From positions 1 through 64,000 of the forward strand of contig JADFHE010000001.1 of assembly GCA_022567295.1 (NCBI GenBank): DNA of 64,000 bases, written 5' to 3'. Shown here in pieces: positions 1 through 64,000 of this stretch. A model generated the notes under the pieces. It was not told the origin of the DNA and searched no databases. It saw nothing but the letters and a program-made list of their open reading frames with translations. The position numbers and the translations under genes were made by a program. This DNA is from Pseudomonadota bacterium (GTDB taxonomy: Bacteria > Pseudomonadota > Gammaproteobacteria > Steroidobacterales > Woeseiaceae). The stretch's first letter is position 1, and every line of letters begins with the position of its first letter.

Positions 1-1019
1 CTGCCCTAATTCACAAACCACCTGGGCGGAGTAGGCTTGGACCCACGCGGCGCGGCGCCGAATATCAAACGAAGGGTTTTCGCCCGGGGCACGTGCCCAA
101 AGAGGTGCAACTCACGCGGGCGTTTTCGGCTGGTGCAACTGTTCAGAGATGCGACGTATCGCGCGCAGATTCTGCGTGGATACATGGCCGCGACCAGGAT
201 GCAAAACATGGATTGCTTAAGGACAAGCGGGTCGCTGTGGTGGGTTGCGGTTCGCTAGGGTCTGAATTTGTGGCAATGATTGCGAAAGCCGGCGTAGGGA
301 ATATAACCATTGTGGACGGAGAGTCGCTGGCTTGGGCGAATATTGGACGTCACAGCTTGGGAGCATCGTCCGTCAGGCTGAACAAAGCTGTCGCGATGAA
401 GTCGATGCTCGCTGCAACGCTCCCGCACGTTCGAGTGGATGCAGTAGATTCGCGATTGGGATTACAAGATGAGGCGCTTGTTGAAAATATCATGTCGGCC
501 GACATCATCGTGTCGGCGACCGGTAGTTGGAGCACAGCATCGTTGTTGAACGCCCAGTGGCTTGTTGCCGGCCACGCACCGGATATGATCGTCACATGGA
601 TGGAGGCCCATGCCATCGCCGCGCACAGCGTTCATCTGTCTAAACGCCACCCGTCAGGGTGTTTGCAATGTGGCTATTCGTCGACCGGCACACCCCGCTT
701 GGAAGTTACCGAATGGGAGAACGATCCTACGCTGAGAGTCCCTGCATGCGGTGGGGTTTTCATGCCATACGGACCAATCGGGCTCTCACAGTCAGCGACA
801 TTGGCGGCCGAGGACTGTGTAGAGCTATTGTGCGGGGTCGAGCACAGTGACAATCATCGAATCTGGGTGGGTCGACGGATACAGTTAGAAGAAGCCGGTG
901 GCCGTTTTACAGATCGTTGGGTGGCGGAAATGGGCGACCCCGATCTCGGCGGACTCATGTGCAGTCGCCGATGGGAAGCCGATGCGGGGTGCGATGCTTG
1001 TGGGGGTAGCGTTAGGTAA
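1..1019 (+). CDS. E1/ThiF-like adenylating enzyme, 5'-truncated by the window edge (probable E2-E1 fusion, Cap2-like)
   Basis: Frame is open from nt 3 with no stop; the listed GTG at 93 is probably internal. Rossmann motif VAVVGCGSLGSEFVAMIAKAGVGNITIVDGE, CxxC (CLQC, CDAC) pairs, ACGG motif. TAATG overlap with the next gene. Confidence 0.8.
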   Translation, partial: ALIHKPPGRSRLGPTRRGAEYQTKGFRPGHVPKEVQLTRAFSAGATVQRCDVSRADSAWIHGRDQDAKHGLLKDKRVAVVGCGSLGSEFVAMIAKAGVGNITIVDGESLAWANIGRHSLGASSVRLNKAVAMKSMLAATLPHVRVDAVDSRLGLQDEALVENIMSADIIVSATGSWSTASLLNAQWLVAGHAPDMIVTWMEAHAIAAHSVHLSKRHPSGCLQCGYSSTGTPRLEVTEWENDPTLRVPACGGVFMPYGPIGLSQSATLAAEDCVELLCGVEHSDNHRIWVGRRIQLEEAGGRFTDRWVAEMGDPDLGGLMCSRRWEADAGCDACGGSVR

Positions 1020-1501
1020 TGGAGTTGCGGTACACGATGGTCGACTCAGGGCAAGTTCTCGTGTTGAGCGATGCCGTCGTTAAACACATTGTCTCAAACC
1101 GTCAATCTCGATCAGGACAAGCGGAAGCGGGAGGGCAATTGTTTGCGACGTTCGAGGACAGCACTGTGTTAGTTACGCGTGCGACCGGACCCCGAAAGGC
1201 CGATCATCGATCGCGATTCTGTTTTATTCCGCACAGAGTCTCGGAACGACGAGAGATAAAACAACTGTTCAAGGCTGGGCTCCACTTTGTTGGTGATTGG
1301 CACACGCACCCACAATCCGTTCCTCGGCCATCCGAAATCGATCTCTCCAACATTTCCGACATGTTCGCAAAGTCTCGCCATGGCCTCGCAGGATTTGTAT
1401 TGATCATTGCGGGCACCGAAGCGCCGCCACATGGGTTGTGCGTAGCCATATGTGATGAGCGTCAATGCACAGAGTTGGCGATCACGGAGGAACTACCATA
1501 A
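1019..1501 (+). CDS. JAB/MPN (JAMM) metallopeptidase, Cap3-like deubiquitinase family
   Basis: Complete JAMM signature HTHPQSVPRPSEID (HxH-x7-S-x2-D) with an upstream Glu (QAEAGGQLF). Start overlaps the E1 stop. Confidence 0.85.
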   Translation: MELRYTMVDSGQVLVLSDAVVKHIVSNRQSRSGQAEAGGQLFATFEDSTVLVTRATGPRKADHRSRFCFIPHRVSERREIKQLFKAGLHFVGDWHTHPQSVPRPSEIDLSNISDMFAKSRHGLAGFVLIIAGTEAPPHGLCVAICDERQCTELAITEELP

Positions 1502-1613
1502 CTGGGCCTAAGTCACTGCTTTCTCGTCGTTGGGCCTAAGTGTCGAGGTCTGCCACCATTGATCTTGCAATTCGTTTCATGCCATCAAACCGGCCACGGC
1601 GTTGATGTCCGCA

Positions 1614-2195
1614 CTATTTAACGCGCCTCATCGTGTAGTGCCCACGCGTTGCGCGATCGGTGAAATAATTTCCGACTAATAGATTAGGGTTGTCGAGATC
1701 CAGCTTCAGTAGTGCGGCACCATTATGCGGATCCTGTCTGCTCTTCAAACCCTGACGCGGTTCGTTCTTATAAATATAAAACAATAGCGGTTGATTGGAT
1801 TCCGCGTCGCGTTTCGGAACAATGCACAAAGTGGATGATTCCGACTCGTCTGACACCAAATGCATACTTAGTCCAGTTAGGCTTTGCTTAATATGTGCAG
1901 TCGCGTTAGTTTCTCCAGTCTTGTCCTTCCATCTCCATTGTATTTGAACCTGCCATTTACCGTTTAAATCTGGATACAGCCACCGGTTGAGGTTAGGCAC
2001 TTTTCGCCAAAGCCAACGCCACGTGATTCCGGCGAAAATTGCCAACATAATATCCAACGCAACGGCAAAACGCAGTGCAATCAACGCCCCCTCCAAGCCA
2101 GACCTGTCGAAGAATGACAGTACTACGATAAGAATTGCGGCATACAGGCCCGCGATAACAACAATGACCTTGCGAAGCGCAAATGTGAGCATCAT
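1614..2195 (-). CDS. 2TM + beta-rich membrane effector, S-2TMbeta / Cap15 / OptE-like
   Basis: Two hydrophobic helices (VIVVIAGLYAAILIVVLSFF; ALIALRFAVALDIMLAIFAGITW), then the KVPNLNRWLYPDLNGKWQVQIQWRW motif and a predicted beta-rich tail. Start taken as the ATG in the ATGA overlap at 2195-2192; the ORF track start (2399) is too long. An alternative ATG lies at 2213. Confidence 0.7.
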   Translation of the reverse strand: MMLTFALRKVIVVIAGLYAAILIVVLSFFDRSGLEGALIALRFAVALDIMLAIFAGITWRWLWRKVPNLNRWLYPDLNGKWQVQIQWRWKDKTGETNATAHIKQSLTGLSMHLVSDESESSTLCIVPKRDAESNQPLLFYIYKNEPRQGLKSRQDPHNGAALLKLDLDNPNLLVGNYFTDRATRGHYTMRRVK

Positions 2196-2638
2196 AATTG
2201 TGCGGTTGGGCATATTCGCCCGTCTTGAAAAACGACCAAAGAATCGCCAGCGCCCAATACGCCGGTGCATATCACTGCTGGGAGTAACGAACCGAGCAAG
2301 GCGGAGGCGTGGCGAGCACCGAAACCAGGTTTGCCCTCGATGAGGAAATCGCGCGGCAGCGGTGGCGCGAAATACTGGTGAATGTGCGTCAAGCGCCAAT
2401 CGCTGGATACCAAGTGAAATCCGTCATGGCACGGTTCACTCAACCGACTTGCATTGGATATTCCGTTCACTAACGTTGCAGCGTCGAGTGGGCCCGTCCC
2501 ATCGCATAAAGGGGCTATTGGTAGCGGCGCGATGTCCGAATAGAGTATCAGACCGACGCCGCAAAACTCAGCATCAGGAATCGACTCGCGTACGCGCAAC
2601 AACAAGTCCTGCATTCGCTCTAAATCGCTCACTGTCAC
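2192..2638 (-). CDS. Small DisA_N/DAC-like (diadenylate cyclase-like) protein
   Basis: By-eye alignment with the CdaA/DisA catalytic domain: GVGLILYSD...PLDAATLVNGISNASRLSEPCHDGFHLV...PGFGARHASALL...GDSLVVFQDGRI, matching the DGA and RHR blocks in order and roughly in spacing. GTG start with AGGGA upstream. Confidence 0.6.
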   Translation of the reverse strand: MTVSDLERMQDLLLRVRESIPDAEFCGVGLILYSDIAPLPIAPLCDGTGPLDAATLVNGISNASRLSEPCHDGFHLVSSDWRLTHIHQYFAPPLPRDFLIEGKPGFGARHASALLGSLLPAVICTGVLGAGDSLVVFQDGRICPTAQL

Positions 2639-2844
2639 ATTGAAAATCCCTGATTATCGCCGAGTCCGTTACACAATTTATGATAAATCACAGTTTAGAG
2701 AGGACAGAGTATCATCAGTGGCTGAGGACCTAGCGACCTCTCCATGTAGTGGACCCTCCAAGAATACCTAGTTTACGCCCCTTCCTGAAGCACGCGACGA
2801 ACGACGTCCAGAATGTGAGGGTGGTCAGCGCGTAATGTCTTCTT

Positions 2845-3784
2845 CTACGAATCGCGGAGCAATCCACGGCCAGCGTTATTCTCAAACAGATCTTCATCTT
2901 TCACATACTGTCTCAACACGTCGAGTGATTTGTGCCGCGATTGATCCGCCATTTTGAAGATGCTCGCCTTATTTCGCGCTGCGCTGGTTAGAAAACCGCG
3001 TCTTAAACTGTGCCCAGAGTACCTGCCCGAATCCAACCCCGCCTTGTGAGCGTAGTCTTTGATGACCGTTGCCACCGACTGCGACGACAGTCTGTTTTTG
3101 CCGACCTTGTCGCTCCGATACATGCGGCGGAAGAGGGCGCCGCGCTCGATTTCCGCCACTGTCAGCCAGTCCTGCAAAGCCTGCGCCGGGCAGTACGCCG
3201 AGGCTCCGGTTGGCTGAGAATGGCGATCACCTGACCTTGGGCTTCCTGATCGGTCTTGGATTGCTCAATCGTCACTTTGAGGCCTTCGTCGCGCTCCTTG
3301 AGGTTCCACGTATTGAGTGCGACGAGCTCCGATCGCCGAAACGCGCCGGCGAAGCCAAAGAGGAGGAGGGCACGATCACGGAGCCCCTTCGCCGTTTCGT
3401 GATCTACCGTGTCCACCATCCGCTTGATCTCTTGATCGATCGCAGGCGCCTTGCGTTCAGGGGGTCGTGCCCAACTCCGCCGGATACCACGCATAACTTC
3501 GGTGACTTGAATAGTGTTGTGCGGCGATGAATAACCAGCACCGAGTTGTACTAACCGGATTGCCGATAGCCGCCGTGTCAATGTTGATGGGTTTAGCCCA
3601 GCAGTTGCCTGGCTGGCAATAAACATCGATACGGTCTCGGGCACAGCTGGTAATACCTATAAACCCACCGACTGACACCAGGCTTCGAATTGCCGCCAAT
3701 CGCTGCGATAAGCTCGACAAGTACTCTTGGCTCGGCTCTTACAGGCGTATCGGCGAGCAGCAGCGAAAGCTCGTTCGAGCTCAT
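2845..3784 (-). pseudogene. Decayed tyrosine recombinase/integrase
   Basis: Overlapping fragments in different frames (3593-3784, 3162-3644, 2845-3177). They carry consecutive integrase segments (GLRDRALLLFGFAGAFRRSELVAL; GHSLRRGFLTSAARN...ADQSRHKSLDVLRQYVK). Confidence 0.8.
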
Positions 3785-3933
3785 TCTTGGCTAGCTGCTT
3801 GCCAGACGCTGTTACAAATCGATCCACGCCGAATGTCTACTTGAAATCGAACATAAACAAATAGCCAGAAGCAAGATTATCGCTAGTGATATTTGTGGGG
3901 CCGGTAAAGACGGCCACTGAAGCTGCCTGCGCA

Positions 3934-4935
3934 TCACATCAACTTCTTTGCCAGATCCTCCGCCCTTAAATGCGTATACCGGCGAAGCATCTGCAAGTCC
4001 TTGTGCCCAGTGATACTTGATACCTCAATGATATTGAGACCACGTTCGAACAACCGGGTAGTCGCCTCATGGCGCAGGTCGTGAAAATGTAAGTCTTCGA
4101 TTTGCGCGCGACGCGTCGCGCGGGTAAACGCTTGCTTAACCGCCTCCGTTGTTACGCCGGGAAACACTTCACCATGAATACTGCGTGGGAGCGCGTTCAA
4201 TACTTCAACCGCCACGCTGGATAACGGCACGGTCCGCGGTTGCCCATTTTTGGTGTCGGGTAGGAATGCGGTTCGACGTGCCAAATCCACGTGAAGCCAT
4301 CGAAGTCCGACGATCTCGCCCTGTCGCATGGCCGTTTCCAGTGCGAATCGCACGATTGGCAGGAGATAGGGATTGCGGCAACGGCGGCAGGCAGCAAACA
4401 GCCTAGATTCCTCGCTGTCGGAGCCGTTTTCTGCATTCTGCAGTCGGCGATCGCGAGCTTTGCCTTTTTTCGGAAGTTTGATTTCTCGAACAGGGTTGTG
4501 GACGAATATCCCCCACTCCTTACGAGATACTTCAAATAGCTGAGAAAGAATGGTCAGTTCGCGTCTGACCGAGTCGGCCGACACTTTCTTCAGGCGTTCG
4601 TCGCGATAGCGCGCCATGTCCAGGCCACGAACGGAAGCAATGAAGCGCTTGGCCAATGGGTGGCGTAACAACATCCGAATTCGGCACGCCTCGGGGACCG
4701 CACCTTTCTTGTCGGCTGTGTACTCTATTAAGTATCGATCGAGCAGCTCACCGACAGTGGTGGTTTCCGCCTCATTGCGTGAGACGAATAGGCCCTGGTC
4801 CATTTCATACTCAATGGACCGGACCCATCGGGCACCAGCTGCCTTGGACCTAAATGATTTTGTTTGGGTGGGGTAGCCCTTCTTCCGGACCTGAACCTGC
4901 CAGCGCCCGGAATTCCGCTTTCGGAAACTCGCCAT
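3934..4935 (-). CDS. Phage/ICE-type tyrosine site-specific integrase
   Basis: 333 aa, intact; catalytic ETAMRQGEIVGLRW ... HFHDLRHEATTRLFERG ... GHKDLQMLRRYTH. Confidence 0.93.
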   Translation of the reverse strand: MASFRKRNSGRWQVQVRKKGYPTQTKSFRSKAAGARWVRSIEYEMDQGLFVSRNEAETTTVGELLDRYLIEYTADKKGAVPEACRIRMLLRHPLAKRFIASVRGLDMARYRDERLKKVSADSVRRELTILSQLFEVSRKEWGIFVHNPVREIKLPKKGKARDRRLQNAENGSDSEESRLFAACRRCRNPYLLPIVRFALETAMRQGEIVGLRWLHVDLARRTAFLPDTKNGQPRTVPLSSVAVEVLNALPRSIHGEVFPGVTTEAVKQAFTRATRRAQIEDLHFHDLRHEATTRLFERGLNIIEVSSITGHKDLQMLRRYTHLRAEDLAKKLM

Positions 4936-5046
4936 CGTTCCTTCCTCACGTCAAAAACGAGTGTGGCAGAACTGTGGCAGGACTCTTTTGGTAACCCCGA
5001 CAGGGTTTGTTGGGGTTTCTAAGTACCTGACAAATCAGGAAAAAAC

Positions 5047-5096
5047 TGGTCGGGGTGAGAGGATTCGAACTTCCGGCCCCTGCCTCCCGAAGACAG
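5047..5096 (-). other. 3' fragment of tRNA-Pro(CGG), candidate att core
   Basis: Minus strand reads CTGTCTTCGGGAGGCAGGGGCCGGAAGTTCGAATCCTCTCACCCCGACCA: anticodon arm to CCA of tRNA-Pro, with no 5' half next to it. Confidence 0.75.
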
Positions 5097-5204
5097 ATCT
5101 CGGATGTTAACTGATTGTTTTTATTGATCAATCAGGAGGCGTCTACGGACAACATTGCAGGACTGTGCATAACGATGCAGGACTGACTCCCGCAAAACTC
5201 CCGC
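5067..5204. repeat. Direct repeat copy 1 (~138 bp; partner 14017-14154)
   Basis: Ungapped alignment at constant offset 8950; I counted 11 mismatches in 138 nt. Confidence 0.9.
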
Positions 5205-5346
5205 ACTCAAGGGTAGGTTCGATAGCGGCTGAAAACAATTGACAAGCAATGACCCAGAAACTGCCATAGCTAACCGAAAATACTTGTCGCACAGTCCACG
5301 CAGCTGAGATTCACGGCCCCGAAAGAGTGCAACGCTAGCCGCCAGC

Positions 5347-5361
5347 GCACCAAGTCGGTGC
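5347..5361. promoter_or_regulatory. Candidate NtrC-binding site
   Basis: GCACC-AAGTC-GGTGC, matching the dyad form GCACC-N5-GGTGC. Confidence 0.55.
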
Positions 5362-5414
5362 GTCTCAACGGCCGCAGAAATCATAACTCCTTGTTCGTCA
5401 TACCATTCGTAAAG

Positions 5415-5431
5415 TTGGCATGGATGCTGCA
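5415..5431 (+). promoter_or_regulatory. Candidate sigma-54 promoter upstream of torF-glnK-amtB
   Basis: TTGGCATGGATGCTGCA; GG and GC separated by 10 nt; one mismatch in the -12 box (CTGCA versus TTGCA). Confidence 0.5.
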
Positions 5432-5502
5432 ATTAGCAGGATTGAATGGCCGGGTCTTAACAGTCGCCCCGGGCGAAATGGTAAACAAAATTACAGGAGA
5501 GA

Positions 5503-6123
5503 ATGATGGGCAGGATTTCAGGAGCCAAGGTCGCTTTCTCAGCGCTCTTTATAGCCAGCACGGCAAACGCAGGAGGGTCAGCGAATATTGGCTGGGCCAG
5601 TGATTATTACTACCGCGGCATCTTCCAGGCCGAATCGTCAGCATCCGGCGGTATTGACTACGAAGCCGGTGGTTTTTATGTAGGTACCTGGACCGCCGAC
5701 GTCGGTGATGGTCTCGAAGTGGACGGCTATTTTGGCTATGGCGGGGCATTCGGGGACTTTTCCTACGGAATCGGATTCACCGGCTATTACTACACGCAAG
5801 ACTTTGATGACACGTACGAGGAAATCAACCTGAGTGCTGGATACGGTATCGCGAGCATCGATGTGGCAGTTGGCCGTTACGACAATTTCGGCAATGGCCA
5901 ACAGAATTACACTTATTACTCGGTGACCCTGGAGAAGAAAGGCTTCTACGGCAAGTACGCAGGATTTGCCCAGGACTTCGACGGTGATTACTTCGAATTC
6001 GGCTATGCCACCTCCCTTGCGGAGGTCGATCTCGGACTATCCGTTATTTTCGCGAGCGACAAACTTGTTGGGCAGTCCGATGAATCGTTGTTATTTACTG
6101 TTGGCAAAGCATTCGATTTTTGA
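5503..6123 (+). CDS. TorF family putative porin
   Basis: Signal peptide, then NIGWASDYYYRGIFQAESSASGGIDYE..., aromatic-rich beta-barrel ending in F. Confidence 0.8.
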   Translation: MMGRISGAKVAFSALFIASTANAGGSANIGWASDYYYRGIFQAESSASGGIDYEAGGFYVGTWTADVGDGLEVDGYFGYGGAFGDFSYGIGFTGYYYTQDFDDTYEEINLSAGYGIASIDVAVGRYDNFGNGQQNYTYYSVTLEKKGFYGKYAGFAQDFDGDYFEFGYATSLAEVDLGLSVIFASDKLVGQSDESLLFTVGKAFDF

Positions 6124-6480
<357 letters not shown>

Positions 6481-6507
6481 TTCGTATTTTCAAGGGAGCA
6501 ATGTCAC

Positions 6508-7794
6508 GTGGATGATATAACACAACTTACCGGGCAGGTAACGGAGCTCCGTTACGCCCTGGACACATTTTATTTTCTGGTGATGGGCGCACTCGTCATG
6601 TGGATGGCCGCCGGTTTTACCATGCTTGAGTCCGGGCTGGTGCGTGCCAAGAATACCGCGGAAATTCTCACCAAGAATGTCGGTCTTTATTCAATTGCCT
6701 GCATCATGTACATGCTTGTCGGCTATTCGGTCATGTACCCGGGCGATTTTTCGGGTGGTGTGTTTCAAAGTTTGAGCACGCTCGGCAGCGGTATTCTGGG
6801 TAGCGCCGATAATTCGACTGTCGATGTAATAGGCAGCGACGGCGAGACATACTACTCAAATCTGGCGGACTTCTTCTTTCAGGTCGTGTTTGTCGCAACG
6901 GCAATGTCTATTGTCTCGGGCGCCGTTGCTGAAAGAATGAAACTCTGGTCATTCTTGTTATTTGCGGCAGTTCTGACGGGCTTTATTTATCCGGTACAAG
7001 GTTTCTGGAAATGGGGCGGCGGCTTCCTGGAAACGGCTGGATTTCAGGACTTCGCAGGTTCCGGTGTCGTGCATCTTTGCGGGGGGGCAGCGGCGCTTGC
7101 TGGTGTCCTTCTACTGGGCGCGCGAAAAGGAAAGTATGGGTCAAAGGGTGAAATCAACGCAATTCCAGGGTGCAATTTGCCACTCGCAACATTGGGAACA
7201 CTGATCCTCTGGTTCGGCTGGTTCGGCTTTAACGGCGGTTCGGAGCTCAAAGTCTCCGATATCGGGGAAGCGAATTCCGTTGCGCTGGTCTTTGTTAATA
7301 CGAACATGGCCGCCGCTGGCGGACTGTTATTCGCCCTTGTCCTCGCCAGGCTCTGGTTTGGCAAAGCGGATTTGACCATGGCATTGAATGGCGCACTGGC
7401 TGGCCTGGTGGCGATCACAGCGGAACCGTTGGCACCAACGCCGCTCGCTGCAACGATCATTGGCGGCATTGGCGGTCTGCTCGTCGTGTTATCGATAGTG
7501 GGGCTGGATAAGCTCCGCATCGACGATCCGGTCGGCGCGATCTCGGTACACGGGGTTGTTGGAATGTGGGGCCTTCTGGCCGTGCCAATCAACAACGAGG
7601 GTGCTTCGCTAGGCGTGCAGCTCATAGGGCTGGTTTCGATTTTCTCCTGGGTTTTCCTCACCAGCCTGCTGGTCTGGTTTGCTATCAAGTTGACGATGGG
7701 TATTAGGGTCGATTCAGAACAGGAGTATGAAGGTGTCGACATCAGTGAGTGCGGATTGGAAGCCTATCCGGAATTTATGATCACAGAGTCATGA
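6508..7794 (+). CDS. amtB: Ammonium transporter
   Basis: GFTMLESGLVRAKN, FGWFGFNGGS, DDPVGAISVHGVVGMWG. Confidence 0.95.
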   Translation: MDDITQLTGQVTELRYALDTFYFLVMGALVMWMAAGFTMLESGLVRAKNTAEILTKNVGLYSIACIMYMLVGYSVMYPGDFSGGVFQSLSTLGSGILGSADNSTVDVIGSDGETYYSNLADFFFQVVFVATAMSIVSGAVAERMKLWSFLLFAAVLTGFIYPVQGFWKWGGGFLETAGFQDFAGSGVVHLCGGAAALAGVLLLGARKGKYGSKGEINAIPGCNLPLATLGTLILWFGWFGFNGGSELKVSDIGEANSVALVFVNTNMAAAGGLLFALVLARLWFGKADLTMALNGALAGLVAITAEPLAPTPLAATIIGGIGGLLVVLSIVGLDKLRIDDPVGAISVHGVVGMWGLLAVPINNEGASLGVQLIGLVSIFSWVFLTSLLVWFAIKLTMGIRVDSEQEYEGVDISECGLEAYPEFMITES

Positions 7795-8059
7795 CGTTGC
7801 CGATCACCACCATTTTGTCGGCGTAACAGTTTCATTTGTAAGGATAATTAGACAATGCCGTGATTCGTGTCGTATATTACGAGGTTCGGGCTGTTCCTTC
7901 GAATGATCAATAATTTGCTGTTGCGCGGCTTGCACAAATTGAGCGCAAGCGTTGCAACGTCGCGAGTTGTGACCACAGAGCAGACCAACCGGACGTCAGC
8001 ATTTCATTATCTCAAATGCGACTAAATTCACGGGTCCACCAGAACGGTGGGCCTCCAAG

Positions 8060-13940
<5,881 letters not shown>

Positions 13941-14016
13941 ATAGGTAATTAGACTAGAATTTGCCCCTCAGCGTCTGTGCCGCGGCTCGGCCTGTCGTCG
14001 CTTCGCTCCTCGGTGT

Positions 14017-14154
14017 GAACCTCCGGCCCCTGCCTCCCGAATCTAGATCTCGAATGTTAACTGATTGTTTTTATTGATCGATCAGGAGGCGTCCACGGAC
14101 AAGGTTGCAGTACTGTGCATAACGATGCAGGACTGATTCCCGCAAAACTCCCGC
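14017..14154. repeat. Direct repeat copy 2 (~138 bp; partner 5067-5204)
   Basis: Same as copy 1; the tRNA-like part is more degraded here. Confidence 0.9.
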
Positions 14155-14537
14155 AGTCTTAACGCCGGGTCTGTAAAATGAACAATCAAACATCTGGTTG
14201 GTAACCAGGAATTTTGTGGTGACGTTCTCGCTCGAATTTCTTAATGAGTCGATTTTGAATTTCTGAATCTCTGGCAATTTTTCGGCCACAAAATTTTTGG
14301 CGTTACTCGTGAACATGAGGCTGATTAGGTATGTAAATGGCGAACTATGCGCCGCCGACTTCTGATTCACCATAGCCGTGAACGAAATGACCAAAAAAGA
14401 GTTAATAGTATTTAAGCTCGATACTTTCATATTGTGTACGTCAATTGTGTCCTTGAATTACATTGGCAGAGACAGTGATGAAATTTGGTCGAATAATATT
14501 TTCAGTTACATAGATCCTTTCGTAGGGGGAAGTTGAG

Positions 14538-17057
14538 ATGAGTAGATTAACCTTTGGAACGGTCAGCATAGCCGCAGTGTTTCTGGCAGCAACATTTGGA
14601 ACACCTGGCAGCGTACAGGCCCAGGATTCGGACGCGGCGATTGAAGAAATTATCGTGACGGGTATCGGCTCCCGTAGCAAGCAGCGCTCGAACGTCGACC
14701 TGGCCGTGCCCGTGGACGTGCTCTCGCTAGAGGATATCAATAAGACCGGCCAGATTGACATCGGACAGTCGCTGCACTTTTTGGCGCCGTCTTTTAGCGC
14801 CGTCAAATTCGGCATCAACGACCTCTCGCCGCTCACTGACCCGGCCACCCTGCGCGGGCTGTCGCCGGATCAGACGCTTCTTCTCGTTAATGGCAAGCGG
14901 CGGCATAAGGTGTCGTTCATGAACCTCAACCACGGCCTCGCTAAGGGGCAACTCGGCAACGACATCAACGCCATTCCTGCGGCTGCCATCAAGCAAGTCG
15001 AAATTTTGCGGGACGGTGCTGCGGCGCAGTATGGCTCCGATGCCATCGCCGGCGTAATAAACATGGTACTCAACGACGCCAGCTCGGGCGGCTCTATCCG
15101 GGCCTATACCGGCGTCGCCTACACTGCGCCGGAGTACGATGGTAAGTCGCCCGTTGGCCCGGACGGGCAGGAGATTTACCCCGGCGACTTTGTCACCGAT
15201 GGGGCTACGTACTCCGTCTCCGCCAATTTCGGATTGCCCTGGGGAGACGACGGATTCATTAACACGACCCTTTGGGCGCATCACAACGATGCCTACGATC
15301 GCTCAGGCACCTATACGCACAGCGCGGGCTGGTATCCCGACGATCCGGCCCTGACGCCGGCAGAGAATATCGCCGAAGACGAGCGGTTGCGTATCCTCAA
15401 CGGGATCGACCTGGACCGCGCGATACTCGGGGCGGCTGAGGTCACGAACAGCGGCATTTTCATCAACGCCGGGCGGCCCATGGACGAAGACTGGGACTTC
15501 TACGTCTTTGGCGGTTTCTCCGACAAGGAGGTCATCGGCGGCATTTTCTCACGGGCGGCAGCGCGAACGGACCGGGCCGTCCTGGAGATCTTTCCTAACG
15601 GCTTCAACCCCATAACCCCCGCAGAAATGACCGACTGGCAGATCGTTACGGGCGCACGGGGAGAATTCGGCGAGGGCTGGGGGCTCGATCTCAGCATGGG
15701 CTACAGCGGCAACAAACTCGATTTGTTTAACACCAACACGGTCAACCCCAGCATGGGCGCCGCTTCGCCCACCGAATTCTACACTGGCAGCCTGGAAGTG
15801 ACGCAGACTCTCCTGAATCTGGACGTTACCAAACTCCTTGGCGACGGCAACACAACCCTTGCCGTTGGCACCGAAATCCGCTTCGAAACCTTCGAGCAGA
15901 CGCAGGGGACGGCCGATTCTTGGCGGCCCGGGCCGTTGGCGTTTTTTCCGAACGATCCTAAAAGAGACATCGGCTCCACCGGGCGCGAAGGCTTCTCGGA
16001 CCTTACCCAGGGCAAGTGGGAGCGCAACAATGTCGGTGTCTATGTAGAAGTAGAGAGGGATATCAGCGACGATTTCCTCGTCACGGCGGCGGCGCGGTGG
16101 GAACGCTACTCTGATTTTGGGAGCGACGTCTCGTACAAGCTGGCTAGTCGATACCGGTTCTCAGACAGGTTTTCCCTGCGCGGTTCCGTCAACCGCTCCT
16201 TCCGCGCGATTTCGCTCGCGCAGTATCAATACAGCAACTACGTTAACATCGCCTTCGACAACGCCGGCGACTCGGTCGTGACACCATTCCTGCCGATCAG
16301 GAACCCGCTCGTGCAGTCAGCTTTCGGCATCACCGACCTGGAGCCGGAGACTTCGCTCGACTTCTCCGTCGGGATTACGTCCGAGCTCAGCGACAACCTG
16401 TCGTTTACCGTAGACGCCTACCAGATCGATATCGACGACCGCATCTTGATCTCGGGTGGGATCGGCCTCGCCGCTTTTCCGGAGTTTGCCAATTCCGGCT
16501 ACGACGAGGTCCAAATCTTCTCCAATGCCGTCAACACCAGCACGAAAGGGTTTGATGTGGTGCTCAACTATGTTCAGGAGGTCGGCAATGACGGTCAGCT
16601 GAGCCTGGCGCTGGCGGCCAACTTCAACGATACCGAGGTGGACAGTATCAACGTCCTGCCCGGCCTCACTGAAGGCGACCTCGTCGACGGCAGAGATCTC
16701 GTCTTCATGACCGACGGCGCGCCCAAGCAAAAGGTCATCGTGACGGCCGGCTACCAAGTTGGCAATTTCGACCTGCTGGCGCGCGTAACCAACTTCGGTG
16801 AAGTGAAGGATCCCCGCACAACAAACCTGGCCGGCGACCCGCAGACATTCTCTTCCCAAACCGTTACCGACCTTTCGTTGACAGCCCGTGTCACGGACCA
16901 GTTTTCGGTCACGTTGGGTGTGAATAACGCCTTCGACGTGTACCCCGACATGCTGATTAAACCGCAAGTACGCGGGGAGGTCATCTATTCTCGCCGCACC
17001 AACCAGTTCGGTACCATGGGTCGGTTCGTGAACCTCTCGATGGACTACAACTGGTAA
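14538..17057 (+). CDS. TonB-dependent receptor
   Basis: Signal peptide, EEIIVTGIGSRSKQRSNVDLAVPVDVLS, VEILRDGAAAQYGSDAIAGVIN plug; 839-aa barrel. Confidence 0.93.
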   Translation: MSRLTFGTVSIAAVFLAATFGTPGSVQAQDSDAAIEEIIVTGIGSRSKQRSNVDLAVPVDVLSLEDINKTGQIDIGQSLHFLAPSFSAVKFGINDLSPLTDPATLRGLSPDQTLLLVNGKRRHKVSFMNLNHGLAKGQLGNDINAIPAAAIKQVEILRDGAAAQYGSDAIAGVINMVLNDASSGGSIRAYTGVAYTAPEYDGKSPVGPDGQEIYPGDFVTDGATYSVSANFGLPWGDDGFINTTLWAHHNDAYDRSGTYTHSAGWYPDDPALTPAENIAEDERLRILNGIDLDRAILGAAEVTNSGIFINAGRPMDEDWDFYVFGGFSDKEVIGGIFSRAAARTDRAVLEIFPNGFNPITPAEMTDWQIVTGARGEFGEGWGLDLSMGYSGNKLDLFNTNTVNPSMGAASPTEFYTGSLEVTQTLLNLDVTKLLGDGNTTLAVGTEIRFETFEQTQGTADSWRPGPLAFFPNDPKRDIGSTGREGFSDLTQGKWERNNVGVYVEVERDISDDFLVTAAARWERYSDFGSDVSYKLASRYRFSDRFSLRGSVNRSFRAISLAQYQYSNYVNIAFDNAGDSVVTPFLPIRNPLVQSAFGITDLEPETSLDFSVGITSELSDNLSFTVDAYQIDIDDRILISGGIGLAAFPEFANSGYDEVQIFSNAVNTSTKGFDVVLNYVQEVGNDGQLSLALAANFNDTEVDSINVLPGLTEGDLVDGRDLVFMTDGAPKQKVIVTAGYQVGNFDLLARVTNFGEVKDPRTTNLAGDPQTFSSQTVTDLSLTARVTDQFSVTLGVNNAFDVYPDMLIKPQVRGEVIYSRRTNQFGTMGRFVNLSMDYNW

Positions 17058-17095
17058 TTCACCGACGAGGTCATCGAATAAGCGGATGCAGTAGA

Positions 17096-17127
17096 GGCCG
17101 GAGGAAACAGACATTCTCCGGCCTTTT
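17096..17127 (+). terminator. Rho-independent terminator
   Basis: GGCCGGAG / CTCCGGCC stem followed by TTTT, just after the TonB receptor. Confidence 0.8.
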
Positions 17128-17245
17128 CAATGGCATGCCATGTGAATCAAACATGGTCAGAATGTCCAGAATAAGAAATATGGCCCTTAAAACCAATACT
17201 CTCAGTTTGTTTAGTTTTGATGGTCGAGTTTTATAATTATCCATC

Positions 17246-18244
17246 ATGAGGCTTTCAGAATCTAAGGGTCACCACCGCCGGCAATCAAATCTGATTGCCA
17301 CTTTGCTTTTTCTTGGTATTTTTTTCAGTGCTGGCCAAACTGCGTACGCGGTCGAGCGTCTGCACTTTCTGATTCCGGGTGGCGCTGGTGGCGGCTGGGA
17401 TACAACTGCGCGGGGTGTTGGTGATGCGCTAACACGATCGGGTATTGTGTCGCGTGCATCCTATCAGAACATGTCGGGTGGTGATGGCAGCAAGGCAATT
17501 GCTCACTTGATTGAGTCCGCCGAACGTCAAACTGACACTTTGATGATTAGTTCCACGCCCATTGTTTTAAAGTCTCTCAAGAACATATTTCCCCAGTCCT
17601 ACAAAGATCTGACTCCAGTTGCCGCGGTAATCGCCGACTACGGTGCTTTTGTCGTGAAAACGGATTCTAAATACACGAGTTGGCAGCAGATGATTGACGA
17701 TTTCAGGCTCGATCCGAGAAATGTTCTGGTCGCTGGTGGCTCGGTTTTAGGCGGCATGGATCATGTGGTTGCCGCAATGGCGTTCAAGCAATCAGGCGTT
17801 GACCCTAAATCCATACGCTACATTCCTTACAACGCTGGCGCCAAGGCGATGGTGGGACTGCTTTCCAATGAAACTCAATTACTGTCAACGGGGTTAAGCG
17901 AAGCTCTGGCTTTGGCTGAACAGGGCGAGGTAAGAGTATTGGCCATGACGGCTGCAACTCGTATGGACCACGCCCCTGAGGTACCAACTCTTTCAGAGCA
18001 AGGTGTTGATTTAGTGTTTACGAACTGGCGTGGTTTCTTTGGGGCGCCGGGGCTGTCAGAAAATAAAGTGCGTGAGTTTCAAGAATTACTGCTAAGAATG
18101 TACGACACCAAAGAGTGGGAGGATATTCGTCTCAAACGCGGTTGGACCAATCTCTATATTAGTGGCGACGATTTCATCGAATTTCTAAAAGATCAGGAGA
18201 CAGAGATGGGTTACCTACTGGATGAGCTCGGAATTCGCAGATAG
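17246..18244 (+). CDS. tctC: Tripartite tricarboxylate transporter substrate-binding protein (TctC/Bug family)
   Basis: Signal peptide, RLHFLIPGGAGGGWDTTARGVGDAL...; followed by TctB and TctA. Confidence 0.9.
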   Translation: MRLSESKGHHRRQSNLIATLLFLGIFFSAGQTAYAVERLHFLIPGGAGGGWDTTARGVGDALTRSGIVSRASYQNMSGGDGSKAIAHLIESAERQTDTLMISSTPIVLKSLKNIFPQSYKDLTPVAAVIADYGAFVVKTDSKYTSWQQMIDDFRLDPRNVLVAGGSVLGGMDHVVAAMAFKQSGVDPKSIRYIPYNAGAKAMVGLLSNETQLLSTGLSEALALAEQGEVRVLAMTAATRMDHAPEVPTLSEQGVDLVFTNWRGFFGAPGLSENKVREFQELLLRMYDTKEWEDIRLKRGWTNLYISGDDFIEFLKDQETEMGYLLDELGIRR

Positions 18245-18249
18245 CAGCA

Positions 18250-18738
18250 ATGAATTTCATTAACAATAAAGACAAAGTCGGCAGCAGTATTATCTTGCTG
18301 GTCGCGTTGATTTATCTGAATGCGGCATTCGATATACCGATTATTCAGGTGATGGGTGACGAAGTATTTACGGCGCGAACGCTACCGATCGGTTTGTCGA
18401 TATTAACTATCGTTACCTGCCTGATTCAGATATTTCTTCCTGCCAGTGGCGCGGCGGATGAAACCATATCGAATGCGATCGCCGGCTTTCATTGGAAACC
18501 GTGTTTATTGCTGACCGGACTAATGCTGCTATACAGTCTGTCGTTTAAGATTGTCGGCTTTTCTATCGGTACCTTTCTTTTCCTGTTCATCGGGTTTGCC
18601 ATACTAAAGGAGAAAAGATACTTACTGTCGGCAGCAATCTCGTCAGGGGTAGCTGTATTCATGTGGGTTGTCCTGACCCAGATGTTCGATATCTTTCTTG
18701 ACTCGGGCAGTCTCTATCGTCTGTTGGCAGGAGCGTAG
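18250..18738 (+). CDS. tctB: Tripartite tricarboxylate transporter TctB family protein
   Basis: Four hydrophobic segments between tctC and tctA. Confidence 0.85.
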   Translation: MNFINNKDKVGSSIILLVALIYLNAAFDIPIIQVMGDEVFTARTLPIGLSILTIVTCLIQIFLPASGAADETISNAIAGFHWKPCLLLTGLMLLYSLSFKIVGFSIGTFLFLFIGFAILKEKRYLLSAAISSGVAVFMWVVLTQMFDIFLDSGSLYRLLAGA

Positions 18739-18740
18739 GC

Positions 18741-20264
18741 ATGCTCGACGGTATTTTGCAGGGCTTAAGCACAGCCTTTTTGCCCGTCAACCTGATGTTG
18801 CTTTTTGTGGGTTGTTTTGCCGGTACTTTTATTGGCATGTTGCCTGGATTGGGACCGGTCTCCGCCATTGCGTTGATGATCCCGATTACATACGGATTTG
18901 ATCCTTCATCAGGATTGATATTAATGGCCGGTGTCTATTATGGCGCTGTGTTCGGCGGCTCCACGTCGGCTATTCTCATCAATGCTCCTGGCGTATCCGG
19001 CGCCGTAGCAACGGCTTTTGATGGCTATCCTATGGCGCAGCGCGGCGAAGCCGGTAAAGCACTGGCTCTGGCAGCCTATTCATCGTTCGCCGGCGGTACG
19101 ATAGGGGCTGTTTTTCTCCTCCTCTTTGTGCCAATCCTGGCGAAACTAAGTCTCAGCTTTCAGTCAGCGGATTACTTTGCACTGATGGTGTTTGGACTTT
19201 CTGCCATTACTGCCTTCTCGGGCAAAGGACAGGTAATCAAGGCTGTGCTAATGGCGCTTTTGGGATTGATGTTGGCGACGGTGGGAGAAGATCCATCGGG
19301 TATTCAACGTTTCACGTTTGGTATTACGGATCTGTACGACGGCATCAGTTTCTTATTACTTTCTATGGCGACGTTTGCTATCGCTGAAGCGCTGATGGTC
19401 GTACTACGGCCCAGTCCGCCCAGTAAGGTGGCTAGTGCCGGTAAGCCCACCTTTCAAACTCTGGGTAGCATGAAGCTAAGTAAAGAAGAAATTAAGGACG
19501 TTGCTCCTGTGGTGGCGCGTTCATCAGTACTTGGCTTTTTCGTCGGTGTCTTGCCTGGTGCCGGTGCAACCATTGCGTCTTTTTTGGCCTACGGTATGGA
19601 AAGAAATCTAGCGTCGGCCAAACAGAAACTGGGATTTGGAAAAGGCAGTTTGAGAGGACTGGCCGCACCAGAAACCGCCAACAATGCAGCTTCCACGGGC
19701 TCGTTTGTCCCTTTGCTGACCTTAGGCATTCCTGGTTCCGCAACGACAGCAATTATGCTGGGTGCACTCCTGTCCTATGGCGTTCAGCCTGGGCCACGAC
19801 TTTATATAGATCATCCTGCTGTATTTTGGTCTGTCATTATTTCTATGTACTTGGGCAATATTATTCTGTTGATATTGAATCTTCCGTTAATTCCCTACAT
19901 TTCCAAATTACTCGCTGTTCCCAGGCAGTTCTTGACGCCGATTATTCTGTTCTTGTCACTCATTGGTGTTTACCTGGTGTCATTCAATACGGTTGATCTG
20001 TTCATGATGGTCGTTATTGGAGCGATCGCTGTCGTATTTCGAGTGCTGAATTTTCCATTGGCGCCCCTGTTACTGGGTTTTATTCTCGGTGGCATGATGG
20101 AGGAGAACCTGCGGCGAGCCCTGTTGATTTCGGACGGATCCCTCGAGTTTTTATGGCAAAGGCCCATAACTGCGACAATAATCATTATTACCGTTGCGAC
20201 TGTGCTGATTCCGATCGTGTCCTCCCTGAGAAAAACGAAAGGCAGTCGTGCATTAGATACCTAA
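18741..20264 (+). CDS. tctA: Tripartite tricarboxylate transporter permease TctA
   Basis: GMLPGLGPVSAIALMIPITYGFDPSSGLILMAGVYYGAVFGGSTSAILINAPG. Confidence 0.95.
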   Translation: MLDGILQGLSTAFLPVNLMLLFVGCFAGTFIGMLPGLGPVSAIALMIPITYGFDPSSGLILMAGVYYGAVFGGSTSAILINAPGVSGAVATAFDGYPMAQRGEAGKALALAAYSSFAGGTIGAVFLLLFVPILAKLSLSFQSADYFALMVFGLSAITAFSGKGQVIKAVLMALLGLMLATVGEDPSGIQRFTFGITDLYDGISFLLLSMATFAIAEALMVVLRPSPPSKVASAGKPTFQTLGSMKLSKEEIKDVAPVVARSSVLGFFVGVLPGAGATIASFLAYGMERNLASAKQKLGFGKGSLRGLAAPETANNAASTGSFVPLLTLGIPGSATTAIMLGALLSYGVQPGPRLYIDHPAVFWSVIISMYLGNIILLILNLPLIPYISKLLAVPRQFLTPIILFLSLIGVYLVSFNTVDLFMMVVIGAIAVVFRVLNFPLAPLLLGFILGGMMEENLRRALLISDGSLEFLWQRPITATIIIITVATVLIPIVSSLRKTKGSRALDT

Positions 20265-20316
20265 AATTGAGATGATCACAGAATAACGGCTTGTTTGATC
20301 TGAAAACGGTTAAGAC

Positions 20317-21927
20317 ATGAAATTACTACGCCAGTTTTCCTTGCAGTCAAAGATGATTATCTTCATCGTCGCCCTGGTGCTGTTTCAAACAGGCATCATG
20401 GGCTTCGTGTCGACAAACCTGGTCAACACCATACTTGAAGATCAGTCAGGTAAGCGGGTGCTGGATGTTTCACAAACGATTGCGACCATGCCGGAGGTCG
20501 CCAGGCTACTGGGAGAACAGGATCCCGACGGCAAGCTTCAAGTGTTGGCTGAAGCGATACGCGTAAAAACGGGAGCCCAGTTCGTTGTGATTGGGGACCG
20601 TCAAGGAAGGCGTTATTCCCACCCCGACCCCGAAAAAATCGGCAAAACTATGGTTGGTGGAGACAATGACCTAGCCCTGGAGAATGGTAAGGCCTATATC
20701 TCAAAAGCGGTAGGAACCATGGGTTTATCGTTGCGCGGTAAAGTACCCATATTCGATGCAAACAAAAATATCATCGGAATAGTTTCTGTTGGTTATCTGG
20801 AAGAGAGCATTCACCAGATGATCGTTAGCCGGCGCGCCGTCATTATTACATCCAACGTCATATTGGTGATATTTGGTGTCCTGATTGCAGTGCTACTGGC
20901 CCGCAGTTTCAAGCGTGCCATCTTCGGGCTGGAGCCCCATCAAATTGGCCGCATGTTCCAGGAGAGAAGCGCGATTTTGGGTTCTATTCGTGAAGGTATC
21001 GTTGCGATCAATAAGGATGGTGATATCACCATGATTAACCAGGCTGCGAGAAAGACGCTGGGGCTGAATGCTGATGAGGATTACTTACATCGGCCTATCG
21101 AAAAGGTCGTGCCCGAAACCGGCATTTTGGATGTCTTGCGCACCGGCAAGAGTCAACTGGATCTTGAACACAGAGTCGGCGGCAAGGAGATAATCGTTAA
21201 CCGAATTCCCATTTGGGTTGACAACACAGTGATGGGAGTCGTTTCCAGTTTTCGGGAAAAAGACGAGATTGACTCGCTTGCTAAAGAACTCTCCCAGGTG
21301 CAGGAGTATTCCGACATGCTCCGCCACCAGACGCATGAGTATTCGAACAAACTTCATACTATTTCCGGCCTGATACAGCTAGAGGCCTACGAAAAGGCGA
21401 TTGAGTTAATTGGCAGCGAAACATCGGGATACCAGGATCTACTTCAGTTCTTGGTTTCCGCCGTCCCGGACCCCCTCGTTGCAGGCTGTATTCTGGGGAA
21501 GTACAGCCGTGCCAAGGAACTGAATATCCAGCTGAATGTGGACCGGGACAGCAATTTTGCAGACGTTCCCGATTGGATCAATAAGGAGAAGCTGGTCACT
21601 GTGTTGGGCAACCTGTTGGATAACGCCTATCAGGCGGTAACGCCCTTATCGGAAGATAAACGGGTGGTAAATCTTTCATTAACAGACTTGGGAAACGACT
21701 TGATTTTCGAAGTGGAAGATTCTGGCAATGGAATAGAGGAAGGCCTCGCTGAGCATATATTCGAAAAAGGTGTCTCAAGCAGTGACGAAAAGGGCAAGGG
21801 ATTTGGTTTGTATCTGGTTAAAGATCTGTTGTCCTACGTTAATGGACATATCACTGTAAGCAAGTCCGGCCTGGGCGGTGTGATGTTTACCGTTTATATC
21901 TCAAAAAGGCAGGAAGTCTATGGATAA
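20317..21927 (+). CDS. CitA/DcuS-type sensor histidine kinase
   Basis: N-terminal TM + periplasmic sensor, PAS, QVQEYSDMLRHQTHEYSNKLHTISGLIQL, GNLLDNA...GKGFGLYLVK. Confidence 0.93.
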   Translation: MKLLRQFSLQSKMIIFIVALVLFQTGIMGFVSTNLVNTILEDQSGKRVLDVSQTIATMPEVARLLGEQDPDGKLQVLAEAIRVKTGAQFVVIGDRQGRRYSHPDPEKIGKTMVGGDNDLALENGKAYISKAVGTMGLSLRGKVPIFDANKNIIGIVSVGYLEESIHQMIVSRRAVIITSNVILVIFGVLIAVLLARSFKRAIFGLEPHQIGRMFQERSAILGSIREGIVAINKDGDITMINQAARKTLGLNADEDYLHRPIEKVVPETGILDVLRTGKSQLDLEHRVGGKEIIVNRIPIWVDNTVMGVVSSFREKDEIDSLAKELSQVQEYSDMLRHQTHEYSNKLHTISGLIQLEAYEKAIELIGSETSGYQDLLQFLVSAVPDPLVAGCILGKYSRAKELNIQLNVDRDSNFADVPDWINKEKLVTVLGNLLDNAYQAVTPLSEDKRVVNLSLTDLGNDLIFEVEDSGNGIEEGLAEHIFEKGVSSSDEKGKGFGLYLVKDLLSYVNGHITVSKSGLGGVMFTVYISKRQEVYG

Positions 21928-22615
21928 TTTGAGTGTCGTAATTGCCGAAGATGATCCGAAAATATCTGAGATACAAAGCCGTTTTATCGAGAAAATCGAA
22001 GGATTCGACGTTGTCGGTATTGGTAATACGATCGAGGAGTCGGAACAGATAATTGATGTATTTCAGCCGGACCTGGTGCTATTGGATTATTACTTTCCTG
22101 ATGGCAACGGCGTCGATCTACTGTGGAAAATCAGGCGTTTGTACAAGAATACCGATGTTATTTTTATAACCGCAGCGAAAGAAGTCGGAGTTTTACAGGA
22201 TGCCATTCGTGGCGGTGCGTTTGATTACATTCTAAAGCCCATGACGTTCAGTCGTTTTCAATCGACTTTAGGCAAGTTTCTCGATCACAGAAATAAGATT
22301 GGAGAAATGACCAGGCTTGATCAAACCGGTGTAGATCAGATCATTCATCCGGCTGAGGCTACCGTCCAGACGGACGTCAGAATGCCCAAGAGCATCGATC
22401 CATTGACCCTGGAGAAAGTAGAGGACGAAGTTAACAAGTTAAATGACGATGGAGTTAATGCGGAAGCGATGGGCTTACAGCTTGGTATTAGCCGGACAAC
22501 GGCACGCCGTTATCTTGAGTTCCTGGTGTCAAAGGGCATCGTCAAGCCAAGTTTGGTGTACGGGTCAGTAGGGCGTCCGGAACGCCTGTATTTTCAAGCC
22601 AACAGTAAAACGTAG
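21920..22615 (+). CDS. CitB/DcuR-type response regulator
   Basis: Receiver VVIAEDDPKISEIQSRFIEKI...DLVLLDYYFPDGNG with a C-terminal HTH; overlaps the kinase gene by 8 nt. Confidence 0.92.
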   Translation: MDNLSVVIAEDDPKISEIQSRFIEKIEGFDVVGIGNTIEESEQIIDVFQPDLVLLDYYFPDGNGVDLLWKIRRLYKNTDVIFITAAKEVGVLQDAIRGGAFDYILKPMTFSRFQSTLGKFLDHRNKIGEMTRLDQTGVDQIIHPAEATVQTDVRMPKSIDPLTLEKVEDEVNKLNDDGVNAEAMGLQLGISRTTARRYLEFLVSKGIVKPSLVYGSVGRPERLYFQANSKT

Positions 22616-22634
22616 TTACGCCTGAGCCTGGCCG

Positions 22635-24392
22635 GTGCTGCGTCCTTTCTTGAGAAGACTGCCCGCTGTATCGGTGATATGGATGTTAGCGCTGTCCGCT
22701 GCGTCTTGCGACGGGCCCGCGAATCAGGCTGATCACAATGAACTGGCGACGGAAACCACTCGCGAGGTCAGGGTCATCACGTCCGGCGGGTTTACGGCGG
22801 CGTATAAAGTCCTCGGGCCCGAATTCGAAGCAGCAACCGGTATCAGGCTCGTCACGGCCTACGGCGCTTCATCAGGTGGTGCGGAAGATTCGATTCCATC
22901 GCGATTGTCCCGCGGCGAGCCGGCCGATGTAATCATTCTTTCCCGCTCGTCTCTCGACAATCTCACGGCAGCGGCTGAAGTCGTTGCCGACTCGCGAGTC
23001 GACCTGGTGCGCTCTACGATTGGGATGGCAGTGCAGTCGGGTGCGCCGATGCCCGATATCAGCACGACCGACTCGTTCGTGGCTTCGCTGCTTGCCGCCG
23101 ATTCGATTGGCTACTCTGCGAGCGCCAGCGGAACCTATCTGTCGACGGTGCTGTTTCCGCAACTCGGCATCTGGGAGCAAATAGAAGCAAAGAGCAAAAG
23201 AATCTTAAGTGAGCGAGTTGCGACGGTCGTTGCCAGAGGTGAGGTGCAAATAGGATTTCAACAGATTAGTGAGATTCTGCCTATCGAGGGAATCGACTAC
23301 GTCGGGCCCATTCCAAAAGATGTGCAAAAAGTAACAACGTTTTCGGCAGGTATCACGATGCGCGCCGAAAATTCGGCGGATGCACAGAGACTCATCGATT
23401 TTCTATCCTCGCCAGAAGTGGCCGACACTATTGCGAGTACCGGCCTAGAACCGGTAGCGTCGGCTCGCAAACAGATGTCCGACGACTTTCCAAATCGACC
23501 GGTCACCATTGTTGTTGGTTTCGGTGTTGGCGGTAGCGCCGATCGCATGACTCGTTCTATGTCGAATTTTGTCGGTGAGGAGCTTGGGCAGCCCGTACAA
23601 GTCATCAACAAACGTGGCGCCGGGACGCTACTGGCATCCAATTACGTTCTGAGTCGACCACACGACGGCTACACGATTTACGCGTCCGGGTTCTCACCGT
23701 ATTTGTCGAATTCTATTCTCGAAGGCAATGCGGATTTCACGATCGACGATTTCGCGTATCTCAATTTCCAGTGGTTCGACGAAGACCTCATCGCACTGCA
23801 CAAGGATTCGCAGTACAAGGATTTGCCGGAGCTTCTTGAGGCAATACGGACCCGACCAAAGACAGTACGCGCCTCGGTTGTTCGCGGGTCGGGCGGCCAC
23901 CTGATGGCGAAGTTGCTACTCGAGGTCAACGGCATTCCACAGGAGAATCTGAATCTTGTGACCTATAACGGGGGTGGATTGGCACGGGCGGCTGTCGCTG
24001 GCGGCATCGTGGACTACATCGTGATAAGCGCCGAGGGAACTGAGAGTATTCGTGAATTTATTCGACCGTTAGCAATAGTAAGCGAACAGCGAAATCCCAA
24101 TTGGGATGTGCCGACGCTCAATGTAGCGCTGCAGCCGATGGATATCAGTGTCCCGATCCTGCCCGGAAGCATACGCGGGTTCGCGATGACGGCCGAATTC
24201 AAGCGGAATTATCCGGAGCGATTCAACAAAATTGCGGAGGCGTTCAAGAGGGCGCTGCAAAATGAGGAGCTGCTGGATACTCTCGAACGATCGGCTATCG
24301 GCTCTCGCTGGACCGGTCCGGAGCAGTCGGAAATTACGATGAGAACAACATTCAGCATTTTCGAAGACTACTCGTACCTGTTGAAGTTGTAG
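22635..24392 (+). CDS. Two-domain solute-binding lipoprotein: ModA/PBP2-like N-half + TctC/Bug-like C-half
   Basis: Lipobox-like LAASC; N-half VRVITSGGFTAAYKVLGPEFEAATGIRLVTAYGASSGG; C-half FPNRPVTIVVGFGVGGSADRMTRSMSNFVGEELGQPVQVINKRGAGTLLASNYV. GTG start. Confidence 0.8.
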   Translation: MLRPFLRRLPAVSVIWMLALSAASCDGPANQADHNELATETTREVRVITSGGFTAAYKVLGPEFEAATGIRLVTAYGASSGGAEDSIPSRLSRGEPADVIILSRSSLDNLTAAAEVVADSRVDLVRSTIGMAVQSGAPMPDISTTDSFVASLLAADSIGYSASASGTYLSTVLFPQLGIWEQIEAKSKRILSERVATVVARGEVQIGFQQISEILPIEGIDYVGPIPKDVQKVTTFSAGITMRAENSADAQRLIDFLSSPEVADTIASTGLEPVASARKQMSDDFPNRPVTIVVGFGVGGSADRMTRSMSNFVGEELGQPVQVINKRGAGTLLASNYVLSRPHDGYTIYASGFSPYLSNSILEGNADFTIDDFAYLNFQWFDEDLIALHKDSQYKDLPELLEAIRTRPKTVRASVVRGSGGHLMAKLLLEVNGIPQENLNLVTYNGGGLARAAVAGGIVDYIVISAEGTESIREFIRPLAIVSEQRNPNWDVPTLNVALQPMDISVPILPGSIRGFAMTAEFKRNYPERFNKIAEAFKRALQNEELLDTLERSAIGSRWTGPEQSEITMRTTFSIFEDYSYLLKL

Positions 24393-24399
24393 ATTTGAA

Positions 24400-24867
24400 A
24401 TGTCCTCAACCGCTGAAAAAAAGAACAAATACCGCGTCGCTGATCTGGCCGTATTGCTGGTCCTGGCGAGTCTCGTTGTCTTGTACGGCATCGATGCGTA
24501 CAGAGCTTCCAGCGATGTCCTGAACCTGATCCTGGTACTGCCGATTATCGTGATGGTACTGGTGCTGTGTCTGGTCCAGTTCGTTATCGAGTTGAGAGAT
24601 GACAGGGCGGAGGCGCCGCCACGAGAAAGCGTTGCCGATGTCGCGCCGGTCATTGGCTTGTTTGCGGTCTACGTTCTGACTCTGCAGTGGCTTGGTTTTG
24701 ATATCGGCACGATGCTGTTCGTGGCCGCTTTTCTCTGGCTCCAGGGTGAGCGTCGCTGGCACTGGCTCATTGGGTATTCGATCAGTCTGAGTTTCGGATT
24801 GGCGTTGTTCTTCTCAACGATGTTGCCGTACCCAATGCCGATGCTGATCCTGCAAACCGCGTACTGA
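24400..24867 (+). CDS. TctB family protein
   Basis: Hydrophobic ~155 aa protein directly upstream of a TctA. Confidence 0.8.
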   Translation: MSSTAEKKNKYRVADLAVLLVLASLVVLYGIDAYRASSDVLNLILVLPIIVMVLVLCLVQFVIELRDDRAEAPPRESVADVAPVIGLFAVYVLTLQWLGFDIGTMLFVAAFLWLQGERRWHWLIGYSISLSFGLALFFSTMLPYPMPMLILQTAY

Positions 24868-24876
24868 GATGGCGAG

Positions 24877-26376
24877 ATGATTGACTGGACATCACTCTTC
24901 GCTGCTTTCGATCTGCTGTTCTCCAGCATCGATCCTTGGTTAGTCGTTGTCCCCGGCATTCTCATCGGTTTGCTGTTCGGTGCGATACCGGGACTGCAGA
25001 TATCCATGGCCATGGCGATTTTCCTGCCAATGACGCTCTACATGGATTTCATGCAGGCCATGCTTTTTCTCACAGCGATATTCACCGGCGGCACTTTCGG
25101 TGGCAGCATCCCAGCCGTGCTGATGAATATTCCAGGCACATCGTCGGCGATTGCGACGGCATTTGACGGCTACCCGATGTCGAAAAAGGGCCAACACAAC
25201 ACGGCGCTGGGTATCGCCCTGGGCGCTTCGTGCATTGGTGTGCTCGCAGGCTACGGCATCCTGTTTCTGCTGATTGGGCCGATTTCAACGATGGTGCTCA
25301 AAATAGGTCCGGCGGAGATGGCTGCGGTCATCCTGTGGGGCATAACGCTGATTGGCAGTCTCAGCAGCGGCAGCGTGTTGAAAGGCATCATCTCAGGTCT
25401 GATAGGCCTGCTGATCGGCACGATAGGCTTCAGCGAAGCCGGCGTGTTACGGGGCACCATGGGTAGCGTTTATCTCATCGACGGCGTGCCGGCCATACCG
25501 GCGATGATCGGCATGTTTGCCGCCTCTGAGCTGTTTCGACTGGTAAAAACGAAGTACCTGGTCGAGGACAGCGCCGCGCGCAAGGTCAGTGCCCGAGCCA
25601 TTTTTGACGGATTCCTCAAAGCCTTCAGCTACCCGTGGATCCTGGCGCGCGGAAGTCTTATCGGGGTGTTCGTCGGCGCGGTGCCCGGAGTGGGCTCGTC
25701 GGTTGCAAATCTTCTGTCTTATATTGCCACCAAGAATCGCGATCCGGACCCGGACTCCTTCGGCAAGGGCAACCCGGCCGGCGTGGTCGCCTCGGAGGCC
25801 GCAAACAGCACCTCTGAGGCTGGTTCCATGGCGACACTTCTCGCTTTGGGTATTCCCGGTGGCGGTGCGACCGCGGTCATGCTGGCCGCATTCGCAATGC
25901 ACAACATTACGGGTGGTCCGCAGTTTATCCGGGAACAGACAGACGTGGTGTACGCGATTATTTTCGCCAATTTTGGTCAGGCATTCCTGCTGATTGCGCT
26001 CGGGCTGATGTTCATTCCGATATTGGCAAACGTGGTTAAGGTGCCGATGACTTACCTGGTACCCACCGTCCTGGCGATGGCCGTGTTCGGCGCCTTCGGC
26101 TTAACCGGAGACTTGTCCGGGCCAGTTACTGTATTGGTTTTCTCGGTGGTTGGATGGCTGTTCAAGCGTTTCGACTACTCAGTCCCGGCCGCGGTAATTG
26201 GCATTCTACTCGGCGGCATGGCGGAAGACTCCATCATTTATTCGTATCAAATCAGCGGGGGTCAGTGGAGTTATGTTCTGGAACGTCCGATCACACTCGT
26301 GATTCTGATGTTGCTTCTCCTGTCCCTGTTCGGCAGCAAACTTCTGGGCTTACTGACGAGACGGGCAAGCAGTTGA
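24877..26376 (+). CDS. Tripartite tricarboxylate transporter permease TctA family
   Basis: LLFGAIPGLQISMAMAIFLPMTLYMDFMQAMLFLTAIFTGGTFGGSIPAVLMNIPGTSSAIATAFDGYPM. Confidence 0.94.
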   Translation: MIDWTSLFAAFDLLFSSIDPWLVVVPGILIGLLFGAIPGLQISMAMAIFLPMTLYMDFMQAMLFLTAIFTGGTFGGSIPAVLMNIPGTSSAIATAFDGYPMSKKGQHNTALGIALGASCIGVLAGYGILFLLIGPISTMVLKIGPAEMAAVILWGITLIGSLSSGSVLKGIISGLIGLLIGTIGFSEAGVLRGTMGSVYLIDGVPAIPAMIGMFAASELFRLVKTKYLVEDSAARKVSARAIFDGFLKAFSYPWILARGSLIGVFVGAVPGVGSSVANLLSYIATKNRDPDPDSFGKGNPAGVVASEAANSTSEAGSMATLLALGIPGGGATAVMLAAFAMHNITGGPQFIREQTDVVYAIIFANFGQAFLLIALGLMFIPILANVVKVPMTYLVPTVLAMAVFGAFGLTGDLSGPVTVLVFSVVGWLFKRFDYSVPAAVIGILLGGMAEDSIIYSYQISGGQWSYVLERPITLVILMLLLLSLFGSKLLGLLTRRASS

Positions 26377-27116
26377 TTGCCGACCTGTCGCTGCTGGTGC
26401 TTGCTTTCGTGTTGCTAGCGTCGTTCGCGACCGCCGTTTTGCACGGCGCGATTGGCATGGCGGGCGGCGTAATTATGGCCGCGATCCTCTCGCATTTTAT
26501 GAGTATCAAGTCTGCTGTTCCGGTGATGACCTGCGCGTTGATCATCAGTCACTTTAGTCGCGCAATCATGTATTTCCGTGATACCGACTGGAAAATCACG
26601 TTTCGTGTGCTGTTGTTCGGCTGTCCCACGATCGTCATTGGCGCACTGATATTCAGCGTCATCAGTCCCAGGGCGATCGCAATTGTTTTCGCGGCGTTTT
26701 TGATTGCGTCGTTTCCGATCAAATACTGGGCACGGAAACATCAAATTACCACCGGCCCCAAGCTGCTTGCCGGTGCCAGCGCGATTTGGGGCATGCTCGC
26801 GGGCAACGTCATCGGACCGGCCTTTTTCCTGGCCCCTTTTCTGTTGGGCACCGGGATGAATCGAATGGTGTTTGCGGGAACGCTCGCCAGCATCACGTTT
26901 GTTATGAATGTCCTGAAACTAAGCGTATTCGGAGCGACAGAGCTAATTACCGGCGAGTTGTTGCTGCTTGGGGTCCTGATCGGCGTAATGACCATCCCGG
27001 GAAACTGGGTAGGTCGCTCGATACTCAAGAAAATGCAGGACAGCGAGCATCGATTGATCATCGACATTTTAACGGTATTGATGATCGCAAACTTTATTTA
27101 TCTCGCCGCTAAATGA
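26373..27116 (+). CDS. TauE/SafE-type sulfite exporter/permease family protein
   Basis: Multi-TM; LASFATAVLHGAIGMAGGVIMAAILSHF. Start inferred as TTG at 26373 (TTGA overlap with the tctA stop), not 26154. Confidence 0.75.
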   Translation: MIADLSLLVLAFVLLASFATAVLHGAIGMAGGVIMAAILSHFMSIKSAVPVMTCALIISHFSRAIMYFRDTDWKITFRVLLFGCPTIVIGALIFSVISPRAIAIVFAAFLIASFPIKYWARKHQITTGPKLLAGASAIWGMLAGNVIGPAFFLAPFLLGTGMNRMVFAGTLASITFVMNVLKLSVFGATELITGELLLLGVLIGVMTIPGNWVGRSILKKMQDSEHRLIIDILTVLMIANFIYLAAK

Positions 27117-28591
27117 TGAGAATACTTATTGCAGGCAGTGGCAATGCGGCACTTTGTGCGGGAATAGCGGCGCTCGAGCGAGGGGCAGACGTATTAATAC
27201 TGGAAAAGGCGTGCGCCGACGAGGCAGGCGGCAATAGCCGCTACACGGCCGGGGCGATGCGCTTCGCGTACGAGTCCCGCGACGAGCTGCTTCCTTTGTT
27301 GCGCAATCCTGCAGGCGAAGCATTTGATCGTGCTGATTTCGGATCCTATACGCGAAATGATTTTGCGCATGACCTGCGTAATTTCAATGACGGCAAGCCG
27401 CTAAATTATTTGCAGGACACGCTGGTCGACGAGAGCTACGACACGATGTTGTGGCTCAGTCGTCACAATATCGGTTTCGATCCAATCTACTCGCGGCAGG
27501 CATTTCAGAAAGACGGCAGGTACGTGTTCTGGGGCGGCCTCGTACTTGAAGCGCACGGGGAGGGAGTCGGTCTTGTTGCGGCCGAAACACGGGAATTTCT
27601 ACGGTTGGGTGGAAAGATTCAGTATGACTGTGAATGCCGGGAGCTTGTCATTGACGATTCTGGTATCCGTGGTGTGATTTGCATGTCGCCCACCGGCCAG
27701 ATCACTCTGGACGCCGATGCCGTTGTACTGGGTTGCGGTGGTTTTGAGGCGAGCAAGGAAATGCGACGCCAGTACATGGGTGACAAGTGGGTCAATGCAA
27801 AAGTCAGAGGCACCCGGCACAACACTGGAGCCGGTATCGAGATGGCTTTGGCAGTTGGCGCAGAGATGGAGGGCCGGTCTGACGGCTGTCATGCGGTGCC
27901 AATGGATCTTCACATGCCGGATTTCGGAAATACAGAACTGCCTTTTATCGAACGAAAAAACTATCGGAAGATCTGTTACTTCCTCGGGATAATGCTGAAC
28001 GCGAAGGGAGAACGATTCGTTGACGAAGGCGAGAATTATCGAAACTACACCTATGCACAGTTTGGCCGCGAAATCCTGAACCAGCCGCAAGGAATTGCCT
28101 GGCAGTTGTTCGACAAGCAGGTGGATGCTCTGCTGTACGACGAGTACCGGTTTGCAGAGGCCAGCTTTGTCGAGGCGGACACGCTGGTCGATCTGACATC
28201 GAAGCTTGACGGTGTCGACGCGCAAAGGGCACTGCACACGATTCAAGAGTTCAACGCGGCAGTTGACCCGGCCAACGCGTTTGATCCAACGATCCTGGAT
28301 GGGCGCTGTACTAGCGGCCTCGCGGTCGATAAAACAAACTGGGCTAACAGGCTGGACGAACCGCCATTTAAGGCGTTTCCGGTCACCTGTGGAATAACGT
28401 TTACCTACGCAGGATTGCGTGTCGACAGGAGCGCAGCGGTTCTCAATCGTGAGGGGATGAAAATTCCGGGGCTCTATGCCTGCGGGGAAATGATAGGAGG
28501 CATATTCTCTGCGGGCTACCCCGGTGGCTCCGGGTTGACCTCAGGCGCCGTATTTGGCCGAATCGCTGGACAATCCGCGGCACAGATCTGA
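27113..28591 (+). CDS. FAD-dependent tricarballylate dehydrogenase-like (TcuA family)
   Basis: MMRILIAGSGNAALCAGIAALERGADVLILEKACADEAGGNSRYTAGAMRFAY; GCGGFEASKEMRRQYMG. Confidence 0.82.
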   Translation: MMRILIAGSGNAALCAGIAALERGADVLILEKACADEAGGNSRYTAGAMRFAYESRDELLPLLRNPAGEAFDRADFGSYTRNDFAHDLRNFNDGKPLNYLQDTLVDESYDTMLWLSRHNIGFDPIYSRQAFQKDGRYVFWGGLVLEAHGEGVGLVAAETREFLRLGGKIQYDCECRELVIDDSGIRGVICMSPTGQITLDADAVVLGCGGFEASKEMRRQYMGDKWVNAKVRGTRHNTGAGIEMALAVGAEMEGRSDGCHAVPMDLHMPDFGNTELPFIERKNYRKICYFLGIMLNAKGERFVDEGENYRNYTYAQFGREILNQPQGIAWQLFDKQVDALLYDEYRFAEASFVEADTLVDLTSKLDGVDAQRALHTIQEFNAAVDPANAFDPTILDGRCTSGLAVDKTNWANRLDEPPFKAFPVTCGITFTYAGLRVDRSAAVLNREGMKIPGLYACGEMIGGIFSAGYPGGSGLTSGAVFGRIAGQSAAQI

Positions 28592-29035
28592 CCTATTGTC
28601 GTCCGCCGCTGCATGATAATTCGTCTGTTCGCGCAAATGTCACCTGCCGGGACTGGTGCCGAGGCGGCCCAGCCAGTTATCAACCGTTGGGAATCTGCTA
28701 CTCAACAATCTAATGTGCATATTAGAATTCAATTCGCAGCTTCTTTGGTAAAACAACAAGTTACAGTCCAACAGCCTAACTTCGAACCAGGTTTATTTTG
28801 GTAAGGAACAACCGATTGCATTGCCGTACTTAGACAGTGGATGCTTTCGGTTTTTCAAAGGTTTATCCGCTGACTGACGAAAATTTGCGGGAATCTCCCG
28901 GAGAAAGGGGGTAGAAAGCCTATTTATGTTACCAGTCGATTGACTTACAAAGCTTTGCCCCCAATAATAGACACAAGTGGATTGGGAATGCCCGGTCGGC
29001 GCTTGGCCTCGATGAATACCGGGGCTTTTCGCTTT

Positions 29036-29773
29036 TTAGGGGAACGATTTTAGGCCCCACCCGTCGATCTTGCCACTCTCGCTTTGTCGAAATTTCTCCT
29101 TCACAACGTCATATGCCGGGTTCGGATCATTCGGTCTAATAGTTCGTCTACCGATTGGGTAAGCAACCAAATCCGCCAGTTGCATGCCGGTGGAATTGGT
29201 TTGTTTGCTGGCGAACTCGATATCGAACGGCATATTTCCGTCAAACCAGTTTCCGCCCGAGATCACGCGCAAGAATGCCAACTCTAATTCGTTGTCTTCC
29301 TTTTTGCCCCGGCATTCAAAGCAAATCGTTGTACGATTCTCGTTCTGTCCGAGGTCCTGCAAAAACCTGTACGTCCGCTCGAGGCAGAAAACCATGGCAA
29401 TGTCATACGGATTGGCCGGGTAAGCGTATTGCTCCTTGAGTTTATTCTTGTCGATAACGGCAGCAATTAGAGTAAACGGTGCATTGGTGATTTCAGTAGT
29501 AAGCGCAGCCATGAATCTCTTGCGCACCTGACTGTTTTGCAATATCGAGAATTCCTTCTTCGCCTTACGAATGTTATGGCTGTGCAATACGACCAGATCA
29601 TGACCAAAAAAATCGAATTTCAACCGCTGGAAGGCGGGGACGATAGTATCGGTGTAAGCGGATTTCTCGAAAATGCAGAAAGCCAGGACGAATACCGGGT
29701 ATTGCGGATCGATACTGACCAGCCCGTGGTCGCCGCTTTCGTCTACGTAGACGATGTAGTCGCTAAACCCCAT
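29036..29773 (-). CDS. DUF3800 domain protein
   Basis: YIVYVDESGDHGL... start, D/E-rich conserved positions, SKQTNSTGMQLADLVAYPIGR end motif. Confidence 0.8.
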   Translation of the reverse strand: MGFSDYIVYVDESGDHGLVSIDPQYPVFVLAFCIFEKSAYTDTIVPAFQRLKFDFFGHDLVVLHSHNIRKAKKEFSILQNSQVRKRFMAALTTEITNAPFTLIAAVIDKNKLKEQYAYPANPYDIAMVFCLERTYRFLQDLGQNENRTTICFECRGKKEDNELELAFLRVISGGNWFDGNMPFDIEFASKQTNSTGMQLADLVAYPIGRRTIRPNDPNPAYDVVKEKFRQSESGKIDGWGLKSFP

Positions 29774-29984
29774 TTCTTGATTCTAATTCATTAGGACCGG
29801 AGGCAAGCCGGCATTATTGTTTCCCATCAATTCATTTGTGAAAAATGCCGCAATATCCCCAACAATGTTACAAGGCTCCAAAGAGCGGGCATGGATGATA
29901 GGCGGTCATTGGCCCAACACCCAGTCGACCGATGATCGTGGCTCTCCGAAGGCTGCTGCCGTTTACCTGTAATAGTCAGCGTGC

Positions 29985-30057
29985 CAGACGGACGTCTGGT
30001 ATGCTGGCCATATGATGCGAAGCGCCCGTGTCACCAGTTGCACTGGTGACACGGGCC
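29985..30057. repeat. Two adjacent inverted repeats/hairpins
   Basis: CCAGAC-GGAC-GTCTGG (29985-30000) and the 15-bp perfect stem GCCCGTGTCACCAGT-TGC-ACTGGTGACACGGGC (30025-30057). Confidence 0.9.
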
Positions 30058-30762
30058 GCAACGCCATGAACCACGCCGCTCCTGGGCTGATTTTTCGTGC
30101 GCCCCAGGGGTTATCTGTTATTGTTTGGCGGTAGTTCGATAGGTTTTTAGACGCGGCCACTGCGCATAAAGTGGCAACTGGGTGCTTCAGGACTTCGTTT
30201 CAAGCGCCGCGATCCAAGATCGTGAGTCCATCTTCAACTAAGCCGTTTTTCTAACGGCAGTGCCAGGCTCTTTGATTAGAACTGGCTTTCAACGTATGCG
30301 GTATTGGGTTTGGCAGGCGATTGCTTGTCTCGATCCGGTGTACCGCTTCTTCAACCAAACAGTTCAGCTAACTGCATCTAAAATAAGGAGGTATTCAATA
30401 ACAATCGTTAACTCAGGCCATTAAGGCCAAGTTGGAATATTGCTCGGGCTCTATCCGTCAGGAAATCCCGGCATGCCTGCGACCAGGCAGGTTCAGAAAG
30501 GGGCTGGTGTCCCAAGACCATTACCACTTCGGTGGGCTTTGCAGATAATGCTGCAGGCGGTCAGATTCACTTACCAATTGTGAGAAGCACCGTATAACTC
30601 TGAACCACCAACATCGACATAAAAGATAAATGAAGTCCCACGGGATATGCCATGAATTGGCGGTCCCGATGGGGCTTCCCTCGGCCCGGAGTTTAGATGC
30701 GTTATTGCATAAGGACATAATATATCTTATTATGGCCAGTTATTAATCTCTCGGACCCTTGC

Positions 30763-31242
30763 GTGGAACCCCGTACCTATACCTTGAAAGAAGCAGTCAC
30801 CATCCTGCATCGATCCGATGGAGCAGACGAAGCAACCCGCATTACTCGTCATATTCGCCACTGGACGAGCCTCGACCTGTTGGTGCCGGTTGGAGACAAA
30901 CACACCGGAACCGGTCGAGCTCGGGAGTATCCCGTTGAGGAGATTTATCGTGCGGCGGCTTTATTGGAACTGGCAAAGTGGCGGGTGCCGGTCACAGTGC
31001 TGGCCGACACGTTCCGTCAGTTTACGGCGGACTTCGAGAAGGAATGGCTACTCGCTGTAAAAGGTACCGAAGCGATCTATGTGACTATGACCTGGAGTGA
31101 AGGCTTGACCGTCTGGAACATCGCGGTCGGCAAGCCAGAGCTTTTCATGCTCGATGATCCTTCTCCAGAAAGTGAGATCGGCGGACCGGCCAGTGCAATT
31201 GTGATCAACCTCACCAGCGTGCTGCGTGGACTGCGATTTTAA
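30763..31242 (+). CDS. MerR-like HTH regulator
   Basis: YTLKEAVTILHRSD...ITRHIRHWTSLDLLVPVGDKHTGTGRAREYPVEEIYRAAAL. Confidence 0.6.
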   Translation: MEPRTYTLKEAVTILHRSDGADEATRITRHIRHWTSLDLLVPVGDKHTGTGRAREYPVEEIYRAAALLELAKWRVPVTVLADTFRQFTADFEKEWLLAVKGTEAIYVTMTWSEGLTVWNIAVGKPELFMLDDPSPESEIGGPASAIVINLTSVLRGLRF

Positions 31243-31251
31243 GGCCAGGCA

Positions 31252-31581
31252 GTGAGCGTAAATGACCAGTCGGAATCTCTCGATGCCCTCCCCGTTCGCT
31301 GCCTGGATCGCGATGCGGCCGCCACGTATCTCGGCATCGGCAGAACGCTGCTGTCGCGAATCGGCCCACCACCGATTCGCCTGGGAAGACGACGCGTGTA
31401 TGACCGGGTTGACCTCGACCGTTGGCTGGATAATCATAAGCCCCGAGGGCGGGCCATAAAGGAGGAATTATGGCCCGAGAAAAAGGACTCTACAGAAGGA
31501 AAGACTCACCGTACTGGTGGCTCAAGATCGTCCTCCCAGACGGACGCCGGGTATGCAAAAGTACTCGGCTTAAAGTCTTAG
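31252..31581 (+). CDS. AlpA/excisionase-like HTH protein
   Basis: CLDRDAAATYLGIGRTLLSRIGPPPIRLGRRRVYDRVDLDRWLD; immediately upstream of the integrase. Confidence 0.65.
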   Translation: MSVNDQSESLDALPVRCLDRDAAATYLGIGRTLLSRIGPPPIRLGRRRVYDRVDLDRWLDNHKPRGRAIKEELWPEKKDSTEGKTHRTGGSRSSSQTDAGYAKVLGLKS

Positions 31582-32512
31582 AGGATGCTGAAGAGTATTT
31601 GATACGCCTGAAGGCTGAAGCCTACGAGGCGGCCCGAACCGGGATACCGGCCGAGCGCAATTGGCAGGACGCGGTTGTTCAATATCTGGAAGACAGCGTT
31701 GGTAAACGCAGTCTGGATTACGACAAAGCGCACTTTCAAAAACTTGACCCGTATCTCCGTGGATATCAGCTCAGAGACATCAACATGAGCGCTCTGAGAC
31801 CGTTTATCCAGGATCGAAAGCTGAACGATGGTGTCGCAAACGGGACCATTAATCGTGCTCTCGAAACGGTTCGGCACGTTCTCAACGTGGCTCGTGATGA
31901 CTGGGGCTGGATCGCGCGGGTTCCTAAAATCCGCATGTTGAAAGAACCTAAGCGTCGCGTACGTTTTCTCACGGAGGAGGAAGCGGATCGGCTGATGTCG
32001 GCACTGCCAAAGCATTTGGTGCCAGTGGTTCGATATGCCTTGGCGACCGGTTGCAGGAGAGTGAAATCCTGCGACTGGACTGGAACCATGTTGATCTCGA
32101 TCGGCGTGTGTCCTGGCTGGAAGCGGGCACCACGAAGAACGGAGAAGGACACGGTGTTCCCCTAAACCGGGACGCGATCCTGGCGCTCAGATGCGTACAG
32201 GGTCAGCACGAACGGTGGTGCTTTACGTACCGGGGAAAGCGCATGGGAGCGATTGGCTCGGCCTGGAAACGTTCATTAAAGCGTGCCGGAATCGAGAAGT
32301 TTCGATTCCACGACTTGCGCCATACCTGGGCGAGTTGGCACGTGATGAGCGGGACCAGTTTGCAAGAGCTGATGGAATTGGGTGGTTGGAAGTCGTACGA
32401 GATGGTGCTGCGGTATGCACACTTGGCACCGGAGCATTTATCGGATGCGGCGGCTCGAATCGAACGCGGTATGGAGGTCGTATCGGACAACGCTACGATT
32501 TCGCTACGTTGA
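31470..32512 (+). pseudogene. Tyrosine integrase split by a frameshift near 32050
   Basis: 31470-32165 gives the N-terminal part ...PVVRYALATGCR; 32051-32512 continues ESEILRLDWNHVDL...FHDLRHTWASWHV...LRYAHLAPEHL in another frame. Confidence 0.85.
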
Positions 32513-32521
32513 TAAAACAAA

Positions 32522-32552
32522 GGGTCTACCGGAATCGGTAAACCCTTGTTTT
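32522..32552 (+). terminator. Rho-independent-like terminator after the integrase
   Basis: GGGTCTACCG-GAAT-CGGTAAACCC followed by TTGTTTT. Confidence 0.6.
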
Positions 32553-32555
32553 AAT

Positions 32556-32632
32556 TGGCGCGCCCGGAGAGATTCGAACTCCCGACCGCTCGGTTCGTAG
32601 CCGAGTACTCTATCCAGCTGAGCTACGGGCGC
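32556..32632 (-). tRNA. tRNA-Arg(ACG)
   Basis: Minus strand GCGCCCGTAGCTCAGCTGGATAGAGTACTCGGCTACGAACCGAGCGGTCGGGAGTTCGAATCTCTCCGGGCGCGCCA; complete cloverleaf elements. Confidence 0.97.
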
Positions 32633-32717
32633 TTTGTTCAGTGGTCGCGGCTAGGAGCCGCTCCTACGGGGGGCCGCAAGGGCGCACATGTTACTCACAG
32701 TGGCCATGCGGGTAAAG

Positions 32718-33749
32718 CTATTCCGCGTCCGGAGTGACACCCAGGCGTTTATGCATAATCGGGCTTGTGGTCGTGTATTGGACGTGCACTTTCTTGCCGG
32801 GTTCAACTCGCTGCTTAATGGCGAAAGCCGCCAAAGCAGCCTCGTGGAAGCCACACAAGATTAGCTTCTTTTTGCCTGGGTAATGATTGATATCGCCAAT
32901 CGCGTAGATGCCCGGTGTCGAGGTTTCGAAGTGCTCTGTGTCCACGTTAATTGTTTTACGGTTTATGTCGAGGCCCCACTCGGCGATCGGACCGAGTTTG
33001 GGCGCCAGACCGAAAAATACCAGCAACTGGTCCGCCGTCACCTCGATCGTATCGCCGTCTTTGCTTGCAACAACGACTGCAACCAACGAGTTTTCATCGC
33101 CTCGCAGTTCGGTGACTTTGGCGTTCTCGATGAGATCCATATCGCCACTAGCGACCAAACCGCGCATTGCGGCCACCGAGGCATCAACCGCGCGATATTC
33201 GTCACGGCGATGAATGAGCGTCGTTCGCTTTGCGATCGGCGCGAGTTCCAGAACCCAGTCCAGCGCTGAATCGCCGCCACCCAGCACGACAAGGTTCTTG
33301 CCTTTGAATTGTTTTGGTTCCTTTACCCGATAGTGCACGCAGTTTGGTGCGACAACATCGATGCCGGTGGCACGCAACGCCCGAGGCTGAAACGATCCAA
33401 CGCCGGCTGCAATCACAATGGCCTTGGCCATGAACTCCTTGCCGGCGTCCGTTGCCAGGTAGAATTCATCACCTTCCGGTCGAACCTCTACCACTTCCTC
33501 GCCAAGGTGCATGCCAGTGCTAAATGGTTCGATCTGCTTCAATAATCTGGCAGTGAGTTCCTCACCCGTACACACAAGAATACCCGGTATGTCATAGATC
33601 GGTTTGTCGGGATAAAGCTCGGAGCACTGTCCGCCAGGCTGGCGAATTGAGTCCACGACTTCGGCTTTGAGGCCGAGCAGACCGAGTTCAAATACCTGGA
33701 ATAGACCGCAGGGCCCGGCGCCGACGATGACAACATCCGTTTTGATCAA
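32718..33749 (-). CDS. Ferredoxin--NADP reductase (thioredoxin-reductase-like, type 2)
   Basis: VVIVGAGPCGLFQVFELGLLGLKAEVVDSIRQPGGQCSELYPDKPIYDIPG; VLGGGDSALDW; GIYAIGDINHYPGKKKLI. Confidence 0.9.
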   Translation of the reverse strand: MIKTDVVIVGAGPCGLFQVFELGLLGLKAEVVDSIRQPGGQCSELYPDKPIYDIPGILVCTGEELTARLLKQIEPFSTGMHLGEEVVEVRPEGDEFYLATDAGKEFMAKAIVIAAGVGSFQPRALRATGIDVVAPNCVHYRVKEPKQFKGKNLVVLGGGDSALDWVLELAPIAKRTTLIHRRDEYRAVDASVAAMRGLVASGDMDLIENAKVTELRGDENSLVAVVVASKDGDTIEVTADQLLVFFGLAPKLGPIAEWGLDINRKTINVDTEHFETSTPGIYAIGDINHYPGKKKLILCGFHEAALAAFAIKQRVEPGKKVHVQYTTTSPIMHKRLGVTPDAE

Positions 33750-33814
33750 TTATCTATATCCTGCACTGCGTCGCCGAAAGGTTGTCAGGCGAGGAGTTAA
33801 CGTAGCAGAGAAAA

Positions 33815-33905
33815 TGGCGGAGAGAGAGGGATTCGAACCCTCGAAGGGGTTTTAGCCCTTACTCCCTTAGCAGGGGAGCGCTTTCGACCACTCAGCCATC
33901 TCTCC
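33815..33905 (-). tRNA. tRNA-Ser(GCT)
   Basis: Minus strand GGAGAGATGGCTGAGTGGTCGAAAGCGCTCCCCTGCTAAGGGAGTAAGGGC...GGTTCGAATCCCTCTCTCTCCGCCA, with a long variable arm. Confidence 0.97.
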
Positions 33906-33962
33906 GGCCAGCCCGAAGGGCGGCACATAGTACTGTCAGTGGTGGGCGAGGTAAAGCGGATT

Positions 33963-34181
33963 TCACGCTGACTCTGATTTATCGTCGTCCGTCGAATCGG
34001 CCTCGCCAGCGGCGGCCTTTTCTCTCTGAATTCGCTCGTAAATCTCTTCCCGGTGAACGGCAATGTGTTTGGGTGCGTTGATCCCTATTCGGACCTGATT
34101 TCCCTTGACCCCCAAGACGGTGATCGTGACATCGTTCCCGATCATGACCGTCTCGCCCGCTCGTCGCGTCAGAATCAGCAT
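33963..34181 (-). CDS. csrA: Carbon storage regulator
   Basis: [52 protein letters not shown]. Confidence 0.98.
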
Positions 34182-34200
34182 GACTTCCTACTCCTGCCTG

Positions 34201-34218
34201 ACGGGGCTCCTGCCCCGT
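34201..34218 (-). promoter_or_regulatory. csrA 5' leader hairpin with AGGA loop
   Basis: ACGGGGC-AGGA-GCCCCGT on minus, ~20 nt upstream of the csrA ATG; further GGA motifs in CAGGAGTAGGAAG. Confidence 0.6.
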
Positions 34219-34336
34219 TCCTATGCGCGTGTTAATCCTTAAACTGTTGTAATTCTAGCTGATTTTCGCGTCAGTTGCTTTTAATGACCGCGAAAACACA
34301 GGCTGCTTGCGCTTGAGGGAAAATTGGACTGCGGCA

Positions 34337-36967
34337 TCACTCCAGTTGTTCCGCGACCCATGCAGGGACAGATTCGAGCGCCTGGTCGAGAGCGTCAACA
34401 TCGGTGCCGCCCGCCTCAGCGAAATCGGGTCGCCCGCCACCCTTACCGCCGACCTGCTCGGCCACGGGTCTGATGAGGTCACCGGCCTGAATTTTGTCGA
34501 TATTGTTCTTGGTGACGCCGGCCGCGAGTCGCACCTTGCCGTCGTCTACTGAGCCCAGCACAACAACCGCGTTCTGCAATCTGTCTTTGAATTGATCGAC
34601 CGCATTGCGGAGCGTTTTGGCATCGGCGCCATCCATCCGGGTCACCAACACTTTGATACCCGCGATCTCCTGCACACCCTCAAAGGGGTCAGAGCCCTTT
34701 CCGGTAATGAGCGCCTGTTTGGCTGCGGAAAGCTCCTTTTCCAGATCCTTGCTGCGTTGCAGCAACTGCGAGACTTTGGCTGTCGCCTGATCGGGGTGAC
34801 TGCGTAGCATGCCGGCAACATTGCTCAAGACTTGCTGGTTGCTACCAATCCACTTCATGGCGCCTTTGCCGGTCACTGCTTCGATGCGGCGGATGCCGGA
34901 GGCGACACCACCCTCGGAAGTGATCTTGAAGACGCCAATGTCACCCGTGCGATCGACGTGCGTACCACCACACAACTCAATTGAGAAATCGCCTAGCTTC
35001 AGCACCCGAACCTTGTCGCCGTATTTTTCGCCGAACAGCGCCATAGCACCCGATTGAATGGCCTCGTCGTACGTCATTTCATCGGTGGCTGCCGCCACGT
35101 TTTGGCGAATTACGTCATTCACGAGATCCTCGATCTCACGAATTTGTTCTGCTGCAACGCTGTCGTAATGCGAGAAATCGAATCGCAACCGGTCCGGCGC
35201 GACCAGAGATCCCTTCTGCGTCACGTGGTCGCCGAGCACTCGTCTGAGTGCGGCGTGCACCAAGTGCGTTGCCGTGTGATTGAGGCGGATGGCCTGCCGG
35301 CGATCTGCATCGACCGCGGCCTCGACTTTGTCACCAACTATGAGCTCGCCCTGCTCCACATTGCCGAAGTGCACGATGGCCTTGCCGCTCTTTTGCGTAT
35401 CGCCCACTTGAAACAACTTGCCATCGGTTACGAGAATGCCCGTGTCACCGATTTGTCCACCGCTTTCAGCGTAGAACGGGGTGGCCGACAAAATGACCGC
35501 GCCCTCTTCGCCTGCAGCAAGCGTTTGAACGGGCCCGCCGTCCTTATATAAGGAGACGATTTCGCTGCCAGCTTCGGTGCCATCGTAACCCAGGAATTCA
35601 GACTCGGCGTCTGTCTTGAACGCGTCACCACCTGCCGACCTGAATTTACTCGCCGCCCTCGCACGATCTCGCTGTTGGCCCATCGCCGTTGCAAAGCCTT
35701 CCTGGTCAACGGTCAGCTCACGTTCGCGTGCAATATCGGCTGTCAGGTCAACAGGAAAACCGTAGGTGTCGTAGAGTTTGAAAACCACGTCGCCCGGAAT
35801 CTGCTTGCTCTTGAGTTTGGCGATAGCCGACTCCAGCATCTCCATACCCTGATCGAGTGTCTCGGCGAAGCGTTCCTCCTCTTTCTTTAACACTTTCTCA
35901 ACATGCGCCTGCGTTTTGACGAGCTCGGGATAGGCACCGCCCATTTCCGCGGCGAGCGGGGCGACGAGCTTGTGAAAAAACGAATCGTCGTTGCCGAGCT
36001 TCCTGCCGTGGCGAATCGCGCGACGAATGATCCGGCGCAACACGTAACCCCTGCCCTCGTTGCCCGGCAGCACGCCGTCAACAATTAGGAACGAACATGC
36101 ACGAATGTGATCGGCAATTACATTGAGCGAACTCGAGCCATCGTTCTTGACACCCAATGTCTTGGCAATCGAAGCGATCAACTTTTTGAACAGATCAATT
36201 TCGTAGTTCGAATGCACCCCCTGCATTACGGCCGCGATTCGTTCGAGTCCCATGCCGGTGTCTACTGACGGCTTCGGCAGTGCTACCAACTCGCCGTCGG
36301 CTGAACGGTCGAACTGCATGAAAACGAGATTCCAGATTTCGACGTAGCGATCGCCGTGCTCATCCGGTGAGCCCGGCGGGCCGCCCGGTATGCCGGCGCC
36401 GTGATCGTAGAAAATCTCGGAGCACGGACCGCAGGGTCCTGTGTCACCCATGGCCCAGAAATTGTCTTTCTCACCCAGTCGCGCGAATCGTTTTGGATCG
36501 ACCTTTACTTCCTTTAGCCAGATGTCGGCAGCATCAAAATCATCCTCGAATACTGTCACCCAGAGTTTCTCAGGCGCCAGCCCAAGCGTGCCCGTTAGAA
36601 AATCCCAGCTATAGTGAATCGCTTCGCGCTTGAAGTAATCGCCGAAGCTGAAATTGCCGAGCATCTCGAAAAACGTGTGGTGACGGGCTGTGTAGCCGAC
36701 GTTTTCCAAGTCGTTGTGCTTGCCCCCTGCGCGGACACATCGCTGCGACGATGCTGCGCGTTTGTAACCGCGCTTGTCGTGGCCAAGGAATACATCCTTG
36801 AACTGCACCATGCCGGCATTCGTAAACAATAGCGTCGGATCATCGCCGGGCACCAGCGGAGAGCTCGCGACGATCTCATGGTCGTGGTCGCGAAAAAACT
36901 CCAGGAAGGCCTGGCGCAACTCATTGCTCGTCATCGAATTCATTTTGGGTCTGGCGATGGTTTTCAA
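34337..36967 (-). CDS. alaS: Alanine--tRNA ligase
   Basis: [62 protein letters not shown]. The true start may be slightly internal (MTSNELRQ). Confidence 0.97.
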
Positions 36968-37006
36968 CCGCGCTAGTGTACGGGGTTTGTGTGCCGGTAT
37001 TAAGCG

Positions 37007-37507
37007 TTATTCATCGCCGAAGGCAGCCTGAATATGGCCCTGTTCGAACCCGCGATACTGCAGAAATCGCATCTGCTTCGCTTTGGCCTTGAAGTCGGCC
37101 GGTTTGGTTGCGCCGAACTTTCGTCGTCGGACATTACGAGCCAGTTTATACCAGTCGGCAGCCGACTCTTTGATAGCGATCTCGATAGTCGCATCCGCTA
37201 CACCACGCTGGCCCAAGTCCAGGCGAATTCGAACCGGGCCTTTGCCGCGATTGATGTGGGATTGGACAAACGCTGCGGCGAAGCGCTGATCGCTTTGCAA
37301 GCCGTTTGCGGTAAGTTCGAGCATGGCTTGTTCGGCCACGTTTCGGTCGTAGCCTTTGCCTGTAAGCTTCTTGATGAGTTCTGTCTGGCCATATTCACGA
37401 CGAGCAAGAAAAGCCATGGCTTTATTACCTGCATCAGCGGGACAAGAAAAACGATCTTCCCGCTCGCCGGCGAGAAGGTCGCTAATTTCTTCGTGGAGTT
37501 CAGGCAT
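37007..37507 (-). CDS. recX: Regulatory protein RecX
   Basis: AMAFLARREYGQTELIKKLTGKGYDRNVAEQAMLELTANGLQSDQRFAAAFV; adjacent to recA. Confidence 0.92.
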   Translation of the reverse strand: MPELHEEISDLLAGEREDRFSCPADAGNKAMAFLARREYGQTELIKKLTGKGYDRNVAEQAMLELTANGLQSDQRFAAAFVQSHINRGKGPVRIRLDLGQRGVADATIEIAIKESAADWYKLARNVRRRKFGATKPADFKAKAKQMRFLQYRGFEQGHIQAAFGDE

Positions 37508-37519
37508 TTGAATCTTTCT

Positions 37520-37601
37520 GTAGGAGGCCGCCCTGCGCGTTTATGCCCTTTGGGTGCGAAGCGTAGCGGCGGCCGTTTTCGGCCGCAGGGCGGCCTCCTA
37601 C
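37520..37601. repeat. 18-bp perfect inverted repeat between recX and recA
   Basis: GTAGGAGGCCGCCCTGCG (37520-37537) / CGCAGGGCGGCCTCCTAC (37584-37601). Confidence 0.9.
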
Positions 37602-38677
37602 TACGACGCTTCTTTTGCGACCGACGCCTCCTCGGCGTCGTCGTCCGTTGTGTCCTCAGGCGCCGCGTCTGGAACTGCGACAACGGGAGGTGGCATCAGC
37701 TGGGCGCGAATCTTCCGCTCAATCTCGTCGCACATTTCAGGATGCGCCTTCAAGAACTCACGAACGTTTTCCTTGCCCTGACCGATGCGGTCATCGCCGT
37801 AGCTGTACCACGAACCCGCCTTGTCGACGATGCCGTGCTGCACACCCAGATCGATAATCTCACCGTGGCGCGAAATGCCATGACCGTACAGAATCTCGAA
37901 CTCGGCTTGTTTGAACGGTGGCGATACTTTGTTCTTGACGACTTTGACGCGCGTCTGGTTGCCAATGATTTCGTCGCCCTTCTTGATCGCACCGATACGG
38001 CGAATGTCGAGCCGGATAGACGCGTAGAACTTCAGTGCGTTGCCACCCGTTGTTGTCTCGGGGCTACCGAACATGACCCCGATCTTCATGCGAATCTGGT
38101 TGATGAAGACGACCATGGTGTTCGAACGGTTGATATTGGCGGCCAGTTTCCGGAGCGCTTGTGACATCAGCCGAGCCTGCAAGCCCATGTGCGAGTCACC
38201 CATCTCACCCTCGATCTCGGCCCTGGGTGTCAGTGCGGCGACAGAGTCGATAACAATAATGTCGACCGCACTGGAGCGGACCAGCATGTCAGTGATTTCC
38301 AGCGCCTGCTCGCCTGTATCCGGCTGCGACACCAACAGTTCGTCAACATCGACGCCAAGTTTCTCGGCGTAGTTCGGGTCGAGCGCGTGCTCCGCGTCGA
38401 TAAACGCAGCGGTTCCACCCAGTTTCTGAGCCTCGGCGATGACCTGCAGCGTCAGTGTTGTCTTACCGGAAGACTCCGGACCGTAAATTTCTACAACACG
38501 GCCTCTTGGCAGACCGCCAATGCCAAGAGCGGCATCCAGTCCTATCGAACCCGTCGAAATAGTCTCGATATCCCGGGAGGCCGTGCTGTCCCCGAGACGC
38601 ATGACTGAGCCTTTGCCGAATTGTTTCTCGATCTGGCCTAATGCCTGCGCGAGTGCTTTTTTACGATTGTCGTCCAT
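37601..38677 (-). CDS. recA: Recombinase A
   Basis: [68 protein letters not shown]. Confidence 0.98.
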
Positions 38678-38707
38678 AATTTTGCCGCCATTTGATGATT
38701 GCTGGAA

Positions 38708-38729
38708 ATACTGTTGATATACACAGTAT
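38708..38729 (-). promoter_or_regulatory. LexA/SOS box upstream of recA
   Basis: ATACTGT-TGATATAC-ACAGTAT, perfect CTGT-N8-ACAG dyad. Confidence 0.85.
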
Positions 38730-38816
38730 TATTCCATGAAACCCGCGCCAATGGTAGCTTCTGGAGCATGTACTTTCTCGGCAAGATGCCAGGAAACACG
38801 AAAAACCTGCCGCAAC

Positions 38817-39326
38817 CTATTGTTTCAGCGGCGCGTAGCGAATGCCGCGCAGTCCTGCTACGGACACAACCAATTCGAAGCTTGACCACTCGGTGGTCGC
38901 TCGATGCGCCAGTCGCTCGGTGGCGAACGGCCTGGCGTTGCGCGACACCGTAATATGCGGCCGGTAGATACGATCATCGGGCGTCAGGCTGAAATTTTCC
39001 AGGACCGAATCCAATGCGGAAACCAGATTCTGCAGTTCGGCCGGCACGGTCGCAGCGACCAGACAGGCCACCTTGGGTCGCGCCCAAAACTCCAGGCGAT
39101 CGAAACTGAGACGAAACGGCGCCACTTCAACAGCACTTGCCTGTTCTTGCAATTCCGGAATCAGGTGTTCTTCGAAGTCGCCGATGAACGGCAAGGTGAC
39201 ATGCCAGTTGCGCCGGTCCACTGCCCGGCCTTCGACAGACTTTGCGACCGAGTTGATAACATCTCGTAACCGGTCCCGCTGACGAATGTCCGGCCACAAG
39301 GCAAAGAACAATCGTTTCGTACTCAC
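38817..39326 (-). CDS. thpR: RNA 2',3'-cyclic phosphodiesterase (2'-5' RNA ligase family)
   Basis: RLFFALWPDIRQRD; HVTLPFIGDF and HITVSRNARP HxT/S motifs; GTG start in a GTGA overlap with cinA. Confidence 0.9.
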   Translation of the reverse strand: MSTKRLFFALWPDIRQRDRLRDVINSVAKSVEGRAVDRRNWHVTLPFIGDFEEHLIPELQEQASAVEVAPFRLSFDRLEFWARPKVACLVAATVPAELQNLVSALDSVLENFSLTPDDRIYRPHITVSRNARPFATERLAHRATTEWSSFELVVSVAGLRGIRYAPLKQ

Positions 39327-39826
39327 GACTCGATGCGCTCTCTCACACCCTGCAGCGCGTACGCAACCGATGCCTCGCGAACGAGTTCGCGATCGCCCGT
39401 GAAGTGCTCGCAACGGGTATCTACCAACGCCTTCGTCCCATCTCGCACGGCCCACGCGAACCAGACTGTGCCCACAGGTTTTTCCCTGGTCCCACCCGCA
39501 GGACCGGCAACACCGCTCACGGCCACCGCGAAATCTGCGCCGCTCAGGCGCAGCGATCCTTTCGCCATTTCCTCGACAACCTCGGCACTTACGGAACCGT
39601 GATCTTCCAGCGTCTTGTTCCGTACGCCGAGAATCGATTCTTTGGCACCGTTGGCATAGCTCACGACGCCGTAGCCGTAGACGGCAGAACTGCCCGGAAT
39701 ATCGGTGATCGCTTTGGCGACCCAGCCGCCCGTGCAGGACTCCGCGGTTGCTACTGCTTTGCCCGCCGCCGAAAGCTCGTTGACGAGTGCTTCAGCCAGC
39801 TTCCGGATTGATTCGTGGTCAGCCAT
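39323..39826 (-). CDS. pncC: CinA-C/PncC-type nicotinamide-nucleotide amidohydrolase
   Basis: VATAESCTGGWVAKAITDIPGSSAVYGYGVVSYANGAKESILGV. Confidence 0.92.
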   Translation of the reverse strand: MADHESIRKLAEALVNELSAAGKAVATAESCTGGWVAKAITDIPGSSAVYGYGVVSYANGAKESILGVRNKTLEDHGSVSAEVVEEMAKGSLRLSGADFAVAVSGVAGPAGGTREKPVGTVWFAWAVRDGTKALVDTRCEHFTGDRELVREASVAYALQGVRERIES

Positions 39827-40904
39827 TCAGTACCGCTGCATAAAGTGCGACGTGCTTATCGGCCATCGTAGCGATCGAGAACTCATTTTGCATCCGTTCC
39901 CGGCCAGCAGCACTCATTCGTTGCCGCATCTGGTCGTCTTCCATCAACGTCGTAACCGCCCCTCGCAAGGCGTCGACATCTTCGGCTGGAACGAGCAGTC
40001 CGGTCTCGCCGTGTACAACCGCCTCGCTCAGTCCGCCGGCGTCAAACCCGACGACGGGTACGCCCGCCGCAGCAGCTTTCAGCGCGGCGACTCCCAGACC
40101 CTCGGTGAGCGCGGGATGAACGAGTAAATCGAAACATCCGATGAAGCCATCGAGATCGTCACGAAATCCGGCGAACTGGACGGCGTCCCCGAGTCCCAGT
40201 GAGGCAGCCTGGGCCCGCAACTGACTGTTGAGGTATCCGTCCCCAAATATGACAAGCCGGAAAGGCGGATGACGGTGCAAGAGATCGGCGACTGCCTGCA
40301 ACAGGTATCGGTGTCCTTTGCGCGGGATCAACTGGCCCGCCGCGGCAATAGTGAAGACGTCGTTATCGATGCCGAACTCTTTCCTGAAGGCCTCGTGATC
40401 CGGCTCGCGCGCGAACGCGTCAGCATCGACGGCACTGCGAATTACGGCGATTCGCTCGTCTTCGACATCATGCTCGCGCAATACCTTGGCAATCGCGTCG
40501 GAAATCGCGATGATTTTCTTGAACGGCCTGTAGCGTAACGTCGCCATCAATCGCATCTCGGTATTGTCGACGCGACGTGAAACCACGGCCGGAATATCGG
40601 CGAAGGACGCTGCAAGGCCGCCAAGCAGATCAGCGCCGCGGCGACTGTGGCAATGGACGATGTCCGGAGCGTGTTCCCTGAGGAACTGGGACAAGCGATA
40701 CGCGAACGGCAAGTCGAGGTCGCCCGCGCAAAACAGATTCTGCACCCGAATTGCAGCGAGTCTGGCCACACCATCAATTCCGGATTCAGGCGGGCAAACC
40801 AAAGTGTTGTCGTGACCGCGCTCGCGTAACGCGTTGATCAGGTAGACAACCTGTTGCGGGCCACCCAAAAAATGGCGCCCGGTTTCGACATGCAGTATTT
40901 TCAC
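39819..40904 (-). CDS. Glycosyltransferase family 4-like protein
   Basis: [29 protein letters not shown]...[28 protein letters not shown]. Start inferred as GTG 40904. Confidence 0.88.
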
Positions 40905-40930
40905 TCGTTCATCATACAAAAAAGAACAGC

Positions 40931-43489
40931 ATGAAAGCTGAAGTAACAGCCGTCCACACACCGATGATGCGTCAGTACCTCGGCATCAAGTCCGATTACC
41001 CGGACATGCTGATGTTTTATCGTATGGGAGACTTCTATGAGCTTTTCTACGACGACGCCAGACGCGCGTCCGGCCTGCTCGATATCACTCTGACCGCACG
41101 CGGCAAGTCCGGCGGCAACGCGATCCCGATGTGCGGTGTCCCTTATCACGCAGTTGAAGGCTATCTCGCAAAACTCGTGCGTAAGGGCGAGTCGGTCGCA
41201 ATCTGCGAGCAGATCGGTGATCCCGCAACCAGCAAAGGCCCGGTAGAACGCAAAGTCACCCGGGTTGTAACACCTGGCACGCTGACCGATGAAGCGCTGC
41301 TCTCGGCCAGCCGGGATAACGTCGTCGCTGCCATCTTCGCTGCCGGCGAGTCTATTGGCATTGCCTGGATGGATCTGTCGGCCGGCCGATTCCGCATGAC
41401 TGAAGTTCCGGACCTCGAGTCTTTGCAAGGCGAAATCGAGCGCCTGCGGCCTGCGGAACTGATCGTAGATGAGGATCACACGTTCGGCGCATCATTTGAT
41501 GACCGTATCCGCGTAACACGTCGACCGCCGTGGCATTTCGAACTCGACAGTTCGACGCGATTGCTGTGCAACCAGTTCGGTACACGCGACCTAACCGGCT
41601 TCGGCTGCGAGAACTTTCCGCGCGGCATTGCCGCAGCCGGCGCGCTACTGCAGTACGTCAATGACACGCAAAAAGCCTCGCTCCCACATTTACGCTCGAT
41701 AACAGCGGAGCTGCGTGACGATGCCGTCATCATGGACGGTCCAACACGCCGCAACCTCGAACTCGAAGAATCGCTGAGCGGCCGGCATCAGCATACGCTG
41801 GCTGGCGTGATGGACCATTGTGAGACCGCCATGGGGAGTCGACTGCTGCGACGCTGGATACAGCGGCCACTGCGCAATTCCGATGTCCTGAAATCGCGTT
41901 ATCAGGCCGTGAACGCATTGATCACAGGAAGCGCCGTCGAGTCGATGCAGGAAACACTCCACGGCATCGGTGATGTAGAACGCATCCTTTCGAGAGTTGC
42001 GCTGCGTTCGGCCCGGCCTCGCGACCTCCGGCAGCTTTGCGAAGCGCTGTCGCGACTGCCAGATTTACAACGACAGATTGCTCCCATCGATGCACCGTTG
42101 TTGTCCAAGCTCGCGCAGCAAATCGGCGAACACCGCGCGCAACGGCACCTGCTCAAGAAGGCCATTATCGACAATCCGCCAATGTTGATTCGCGATGGCG
42201 GCGTGATCTCGCCGGGCTATGACGATGAACTCGATGACCTGCGAGCGATCGCTGAGAACGCGGACCAATACCTGGTCGACCTGGAGAAGCGTGAACGCGA
42301 ACGCACCGGCATTGCGAAATTGAAGCTCGGCTACAACCGGGTGCACGGTTACTACATCGAGATCAGCAAGAGGCAGGCCGACAAGGCACCTGTCGAATAC
42401 GTACGCCGCCAGACACTGAAGTCAGCCGAGCGCTACATCACGCCGGAACTCAAGGAGTTTGAAGACAAAGTATTGGGTGCGCGCGAACGCGCATTGTCTC
42501 GCGAAAAGCATCTCTATGAAGAATTGATTGACAAGCTGCATCTCGTGCTCGGCGAGTTACAACTCAGCGCCGCGGGTCTGGCCGAACTGGATGTGCTCGC
42601 TTGTTTCGCCGAACGAGCGCGAACGTTAAACCTTTCACAACCGGAGATCTGCGTTGAGCCCTGCATCGAGATTGGGTGCGGGCGTCATTTGGTTGTCGAA
42701 CAGGTCATCGATACACCCTTTATTGCAAATGATTTATCGCTGACCGGGGAACAGCGCTTACTGGTCATCACGGGTCCGAACATGGGGGGTAAATCGACCT
42801 ATATGAGACAGACCGCGCTTATTATTATTCTCGCGCACATCGGCAGTTATGTGCCGGCAGACAGCCTTAAGGTCGGACCGATTGATCGCATTTTCACGCG
42901 CATCGGAGCGTCGGACGATCTGGCGGGCGGGCGTTCAACGTTCATGGTCGAAATGACCGAGACGGCGACGATCCTGAACAACGCGACCGGCCAAAGTCTC
43001 GTGCTTATGGACGAAATCGGCCGCGGCACGAGTACGTTCGATGGGCTGTCACTGGCCTGGGCTGCGGCACATCACATGGGCGAGAAAACAAAAGCGTTCA
43101 CGCTGTTCGCAACGCATTACTTCGAACTGACTGCGCTCGCACAGGAATTGTCGGGCTGCGACAACGTGCATCTCGACGCGACTGAGCACGACGGACAACT
43201 GGTGTTTCTGCACTCGGTAAGGCCCGGACCCGCCAGCCAGAGTTACGGGCTACAGGTTGCCGCACTGGCCGGCGTTCCCAACGAGATTATCCGACGCGCC
43301 AGAACCTACCTGAAAACACTGGAATCGCAGCAGGCGCAGCATACTCACAATCCGCAAGGGCAATTGGCTCTCAGCGTTGAGGAGCCGGCCGATGACGACC
43401 CGGTCAGGGCAGCCGTTGACGCGCTGGAGCCAGATTCGATGTCACCGCGGGAGGCGCTCGATGCGCTCTACAAGCTGCAAGACTTATAG
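40931..43489 (+). CDS. mutS: DNA mismatch repair protein MutS
   Basis: [64 protein letters not shown]. Confidence 0.98.
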
Positions 43490-43517
43490 TAGTTGCGGCG
43501 ACAATCACCCTAATTTA

Positions 43518-44162
43518 TTACCTGAGAAATTCGCCGCGCCTGATGAAGGCGGCGGCCTGATCGGCCACAGCGGCCGATACCAGCATGCCTTTATGGCTGA
43601 CCGGCATGACCATATGGTCTTTGACGCCGTCGAGGCGCGTCTCCGATACGGCAACGGTGCCGTCATTGTCTTCATCGAAATGAGTGACGAGACGGCCGAG
43701 TCCCAGCGGAATGTTTCCTGCGATCACGCCGATATCACGATTGGCACATACGTCGCCTGCCCAGTCATTGGCGGATTGCTGCAACACACCTTCGGGCAGG
43801 GATTTGCCGATGATGTCCTCGGCCCAGTCCAGCTCACTCAGGATGCGACCGGCACGTGATCCGCTCAGCGGCGAACCGAGACAGACTACGCGGCCACTGG
43901 TCACATCGGGATCGTTCGACAACGTTCGCAGCGCCAGCACACCGCCGAGGCTGTGGCCGATGATGTGTACCGTATCAATATCCTGTTCACGGATGAACGC
44001 GGCCAGCGCTGCGGAATTTTCATCGAGAGTGCCGCGCACCGACGGGTAACTGAATAACAGGGCTGGCAACCCGTACTCGCGCTCGAGCCGGCGTTTGATG
44101 AGGTACATGCCGGCACCATGGGAAAGATACCCATGCACGCAAACAACCGTCTCCGTCAGCAT
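43518..44162 (-). CDS. Alpha/beta hydrolase
   Basis: VVCVHGYLSHGAGMYLIKRRLE; VHIIGHSLGGVLALR. Confidence 0.85.
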   Translation of the reverse strand: MLTETVVCVHGYLSHGAGMYLIKRRLEREYGLPALLFSYPSVRGTLDENSAALAAFIREQDIDTVHIIGHSLGGVLALRTLSNDPDVTSGRVVCLGSPLSGSRAGRILSELDWAEDIIGKSLPEGVLQQSANDWAGDVCANRDIGVIAGNIPLGLGRLVTHFDEDNDGTVAVSETRLDGVKDHMVMPVSHKGMLVSAAVADQAAAFIRRGEFLR

Positions 44163-44206
44163 CTCAGTTCGCGGCCCAAGGCACCCATCAGGACATGCAG
44201 CCGCTG

Positions 44207-45982
44207 CTACGATTCTGTGCGCGGAGCGCGCACGCGGATACCGGTTTCCCTGAGCTGCGCTTGTGATACTTCGCTCGGTGCGTTAGTCAGTGGGCAGTTG
44301 GCCGTTTGCGTCTTGGGAAACGCAATAACATCGCGAATGCTGTCGGCGCCAGCCATCAACATGACGATGCGATCAAGACCAAAGGCGATACCGCCATGCG
44401 GTGGGCAACCGTATTGCAGCGCCTCCAGCAAGAAGCCGAATTTCTCTTCAGCTTCTTCCTTGCTGATGTCCAACAAATCGAACACGGTCGCCTGAATGTC
44501 CTGATCGTGGATACGAATCGACCCGCCACCAATCTCGGAACCATTCAGCACCAAATCGTAGGCGCGCGATAACGCGTTGCCGGGGTCGGCCTGCAGCGCT
44601 TTGGCATCGCTCACGGACGGTGCTGTGAACGGGTGATGCAGCGCGTTCCAGCGCTTTGTCGTCGTGTCCTTCTCAAACATTGGGAAGTCGACAATCCACA
44701 ACGGTGCCCACCCTGCGGCGACCAAGCCGCGGTCTTCACCCACTTTCACACGCAACGCGCCGAGCGCGTCGTTCACTACACGGACCTTGTCGGCACCAAA
44801 GAAAATCAGGTCGCCAGACTTGGCGCCAGTACGCTCGACAATGCCTGTAACAGCATCATCGGGAAGAAATTTGAGAATCGGCGACTGCAGCCCGTCGCGA
44901 CCCCCGTCAACATCATTAACCTTGACGTACGCGAGGCCCTTGGCGCCGTAGCGGCTGACAAACGCTGTGTAATCATCGATTAATTTGCGGCTCATCTCCG
45001 CACCGCCCGGCACGCACAGCGCCGCTACACGGCCGTCAGGATCGGCAGCGGGTCCGGCAAATACTTTGAACTCGACCGAACTCATGAGATCGGCGACTTC
45101 GATCAGCTCAAGATCGATGCGCAGATCCGGCTTGTCCGAACCATAGCGCTGCATCGCTTCTGCATAACTCATTCGCGGAAACGACTCCGGCAATTCAACA
45201 TCCATCGTCTCTTTGAAGAGCTGACGAATCATGTCCTCCATCGTGCCGATAACCGCGTCCTCATCGACGAAACTCATTTCTATATCAAGCTGCGTGAATT
45301 CCGGCTGACGATCGGCACGCAGATCCTCATCGCGGAAGCAGCGAACGATCTGGTAGTAACGGTCCAGACCCGACATCATGAGCAGTTGCTTGAAGATCTG
45401 TGGCGATTGCGGCAGAGCAAAGAATTTACCCGGATGCGTACGACTCGGGACGATATAGTCACGAGCGCCCTCCGGCGTCGCGCGAGTCAGCATCGGTGTC
45501 TCTACGTCAATGAATCCATTGCTGTCGAGGTAGTGACGCAGCGCCATAGTAACCTTGTGGCGCAACATCAGGTTGCCCAGCATGTTTTCGCGTCGCAGGT
45601 CGAGATAGCGGTACTTGAGGCGTATGTCTTCGTTCGCGTGTTCGTCGTGATGGAACGGCGGTGTAAGAGACTTATTCAGCGTTTCCAGCTCGTGCGCCAG
45701 AACTTCGATCTGGCCCGTACGCATGTTCGGATTAACCGTGCCATCCGGACGCGGACGGACAACGCCATTTACCTTGAGAACGTACTCCGAACGAATGCGC
45801 TCGGCCTCGGCAAAAATCTCCGGGCGATCCGGGTCGAAAACGACCTGCAACAAGCCCTCGCGATCGCGTAGATCGATGAATATCACACCGCCGTGGTCGC
45901 GACGCCGGTGAACCCAGCCGCAGACCTCAATCTCCTGGCCCACCAGGGATTCGTTGATTTCTCCGCAATAATGGCTACGCAT
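44207..45982 (-). CDS. aspS: Aspartate--tRNA(Asp/Asn) ligase
   Basis: [66 protein letters not shown]. Confidence 0.98.
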
Positions 45983-46045
45983 GGCGAAGTCCGGTGACAG
46001 CCCTTGAAAAAAGAGGCGGAATGTTACGGGCTGAGGGCCCGGTTA

Positions 46046-46696
46046 TCAAGCCGGGTGATCCGGCGCTTTGAACGGCAACTCAGCCGTTTGCTGTTTGCTC
46101 CAGGTCGGTACCACGACGCCAAGTGAGATGATCATCTTCAGCGCTTCATCGACATCCATATCCAGTACCGTGATGTCTTTCTTCGGCACGATAATGATGA
46201 ATCCCGACGTCGGGTTCGGCGTTGTCGGCACAAAGCAGCTGACCACCTCCTCTCCGGTACGCCCTTGTATCTCACCCAAATCGGTCGCCGTTTGAAACGC
46301 GAGGCTGTACAGGCCTTTTCGCGGGTACTCGATTAGCAACACTTTCTTGAACGACTGACTTGAATCCGAAAATACGACTTCAGCGAAGTTCTTGGCCGCC
46401 GAATAAATGGCTCGGACGACCGGAATTCGGTCCAACAGCGATTCCCAGCCAGCGACGAATGCACGTCCGACAAAATTGGCCGCGAGGACTCCCGTGACCA
46501 GCAGGACAACAAAGGTCAGAATGACGCCAAGACCCGGAATATTGAAACCGAGCAGTTCCTCGGGCCGGTACTGTTCCGGAACAAAGCGCAAGGTCCGATC
46601 CATGATATTGATGGCAAATTTCAGCAGTAAGTAAGTAACAGCCAATGGCGCCCAGACAAGAATTCCGGCAACCAGATATCTGCGTAGCCGTTTCAC
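46046..46696 (-). CDS. DUF502 family membrane protein
   Basis: GILVWAPLAVTYLLLKFAINIMDRTL; CFVPTTPNPTSGFIIIVPKKDI. Confidence 0.9.
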   Translation of the reverse strand: MKRLRRYLVAGILVWAPLAVTYLLLKFAINIMDRTLRFVPEQYRPEELLGFNIPGLGVILTFVVLLVTGVLAANFVGRAFVAGWESLLDRIPVVRAIYSAAKNFAEVVFSDSSQSFKKVLLIEYPRKGLYSLAFQTATDLGEIQGRTGEEVVSCFVPTTPNPTSGFIIIVPKKDITVLDMDVDEALKMIISLGVVVPTWSKQQTAELPFKAPDHPA

Positions 46697-46992
46697 GCTG
46701 ACTTGACCTTGGTGTCGGTCGATTTCTTCTCGTCCTTTTTCTTTGCAGTGACGTCTGTGCTCTTGGTATCGCTTTTCTTCTCAGCTTCGCCTGCAATATT
46801 GCGCTTGTCCCCGGTCTTGAAGTCCGTCTCATACCAGCCTTTGCCTTTCAGGCGAAACTTGGGCGCAGACAACTGCTTGCGCAGTGTCGCCTCGCCACAG
46901 TCCGGGCAGTCGACCAGCACCGGGTCACTAATTTTCTGCAGCGCATCAAACCTGTATTCACAGGTCTTGCAAACGTATCCGTAAATCGGCAT
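46693..46992 (-). CDS. FmdB family zinc ribbon protein
   Basis: MPIYGYVCKTCEYRFDALQKISDPVLVDCPDCGEATLRKQLSAPKFRLKGKGWYETDFK. Confidence 0.95.
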   Translation of the reverse strand: MPIYGYVCKTCEYRFDALQKISDPVLVDCPDCGEATLRKQLSAPKFRLKGKGWYETDFKTGDKRNIAGEAEKKSDTKSTDVTAKKKDEKKSTDTKVKSA

Positions 46993-47059
46993 CCAATGAA
47001 ACTCCGTAAATGTGTGTATTTGCCGAGGGCGGCGAATTATAGCTCAACTACCGGATTTT

Positions 47060-47138
47060 ACAGGTCCTGATCTGCTCCTTGATCGAATTCTTCCCAGGAC
47101 ACAGGCGAATTCGCTTCAATTACCCGATCAGGACCTGT
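47060..47138. repeat. 13-bp perfect inverted repeat with a nested 7-bp inverted repeat
   Basis: ACAGGTCCTGATC (47060-47072) / GATCAGGACCTGT (47126-47138); inner CGAATTC/GAATTCG. Confidence 0.85.
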
Positions 47139-47168
47139 GATACCAGCAATCCGCAGCTGAATACGAAA

Positions 47169-47240
47169 GCCGTCGCAGTGGAACAGTAATTTTTTCGACT
47201 GTGTCCCGTGGAGAAGGAATTACTGTTCCACTGCGACGGC
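47169..47240. repeat. 23-bp perfect inverted repeat downstream of clpB
   Basis: GCCGTCGCAGTGGAACAGTAATT (47169-47191) / AATTACTGTTCCACTGCGACGGC (47218-47240), 26-nt spacer. Confidence 0.95.
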
Positions 47241-47248
47241 GATTTGCT

Positions 47249-49828
47249 TTAAGCAGCATTCAGGAATTCAAGGTGATCATCGGTGACTCCGACTTCTATC
47301 AGGTCACCGGGTTTGAAGTTGCCTTGCAGGATTTCCTGCGCCAGCGGATTCTCGACTTGCTGCTGAATCGCGCGCTTCAATGGACGAGCACCGTACACCG
47401 GATCGAAACCGGCATCAGCGAGCTTGTCGCACGCCGCTTCGGACAATTGAATACGAATGTCGCGTTCGGCCAGTCGATCGCGCAGATAGCCCAGCTGAAT
47501 ATCCACGATCTTGCGGATATGCTCGCGCCCCAGCGGACGGAACACCACCAGATCGTCAATGCGGTTGACGAATTCCGGCCGGAAGTGGCTGCCAACGATT
47601 TCCATGATGGCGTTCTTCATCGCATCGTAATTGTCTTCGCCTGCCATTTCCTGAATCAGCTGCGACCCGAGGTTCGAGGTCATGACGATCACGGTGTTGC
47701 GAAAGTCAACGGTACGACCCTGGCCGTCAGTCAGGCGTCCATCGTCCAGAACCTGCAATAAGACGTTAAACACATCCGGATGCGCTTTTTCGATTTCATC
47801 GAGCAGGATCACTGAATACGGGCGACGGCGGACGGCCTCGGTGAGATATCCACCCTGCTCAAAGCCCACATACCCCGGGGGCGCACCGATCAGCCGTGAC
47901 ACTGAGTGCTTCTCCATGAATTCAGACATATCCAGACGCACCATGGCCTCGTCGGTGTCGAATAAGAAGTTCGCCAGCGCTTTGCTCAGCTCTGTCTTAC
48001 CAACGCCGGTCGGACCGAGAAACAAGAATGAACCGATGGGGCGCTTAGGGTCGGACAAGCCGGCTCGGGAACGTCGAATCGCATTCGCAACGACTGTGAC
48101 GGCCTCCTCCTGACCCACGACTCGTTGTTGCACAACAGACTCCATCTGCAACAACTTTTCTTTTTCGCCCTCGAGCATTTTGCTCACAGGAATTCCGGTC
48201 CACTTCGAAACGATCTCAGCGACTTCCTCTTCAGTCACGTTATTTCGCAGCAATGTATTTTCCTTGTGCGCGACCTGCATGGCGTCCTCAAGTTGCTTTT
48301 CAAGCTCAGGAATGCGGCCGTACTGCAACTCGGACATGCGGGCGAGATCGTTGCCGCGATGTGCCGTCTCGAATTCCAGACGCGCGCGCTCAAGTTCTTC
48401 CTTTATGTGGTTCGCGCCCTGCATCGCAGCTTTTTCAGCGATCCAGACTTCTTCGAGATCCGCAAATTCCCGCTCCAGCACGTCGAGCTGAGACTCAATG
48501 TCTGCAAGGCGTTTAGCCGATGCGTCGTCGGACTCTTTTTTCAGGGCCTCGCGTTCGATCTTGAGCTGAATGACGCGTCGCTCAAGCCGATCCATCTCTT
48601 CGGGCTTCGAATCGATCTCGATACGAATGCGAGACGCGGACTCATCAATCAGATCGATGGCCTTGTCCGGCAACTGCCGATCACTGATGTAGCGATGCGA
48701 CAACGTCGCCGCAGCGACGATGGCGGGATCGGTAATTTCGACTCCGTGGTGAAGCTCGTAGCGTTCTTTGAGGCCACGCAGAATCGCGATCGTGTCCGCG
48801 ACGGTCGGCTCTTCAACCAGAATCTTCTGGAACCGCCTCTCCAGTGCGGCATCTTTCTCCAGGTACTGACGATACTCATTGAGAGTCGTCGCCCCAACGC
48901 AGTGCAGGTCGCCGCGAGCCAGTGCTGGTTTGAGCATGTTGCCCGCGTCCATCGAACCCTCAGCTTTGCCGGCACCAACCACCGTATGCAACTCGTCGAT
49001 AAAGAGAATGATCCGGCCTTCCTGCTTCGCCAGGTCATTGAGCACGGCTTTGAGCCGTTCTTCGAATTCGCCGCGAAACTTGGCGCCGGCAATTAGCGCA
49101 CCCATATCGAGCGATAAAATGCGTTTGCCGCGCAGCCCTTCAGGAACTTCGTTGTTGACGATCCGTTGCGCGAGCCCTTCGATGATCGCAGTCTTGCCGA
49201 CACCCGGCTCACCGATGAGCACCGGGTTGTTTTTCGTGCGGCGTTGTAAAATCTGAATCGTGCGGCGGATTTCGTCGTCACGACCGATGATCGGGTCCAG
49301 CTTGCCCTGTTCCGCACGCTCGGTCAGATCAATGGTGAATTTGTCCAGTGCCTGACGCGTGTCCTCCGCATTGGGATCGTTCACGGGCTGCCCGCCGCGC
49401 AGTTCATCAATCGCTATTTCGACAGCGCCCTTGACTGCACCGGACCGTTCAAGAATGGCTTTGAGCGGAGACTTAGCGTCAACGGCTGCGAGCACAAATA
49501 ACTCGCTTGAGATGTACTGGTCCTCGCGCTGCTGCGCGAGCTTGTCGGTAACATTGAAGAGCTTGGTCAGATCACTGCCCATGTGAACGTCGCCATCAGT
49601 GCCCTCGACTTTAGGCAAGCGGTCAATAGCGTCGCCCAGCTGAGAACGCAACAGGTTCACTTTTACGCCTGCTTTCGTCAGTAACCCGCGAACGCCGCCG
49701 CCCTGTTGATCGAGCAGCGCAACCATGAGGTGTACAGGCTCAATGAACTGATGGTCCTGACCCACAGCCAGCGACTGTGCATCAGCCAGCGCCAGTTGGA
49801 ATTTGCTTGTTAATTTGTCCAAACGCAT
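47249..49828 (-). CDS. clpB: ATP-dependent chaperone ClpB
   Basis: [76 protein letters not shown]. Confidence 0.98.
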
Positions 49829-49897
49829 TCGAATTACCTGCGCCGTTTCCCGGCGTATTCTTTAATTGCTCCATAAATTGCGGCTACGGGATAGATT

Positions 49898-50551
49898 TCA
49901 AGGGCTCTTCAGGCCTATAAAACTCACTAAGCGGCCGCAATCCGGATCGCGTCGATAGGAGTGAAATCGATGTTCGTCCCGGAAGGTGCAAAACCCGCCG
50001 CCATACACCTGGCCCACGCCGGCTGCGGTCAGCCGTTGCCGCGCGAGACAGTAGAGATCCGCCTGCCACCGGCCGCTGGCATTGCCGACAAAGCAGGACG
50101 TGGCCTCCTTATCATGGGCGCGGAACGCCTCCCTGACTTCGCCACCCACCTCGAACGACAGCTGAGAAATCGCCGGCCCGAACCAGGCAAGAATATCGGC
50201 TGGATCGACTGCCATTTTCATGACCGTATTCTCGATGACGCCGGCCGCCAGTCCGCGCCAGCCAGCGTGCGCCGCAGCAACCCTGGTGCCGTCGGCCGAG
50301 CACAAGAGAACCGGCAAACAGTCAGCGCTCCGAACGACACACACGTGCTCCGCGTTGCCGCTGACGGAGCCGTCCGCGTCCGGCGGCGATTCAAAAGGGC
50401 CCGCGGTCACGACAGCGGTGCCGTGCACCTGTTTGAGCCAACACGGCAAACCCGGCAACGCCACGGCAGCGATCTCCGTGCCGCGTAGCGTGGTACCCGC
50501 GACGATATTCTCCGGGGCTGGCCAGTCCGCCCTTATCCAGTTACTCGCCAT
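49898..50551 (-). CDS. pgeF: Multicopper-type polyphenol oxidase / peptidoglycan editing factor family (YfiH)
   Basis: LPCWLKQVHGTAVV; RSADCLPVLLCSADGTRVAAAHAGWRGLAAGVIE. Start inferred as ATG 50551. Confidence 0.92.
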   Translation of the reverse strand: MASNWIRADWPAPENIVAGTTLRGTEIAAVALPGLPCWLKQVHGTAVVTAGPFESPPDADGSVSGNAEHVCVVRSADCLPVLLCSADGTRVAAAHAGWRGLAAGVIENTVMKMAVDPADILAWFGPAISQLSFEVGGEVREAFRAHDKEATSCFVGNASGRWQADLYCLARQRLTAAGVGQVYGGGFCTFRDEHRFHSYRRDPDCGRLVSFIGLKSP

Positions 50552-51494
50552 CGGCACACCGACGCAGTGTTTCAACCAGCGTTTGAAAGTCTTCCGGCGG
50601 AACGACCTCGAGCTCCAGTACTTCGCCGCTGGCCGGATGATCGAACGCCAGTTTTGTCGCATGCAACGCTTGCCGCTTGAAATGGCGCAGCACCTGAATG
50701 AGTTCATCGGAAGCACCTTTGGGCAGGGCCAACCGGCCACCGTAAACCTGATCGCCCACAAGTGAATGCCGGCGGTACGCGAAATGCACCCGAATCTGGT
50801 GGGTGCGCCCGGTGTCGAGTTTCACGTTCACGTAAGTGAACGCGGCAAAGCGTTCTTTCACGGTGTAGTGCGTAACGGCGGGTTTGCCGTCCTGCTGCAC
50901 GCTCTGGCGTTTGCGGTCAACCGGGTGTCGGGCGAGCGGCTCCCGTATCGTTCCACCACCGGTAAGGACGCCATTGCAAATCGCCAGATAGTGACGAGAG
51001 ATGTCGCGGTCCGCGAGCAGGCGAACCAGCGCTGTATGGGCCGTCAGGGTTTTCGCGACCAACAGTAATCCGCTCGTGCCTTTGTCGAGACGATGAATGA
51101 TGCCGGCGCGCGGAATTTCCTGCAGCGCCGGGACGTGGTGCAATAGTCCGTTCAGCAGCGTCCCGGCCGGGTTTCCAGCGCCCGGATGTACTACCAGGCC
51201 GGCCGGCTTGTTGACGACGAGCAGATCATCGTCCTCATGCAGAATATCGAGCGCTATGGGCTCGGGTTCGGCCCTGACACTGGCCTCTGCCTGCGGCTGC
51301 AAACTAACGGTTTCCCCGCCGGAAACGGCATCGCGGGGCCGTTTTGGACCGCCTTGCACGGTTATCGCACCTGCCAGCAACCAATCTTTGAGACGGCTCC
51401 TGGAATATTCCGGAAACATCCGTGCCAATGCCTGGTCCAATCTCAGGCCAGAGAACTCCGCAGGAATCGTGGCAATTTGTTTTTCGGCGCTCAT
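50541..51494 (-). CDS. rluD: 23S rRNA pseudouridine synthase RluD
   Basis: GLRLDQALARMFPEYSRSRLKDWL; IIHRLDKGTSGLLLVAKT; RTHQIRVH. Confidence 0.95.
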   Translation of the reverse strand: MSAEKQIATIPAEFSGLRLDQALARMFPEYSRSRLKDWLLAGAITVQGGPKRPRDAVSGGETVSLQPQAEASVRAEPEPIALDILHEDDDLLVVNKPAGLVVHPGAGNPAGTLLNGLLHHVPALQEIPRAGIIHRLDKGTSGLLLVAKTLTAHTALVRLLADRDISRHYLAICNGVLTGGGTIREPLARHPVDRKRQSVQQDGKPAVTHYTVKERFAAFTYVNVKLDTGRTHQIRVHFAYRRHSLVGDQVYGGRLALPKGASDELIQVLRHFKRQALHATKLAFDHPASGEVLELEVVPPEDFQTLVETLRRCADGE

Positions 51495-51546
51495 GACTGG
51501 GCCTTAGTTACGGTATACTCGCCGACCTCAAACCGCCCTGAAGGCT

Positions 51547-52347
51547 GTGGCGGCACCTCAGAAAGACAACAGTATGCAACGTAATTCAAAACTCAACCCG
51601 GTATTTTTTCGGCACGCTCGATTGCTGTTGATGGCCCTTCTCAGCACCAGTTTGCTCGCCTGTGCCGGCAAAGACGAAATTCAGTCTGAGGTGCAGAATA
51701 TTACCGAGGCCTATGAAATGGCTCAGCTGTCAATTCAGCGCAAGAACTTTCGCAAGGGCATTCAGATTTTCGAAGCAATCCAGGCCCGGTATCCTTTCAG
51801 TGACCTGTCCCGCCAGATTCAGCTGGAACTGCTACACGCTTATTACAAGAGCGGCAAAAACGAAGAGGCGATTGACATCGCTGACACGTTTATCCGGGAA
51901 AACCCTATTCATCCGCGCGTCGACTATGCTCTCTACATCAAGGGGCTGTCGTATTACGAATCAGGAGCAGGATTCCTGGAGCGCTGGTTCAAGAGAGACG
52001 TTAGCAAACGTCCGCCGGTCGACGTTGAACTGGCGTACACGACATTGCGGCGTCTCGTCGAACGCTACCCTTCGAGTGAGTACTCGGCGGACGCAGAACA
52101 ACGCATGATCGCCATCAAGGAACGAATGTCCGCCTACGAAAATCACGTCGCCGATTATTACCTGCGCCGCGGTGCTTACGTCGCGGCCGCAAATCGAGCG
52201 AAGATGGCACTTGAGGAATACAACGGCGCCAAAGGCAATGCAACGTCACTCAAGATCATGGCCGAAGCTTACGACAGTCTCGGCATGACCGATCTGGCTG
52301 CCGACGCGCGGCGGGTTCTGGCCGCCAACTTCCCGAACGAGAGCTGA
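51547..52347 (+). CDS. bamD: Outer membrane assembly lipoprotein BamD
   Basis: Lipobox LLACAGK; TPR ARYPFSDLSRQIQLELLHAYYKSGKNEEAIDIADTFIRENPIHPRVDYALYIKGL. True start may be MQRNSK. Confidence 0.95.
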   Translation: MAAPQKDNSMQRNSKLNPVFFRHARLLLMALLSTSLLACAGKDEIQSEVQNITEAYEMAQLSIQRKNFRKGIQIFEAIQARYPFSDLSRQIQLELLHAYYKSGKNEEAIDIADTFIRENPIHPRVDYALYIKGLSYYESGAGFLERWFKRDVSKRPPVDVELAYTTLRRLVERYPSSEYSADAEQRMIAIKERMSAYENHVADYYLRRGAYVAAANRAKMALEEYNGAKGNATSLKIMAEAYDSLGMTDLAADARRVLAANFPNES

Positions 52348-53979
52348 TCAGCGCGGGAATTTGTAGCCTGACGTGATGGGATAGCGCCAATCGCGCCCAA
52401 ACGCCCGACTACTTATTTTCACTCCGGGGGGCGCCTGGCGACGCTTGTACTCGTTTCGCTTAACCATCTCCAGAATGCGGATCACCGTATCACGGTCGAA
52501 ACCGCGCTCGGTAATCTCGGCCACCGACAGATCCTCTTCAATAAACGCTTCGAGGATCGGATCAAGAATGTCGTAGTCCGGCAGCGAATCGCTGTCCTTC
52601 TGATCCGGCCTGAGTTCTGCTGACGGCTCACGAGTGATGACGCGCTTCGGGATTACCTCGTCAAGCCCGTTGCGGTAATGAGCAAGCCGGTAGACCATCG
52701 TCTTGCTGCAATCCTTGATGGGAGCGAAGCCGCCTGCCATGTCGCCATACAGAGTCGCATATCCGACTGCCATCTCGCTCTTGTTACCCGTGGTGAGCAG
52801 CATTCGCCCGGTCTTGTTCGATATCGCCATGAGCAACAAACCACGGCAACGCGCCTGTATATTCTCCTCGGTCACATCGGGTTTGCGGTCACCGAGTATC
52901 GGCTCAAGCTGAGCGATCGTCGCCTCGTACATCGGGTCGATTGGAATTACGTCATAGCGAATGCCCAACGTCGCCGCCTGCGTCGCAGCGTCTTCCTGGC
53001 TCATCTTCGACGTAAAGCGAAATGGCATCATAACGGCGCGCACATGATCTGCACCGATAGCGTCGCAGGCGATGGTTGCAACCAGTGCCGAATCAATGCC
53101 GCCCGACAGGCCGAGAATAACGCCGGGAAACCCGTGTTTGTTGATGTAGTCACGAGTGCCGGTCACAAGTGCCTTGTATACGCTCACCTCGGTGTTCAGC
53201 TCGATCGAATGATCGCCCGCCTCCGGAACCACGCCGGACGCGGTGCCCTGCAAAACAATGGCATGCAATCCTTCATCAAATGACGGCGCGCGAAAGCAGA
53301 TGTCGCCCTTTCCATCCATGACGAACGAGCCGCCATCGAACACCAGCTCATCCTGGCCGCCCACCATGTTGACATACACCACGGGGATTTGGGCCTCAGA
53401 AATTCGCACGCGAACTTCCGCTTCGCGGTTTGACTGACTGGCCAACTCGAACGGTGAGCCATTGATCACGATGACACACTCCGCACCCGCGGACCGGTTC
53501 GCAGCCATAGGCCCTGATCGCCACACATCCTCACAGATGCTGAGGCCAATGCGAATACCGTTGAGCGTGAAGACGGCCGCGACCTTGCCACTTTCAAAAT
53601 AGCGTTTCTCGTCAAACACACTGTAATTGGGCAACAGCTGTTTACGATAGTGAGCGACAACGTCACCGTCTCGAAACACGGCGCAGGCATTGTAGATGTG
53701 ATCCTCGTCGTACTCGGGAAAACCGATTAAGACTGCTATTCCGGAAATCTTGCCGCAAATTTCGGTGACTGCTTTTTCGACGCTGTATCTGAGGCCAGCA
53801 TGTAGCAACAGGTCTTCGGGTGGATAACCGCAGACACTGAGTTCCGGAAAAACGACAAGATCCGCGTCCATCTCATCGCGGGCACGCTGCGCATAATCGA
53901 CGATCTTGTCGACATTGCCGGCAACATCACCGACCGCGAGATCAACCTGGGCCAGCGCAATTTTGACATTGTGGTCCAT
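52348..53979 (-). CDS. nadE: Glutamine-dependent NAD+ synthase
   Basis: N-terminal nitrilase fold; GVILGLSGGIDSALVATIACDAIGADHVRAVMMP; TTGNKSEMAVGYATLYGDMAGG. Confidence 0.96.
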   Translation of the reverse strand: MDHNVKIALAQVDLAVGDVAGNVDKIVDYAQRARDEMDADLVVFPELSVCGYPPEDLLLHAGLRYSVEKAVTEICGKISGIAVLIGFPEYDEDHIYNACAVFRDGDVVAHYRKQLLPNYSVFDEKRYFESGKVAAVFTLNGIRIGLSICEDVWRSGPMAANRSAGAECVIVINGSPFELASQSNREAEVRVRISEAQIPVVYVNMVGGQDELVFDGGSFVMDGKGDICFRAPSFDEGLHAIVLQGTASGVVPEAGDHSIELNTEVSVYKALVTGTRDYINKHGFPGVILGLSGGIDSALVATIACDAIGADHVRAVMMPFRFTSKMSQEDAATQAATLGIRYDVIPIDPMYEATIAQLEPILGDRKPDVTEENIQARCRGLLLMAISNKTGRMLLTTGNKSEMAVGYATLYGDMAGGFAPIKDCSKTMVYRLAHYRNGLDEVIPKRVITREPSAELRPDQKDSDSLPDYDILDPILEAFIEEDLSVAEITERGFDRDTVIRILEMVKRNEYKRRQAPPGVKISSRAFGRDWRYPITSGYKFPR

Positions 53980-54003
53980 GATCAGCTCCGGGCCTGGCTA
54001 TCG

Positions 54004-54876
54004 CTAGCCGCCGATGACTTCCAGCATCTTCGAACCCAGCTCCGCAGGAGAACGCACGATTATTACACCGGCAGCATCCAGTGCTTTGAACTTGCCTTCG
54101 GCCGTGCCTTTGCCGCCGGAGATGATCGCCCCAGCGTGCCCCATGCGTTTGCCTGGAGGAGCGGTTACGCCGGCAATATAAGCGACAACGGGCTTGCTTA
54201 CATTGCTTTGAATAAATTCGGCCGCAGCTTCTTCATCCGTGCCACCGATCTCGCCGACCATAATAATGCCGTCGGTGTCGGGGTCTTGCTGGAACAGTTC
54301 GAGGCAATCGATGAAGTTCATACCGCGCACCGGGTCGCCACCAATACCAATACACGTGCTCTGCCCCAAGCCATTAGTCGTCGTCTGGTATACGGCCTCG
54401 TAGGTCAGTGTTCCCGAGCGCGATACCACGCCAATGCGGCCTTTCTGATGAATGAAGCCCGGCATAATACCTATTTTGCATTCTTCGGGCGTAATGACAC
54501 CTGGGCAGTTCGGTCCGATCAGGCGACAGTTATTGTCGCGCAACGAAGACTTCACTATAACCATATCGTTGACCGGGATACCCTCAGTAATACACACGAT
54601 CAGCGCAACACCGGCATCGGCAGCTTCCAGAATCGCATCCGCCGCGAACGGTGGCGGCACGTAAATCATGCTCACGTCGGCACCGGTAGCGTCGACCGCG
54701 TCGCAAACTGTGTTGTACACGGGAACACCAAGATGATCCTGACCACCGCGACCTGGCGTTACACCAGCGACGATCTGGGTACCGTAGTCCATACACTGTT
54801 GTGTATGGAATGAGCCTTGGTTGCCGGTGATGCCCTGACAAATAACCTTGCTGTCTTTGTTGACCAGAATACTCAT
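54004..54876 (-). CDS. sucD: Succinate--CoA ligase subunit alpha
   Basis: [62 protein letters not shown]. Confidence 0.98.
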
Positions 54877-56036
54877 CAGGCGGCCGAAGCAACCACTTTT
54901 CGTGCTGCGTCGGTGAGATCCTCTGCGGAAATGATATCGAGTCCGCTGTGTTCCAGCAGCTCGCGTCCCTTTGTCACGTTGGTGCCTTCGAGGCGCACGA
55001 CCACGGGCACCTCAACCCCAACGTCTTTCACAGCACTGATGATGCCCTCGGCAATATCGTCGCAGCGGACAATACCACCGAATATATTGACCAGAATTGC
55101 CGCGACGTTCTTGTTCGAGAGAATCAGTTTGAAGGCAGCGGCAACGCGCTCCGCGGTAGCGCCACCACCCACATCAAGGAAGTTGGCTGGCTCGCCACCA
55201 TGCAATTTAATTAAATCCATGGTCGCCATCGCGAGCCCGGCGCCATTAACCATGCACGCAATGTTGCCATCGAGTGACACATAATTAAGATCGTGTTCGG
55301 CGGCCCTTCGCTCTGCATCATTCTCTTGAGACGGATCGCGCAACTCCGCGATTTTCGCCTGACGAAACAGCGCGCTGCTGTCGATATTGATCTTGCCGTC
55401 AAGGGCAATGACATCACCGGCCTTGTTAGTGATCAGCGGATTCACTTCAATCAGGCTGGCATCCGTATCCAGATACAAGCGATACAGTTTCTTCACCAGA
55501 TCGCCAAACTGGCGCATCTGTTTCTTATCCAGGCCGAGTCCATATGCCAATTGACGCACCTGGTAGTCCTGCAATCCGGCGTCTGGTGCGACAGTGATCG
55601 AGATTATCCGCTCAGGCGTTTCTGCGGCGACTTTTTCGATATCCATGCCGCCAGCGGCAGAGGCAATGATAGAAACCCGGCTAACCTCACGGTCGACCAG
55701 CATACTGAGGTATAACTCGCGATCGATTTCGGAGCCTTCTTCGACGTACACCACGTTGACAGGCAGTCCTTCGGGACCGGACTGGTGGGTGACCAGTTGA
55801 ATTCCGAGCATGCCGTCGGCGAATTCGCGAACTTCGTCGAGTGTATTTGCAAGCTTGATGCCGCCGGCCTTGCCGCGACCACCAGCATGGACCTGTGCCT
55901 TAACGACCCAGAGATCGCCGCCCAGTTCTTCGGCCGCCTTGACGGCCGCATCTGCCGAATCAGCAACTATGCCTCGCGGCACCGCGATTCCGTAGTCGGC
56001 AAACAGCCGTTTTGACTGATATTCGTGAAGATTCAT
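54876..56036 (-). CDS. sucC: Succinate--CoA ligase subunit beta
   Basis: [41 protein letters not shown]. Start corrected to 56036 from ORF-track 56450. Confidence 0.97.
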
Positions 56037-56141
56037 CGGATTTCTTGTATCGGCAAGAAGAAACTCGCGGTCGCCGCGAAAAAGACGGCGTATTTTGTAG
56101 GTTTGCGGGACCGAAGTCCATATTCCGTTTACAATTCGCAC

Positions 56142-57830
56142 ATGGATCAGGCACAGACCACGGCTCCACAGAAACGTACTTTCCGCGGCAGCCGGGACGC
56201 GCTGATACAAAAAGCCATCGACGAACCGGAACTCAGTTTGCGGGTACTCGTCACCCTGAATGTTTTTCGCCTGCTGATCTGCGTCGCGCTTTTCGGCCTG
56301 TTTGTTGTGAAGACCGACCCACGCTTCTTCGGCCACGCTAATCCGACCCTCTATGTAGCGACCGTCGCAGGTTACCTGGTGTTCACCATTATGTCCGGCG
56401 TCGCTCTGCGCCAGCGTTGGGTTCCGCTGACCGCCCTCGCCGTGCTGCAAGTCGTGGTCGATATTTCTGCCATCGTCTCATTAATGCACGCGAGCAGCGG
56501 TATTTCGAGTGGTATCGGCGGCCTGCTCATAATTTTTGTTGGGGCCAGCACGTTGATCTTGCCAACCCGCTACACGGCGTTTCTAGCGGCGTTTGCTACG
56601 TTCGCCATCCTGGGACAACAGCTACTGGCTCAGATATTCAGCTCGAATGCAGCGACCAACTACCCGGCCGCGGGCATTCTGAGCGGTATCATATTCGCGA
56701 TCGCGCTCGCGGCGCAGCCGCTGGCACGACGAATTCAGGCCAGTGAGGCGCTGGCGCGTCAATTCGGTGTCGATCTCAAGAACCTGTCTGAACTCAACCA
56801 GTACATCGTGCAGCACTTGCGCGAGAGTATTGTTGTCGTTGACGTGAAGGATGACGTCCGGCTTATCAACAGCTCGGCCATTCGCTTGCTTGGCTCTTCC
56901 AGCACGCGCGCCGGGACGCCGCTTGCCGTTGCGTTCGGGCCGCTGGCGGCACATATTCGTCAGTGGCGTAATGACATGTCAATGTCATCGCACCCAGAGT
57001 TTACGCTTACGCCCGAGGGCGACAATACACGAGTCACGGCGCATTTGGCGCCGCTGGGCAAAGATGGCGAGCGCAGCGGGCCGATAATGATATTCCTTGA
57101 GGACGTCAGTCTGATGCACGCACGGGTGCAGCAGTCCAAACTCGCCTCGCTCGGTCGCCTCAGCGCCAGCATCGCTCACGAGATCCGTAACCCGGTAGGT
57201 GCCATGAGCCACGCGGCGCAACTGCTCGGCGAATCTCCCGCCCTCACGAAAGACGATGTTCGCCTGACGCAAATCATCCAGACACACTCGACTCGTGTCA
57301 GTCATATTATCGACAACGTCCTGCAACTTTCGAGGCGGGAATCGAGCCGGCCCGAGCTGCTGTCGCTAAGAGGCTGGCTCGAAGATTTCGTCGGCGAGTT
57401 CGTCAGAACGCTGGAGTTGCAGGAGGGCGAAATTTCAGTCGGCGGCGTTGCGCCGGACCTCGAGGTCCGAATGGACCGCAGTCACTTGCAACAAGTGCTC
57501 TGGAATCTCTGCGACAACGCCGTCAAGTACGCGAGTGAGAGCGGCGGCATCATGGTCGAAATACAGGCCGGCCGGATGCAAGGCCGGGGTCGCCCGTTCA
57601 TCGACGTCATGGACGGTGGCCGGGGTATCGACAACGCGACGGCGGACAAGATATTCGAACCGTTCTTCACGGCGCGCTCCGGTGGCACAGGTTTAGGCCT
57701 CTATATATCCAGGGAATTGTGCGAATTGAACCGGGCCACACTGGTTTACCTTGACCGTCCGGGTGGAGGCAGTATCTTCCGTATCGTGTTTTCTGATCCT
57801 GATCGATGGGACTCACGGGGCCAACAATGA
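56142..57830 (+). CDS. pilS: Type IV pilus sensor histidine kinase PilS
   Basis: Multi-TM N-terminus, [45 protein letters not shown]; followed by pilR. Confidence 0.9.
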
Positions 57831-59125
57831 AGCAACCGCTTGCGCTGGTGATCGATGACGAGCCCGACATCTGTGAACTACTTAGCCTGACACTGGGGCG
57901 TATGGACGTGCGTACCGAGACGGCGATCGATGTGGCCAGCGCCAAAGCGTTGCTGAGCAAACACCACTTCGATATCTGTCTGACCGACATGCGTTTGCCG
58001 GACGGGGACGGACTGGAGATTGTCGAATGGATACAGAGACACGCACCGAGCGTCCCGGTCGCGGTAATCACAGCGCACGGAAACGTCGAAACTGCCGTGC
58101 AAGCATTAAAATTGGGTGCCTTCGACTTTATCTCCAAGCCCCTGGATCTCGGTAATCTACGCAATATCGTCAATAATGCGTTGCGAATTGATACGGCCAG
58201 GAATCAGAAATCCCAGCTCCTGGGTGATTCGCCGCCCATGCACGAACTGCGCGATATGATCGATCGGGTCGCGAGATCGCAGGCGCCAATACACATATCC
58301 GGGGAATCAGGCACTGGCAAAGAGCTGGTCGCGCGGCTCATCCACGACAGCGGGCCGCGAGCCGAGGGACCGTTCGTGCCGGTAAACTGCGGTGCGATTC
58401 CCGCCGAACTCATGGAGAGTGAGTTTTTTGGTCATCGCAAAGGCAGCTTCACCGGCGCAATAAACGACAAGGCCGGTCTCTTGCAATGCGCCGAGAATGG
58501 CACGTTGTTTCTGGACGAAATCGCTGATCTGCCGCTTTCGATGCAGGTCAAGCTGCTGCGCGTCATTCAGGAGAAAACCGTGCGGCCGGTCGGCGCGTCG
58601 AAAGAAGAGACCGTCGACGTACGATTCCTGTCCGCCACCCACAAAAACTTGTCAGCGATGGTGTCAGCGGGCGAGTTTCGAGAAGACCTTTATTACCGCA
58701 TCAACGTTATCGAACTCAATGTACCTGCGCTGCGCGAGCGCGGCGATGACGTTTTGCTGCTTGCAGAGCACATACTCAGACGGCTGAATGAATCGGCGTC
58801 GTTGCACGAGGACACCCGGGCCGCTTTACTGACCTATCCAATGCCCGGCAACGTTCGCGAGCTCGAGAATATGCTCGAGCGCGCGGTGACGCTGTGCGCC
58901 AGCGGTGTCATTCATCCTTCTGATCTCCATATGCGCGAGACGACGGAGACCAGCGCCGGATCGGTCCCGCCCGGCAAGCTCGGTGACCAGGTCGAGGACG
59001 TGCAACGGCAAGCCATAGTCGAGGCGTTGGAGAAAACCCGTTATAACAAGACGGCCGCCGCCAGGCTTCTGGGGCTCTCGTTCCGGCAATTGCGATACCG
59101 CATCAAGAAACTCGGTATCGACTGA
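57827..59125 (+). CDS. pilR: Sigma-54-dependent response regulator PilR
   Basis: LALVIDDEPDICELL; GESGTGKELVARLIHDSGPRAEGPFVPVNCGAIPAELMESEFFGHRKGSFTGA; ATGA overlap with pilS. Confidence 0.95.
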   Translation: MKQPLALVIDDEPDICELLSLTLGRMDVRTETAIDVASAKALLSKHHFDICLTDMRLPDGDGLEIVEWIQRHAPSVPVAVITAHGNVETAVQALKLGAFDFISKPLDLGNLRNIVNNALRIDTARNQKSQLLGDSPPMHELRDMIDRVARSQAPIHISGESGTGKELVARLIHDSGPRAEGPFVPVNCGAIPAELMESEFFGHRKGSFTGAINDKAGLLQCAENGTLFLDEIADLPLSMQVKLLRVIQEKTVRPVGASKEETVDVRFLSATHKNLSAMVSAGEFREDLYYRINVIELNVPALRERGDDVLLLAEHILRRLNESASLHEDTRAALLTYPMPGNVRELENMLERAVTLCASGVIHPSDLHMRETTETSAGSVPPGKLGDQVEDVQRQAIVEALEKTRYNKTAAARLLGLSFRQLRYRIKKLGID

Positions 59126-59256
59126 CAAAAATTGTCAACATGTGACGAGAAACTGACGAATCGATACCACTATTGTCAGCTGTTAGCGACGCTGCTTGTC
59201 GTCAAGACGACGCCGTCACTCTTTTAATTCAATCACTTATCAGCGATCCGTTCGAC

Positions 59257-59273
59257 TTGGCACGGTGCTTGCT
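59257..59273 (+). promoter_or_regulatory. Sigma-54 promoter of pilin gene
   Basis: TTGGCACGGTGCTTGCT matches the -24/-12 consensus TTGGCACG-N4-TTGCW; 66 nt upstream of the pilin ATG, downstream of pilR. Confidence 0.88.
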
Positions 59274-59338
59274 TTATCTCCAGTACAGGCGATTTCGCCG
59301 TTGGTTTTTAAATACTCTCAATTCATGGAGATGACGAG

Positions 59339-59758
59339 ATGAAGAAGCAACAAGGTTTTACACTGATCGAACTCATGATCGTGGTAGCGATCATTGGTAT
59401 TTTGGCAGCAATCGCAATTCCTGCTTACCAGGACTACACGATTCGCGCACAGGTCTCTGAGGGCATAAACCTCACGGCCGGTGCCAAGGCTGCAACAACC
59501 GAGTACTCGATGGATACGGGCCGCTGGCCGACCGACAATTCCTTCGCCGGCCTGTCCGTTCCTGGCGAAATCAGAGGCAAGTACACATCTGCCGTTGCGA
59601 GCGTTCTAGGGGTAATCACTGTTACTTACGGCGGTGATGCCCATGCATTGATCCAGGGCGCAACACTCGTTATGACGGGCGTAACAAATGCTGGCAGCGT
59701 TGAGTGGGTATGCACAACCGGTATGGCAGACAAGCACGTGCCGGCTGCTTGCCGATAA
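59339..59758 (+). CDS. pilA: Type IV pilin (PilA family)
   Basis: [43 protein letters not shown]. Confidence 0.96.
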
Positions 59759-59801
59759 GATGCTTATCTAGAGCTTTTCGCTTAAGTCAAAGCTTAAGAA
59801 A

Positions 59802-59829
59802 AGCCCCGGTTCGCCGGGGTTTTTTTTTG
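59802..59829 (+). terminator. Rho-independent terminator after pilA
   Basis: CCCCGG-TTCG-CCGGGG followed by a run of T. Confidence 0.92.
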
Positions 59830-59958
59830 AACCCGGCGCTCGTTAACAGATCGCAACGTGAACTGGGTCACACTCCGCCAAACACTCTGCACAAAGACTC
59901 GTTGCAGCTTATTCACTGGGTTATTATTGTCGGACAACGCACAGGTCGGGCCAGAACT

Positions 59959-60456
59959 ATGAAGCCAGTTCAAAAAGGATTCACGCTGATTGAATTAATG
60001 ATCGTCGTTGCGATCATTGGAATCCTGGCGTCGCTCGCGATTTCAGCTTACCAGACCTATACGGTCCGAGCGCAGGTAGCGGAGGCGATCTATATGGGCG
60101 CTGGGGCGAAGGTACCTGTTATTGATGCCTTCAATATGAACGGCGAACCTCCGGCCGACAGGCAGGCAGCCGGCATGTCGGCCGCCGCTACGGATACAAA
60201 GGGCGCCTATGTGTCGCAGGTCAATGTTTTTGAGGGCAGAGTTGACGTCACCATGGGTAACCGGGTCCACGCGGATATTTTCGGCGATACGATCTCATTC
60301 ACACCGTACATGACCCCGTCAGGCAGCATTGTATGGCGCTGCGGCGCCGCACCGGCACCTACTGGCACGGTACTGCTTAGCGGTGGAGGTGTCACAAGCG
60401 CGTACGTGGCGCCTACTATCGACTCGCGCTATTTGCCTTCCACTTGCCGAAATTAG
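59959..60456 (+). CDS. Second type IV pilin-like protein
   Basis: [52 protein letters not shown]-terminal Cys pair. Start corrected from ORF-track 59704. Confidence 0.93.
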
Positions 60457-60590
60457 TCGAATTTCGGCTAAATCAGGCGTTTTACTTAATCAAATCCCGT
60501 AACTGTGAACGGCCGCACAAAATCCAGTTGAATCGGTAACTTGGATCAGTGAGACTGTAACGTTCACAGACTCCCGGCAGCTGAGACTTT

Positions 60591-62309
60591 ATGGCGGCAA
60601 CAGCTTCACAAACCAATCTTGCAGGCCTGCCAAGGCGAATGGTACAGGACGGTATTATTTCTGAAGACGCACTTCAGGAAGCTGCCGTCAACGCCAAGAA
60701 AGCTCGCGTGCCGCTGATCGCCTACCTGGTTAATGAAGACCTGGCCGAGGCGCGTGCGATCGCAGTTGCCGCATCACATGAATTCGGCGTACCACTTCTC
60801 GACCTTGACGCGGTTGAGATCGACCTGGAAGCTATCCGCGCAGTCGATCAAAAACTCATCAACAAACATCGCGTGCTACCGCTCGTCCAGCGCGGCCAGC
60901 GTCTTTTCCTCGGTATATCGGATCCGACGAATCTGCAGGCGATCGATGACATCAAATTTGCGACCAGCCTGCGTATTGACCCGGTGGTCGTTGAACAGGA
61001 CAAACTTGAGGAACGCATAACCAAGGCGATCGAAGCTGTTGATACCAGCATGTCAGGTCTCGACGACGACGATTTCGACCTTGAAAATCTTGATGTCAGT
61101 GGTGACGATGACGATCAAGAAGATGTTCGTCGCGATGAAGTCGAAGATGCGCCTGTCGTGCGCTTTGTTAACAAAGTACTGCTTGACGCTATCAAACGTG
61201 GTGCGTCTGACGTGCACTTCGAGCCTTATGAGAAAATTTTCCGCGTCCGTACGCGCCTCGACGGAATTCTGTCAGAGGTTGCAACACCGCCGGTTATGCT
61301 GGCTAACAAGGTCTGCGCGCGCCTCAAGGTAATGTCACGCATGGACATTGCTGAACGACGCGTACCTCAGGACGGTCGCATCAAAATGCGCCTGTCCAAG
61401 AACCGCGCGATCGACTTTCGTGTTAACACCTGCCCGACGCTGTATGGCGAAAAGGTGGTATTGCGTATCCTCGATCCAGCCAGTGCGAAGATGGGCATCG
61501 AGACGCTGGGGTACGACGATCAACAGCGAAAATTATACGAAAAGCATCTTGCGAAGCCGTACGGGATGATCCTCGTCACGGGGCCGACAGGATCCGGGAA
61601 GACGGTCTCACTGTATACGGGCTTGAATATCCTCAACACTGAGTATCGCAATATCTCGACAGCTGAAGATCCGGCGGAAATCAACCTGCCTGGCGTCAAT
61701 CAGGTTAACGTCAATCCGAAAGTAGGCCTGACTTTTGCGACGGCGCTCAAGGCGTTTTTGCGCCAGGATCCGGACGTGATCATGGTAGGTGAGATTCGTG
61801 ACCTTGAGACGGCCGAGATCGCGATCAAGGCCGCACAGACAGGTCACTTGGTACTGTCTACCTTGCATACCAATGACGCACCGAAAACGCTAACTCGCAT
61901 GGTCGACATGGGTGTAAAACCCTATGCCATTGCGACGTCAGTCAGCCTGATTATAGCCCAGCGACTGGCCCGCCGCTTATGTGACAACTGCAAGGAAGTA
62001 AAAGACATTCCGCGTGAAGCGCTTGAAAAGGAAGGCTTTACCGCGGAAGAACTGGACAAGGGCGTGACGATTTTTGGGCCGAAAGGCTGTAAGGCATGCA
62101 ACAGTGGATACAAAGGTCGACTCGGGATTTTCCAGGTGATGGAAGTGTCCGAAACCATGGGCCGGATCATTATGGAAGGTGGCAACGCGATACAGATCGC
62201 CGATCAGGCGATTCTGGAGGGGGTTATCGATTTGAGGCGGTCCGGATTGAACAAAGTCAAGGACGGGGTTACCAGCCTTATAGAGATCAACCGGGTTACC
62301 ATTGAGTAG
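60591..62309 (+). CDS. pilB: Type IV pilus assembly ATPase PilB
   Basis: GPTGSGKTVSLYTGLNILN; VGEIRDLETAEIAIKAAQTGHLVLSTLHTND; CxxC...CxxC. Confidence 0.96.
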   Translation: MAATASQTNLAGLPRRMVQDGIISEDALQEAAVNAKKARVPLIAYLVNEDLAEARAIAVAASHEFGVPLLDLDAVEIDLEAIRAVDQKLINKHRVLPLVQRGQRLFLGISDPTNLQAIDDIKFATSLRIDPVVVEQDKLEERITKAIEAVDTSMSGLDDDDFDLENLDVSGDDDDQEDVRRDEVEDAPVVRFVNKVLLDAIKRGASDVHFEPYEKIFRVRTRLDGILSEVATPPVMLANKVCARLKVMSRMDIAERRVPQDGRIKMRLSKNRAIDFRVNTCPTLYGEKVVLRILDPASAKMGIETLGYDDQQRKLYEKHLAKPYGMILVTGPTGSGKTVSLYTGLNILNTEYRNISTAEDPAEINLPGVNQVNVNPKVGLTFATALKAFLRQDPDVIMVGEIRDLETAEIAIKAAQTGHLVLSTLHTNDAPKTLTRMVDMGVKPYAIATSVSLIIAQRLARRLCDNCKEVKDIPREALEKEGFTAEELDKGVTIFGPKGCKACNSGYKGRLGIFQVMEVSETMGRIIMEGGNAIQIADQAILEGVIDLRRSGLNKVKDGVTSLIEINRVTIE

Positions 62310-62346
62310 GTTTTTGCCGGGAAAAGCAGGTTAACGGACGAGAGAG

Positions 62347-63567
62347 ATGGCCAATACAGCGGTAGTAAGCGATACGGGTTTTCTGTGGGAAGGAACTGAC
62401 AGAAACGGCAAGAAGATTAAGGGCAAAAGCCTCGCGAATAACGAAGCTCAGGTGCGTGCCGACCTGCGCCGTCAGGGCGTCGTGCCAACGCGAATCAAGA
62501 AGCAGAGTAGAGGCCTGTTTGCAGGTGGCGGCAAGATCACGACCGGTGATATCGCGCTTTTCAGTCGTATGCTCGCCACCATGTTGTCGGCCGGTATTCC
62601 GCTGGTGCAGGCGTTCGAAATTGTCGCTAGCGGCCATGAGAACGCGGCGATGCAAAAGCTTATTCTCACTATCAAAGGTGACGTTGAGGGCGGTAGTTCG
62701 TTAGCTGAGGCGCTCGCCAAGCAGCCGCTTTATTTTGATGACCTTTTTGTGAATCTTGTCGAATCGGGTGAACAAGCCGGTGCTCTCGAATCGTTGCTCG
62801 AAAAAATCGCAACGTATAAAGAAAAAACAGAGGCGATCAAGAAAAAGATCAAGAAGGCCCTAACGTATCCAGCCGCGGTATTGGTTGTCGCACTAGTCGT
62901 GACAACGATTCTGCTGATATTCGTCATTCCTTCGTTCGAGGATCTGTTTCAGGGATTTGGTGCGGACCTGCCGTCGTTTACGCGCATGATCATCGATTTA
63001 TCGTTCTTCGTGCGAACAAAAGGCTTCTACATCGTAATTCTCATCGTTGGAGCGGTCTCGACCTTCCTGTATTTCCAGAAACGCTCCCGGCCGTTCCGCC
63101 ATTTTCTCGACCGATTGATGCTCAAGATGCCAGTTATCGGACCGATCCTTGAAAAGGCAGCCATTGCGCGTTACGCACGTACGCTGTCGACGATGTTCGC
63201 CGCAGGTGTGCCGCTGGTTGAGGCACTTGAGTCCGTTGCTGGCGCGACCGGCAATATCGTTTATGAAATCGCTGTGCTTCAAATACGCGACGAAGTAGCT
63301 ACCGGACAGCGCTTGCAGCAAGCCATGGAAAGTACCGACCTGTTTCCGAATATGGTTATCCAGATGATCGCGGTCGGTGAAGAGTCTGGCTCGCTTGACG
63401 AAATGTCCAGCAAGGTCGCTGATTTCTACGAAGCAGATGTCGACGACGCAGTCGATAACCTGTCAAGCCTGCTCGAGCCGATGATCATGGCCATCCTCGG
63501 CGTGCTCGTCGGTGGTCTTGTCGTCGCCATGTACCTGCCCATCTTCAAACTGGGTGCGGTGGTCTAA
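62347..63567 (+). CDS. pilC: Type IV pilus inner-membrane protein PilC
   Basis: FSRMLATMLSAGIPLVQAFEIVASGHENAAMQKLI; GvPLVEALESVAGATGN; EPMIMAILGVLVGGLVVAMYLPIF. Confidence 0.95.
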   Translation: MANTAVVSDTGFLWEGTDRNGKKIKGKSLANNEAQVRADLRRQGVVPTRIKKQSRGLFAGGGKITTGDIALFSRMLATMLSAGIPLVQAFEIVASGHENAAMQKLILTIKGDVEGGSSLAEALAKQPLYFDDLFVNLVESGEQAGALESLLEKIATYKEKTEAIKKKIKKALTYPAAVLVVALVVTTILLIFVIPSFEDLFQGFGADLPSFTRMIIDLSFFVRTKGFYIVILIVGAVSTFLYFQKRSRPFRHFLDRLMLKMPVIGPILEKAAIARYARTLSTMFAAGVPLVEALESVAGATGNIVYEIAVLQIRDEVATGQRLQQAMESTDLFPNMVIQMIAVGEESGSLDEMSSKVADFYEADVDDAVDNLSSLLEPMIMAILGVLVGGLVVAMYLPIFKLGAVV

Positions 63568-63594
63568 GAGACACGACGCCAATTGCAAAATAAT

Positions 63595-63625
63595 GGCGTT
63601 CGGAGGACACTCCGGGCGCCTTTTT
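63595..63625 (+). terminator. Candidate rho-independent terminator/hairpin between pilC and pilD
   Basis: GGCGttCGGAG-GACA-CTCCGggCGCC-TTTTT. Confidence 0.65.
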
Positions 63626-63658
63626 GCATGCAATTCACGCAGTTAACGGAGATCACGA

Positions 63659-64000
63659 ATGCTTGAACTGATACGCGAATCAGCCCCGCTATTCATCGCC
63701 GTGGTTTTTGCATTTTCGCTATTGATAGGCAGTTTTCTGAATGTCATCATTCATCGCTTACCCATCATGATGGAGCGAGAGTGGCGGGAGCAGGCCAGAG
63801 AACTCGCCGATACCCCGCCGGAAACCGATCTTCCCGAGGGTCGTTTTGACCTTCTTGTCCCCTCCTCTCATTGTCCCTCGTGCGGCGCATTGATCTCTGC
63901 CTGGCAAAACATTCCGGTAATCAGCTATCTCCTGCTCCGGGGCCGATGCGCCAATTGCAAATCGTCGATATCCGCGCGCTATCCGTTGGTGGAGTTCATG
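63659..64000 (+). CDS. pilD: Prepilin peptidase PilD (partial, runs off the window)
   Basis: [42 protein letters not shown]...[41 protein letters not shown]; missed by the ORF track because it has no stop. Confidence 0.93.

Follow-up and report, generated by a model that had tools for sequence, protein, structure and literature searches.

The aconitate isomerase Ais of Pseudomonas sp. WU-0701, reported in FEBS J in 2015, is said to be a monomer of ~25 kDa that carries a signal peptide and is most like 'molybdenum ABC transporter substrate-binding proteins'. Aconitate and 4-oxalomesaconate are similar unsaturated tricarboxylates, and enzymes of the PrpF family act on both aconitate-type and 4-oxalomesaconate-type acids. 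Action of PrpF on aconitates has been described (PMC5690661), and the 4-oxalomesaconate tautomerase step has been assigned to ligU, pmdU or galD (PMC12314914). The WU-0701 study is referenced in PMC11495376 and PMC13188880; according to the former, the isomerase equilibrium favours trans-aconitate, and Pantoea agglomerans and Serratia marcescens grow on trans-aconitate without a TarA homologue (PMC11495376), which leaves room, and indeed a need, for another class of isomerase. As for import, the review of tripartite tricarboxylate transporters (PMC5812351) describes TctA–TctB fusions only, and no fusion of TctC is found in it. Here we analysed a gene within a stretch of 64,000 nucleotides (the window) from a marine bacterium of the Woeseiaceae, in which a ModA-like domain is joined to TctC.

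A two-domain gene in a tricarboxylate transport island

The fusion gene is a single uninterrupted ORF with a GTG start and no internal stops, encoding 585 amino acids (Table 1); the response regulator gene precedes it, and tctB and tctA follow. Pfam assigned SBP_bac_11 (PF13531) to residues 45–271 (E 1.2e-36, 127 bits against a gathering score of 25) and TctC (PF03401) to residues 307–552 (E 8.6e-14, 52.1 bits against a gathering score of 27). The first-pass annotation had proposed a ModA/PBP2-like and a TctC-like domain in one chain, at the place of a tctC directly before tctB and tctA; the Pfam-assigned gene order agrees with this, and the domain split returned two binding-protein domains rather than one. 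The C-half, which exceeds the gathering score of the TctC/Bug receptor family and whose coding sequence lies directly before tctB and tctA, is the TctC receptor belonging to the neighbouring TctAB transporter. The protein is present in one copy in the genome. Its N-terminus, MLRPFLRRLPAVSVIWMLALSAASC-D, reads as a lipoprotein-like signal (LALSAAS-C-D), and most unfused relatives of the N-half also have signals ending in Cys, in agreement with the earlier claim of a lipoprotein; we consider it probable that the protein is exported and lipid-anchored.

In the AlphaFold2 model, built with 26 aligned sequences, both halves form well-folded domains of the type-2 binding-protein kind (mean pLDDT 87.4), but their placement relative to each other is not reliable because the pTM is low (0.66). 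Foldseek placed the C-half among TctC proteins (4x9t, TM 0.83 by target); for the N-half, it gave ModA proteins (6nio, TM 0.86 by target).

A gene of the TauE/SafE family stands after tctA not only here but also in most related islands. The TcuA of the window is only ~32% identical to the TcuA that accompanies TcuB, and a search of the window's genome (86% complete) found no TcuB.

Table 1. Position, strand and basis of assignment of the features in and around the island
Feature	Position	Strand	Basis or remark
TonB-dependent receptor, upstream of the island	14538..17057	+	TonB receptors also near L034, L036, L042 and L046
First, unfused tctC-tctB-tctA set of the island	17246..20264	+	Pfam; same layout in L033
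DcuS/DpiB-like sensor kinase with Cache domain	20317..21927	+	Profile matches
DpiA/DcuR-like response regulator	21920..22615	+	Profile matches
Fusion gene: lipoprotein signal, ModA-like domain, linker, TctC domain	22635..24392	+	ORF, Pfam, AlphaFold2
Signal with lipobox-like end SAAS-C, Asp after Cys	22635..22712	+	Sequence; Cys-ending signals in most relatives
N-half: SBP_bac_11/ModA-like domain with QQxSE; proposed aconitate isomerase	22752..23474	+	Pfam, alignments, Foldseek
C-half: TctC solute receptor domain without own signal peptide	23475..24389	+	Pfam, relatives, Foldseek
tctB, small membrane subunit	24400..24867	+	PF07331, E 2e-13
tctA, large membrane subunit	24877..26376	+	PF01970, E 2.5e-118
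TauE/SafE-family membrane protein	26376..27116	+	PF01925, E 3e-26
FAD-dependent tricarballylate dehydrogenase TcuA, divergent	27113..28591	+	NF006130, 542 bits, cut-off 369
DUF3800 protein, after the island	29036..29773	-	Side observation
Two tRNA genes	32559..32632; 33818..33905		Side observation

Fused and separate forms of the two halves

Both halves were present in 12 loci (numbered with L, except for the window), fused in three of them (the window, L031 and L038) and encoded by two adjacent genes in the other nine (L032–L035, L037, L041, L042, L044 and L046). The architecture is as uncommon as had been supposed, and the fusion joins two genes that elsewhere are neighbours. The search for it in other genomes, proposed in the first-pass annotation, yielded the two further fused forms, both in Woeseia-type genomes and with ~65–72% identity per half; in L033 the island is arranged as in the window, but the halves are unfused. 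The TctC gene carries its own signal peptide in 9/9 unfused loci, whereas in the three fused ones both the stop and the TctC signal peptide have been lost and the domains are connected by a short linker. In the window, the stretch matching the inter-gene signal peptide of the relatives is the linker LEPVASARKQMSDDFP, which, together with the signal peptide between the halves of the nine relatives, rules out two genes with a missed stop.

When the fused forms were compared, non-synonymous changes reached 0.11–0.23 per site, far less than the near-saturated synonymous ones, in both halves, indicating that both are under purifying selection. In a two-domain tree, L031 and L038 grouped with unfused loci (99/99 and 100/99 support) while the window branched outside, and a single clade for all three fused forms was rejected (AU p = 0.011). 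The tree suggests that the fusion probably arose twice, independently; this is the simplest account, because a reversal would need the signal peptide to be re-created. The cluster is accessory within the genus, being present in 3 of 73 genomes, the window's own included.

Other joined frames were observed near these loci. At L037 (6639–8726), the N-half module occurs in another kind of fusion: a frame of ~700 aa, beside an independent TctC gene, joins it to the C-terminal end of an amidohydrolase-family domain. L035 (4547–6583) has an AtuA domain and DUF4387 in one frame near the island, and frames of similar size, by size comparison, lie near the island in L041 and L044. In L129, an open frame of 610 aa had suggested a fusion of an N-half homologue with TcuC, but the two turned out to be adjacent genes.

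Neighbouring genes of the N-half family

The fused form L038 is followed, after the island, by TcuA and TcuB, and both are also nearby in Colwellia (L032). Homologues of the N-half adjoin TcuC (E 1e-197 to 1e-230) in Paraburkholderia, Burkholderia, Cronobacter, Klebsiella, Acinetobacter, Pantoea and Sphingomonas, the row in A. baumannii being TcuC, homologue, LysR, TcuA and TcuB; in Comamonas and Cupriavidus they adjoin a TctC gene, in differing orders. A relative of the C-half in Roseibium (42%) stands in the row tctC-tctB-tctA-acnA, with the aconitase AcnA. The N-half thus belongs to a ModA-like family that often occurs with aconitate and tricarballylate genes, not with molybdate genes.

In an even draw of the phylum (399 genomes), 44 had an N-half homologue at E <= 1e-30, and among the 40 loci inspected TcuC was adjacent in 10, TcuAB was present in one and LigJ/LigK in four, most others having no such neighbour; a recognised tricarboxylate gene was absent nearby in roughly half of the sampled homologues. 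Several homologues with 47–60% identity stand beside an unrelated-looking PHB depolymerase, xanthine permease or Band 7 gene, and that of L065 adjoins an ABC permease and ATPase. Because so many homologues are without such neighbours, the family is not of one function. Support from the Cronobacter phenotype table was mixed: plasmid pESA3 carries tcuC and an N-half-like gene as a pair, yet the record for C. sakazakii on trans-aconitate is negative (PMC4179279), so that the genes alone do not predict growth.

A second setting is the protocatechuate 4,5-cleavage cluster, where a QQxSE homologue lies near LigJ (4-oxalomesaconate hydratase) and LigK in six loci (L058, L059, L133, L141, L142 and L144), plainly without a signal peptide in L058 and L059. 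A cytosolic homologue of this fold in a lignin-acid cluster cannot be a periplasmic receptor. The step missing from these clusters is the 4-oxalomesaconate tautomerase, and in genome G204 (given as 100% complete), where the homologue occupies the tautomerase place, no PrpF/GalD-type protein was found. In Neorhizobium (L066, 1490–6708), a homologue annotated as modA is near galB (4-oxalomesaconate hydratase) and ligK, a context that suggests an isomerase rather than a molybdate function. A further signal-less homologue, at L137 (6027–6716), has no evident pathway context, and its neighbour has Sel1-like repeats.

A putative aconitate isomerase tethered to a receptor

Our preferred reading, which we hold to be rather probable, is that the N-half is a periplasmic aconitate isomerase of the Ais type, tethered to the TctC receptor that feeds its product to TctAB. 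As is reportedly the case for Ais, the N-half is an exported ModA-like domain of ~25 kDa, and its family is encoded with aconitate and tricarballylate genes; the PF04303 domain of PrpF-type isomerases (TarA/TbrA) is absent from the fusion protein, and no match to this type was found in the window's own genome. In the periplasm, the N-half would turn trans-aconitate into its cis isomer, and might act in the same way on similar unsaturated tricarboxylates; the tethered TctC half would capture the cis product and pass it to TctAB for import, and the lipid anchor would keep both halves near the membrane. In the cytosol, cis-aconitate would enter the TCA cycle via aconitase, and TcuA would feed tricarballylate into the same pool. 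With the equilibrium of the reaction on the side of trans-aconitate, a physical link between enzyme and receptor would help to draw the product into the cell, and the fusion may, speculatively, serve its immediate removal. The wider proposal, that a binding-protein-fold isomerase was twice independently fused to a tricarboxylate receptor, giving one protein that both converts an unusable isomer and hands it over for uptake, has in our estimate an even chance of being right.

Two other explanations are very improbable. The genome to which the window belongs is a draft of 82 contigs, in which an assembly or sequencing artefact could have removed a stop, but two other genomes carry the fusion, the TctC signal peptide is missing and not merely read through, and purifying selection acts on both halves. 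Capture of a molybdate-binding ModA by the transport operon would account for the fold and the distant sequence similarity of the N-half, which does resemble type 2 periplasmic binding proteins as first annotated; molybdate binding itself is made unlikely by the score against the ModA model TIGR01256 (43.7 bits, below the cut-off of 62.5), by the replacement of two ligand positions and by the lack of modBC among the examined genes around the fusion. Ser12 and Tyr170 (E. coli numbering), molybdate ligands of ModA, are replaced in the N-half by Gly and Gln, respectively; most members of the family share the Gly and all aligned homologues the Gln, Ser39 is conserved in the alignment, and the family signature is GFQQxSE. 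PDB entries 8zj6–8zja represent ModA of A. baumannii rather than an isomerase.

The idea of dual substrate capture put forward in the first-pass annotation fared less well than that of enzyme plus receptor. On such a reading neither half is catalytic, and the N-half binds either the same tricarboxylate or another one and passes it on to TctC/TctAB, like the tandem domains of some ABC importers; both halves have binding-protein folds, the gene occupies the tctC place, and Foldseek also gave a match to the tandem SBD1–SBD2 of GlnPQ (6h30). We nevertheless regard it as unlikely, because many relatives of the N-half track genes for aconitate, tricarballylate or 4-oxalomesaconate and some are signal-less proteins inside cytosolic catabolic pathways; moreover, unfused relatives occur beside TcuC, which as a symporter does not require a binding protein. 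Less probable still is an isomerase whose substrate is not aconitate but a different unsaturated tricarboxylate, for instance 2-methylaconitate or a related plant or lignin acid. The genes downstream in L041 (citrate synthase and a member of the PEP mutase/isocitrate lyase family), a PrpD-family gene near L037 and the relatives in a 4-oxalomesaconate context agree with such a substrate, but many relatives occur with TcuA, TcuB or TcuC, and AcnA stands in the row with the C-half relative.

Under the reading of a tethered aconitate isomerase, the neighbourhoods suggest that many genes that lie next to tricarboxylate genes and carry the annotation of a 'molybdate-like' or generic substrate-binding protein, among them those of Klebsiella, Cronobacter, Acinetobacter and Pantoea, may encode isomerases. 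This, if true, would help to explain trans-aconitate users without a TarA-type enzyme, and the fusion would offer a natural test of whether joining in the periplasm benefits catalysis and solute capture.

Among known systems, ModA shares the fold of the N-half, which differs from it in the two replaced ligand positions, the score below the cut-off and the lack of modBC among the genes examined nearby. GlnPQ likewise combines two tandem domains of binding-protein fold in a single transport chain, but it is an ABC importer whose two receptors are of one class and attached to the permease. In the protocatechuate 4,5-cleavage operons, the place of a PmdU-type tautomerase is taken by signal-less QQxSE homologues, which are likened to PmdU by gene position and, unlike the fusion, are cytosolic and unfused. 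The TctABC transporter is matched by the TctC domain, TctB and TctA in order, except that the TctC of the window carries an additional domain at its N-terminus and no longer has a signal of its own. Ais, as reported, is alike in being ModA-like, ~25 kDa, exported and set among aconitate and tricarballylate functions, but it is a free monomer, whereas the domain in the window is predicted to be lipid-anchored and is fused to TctC.
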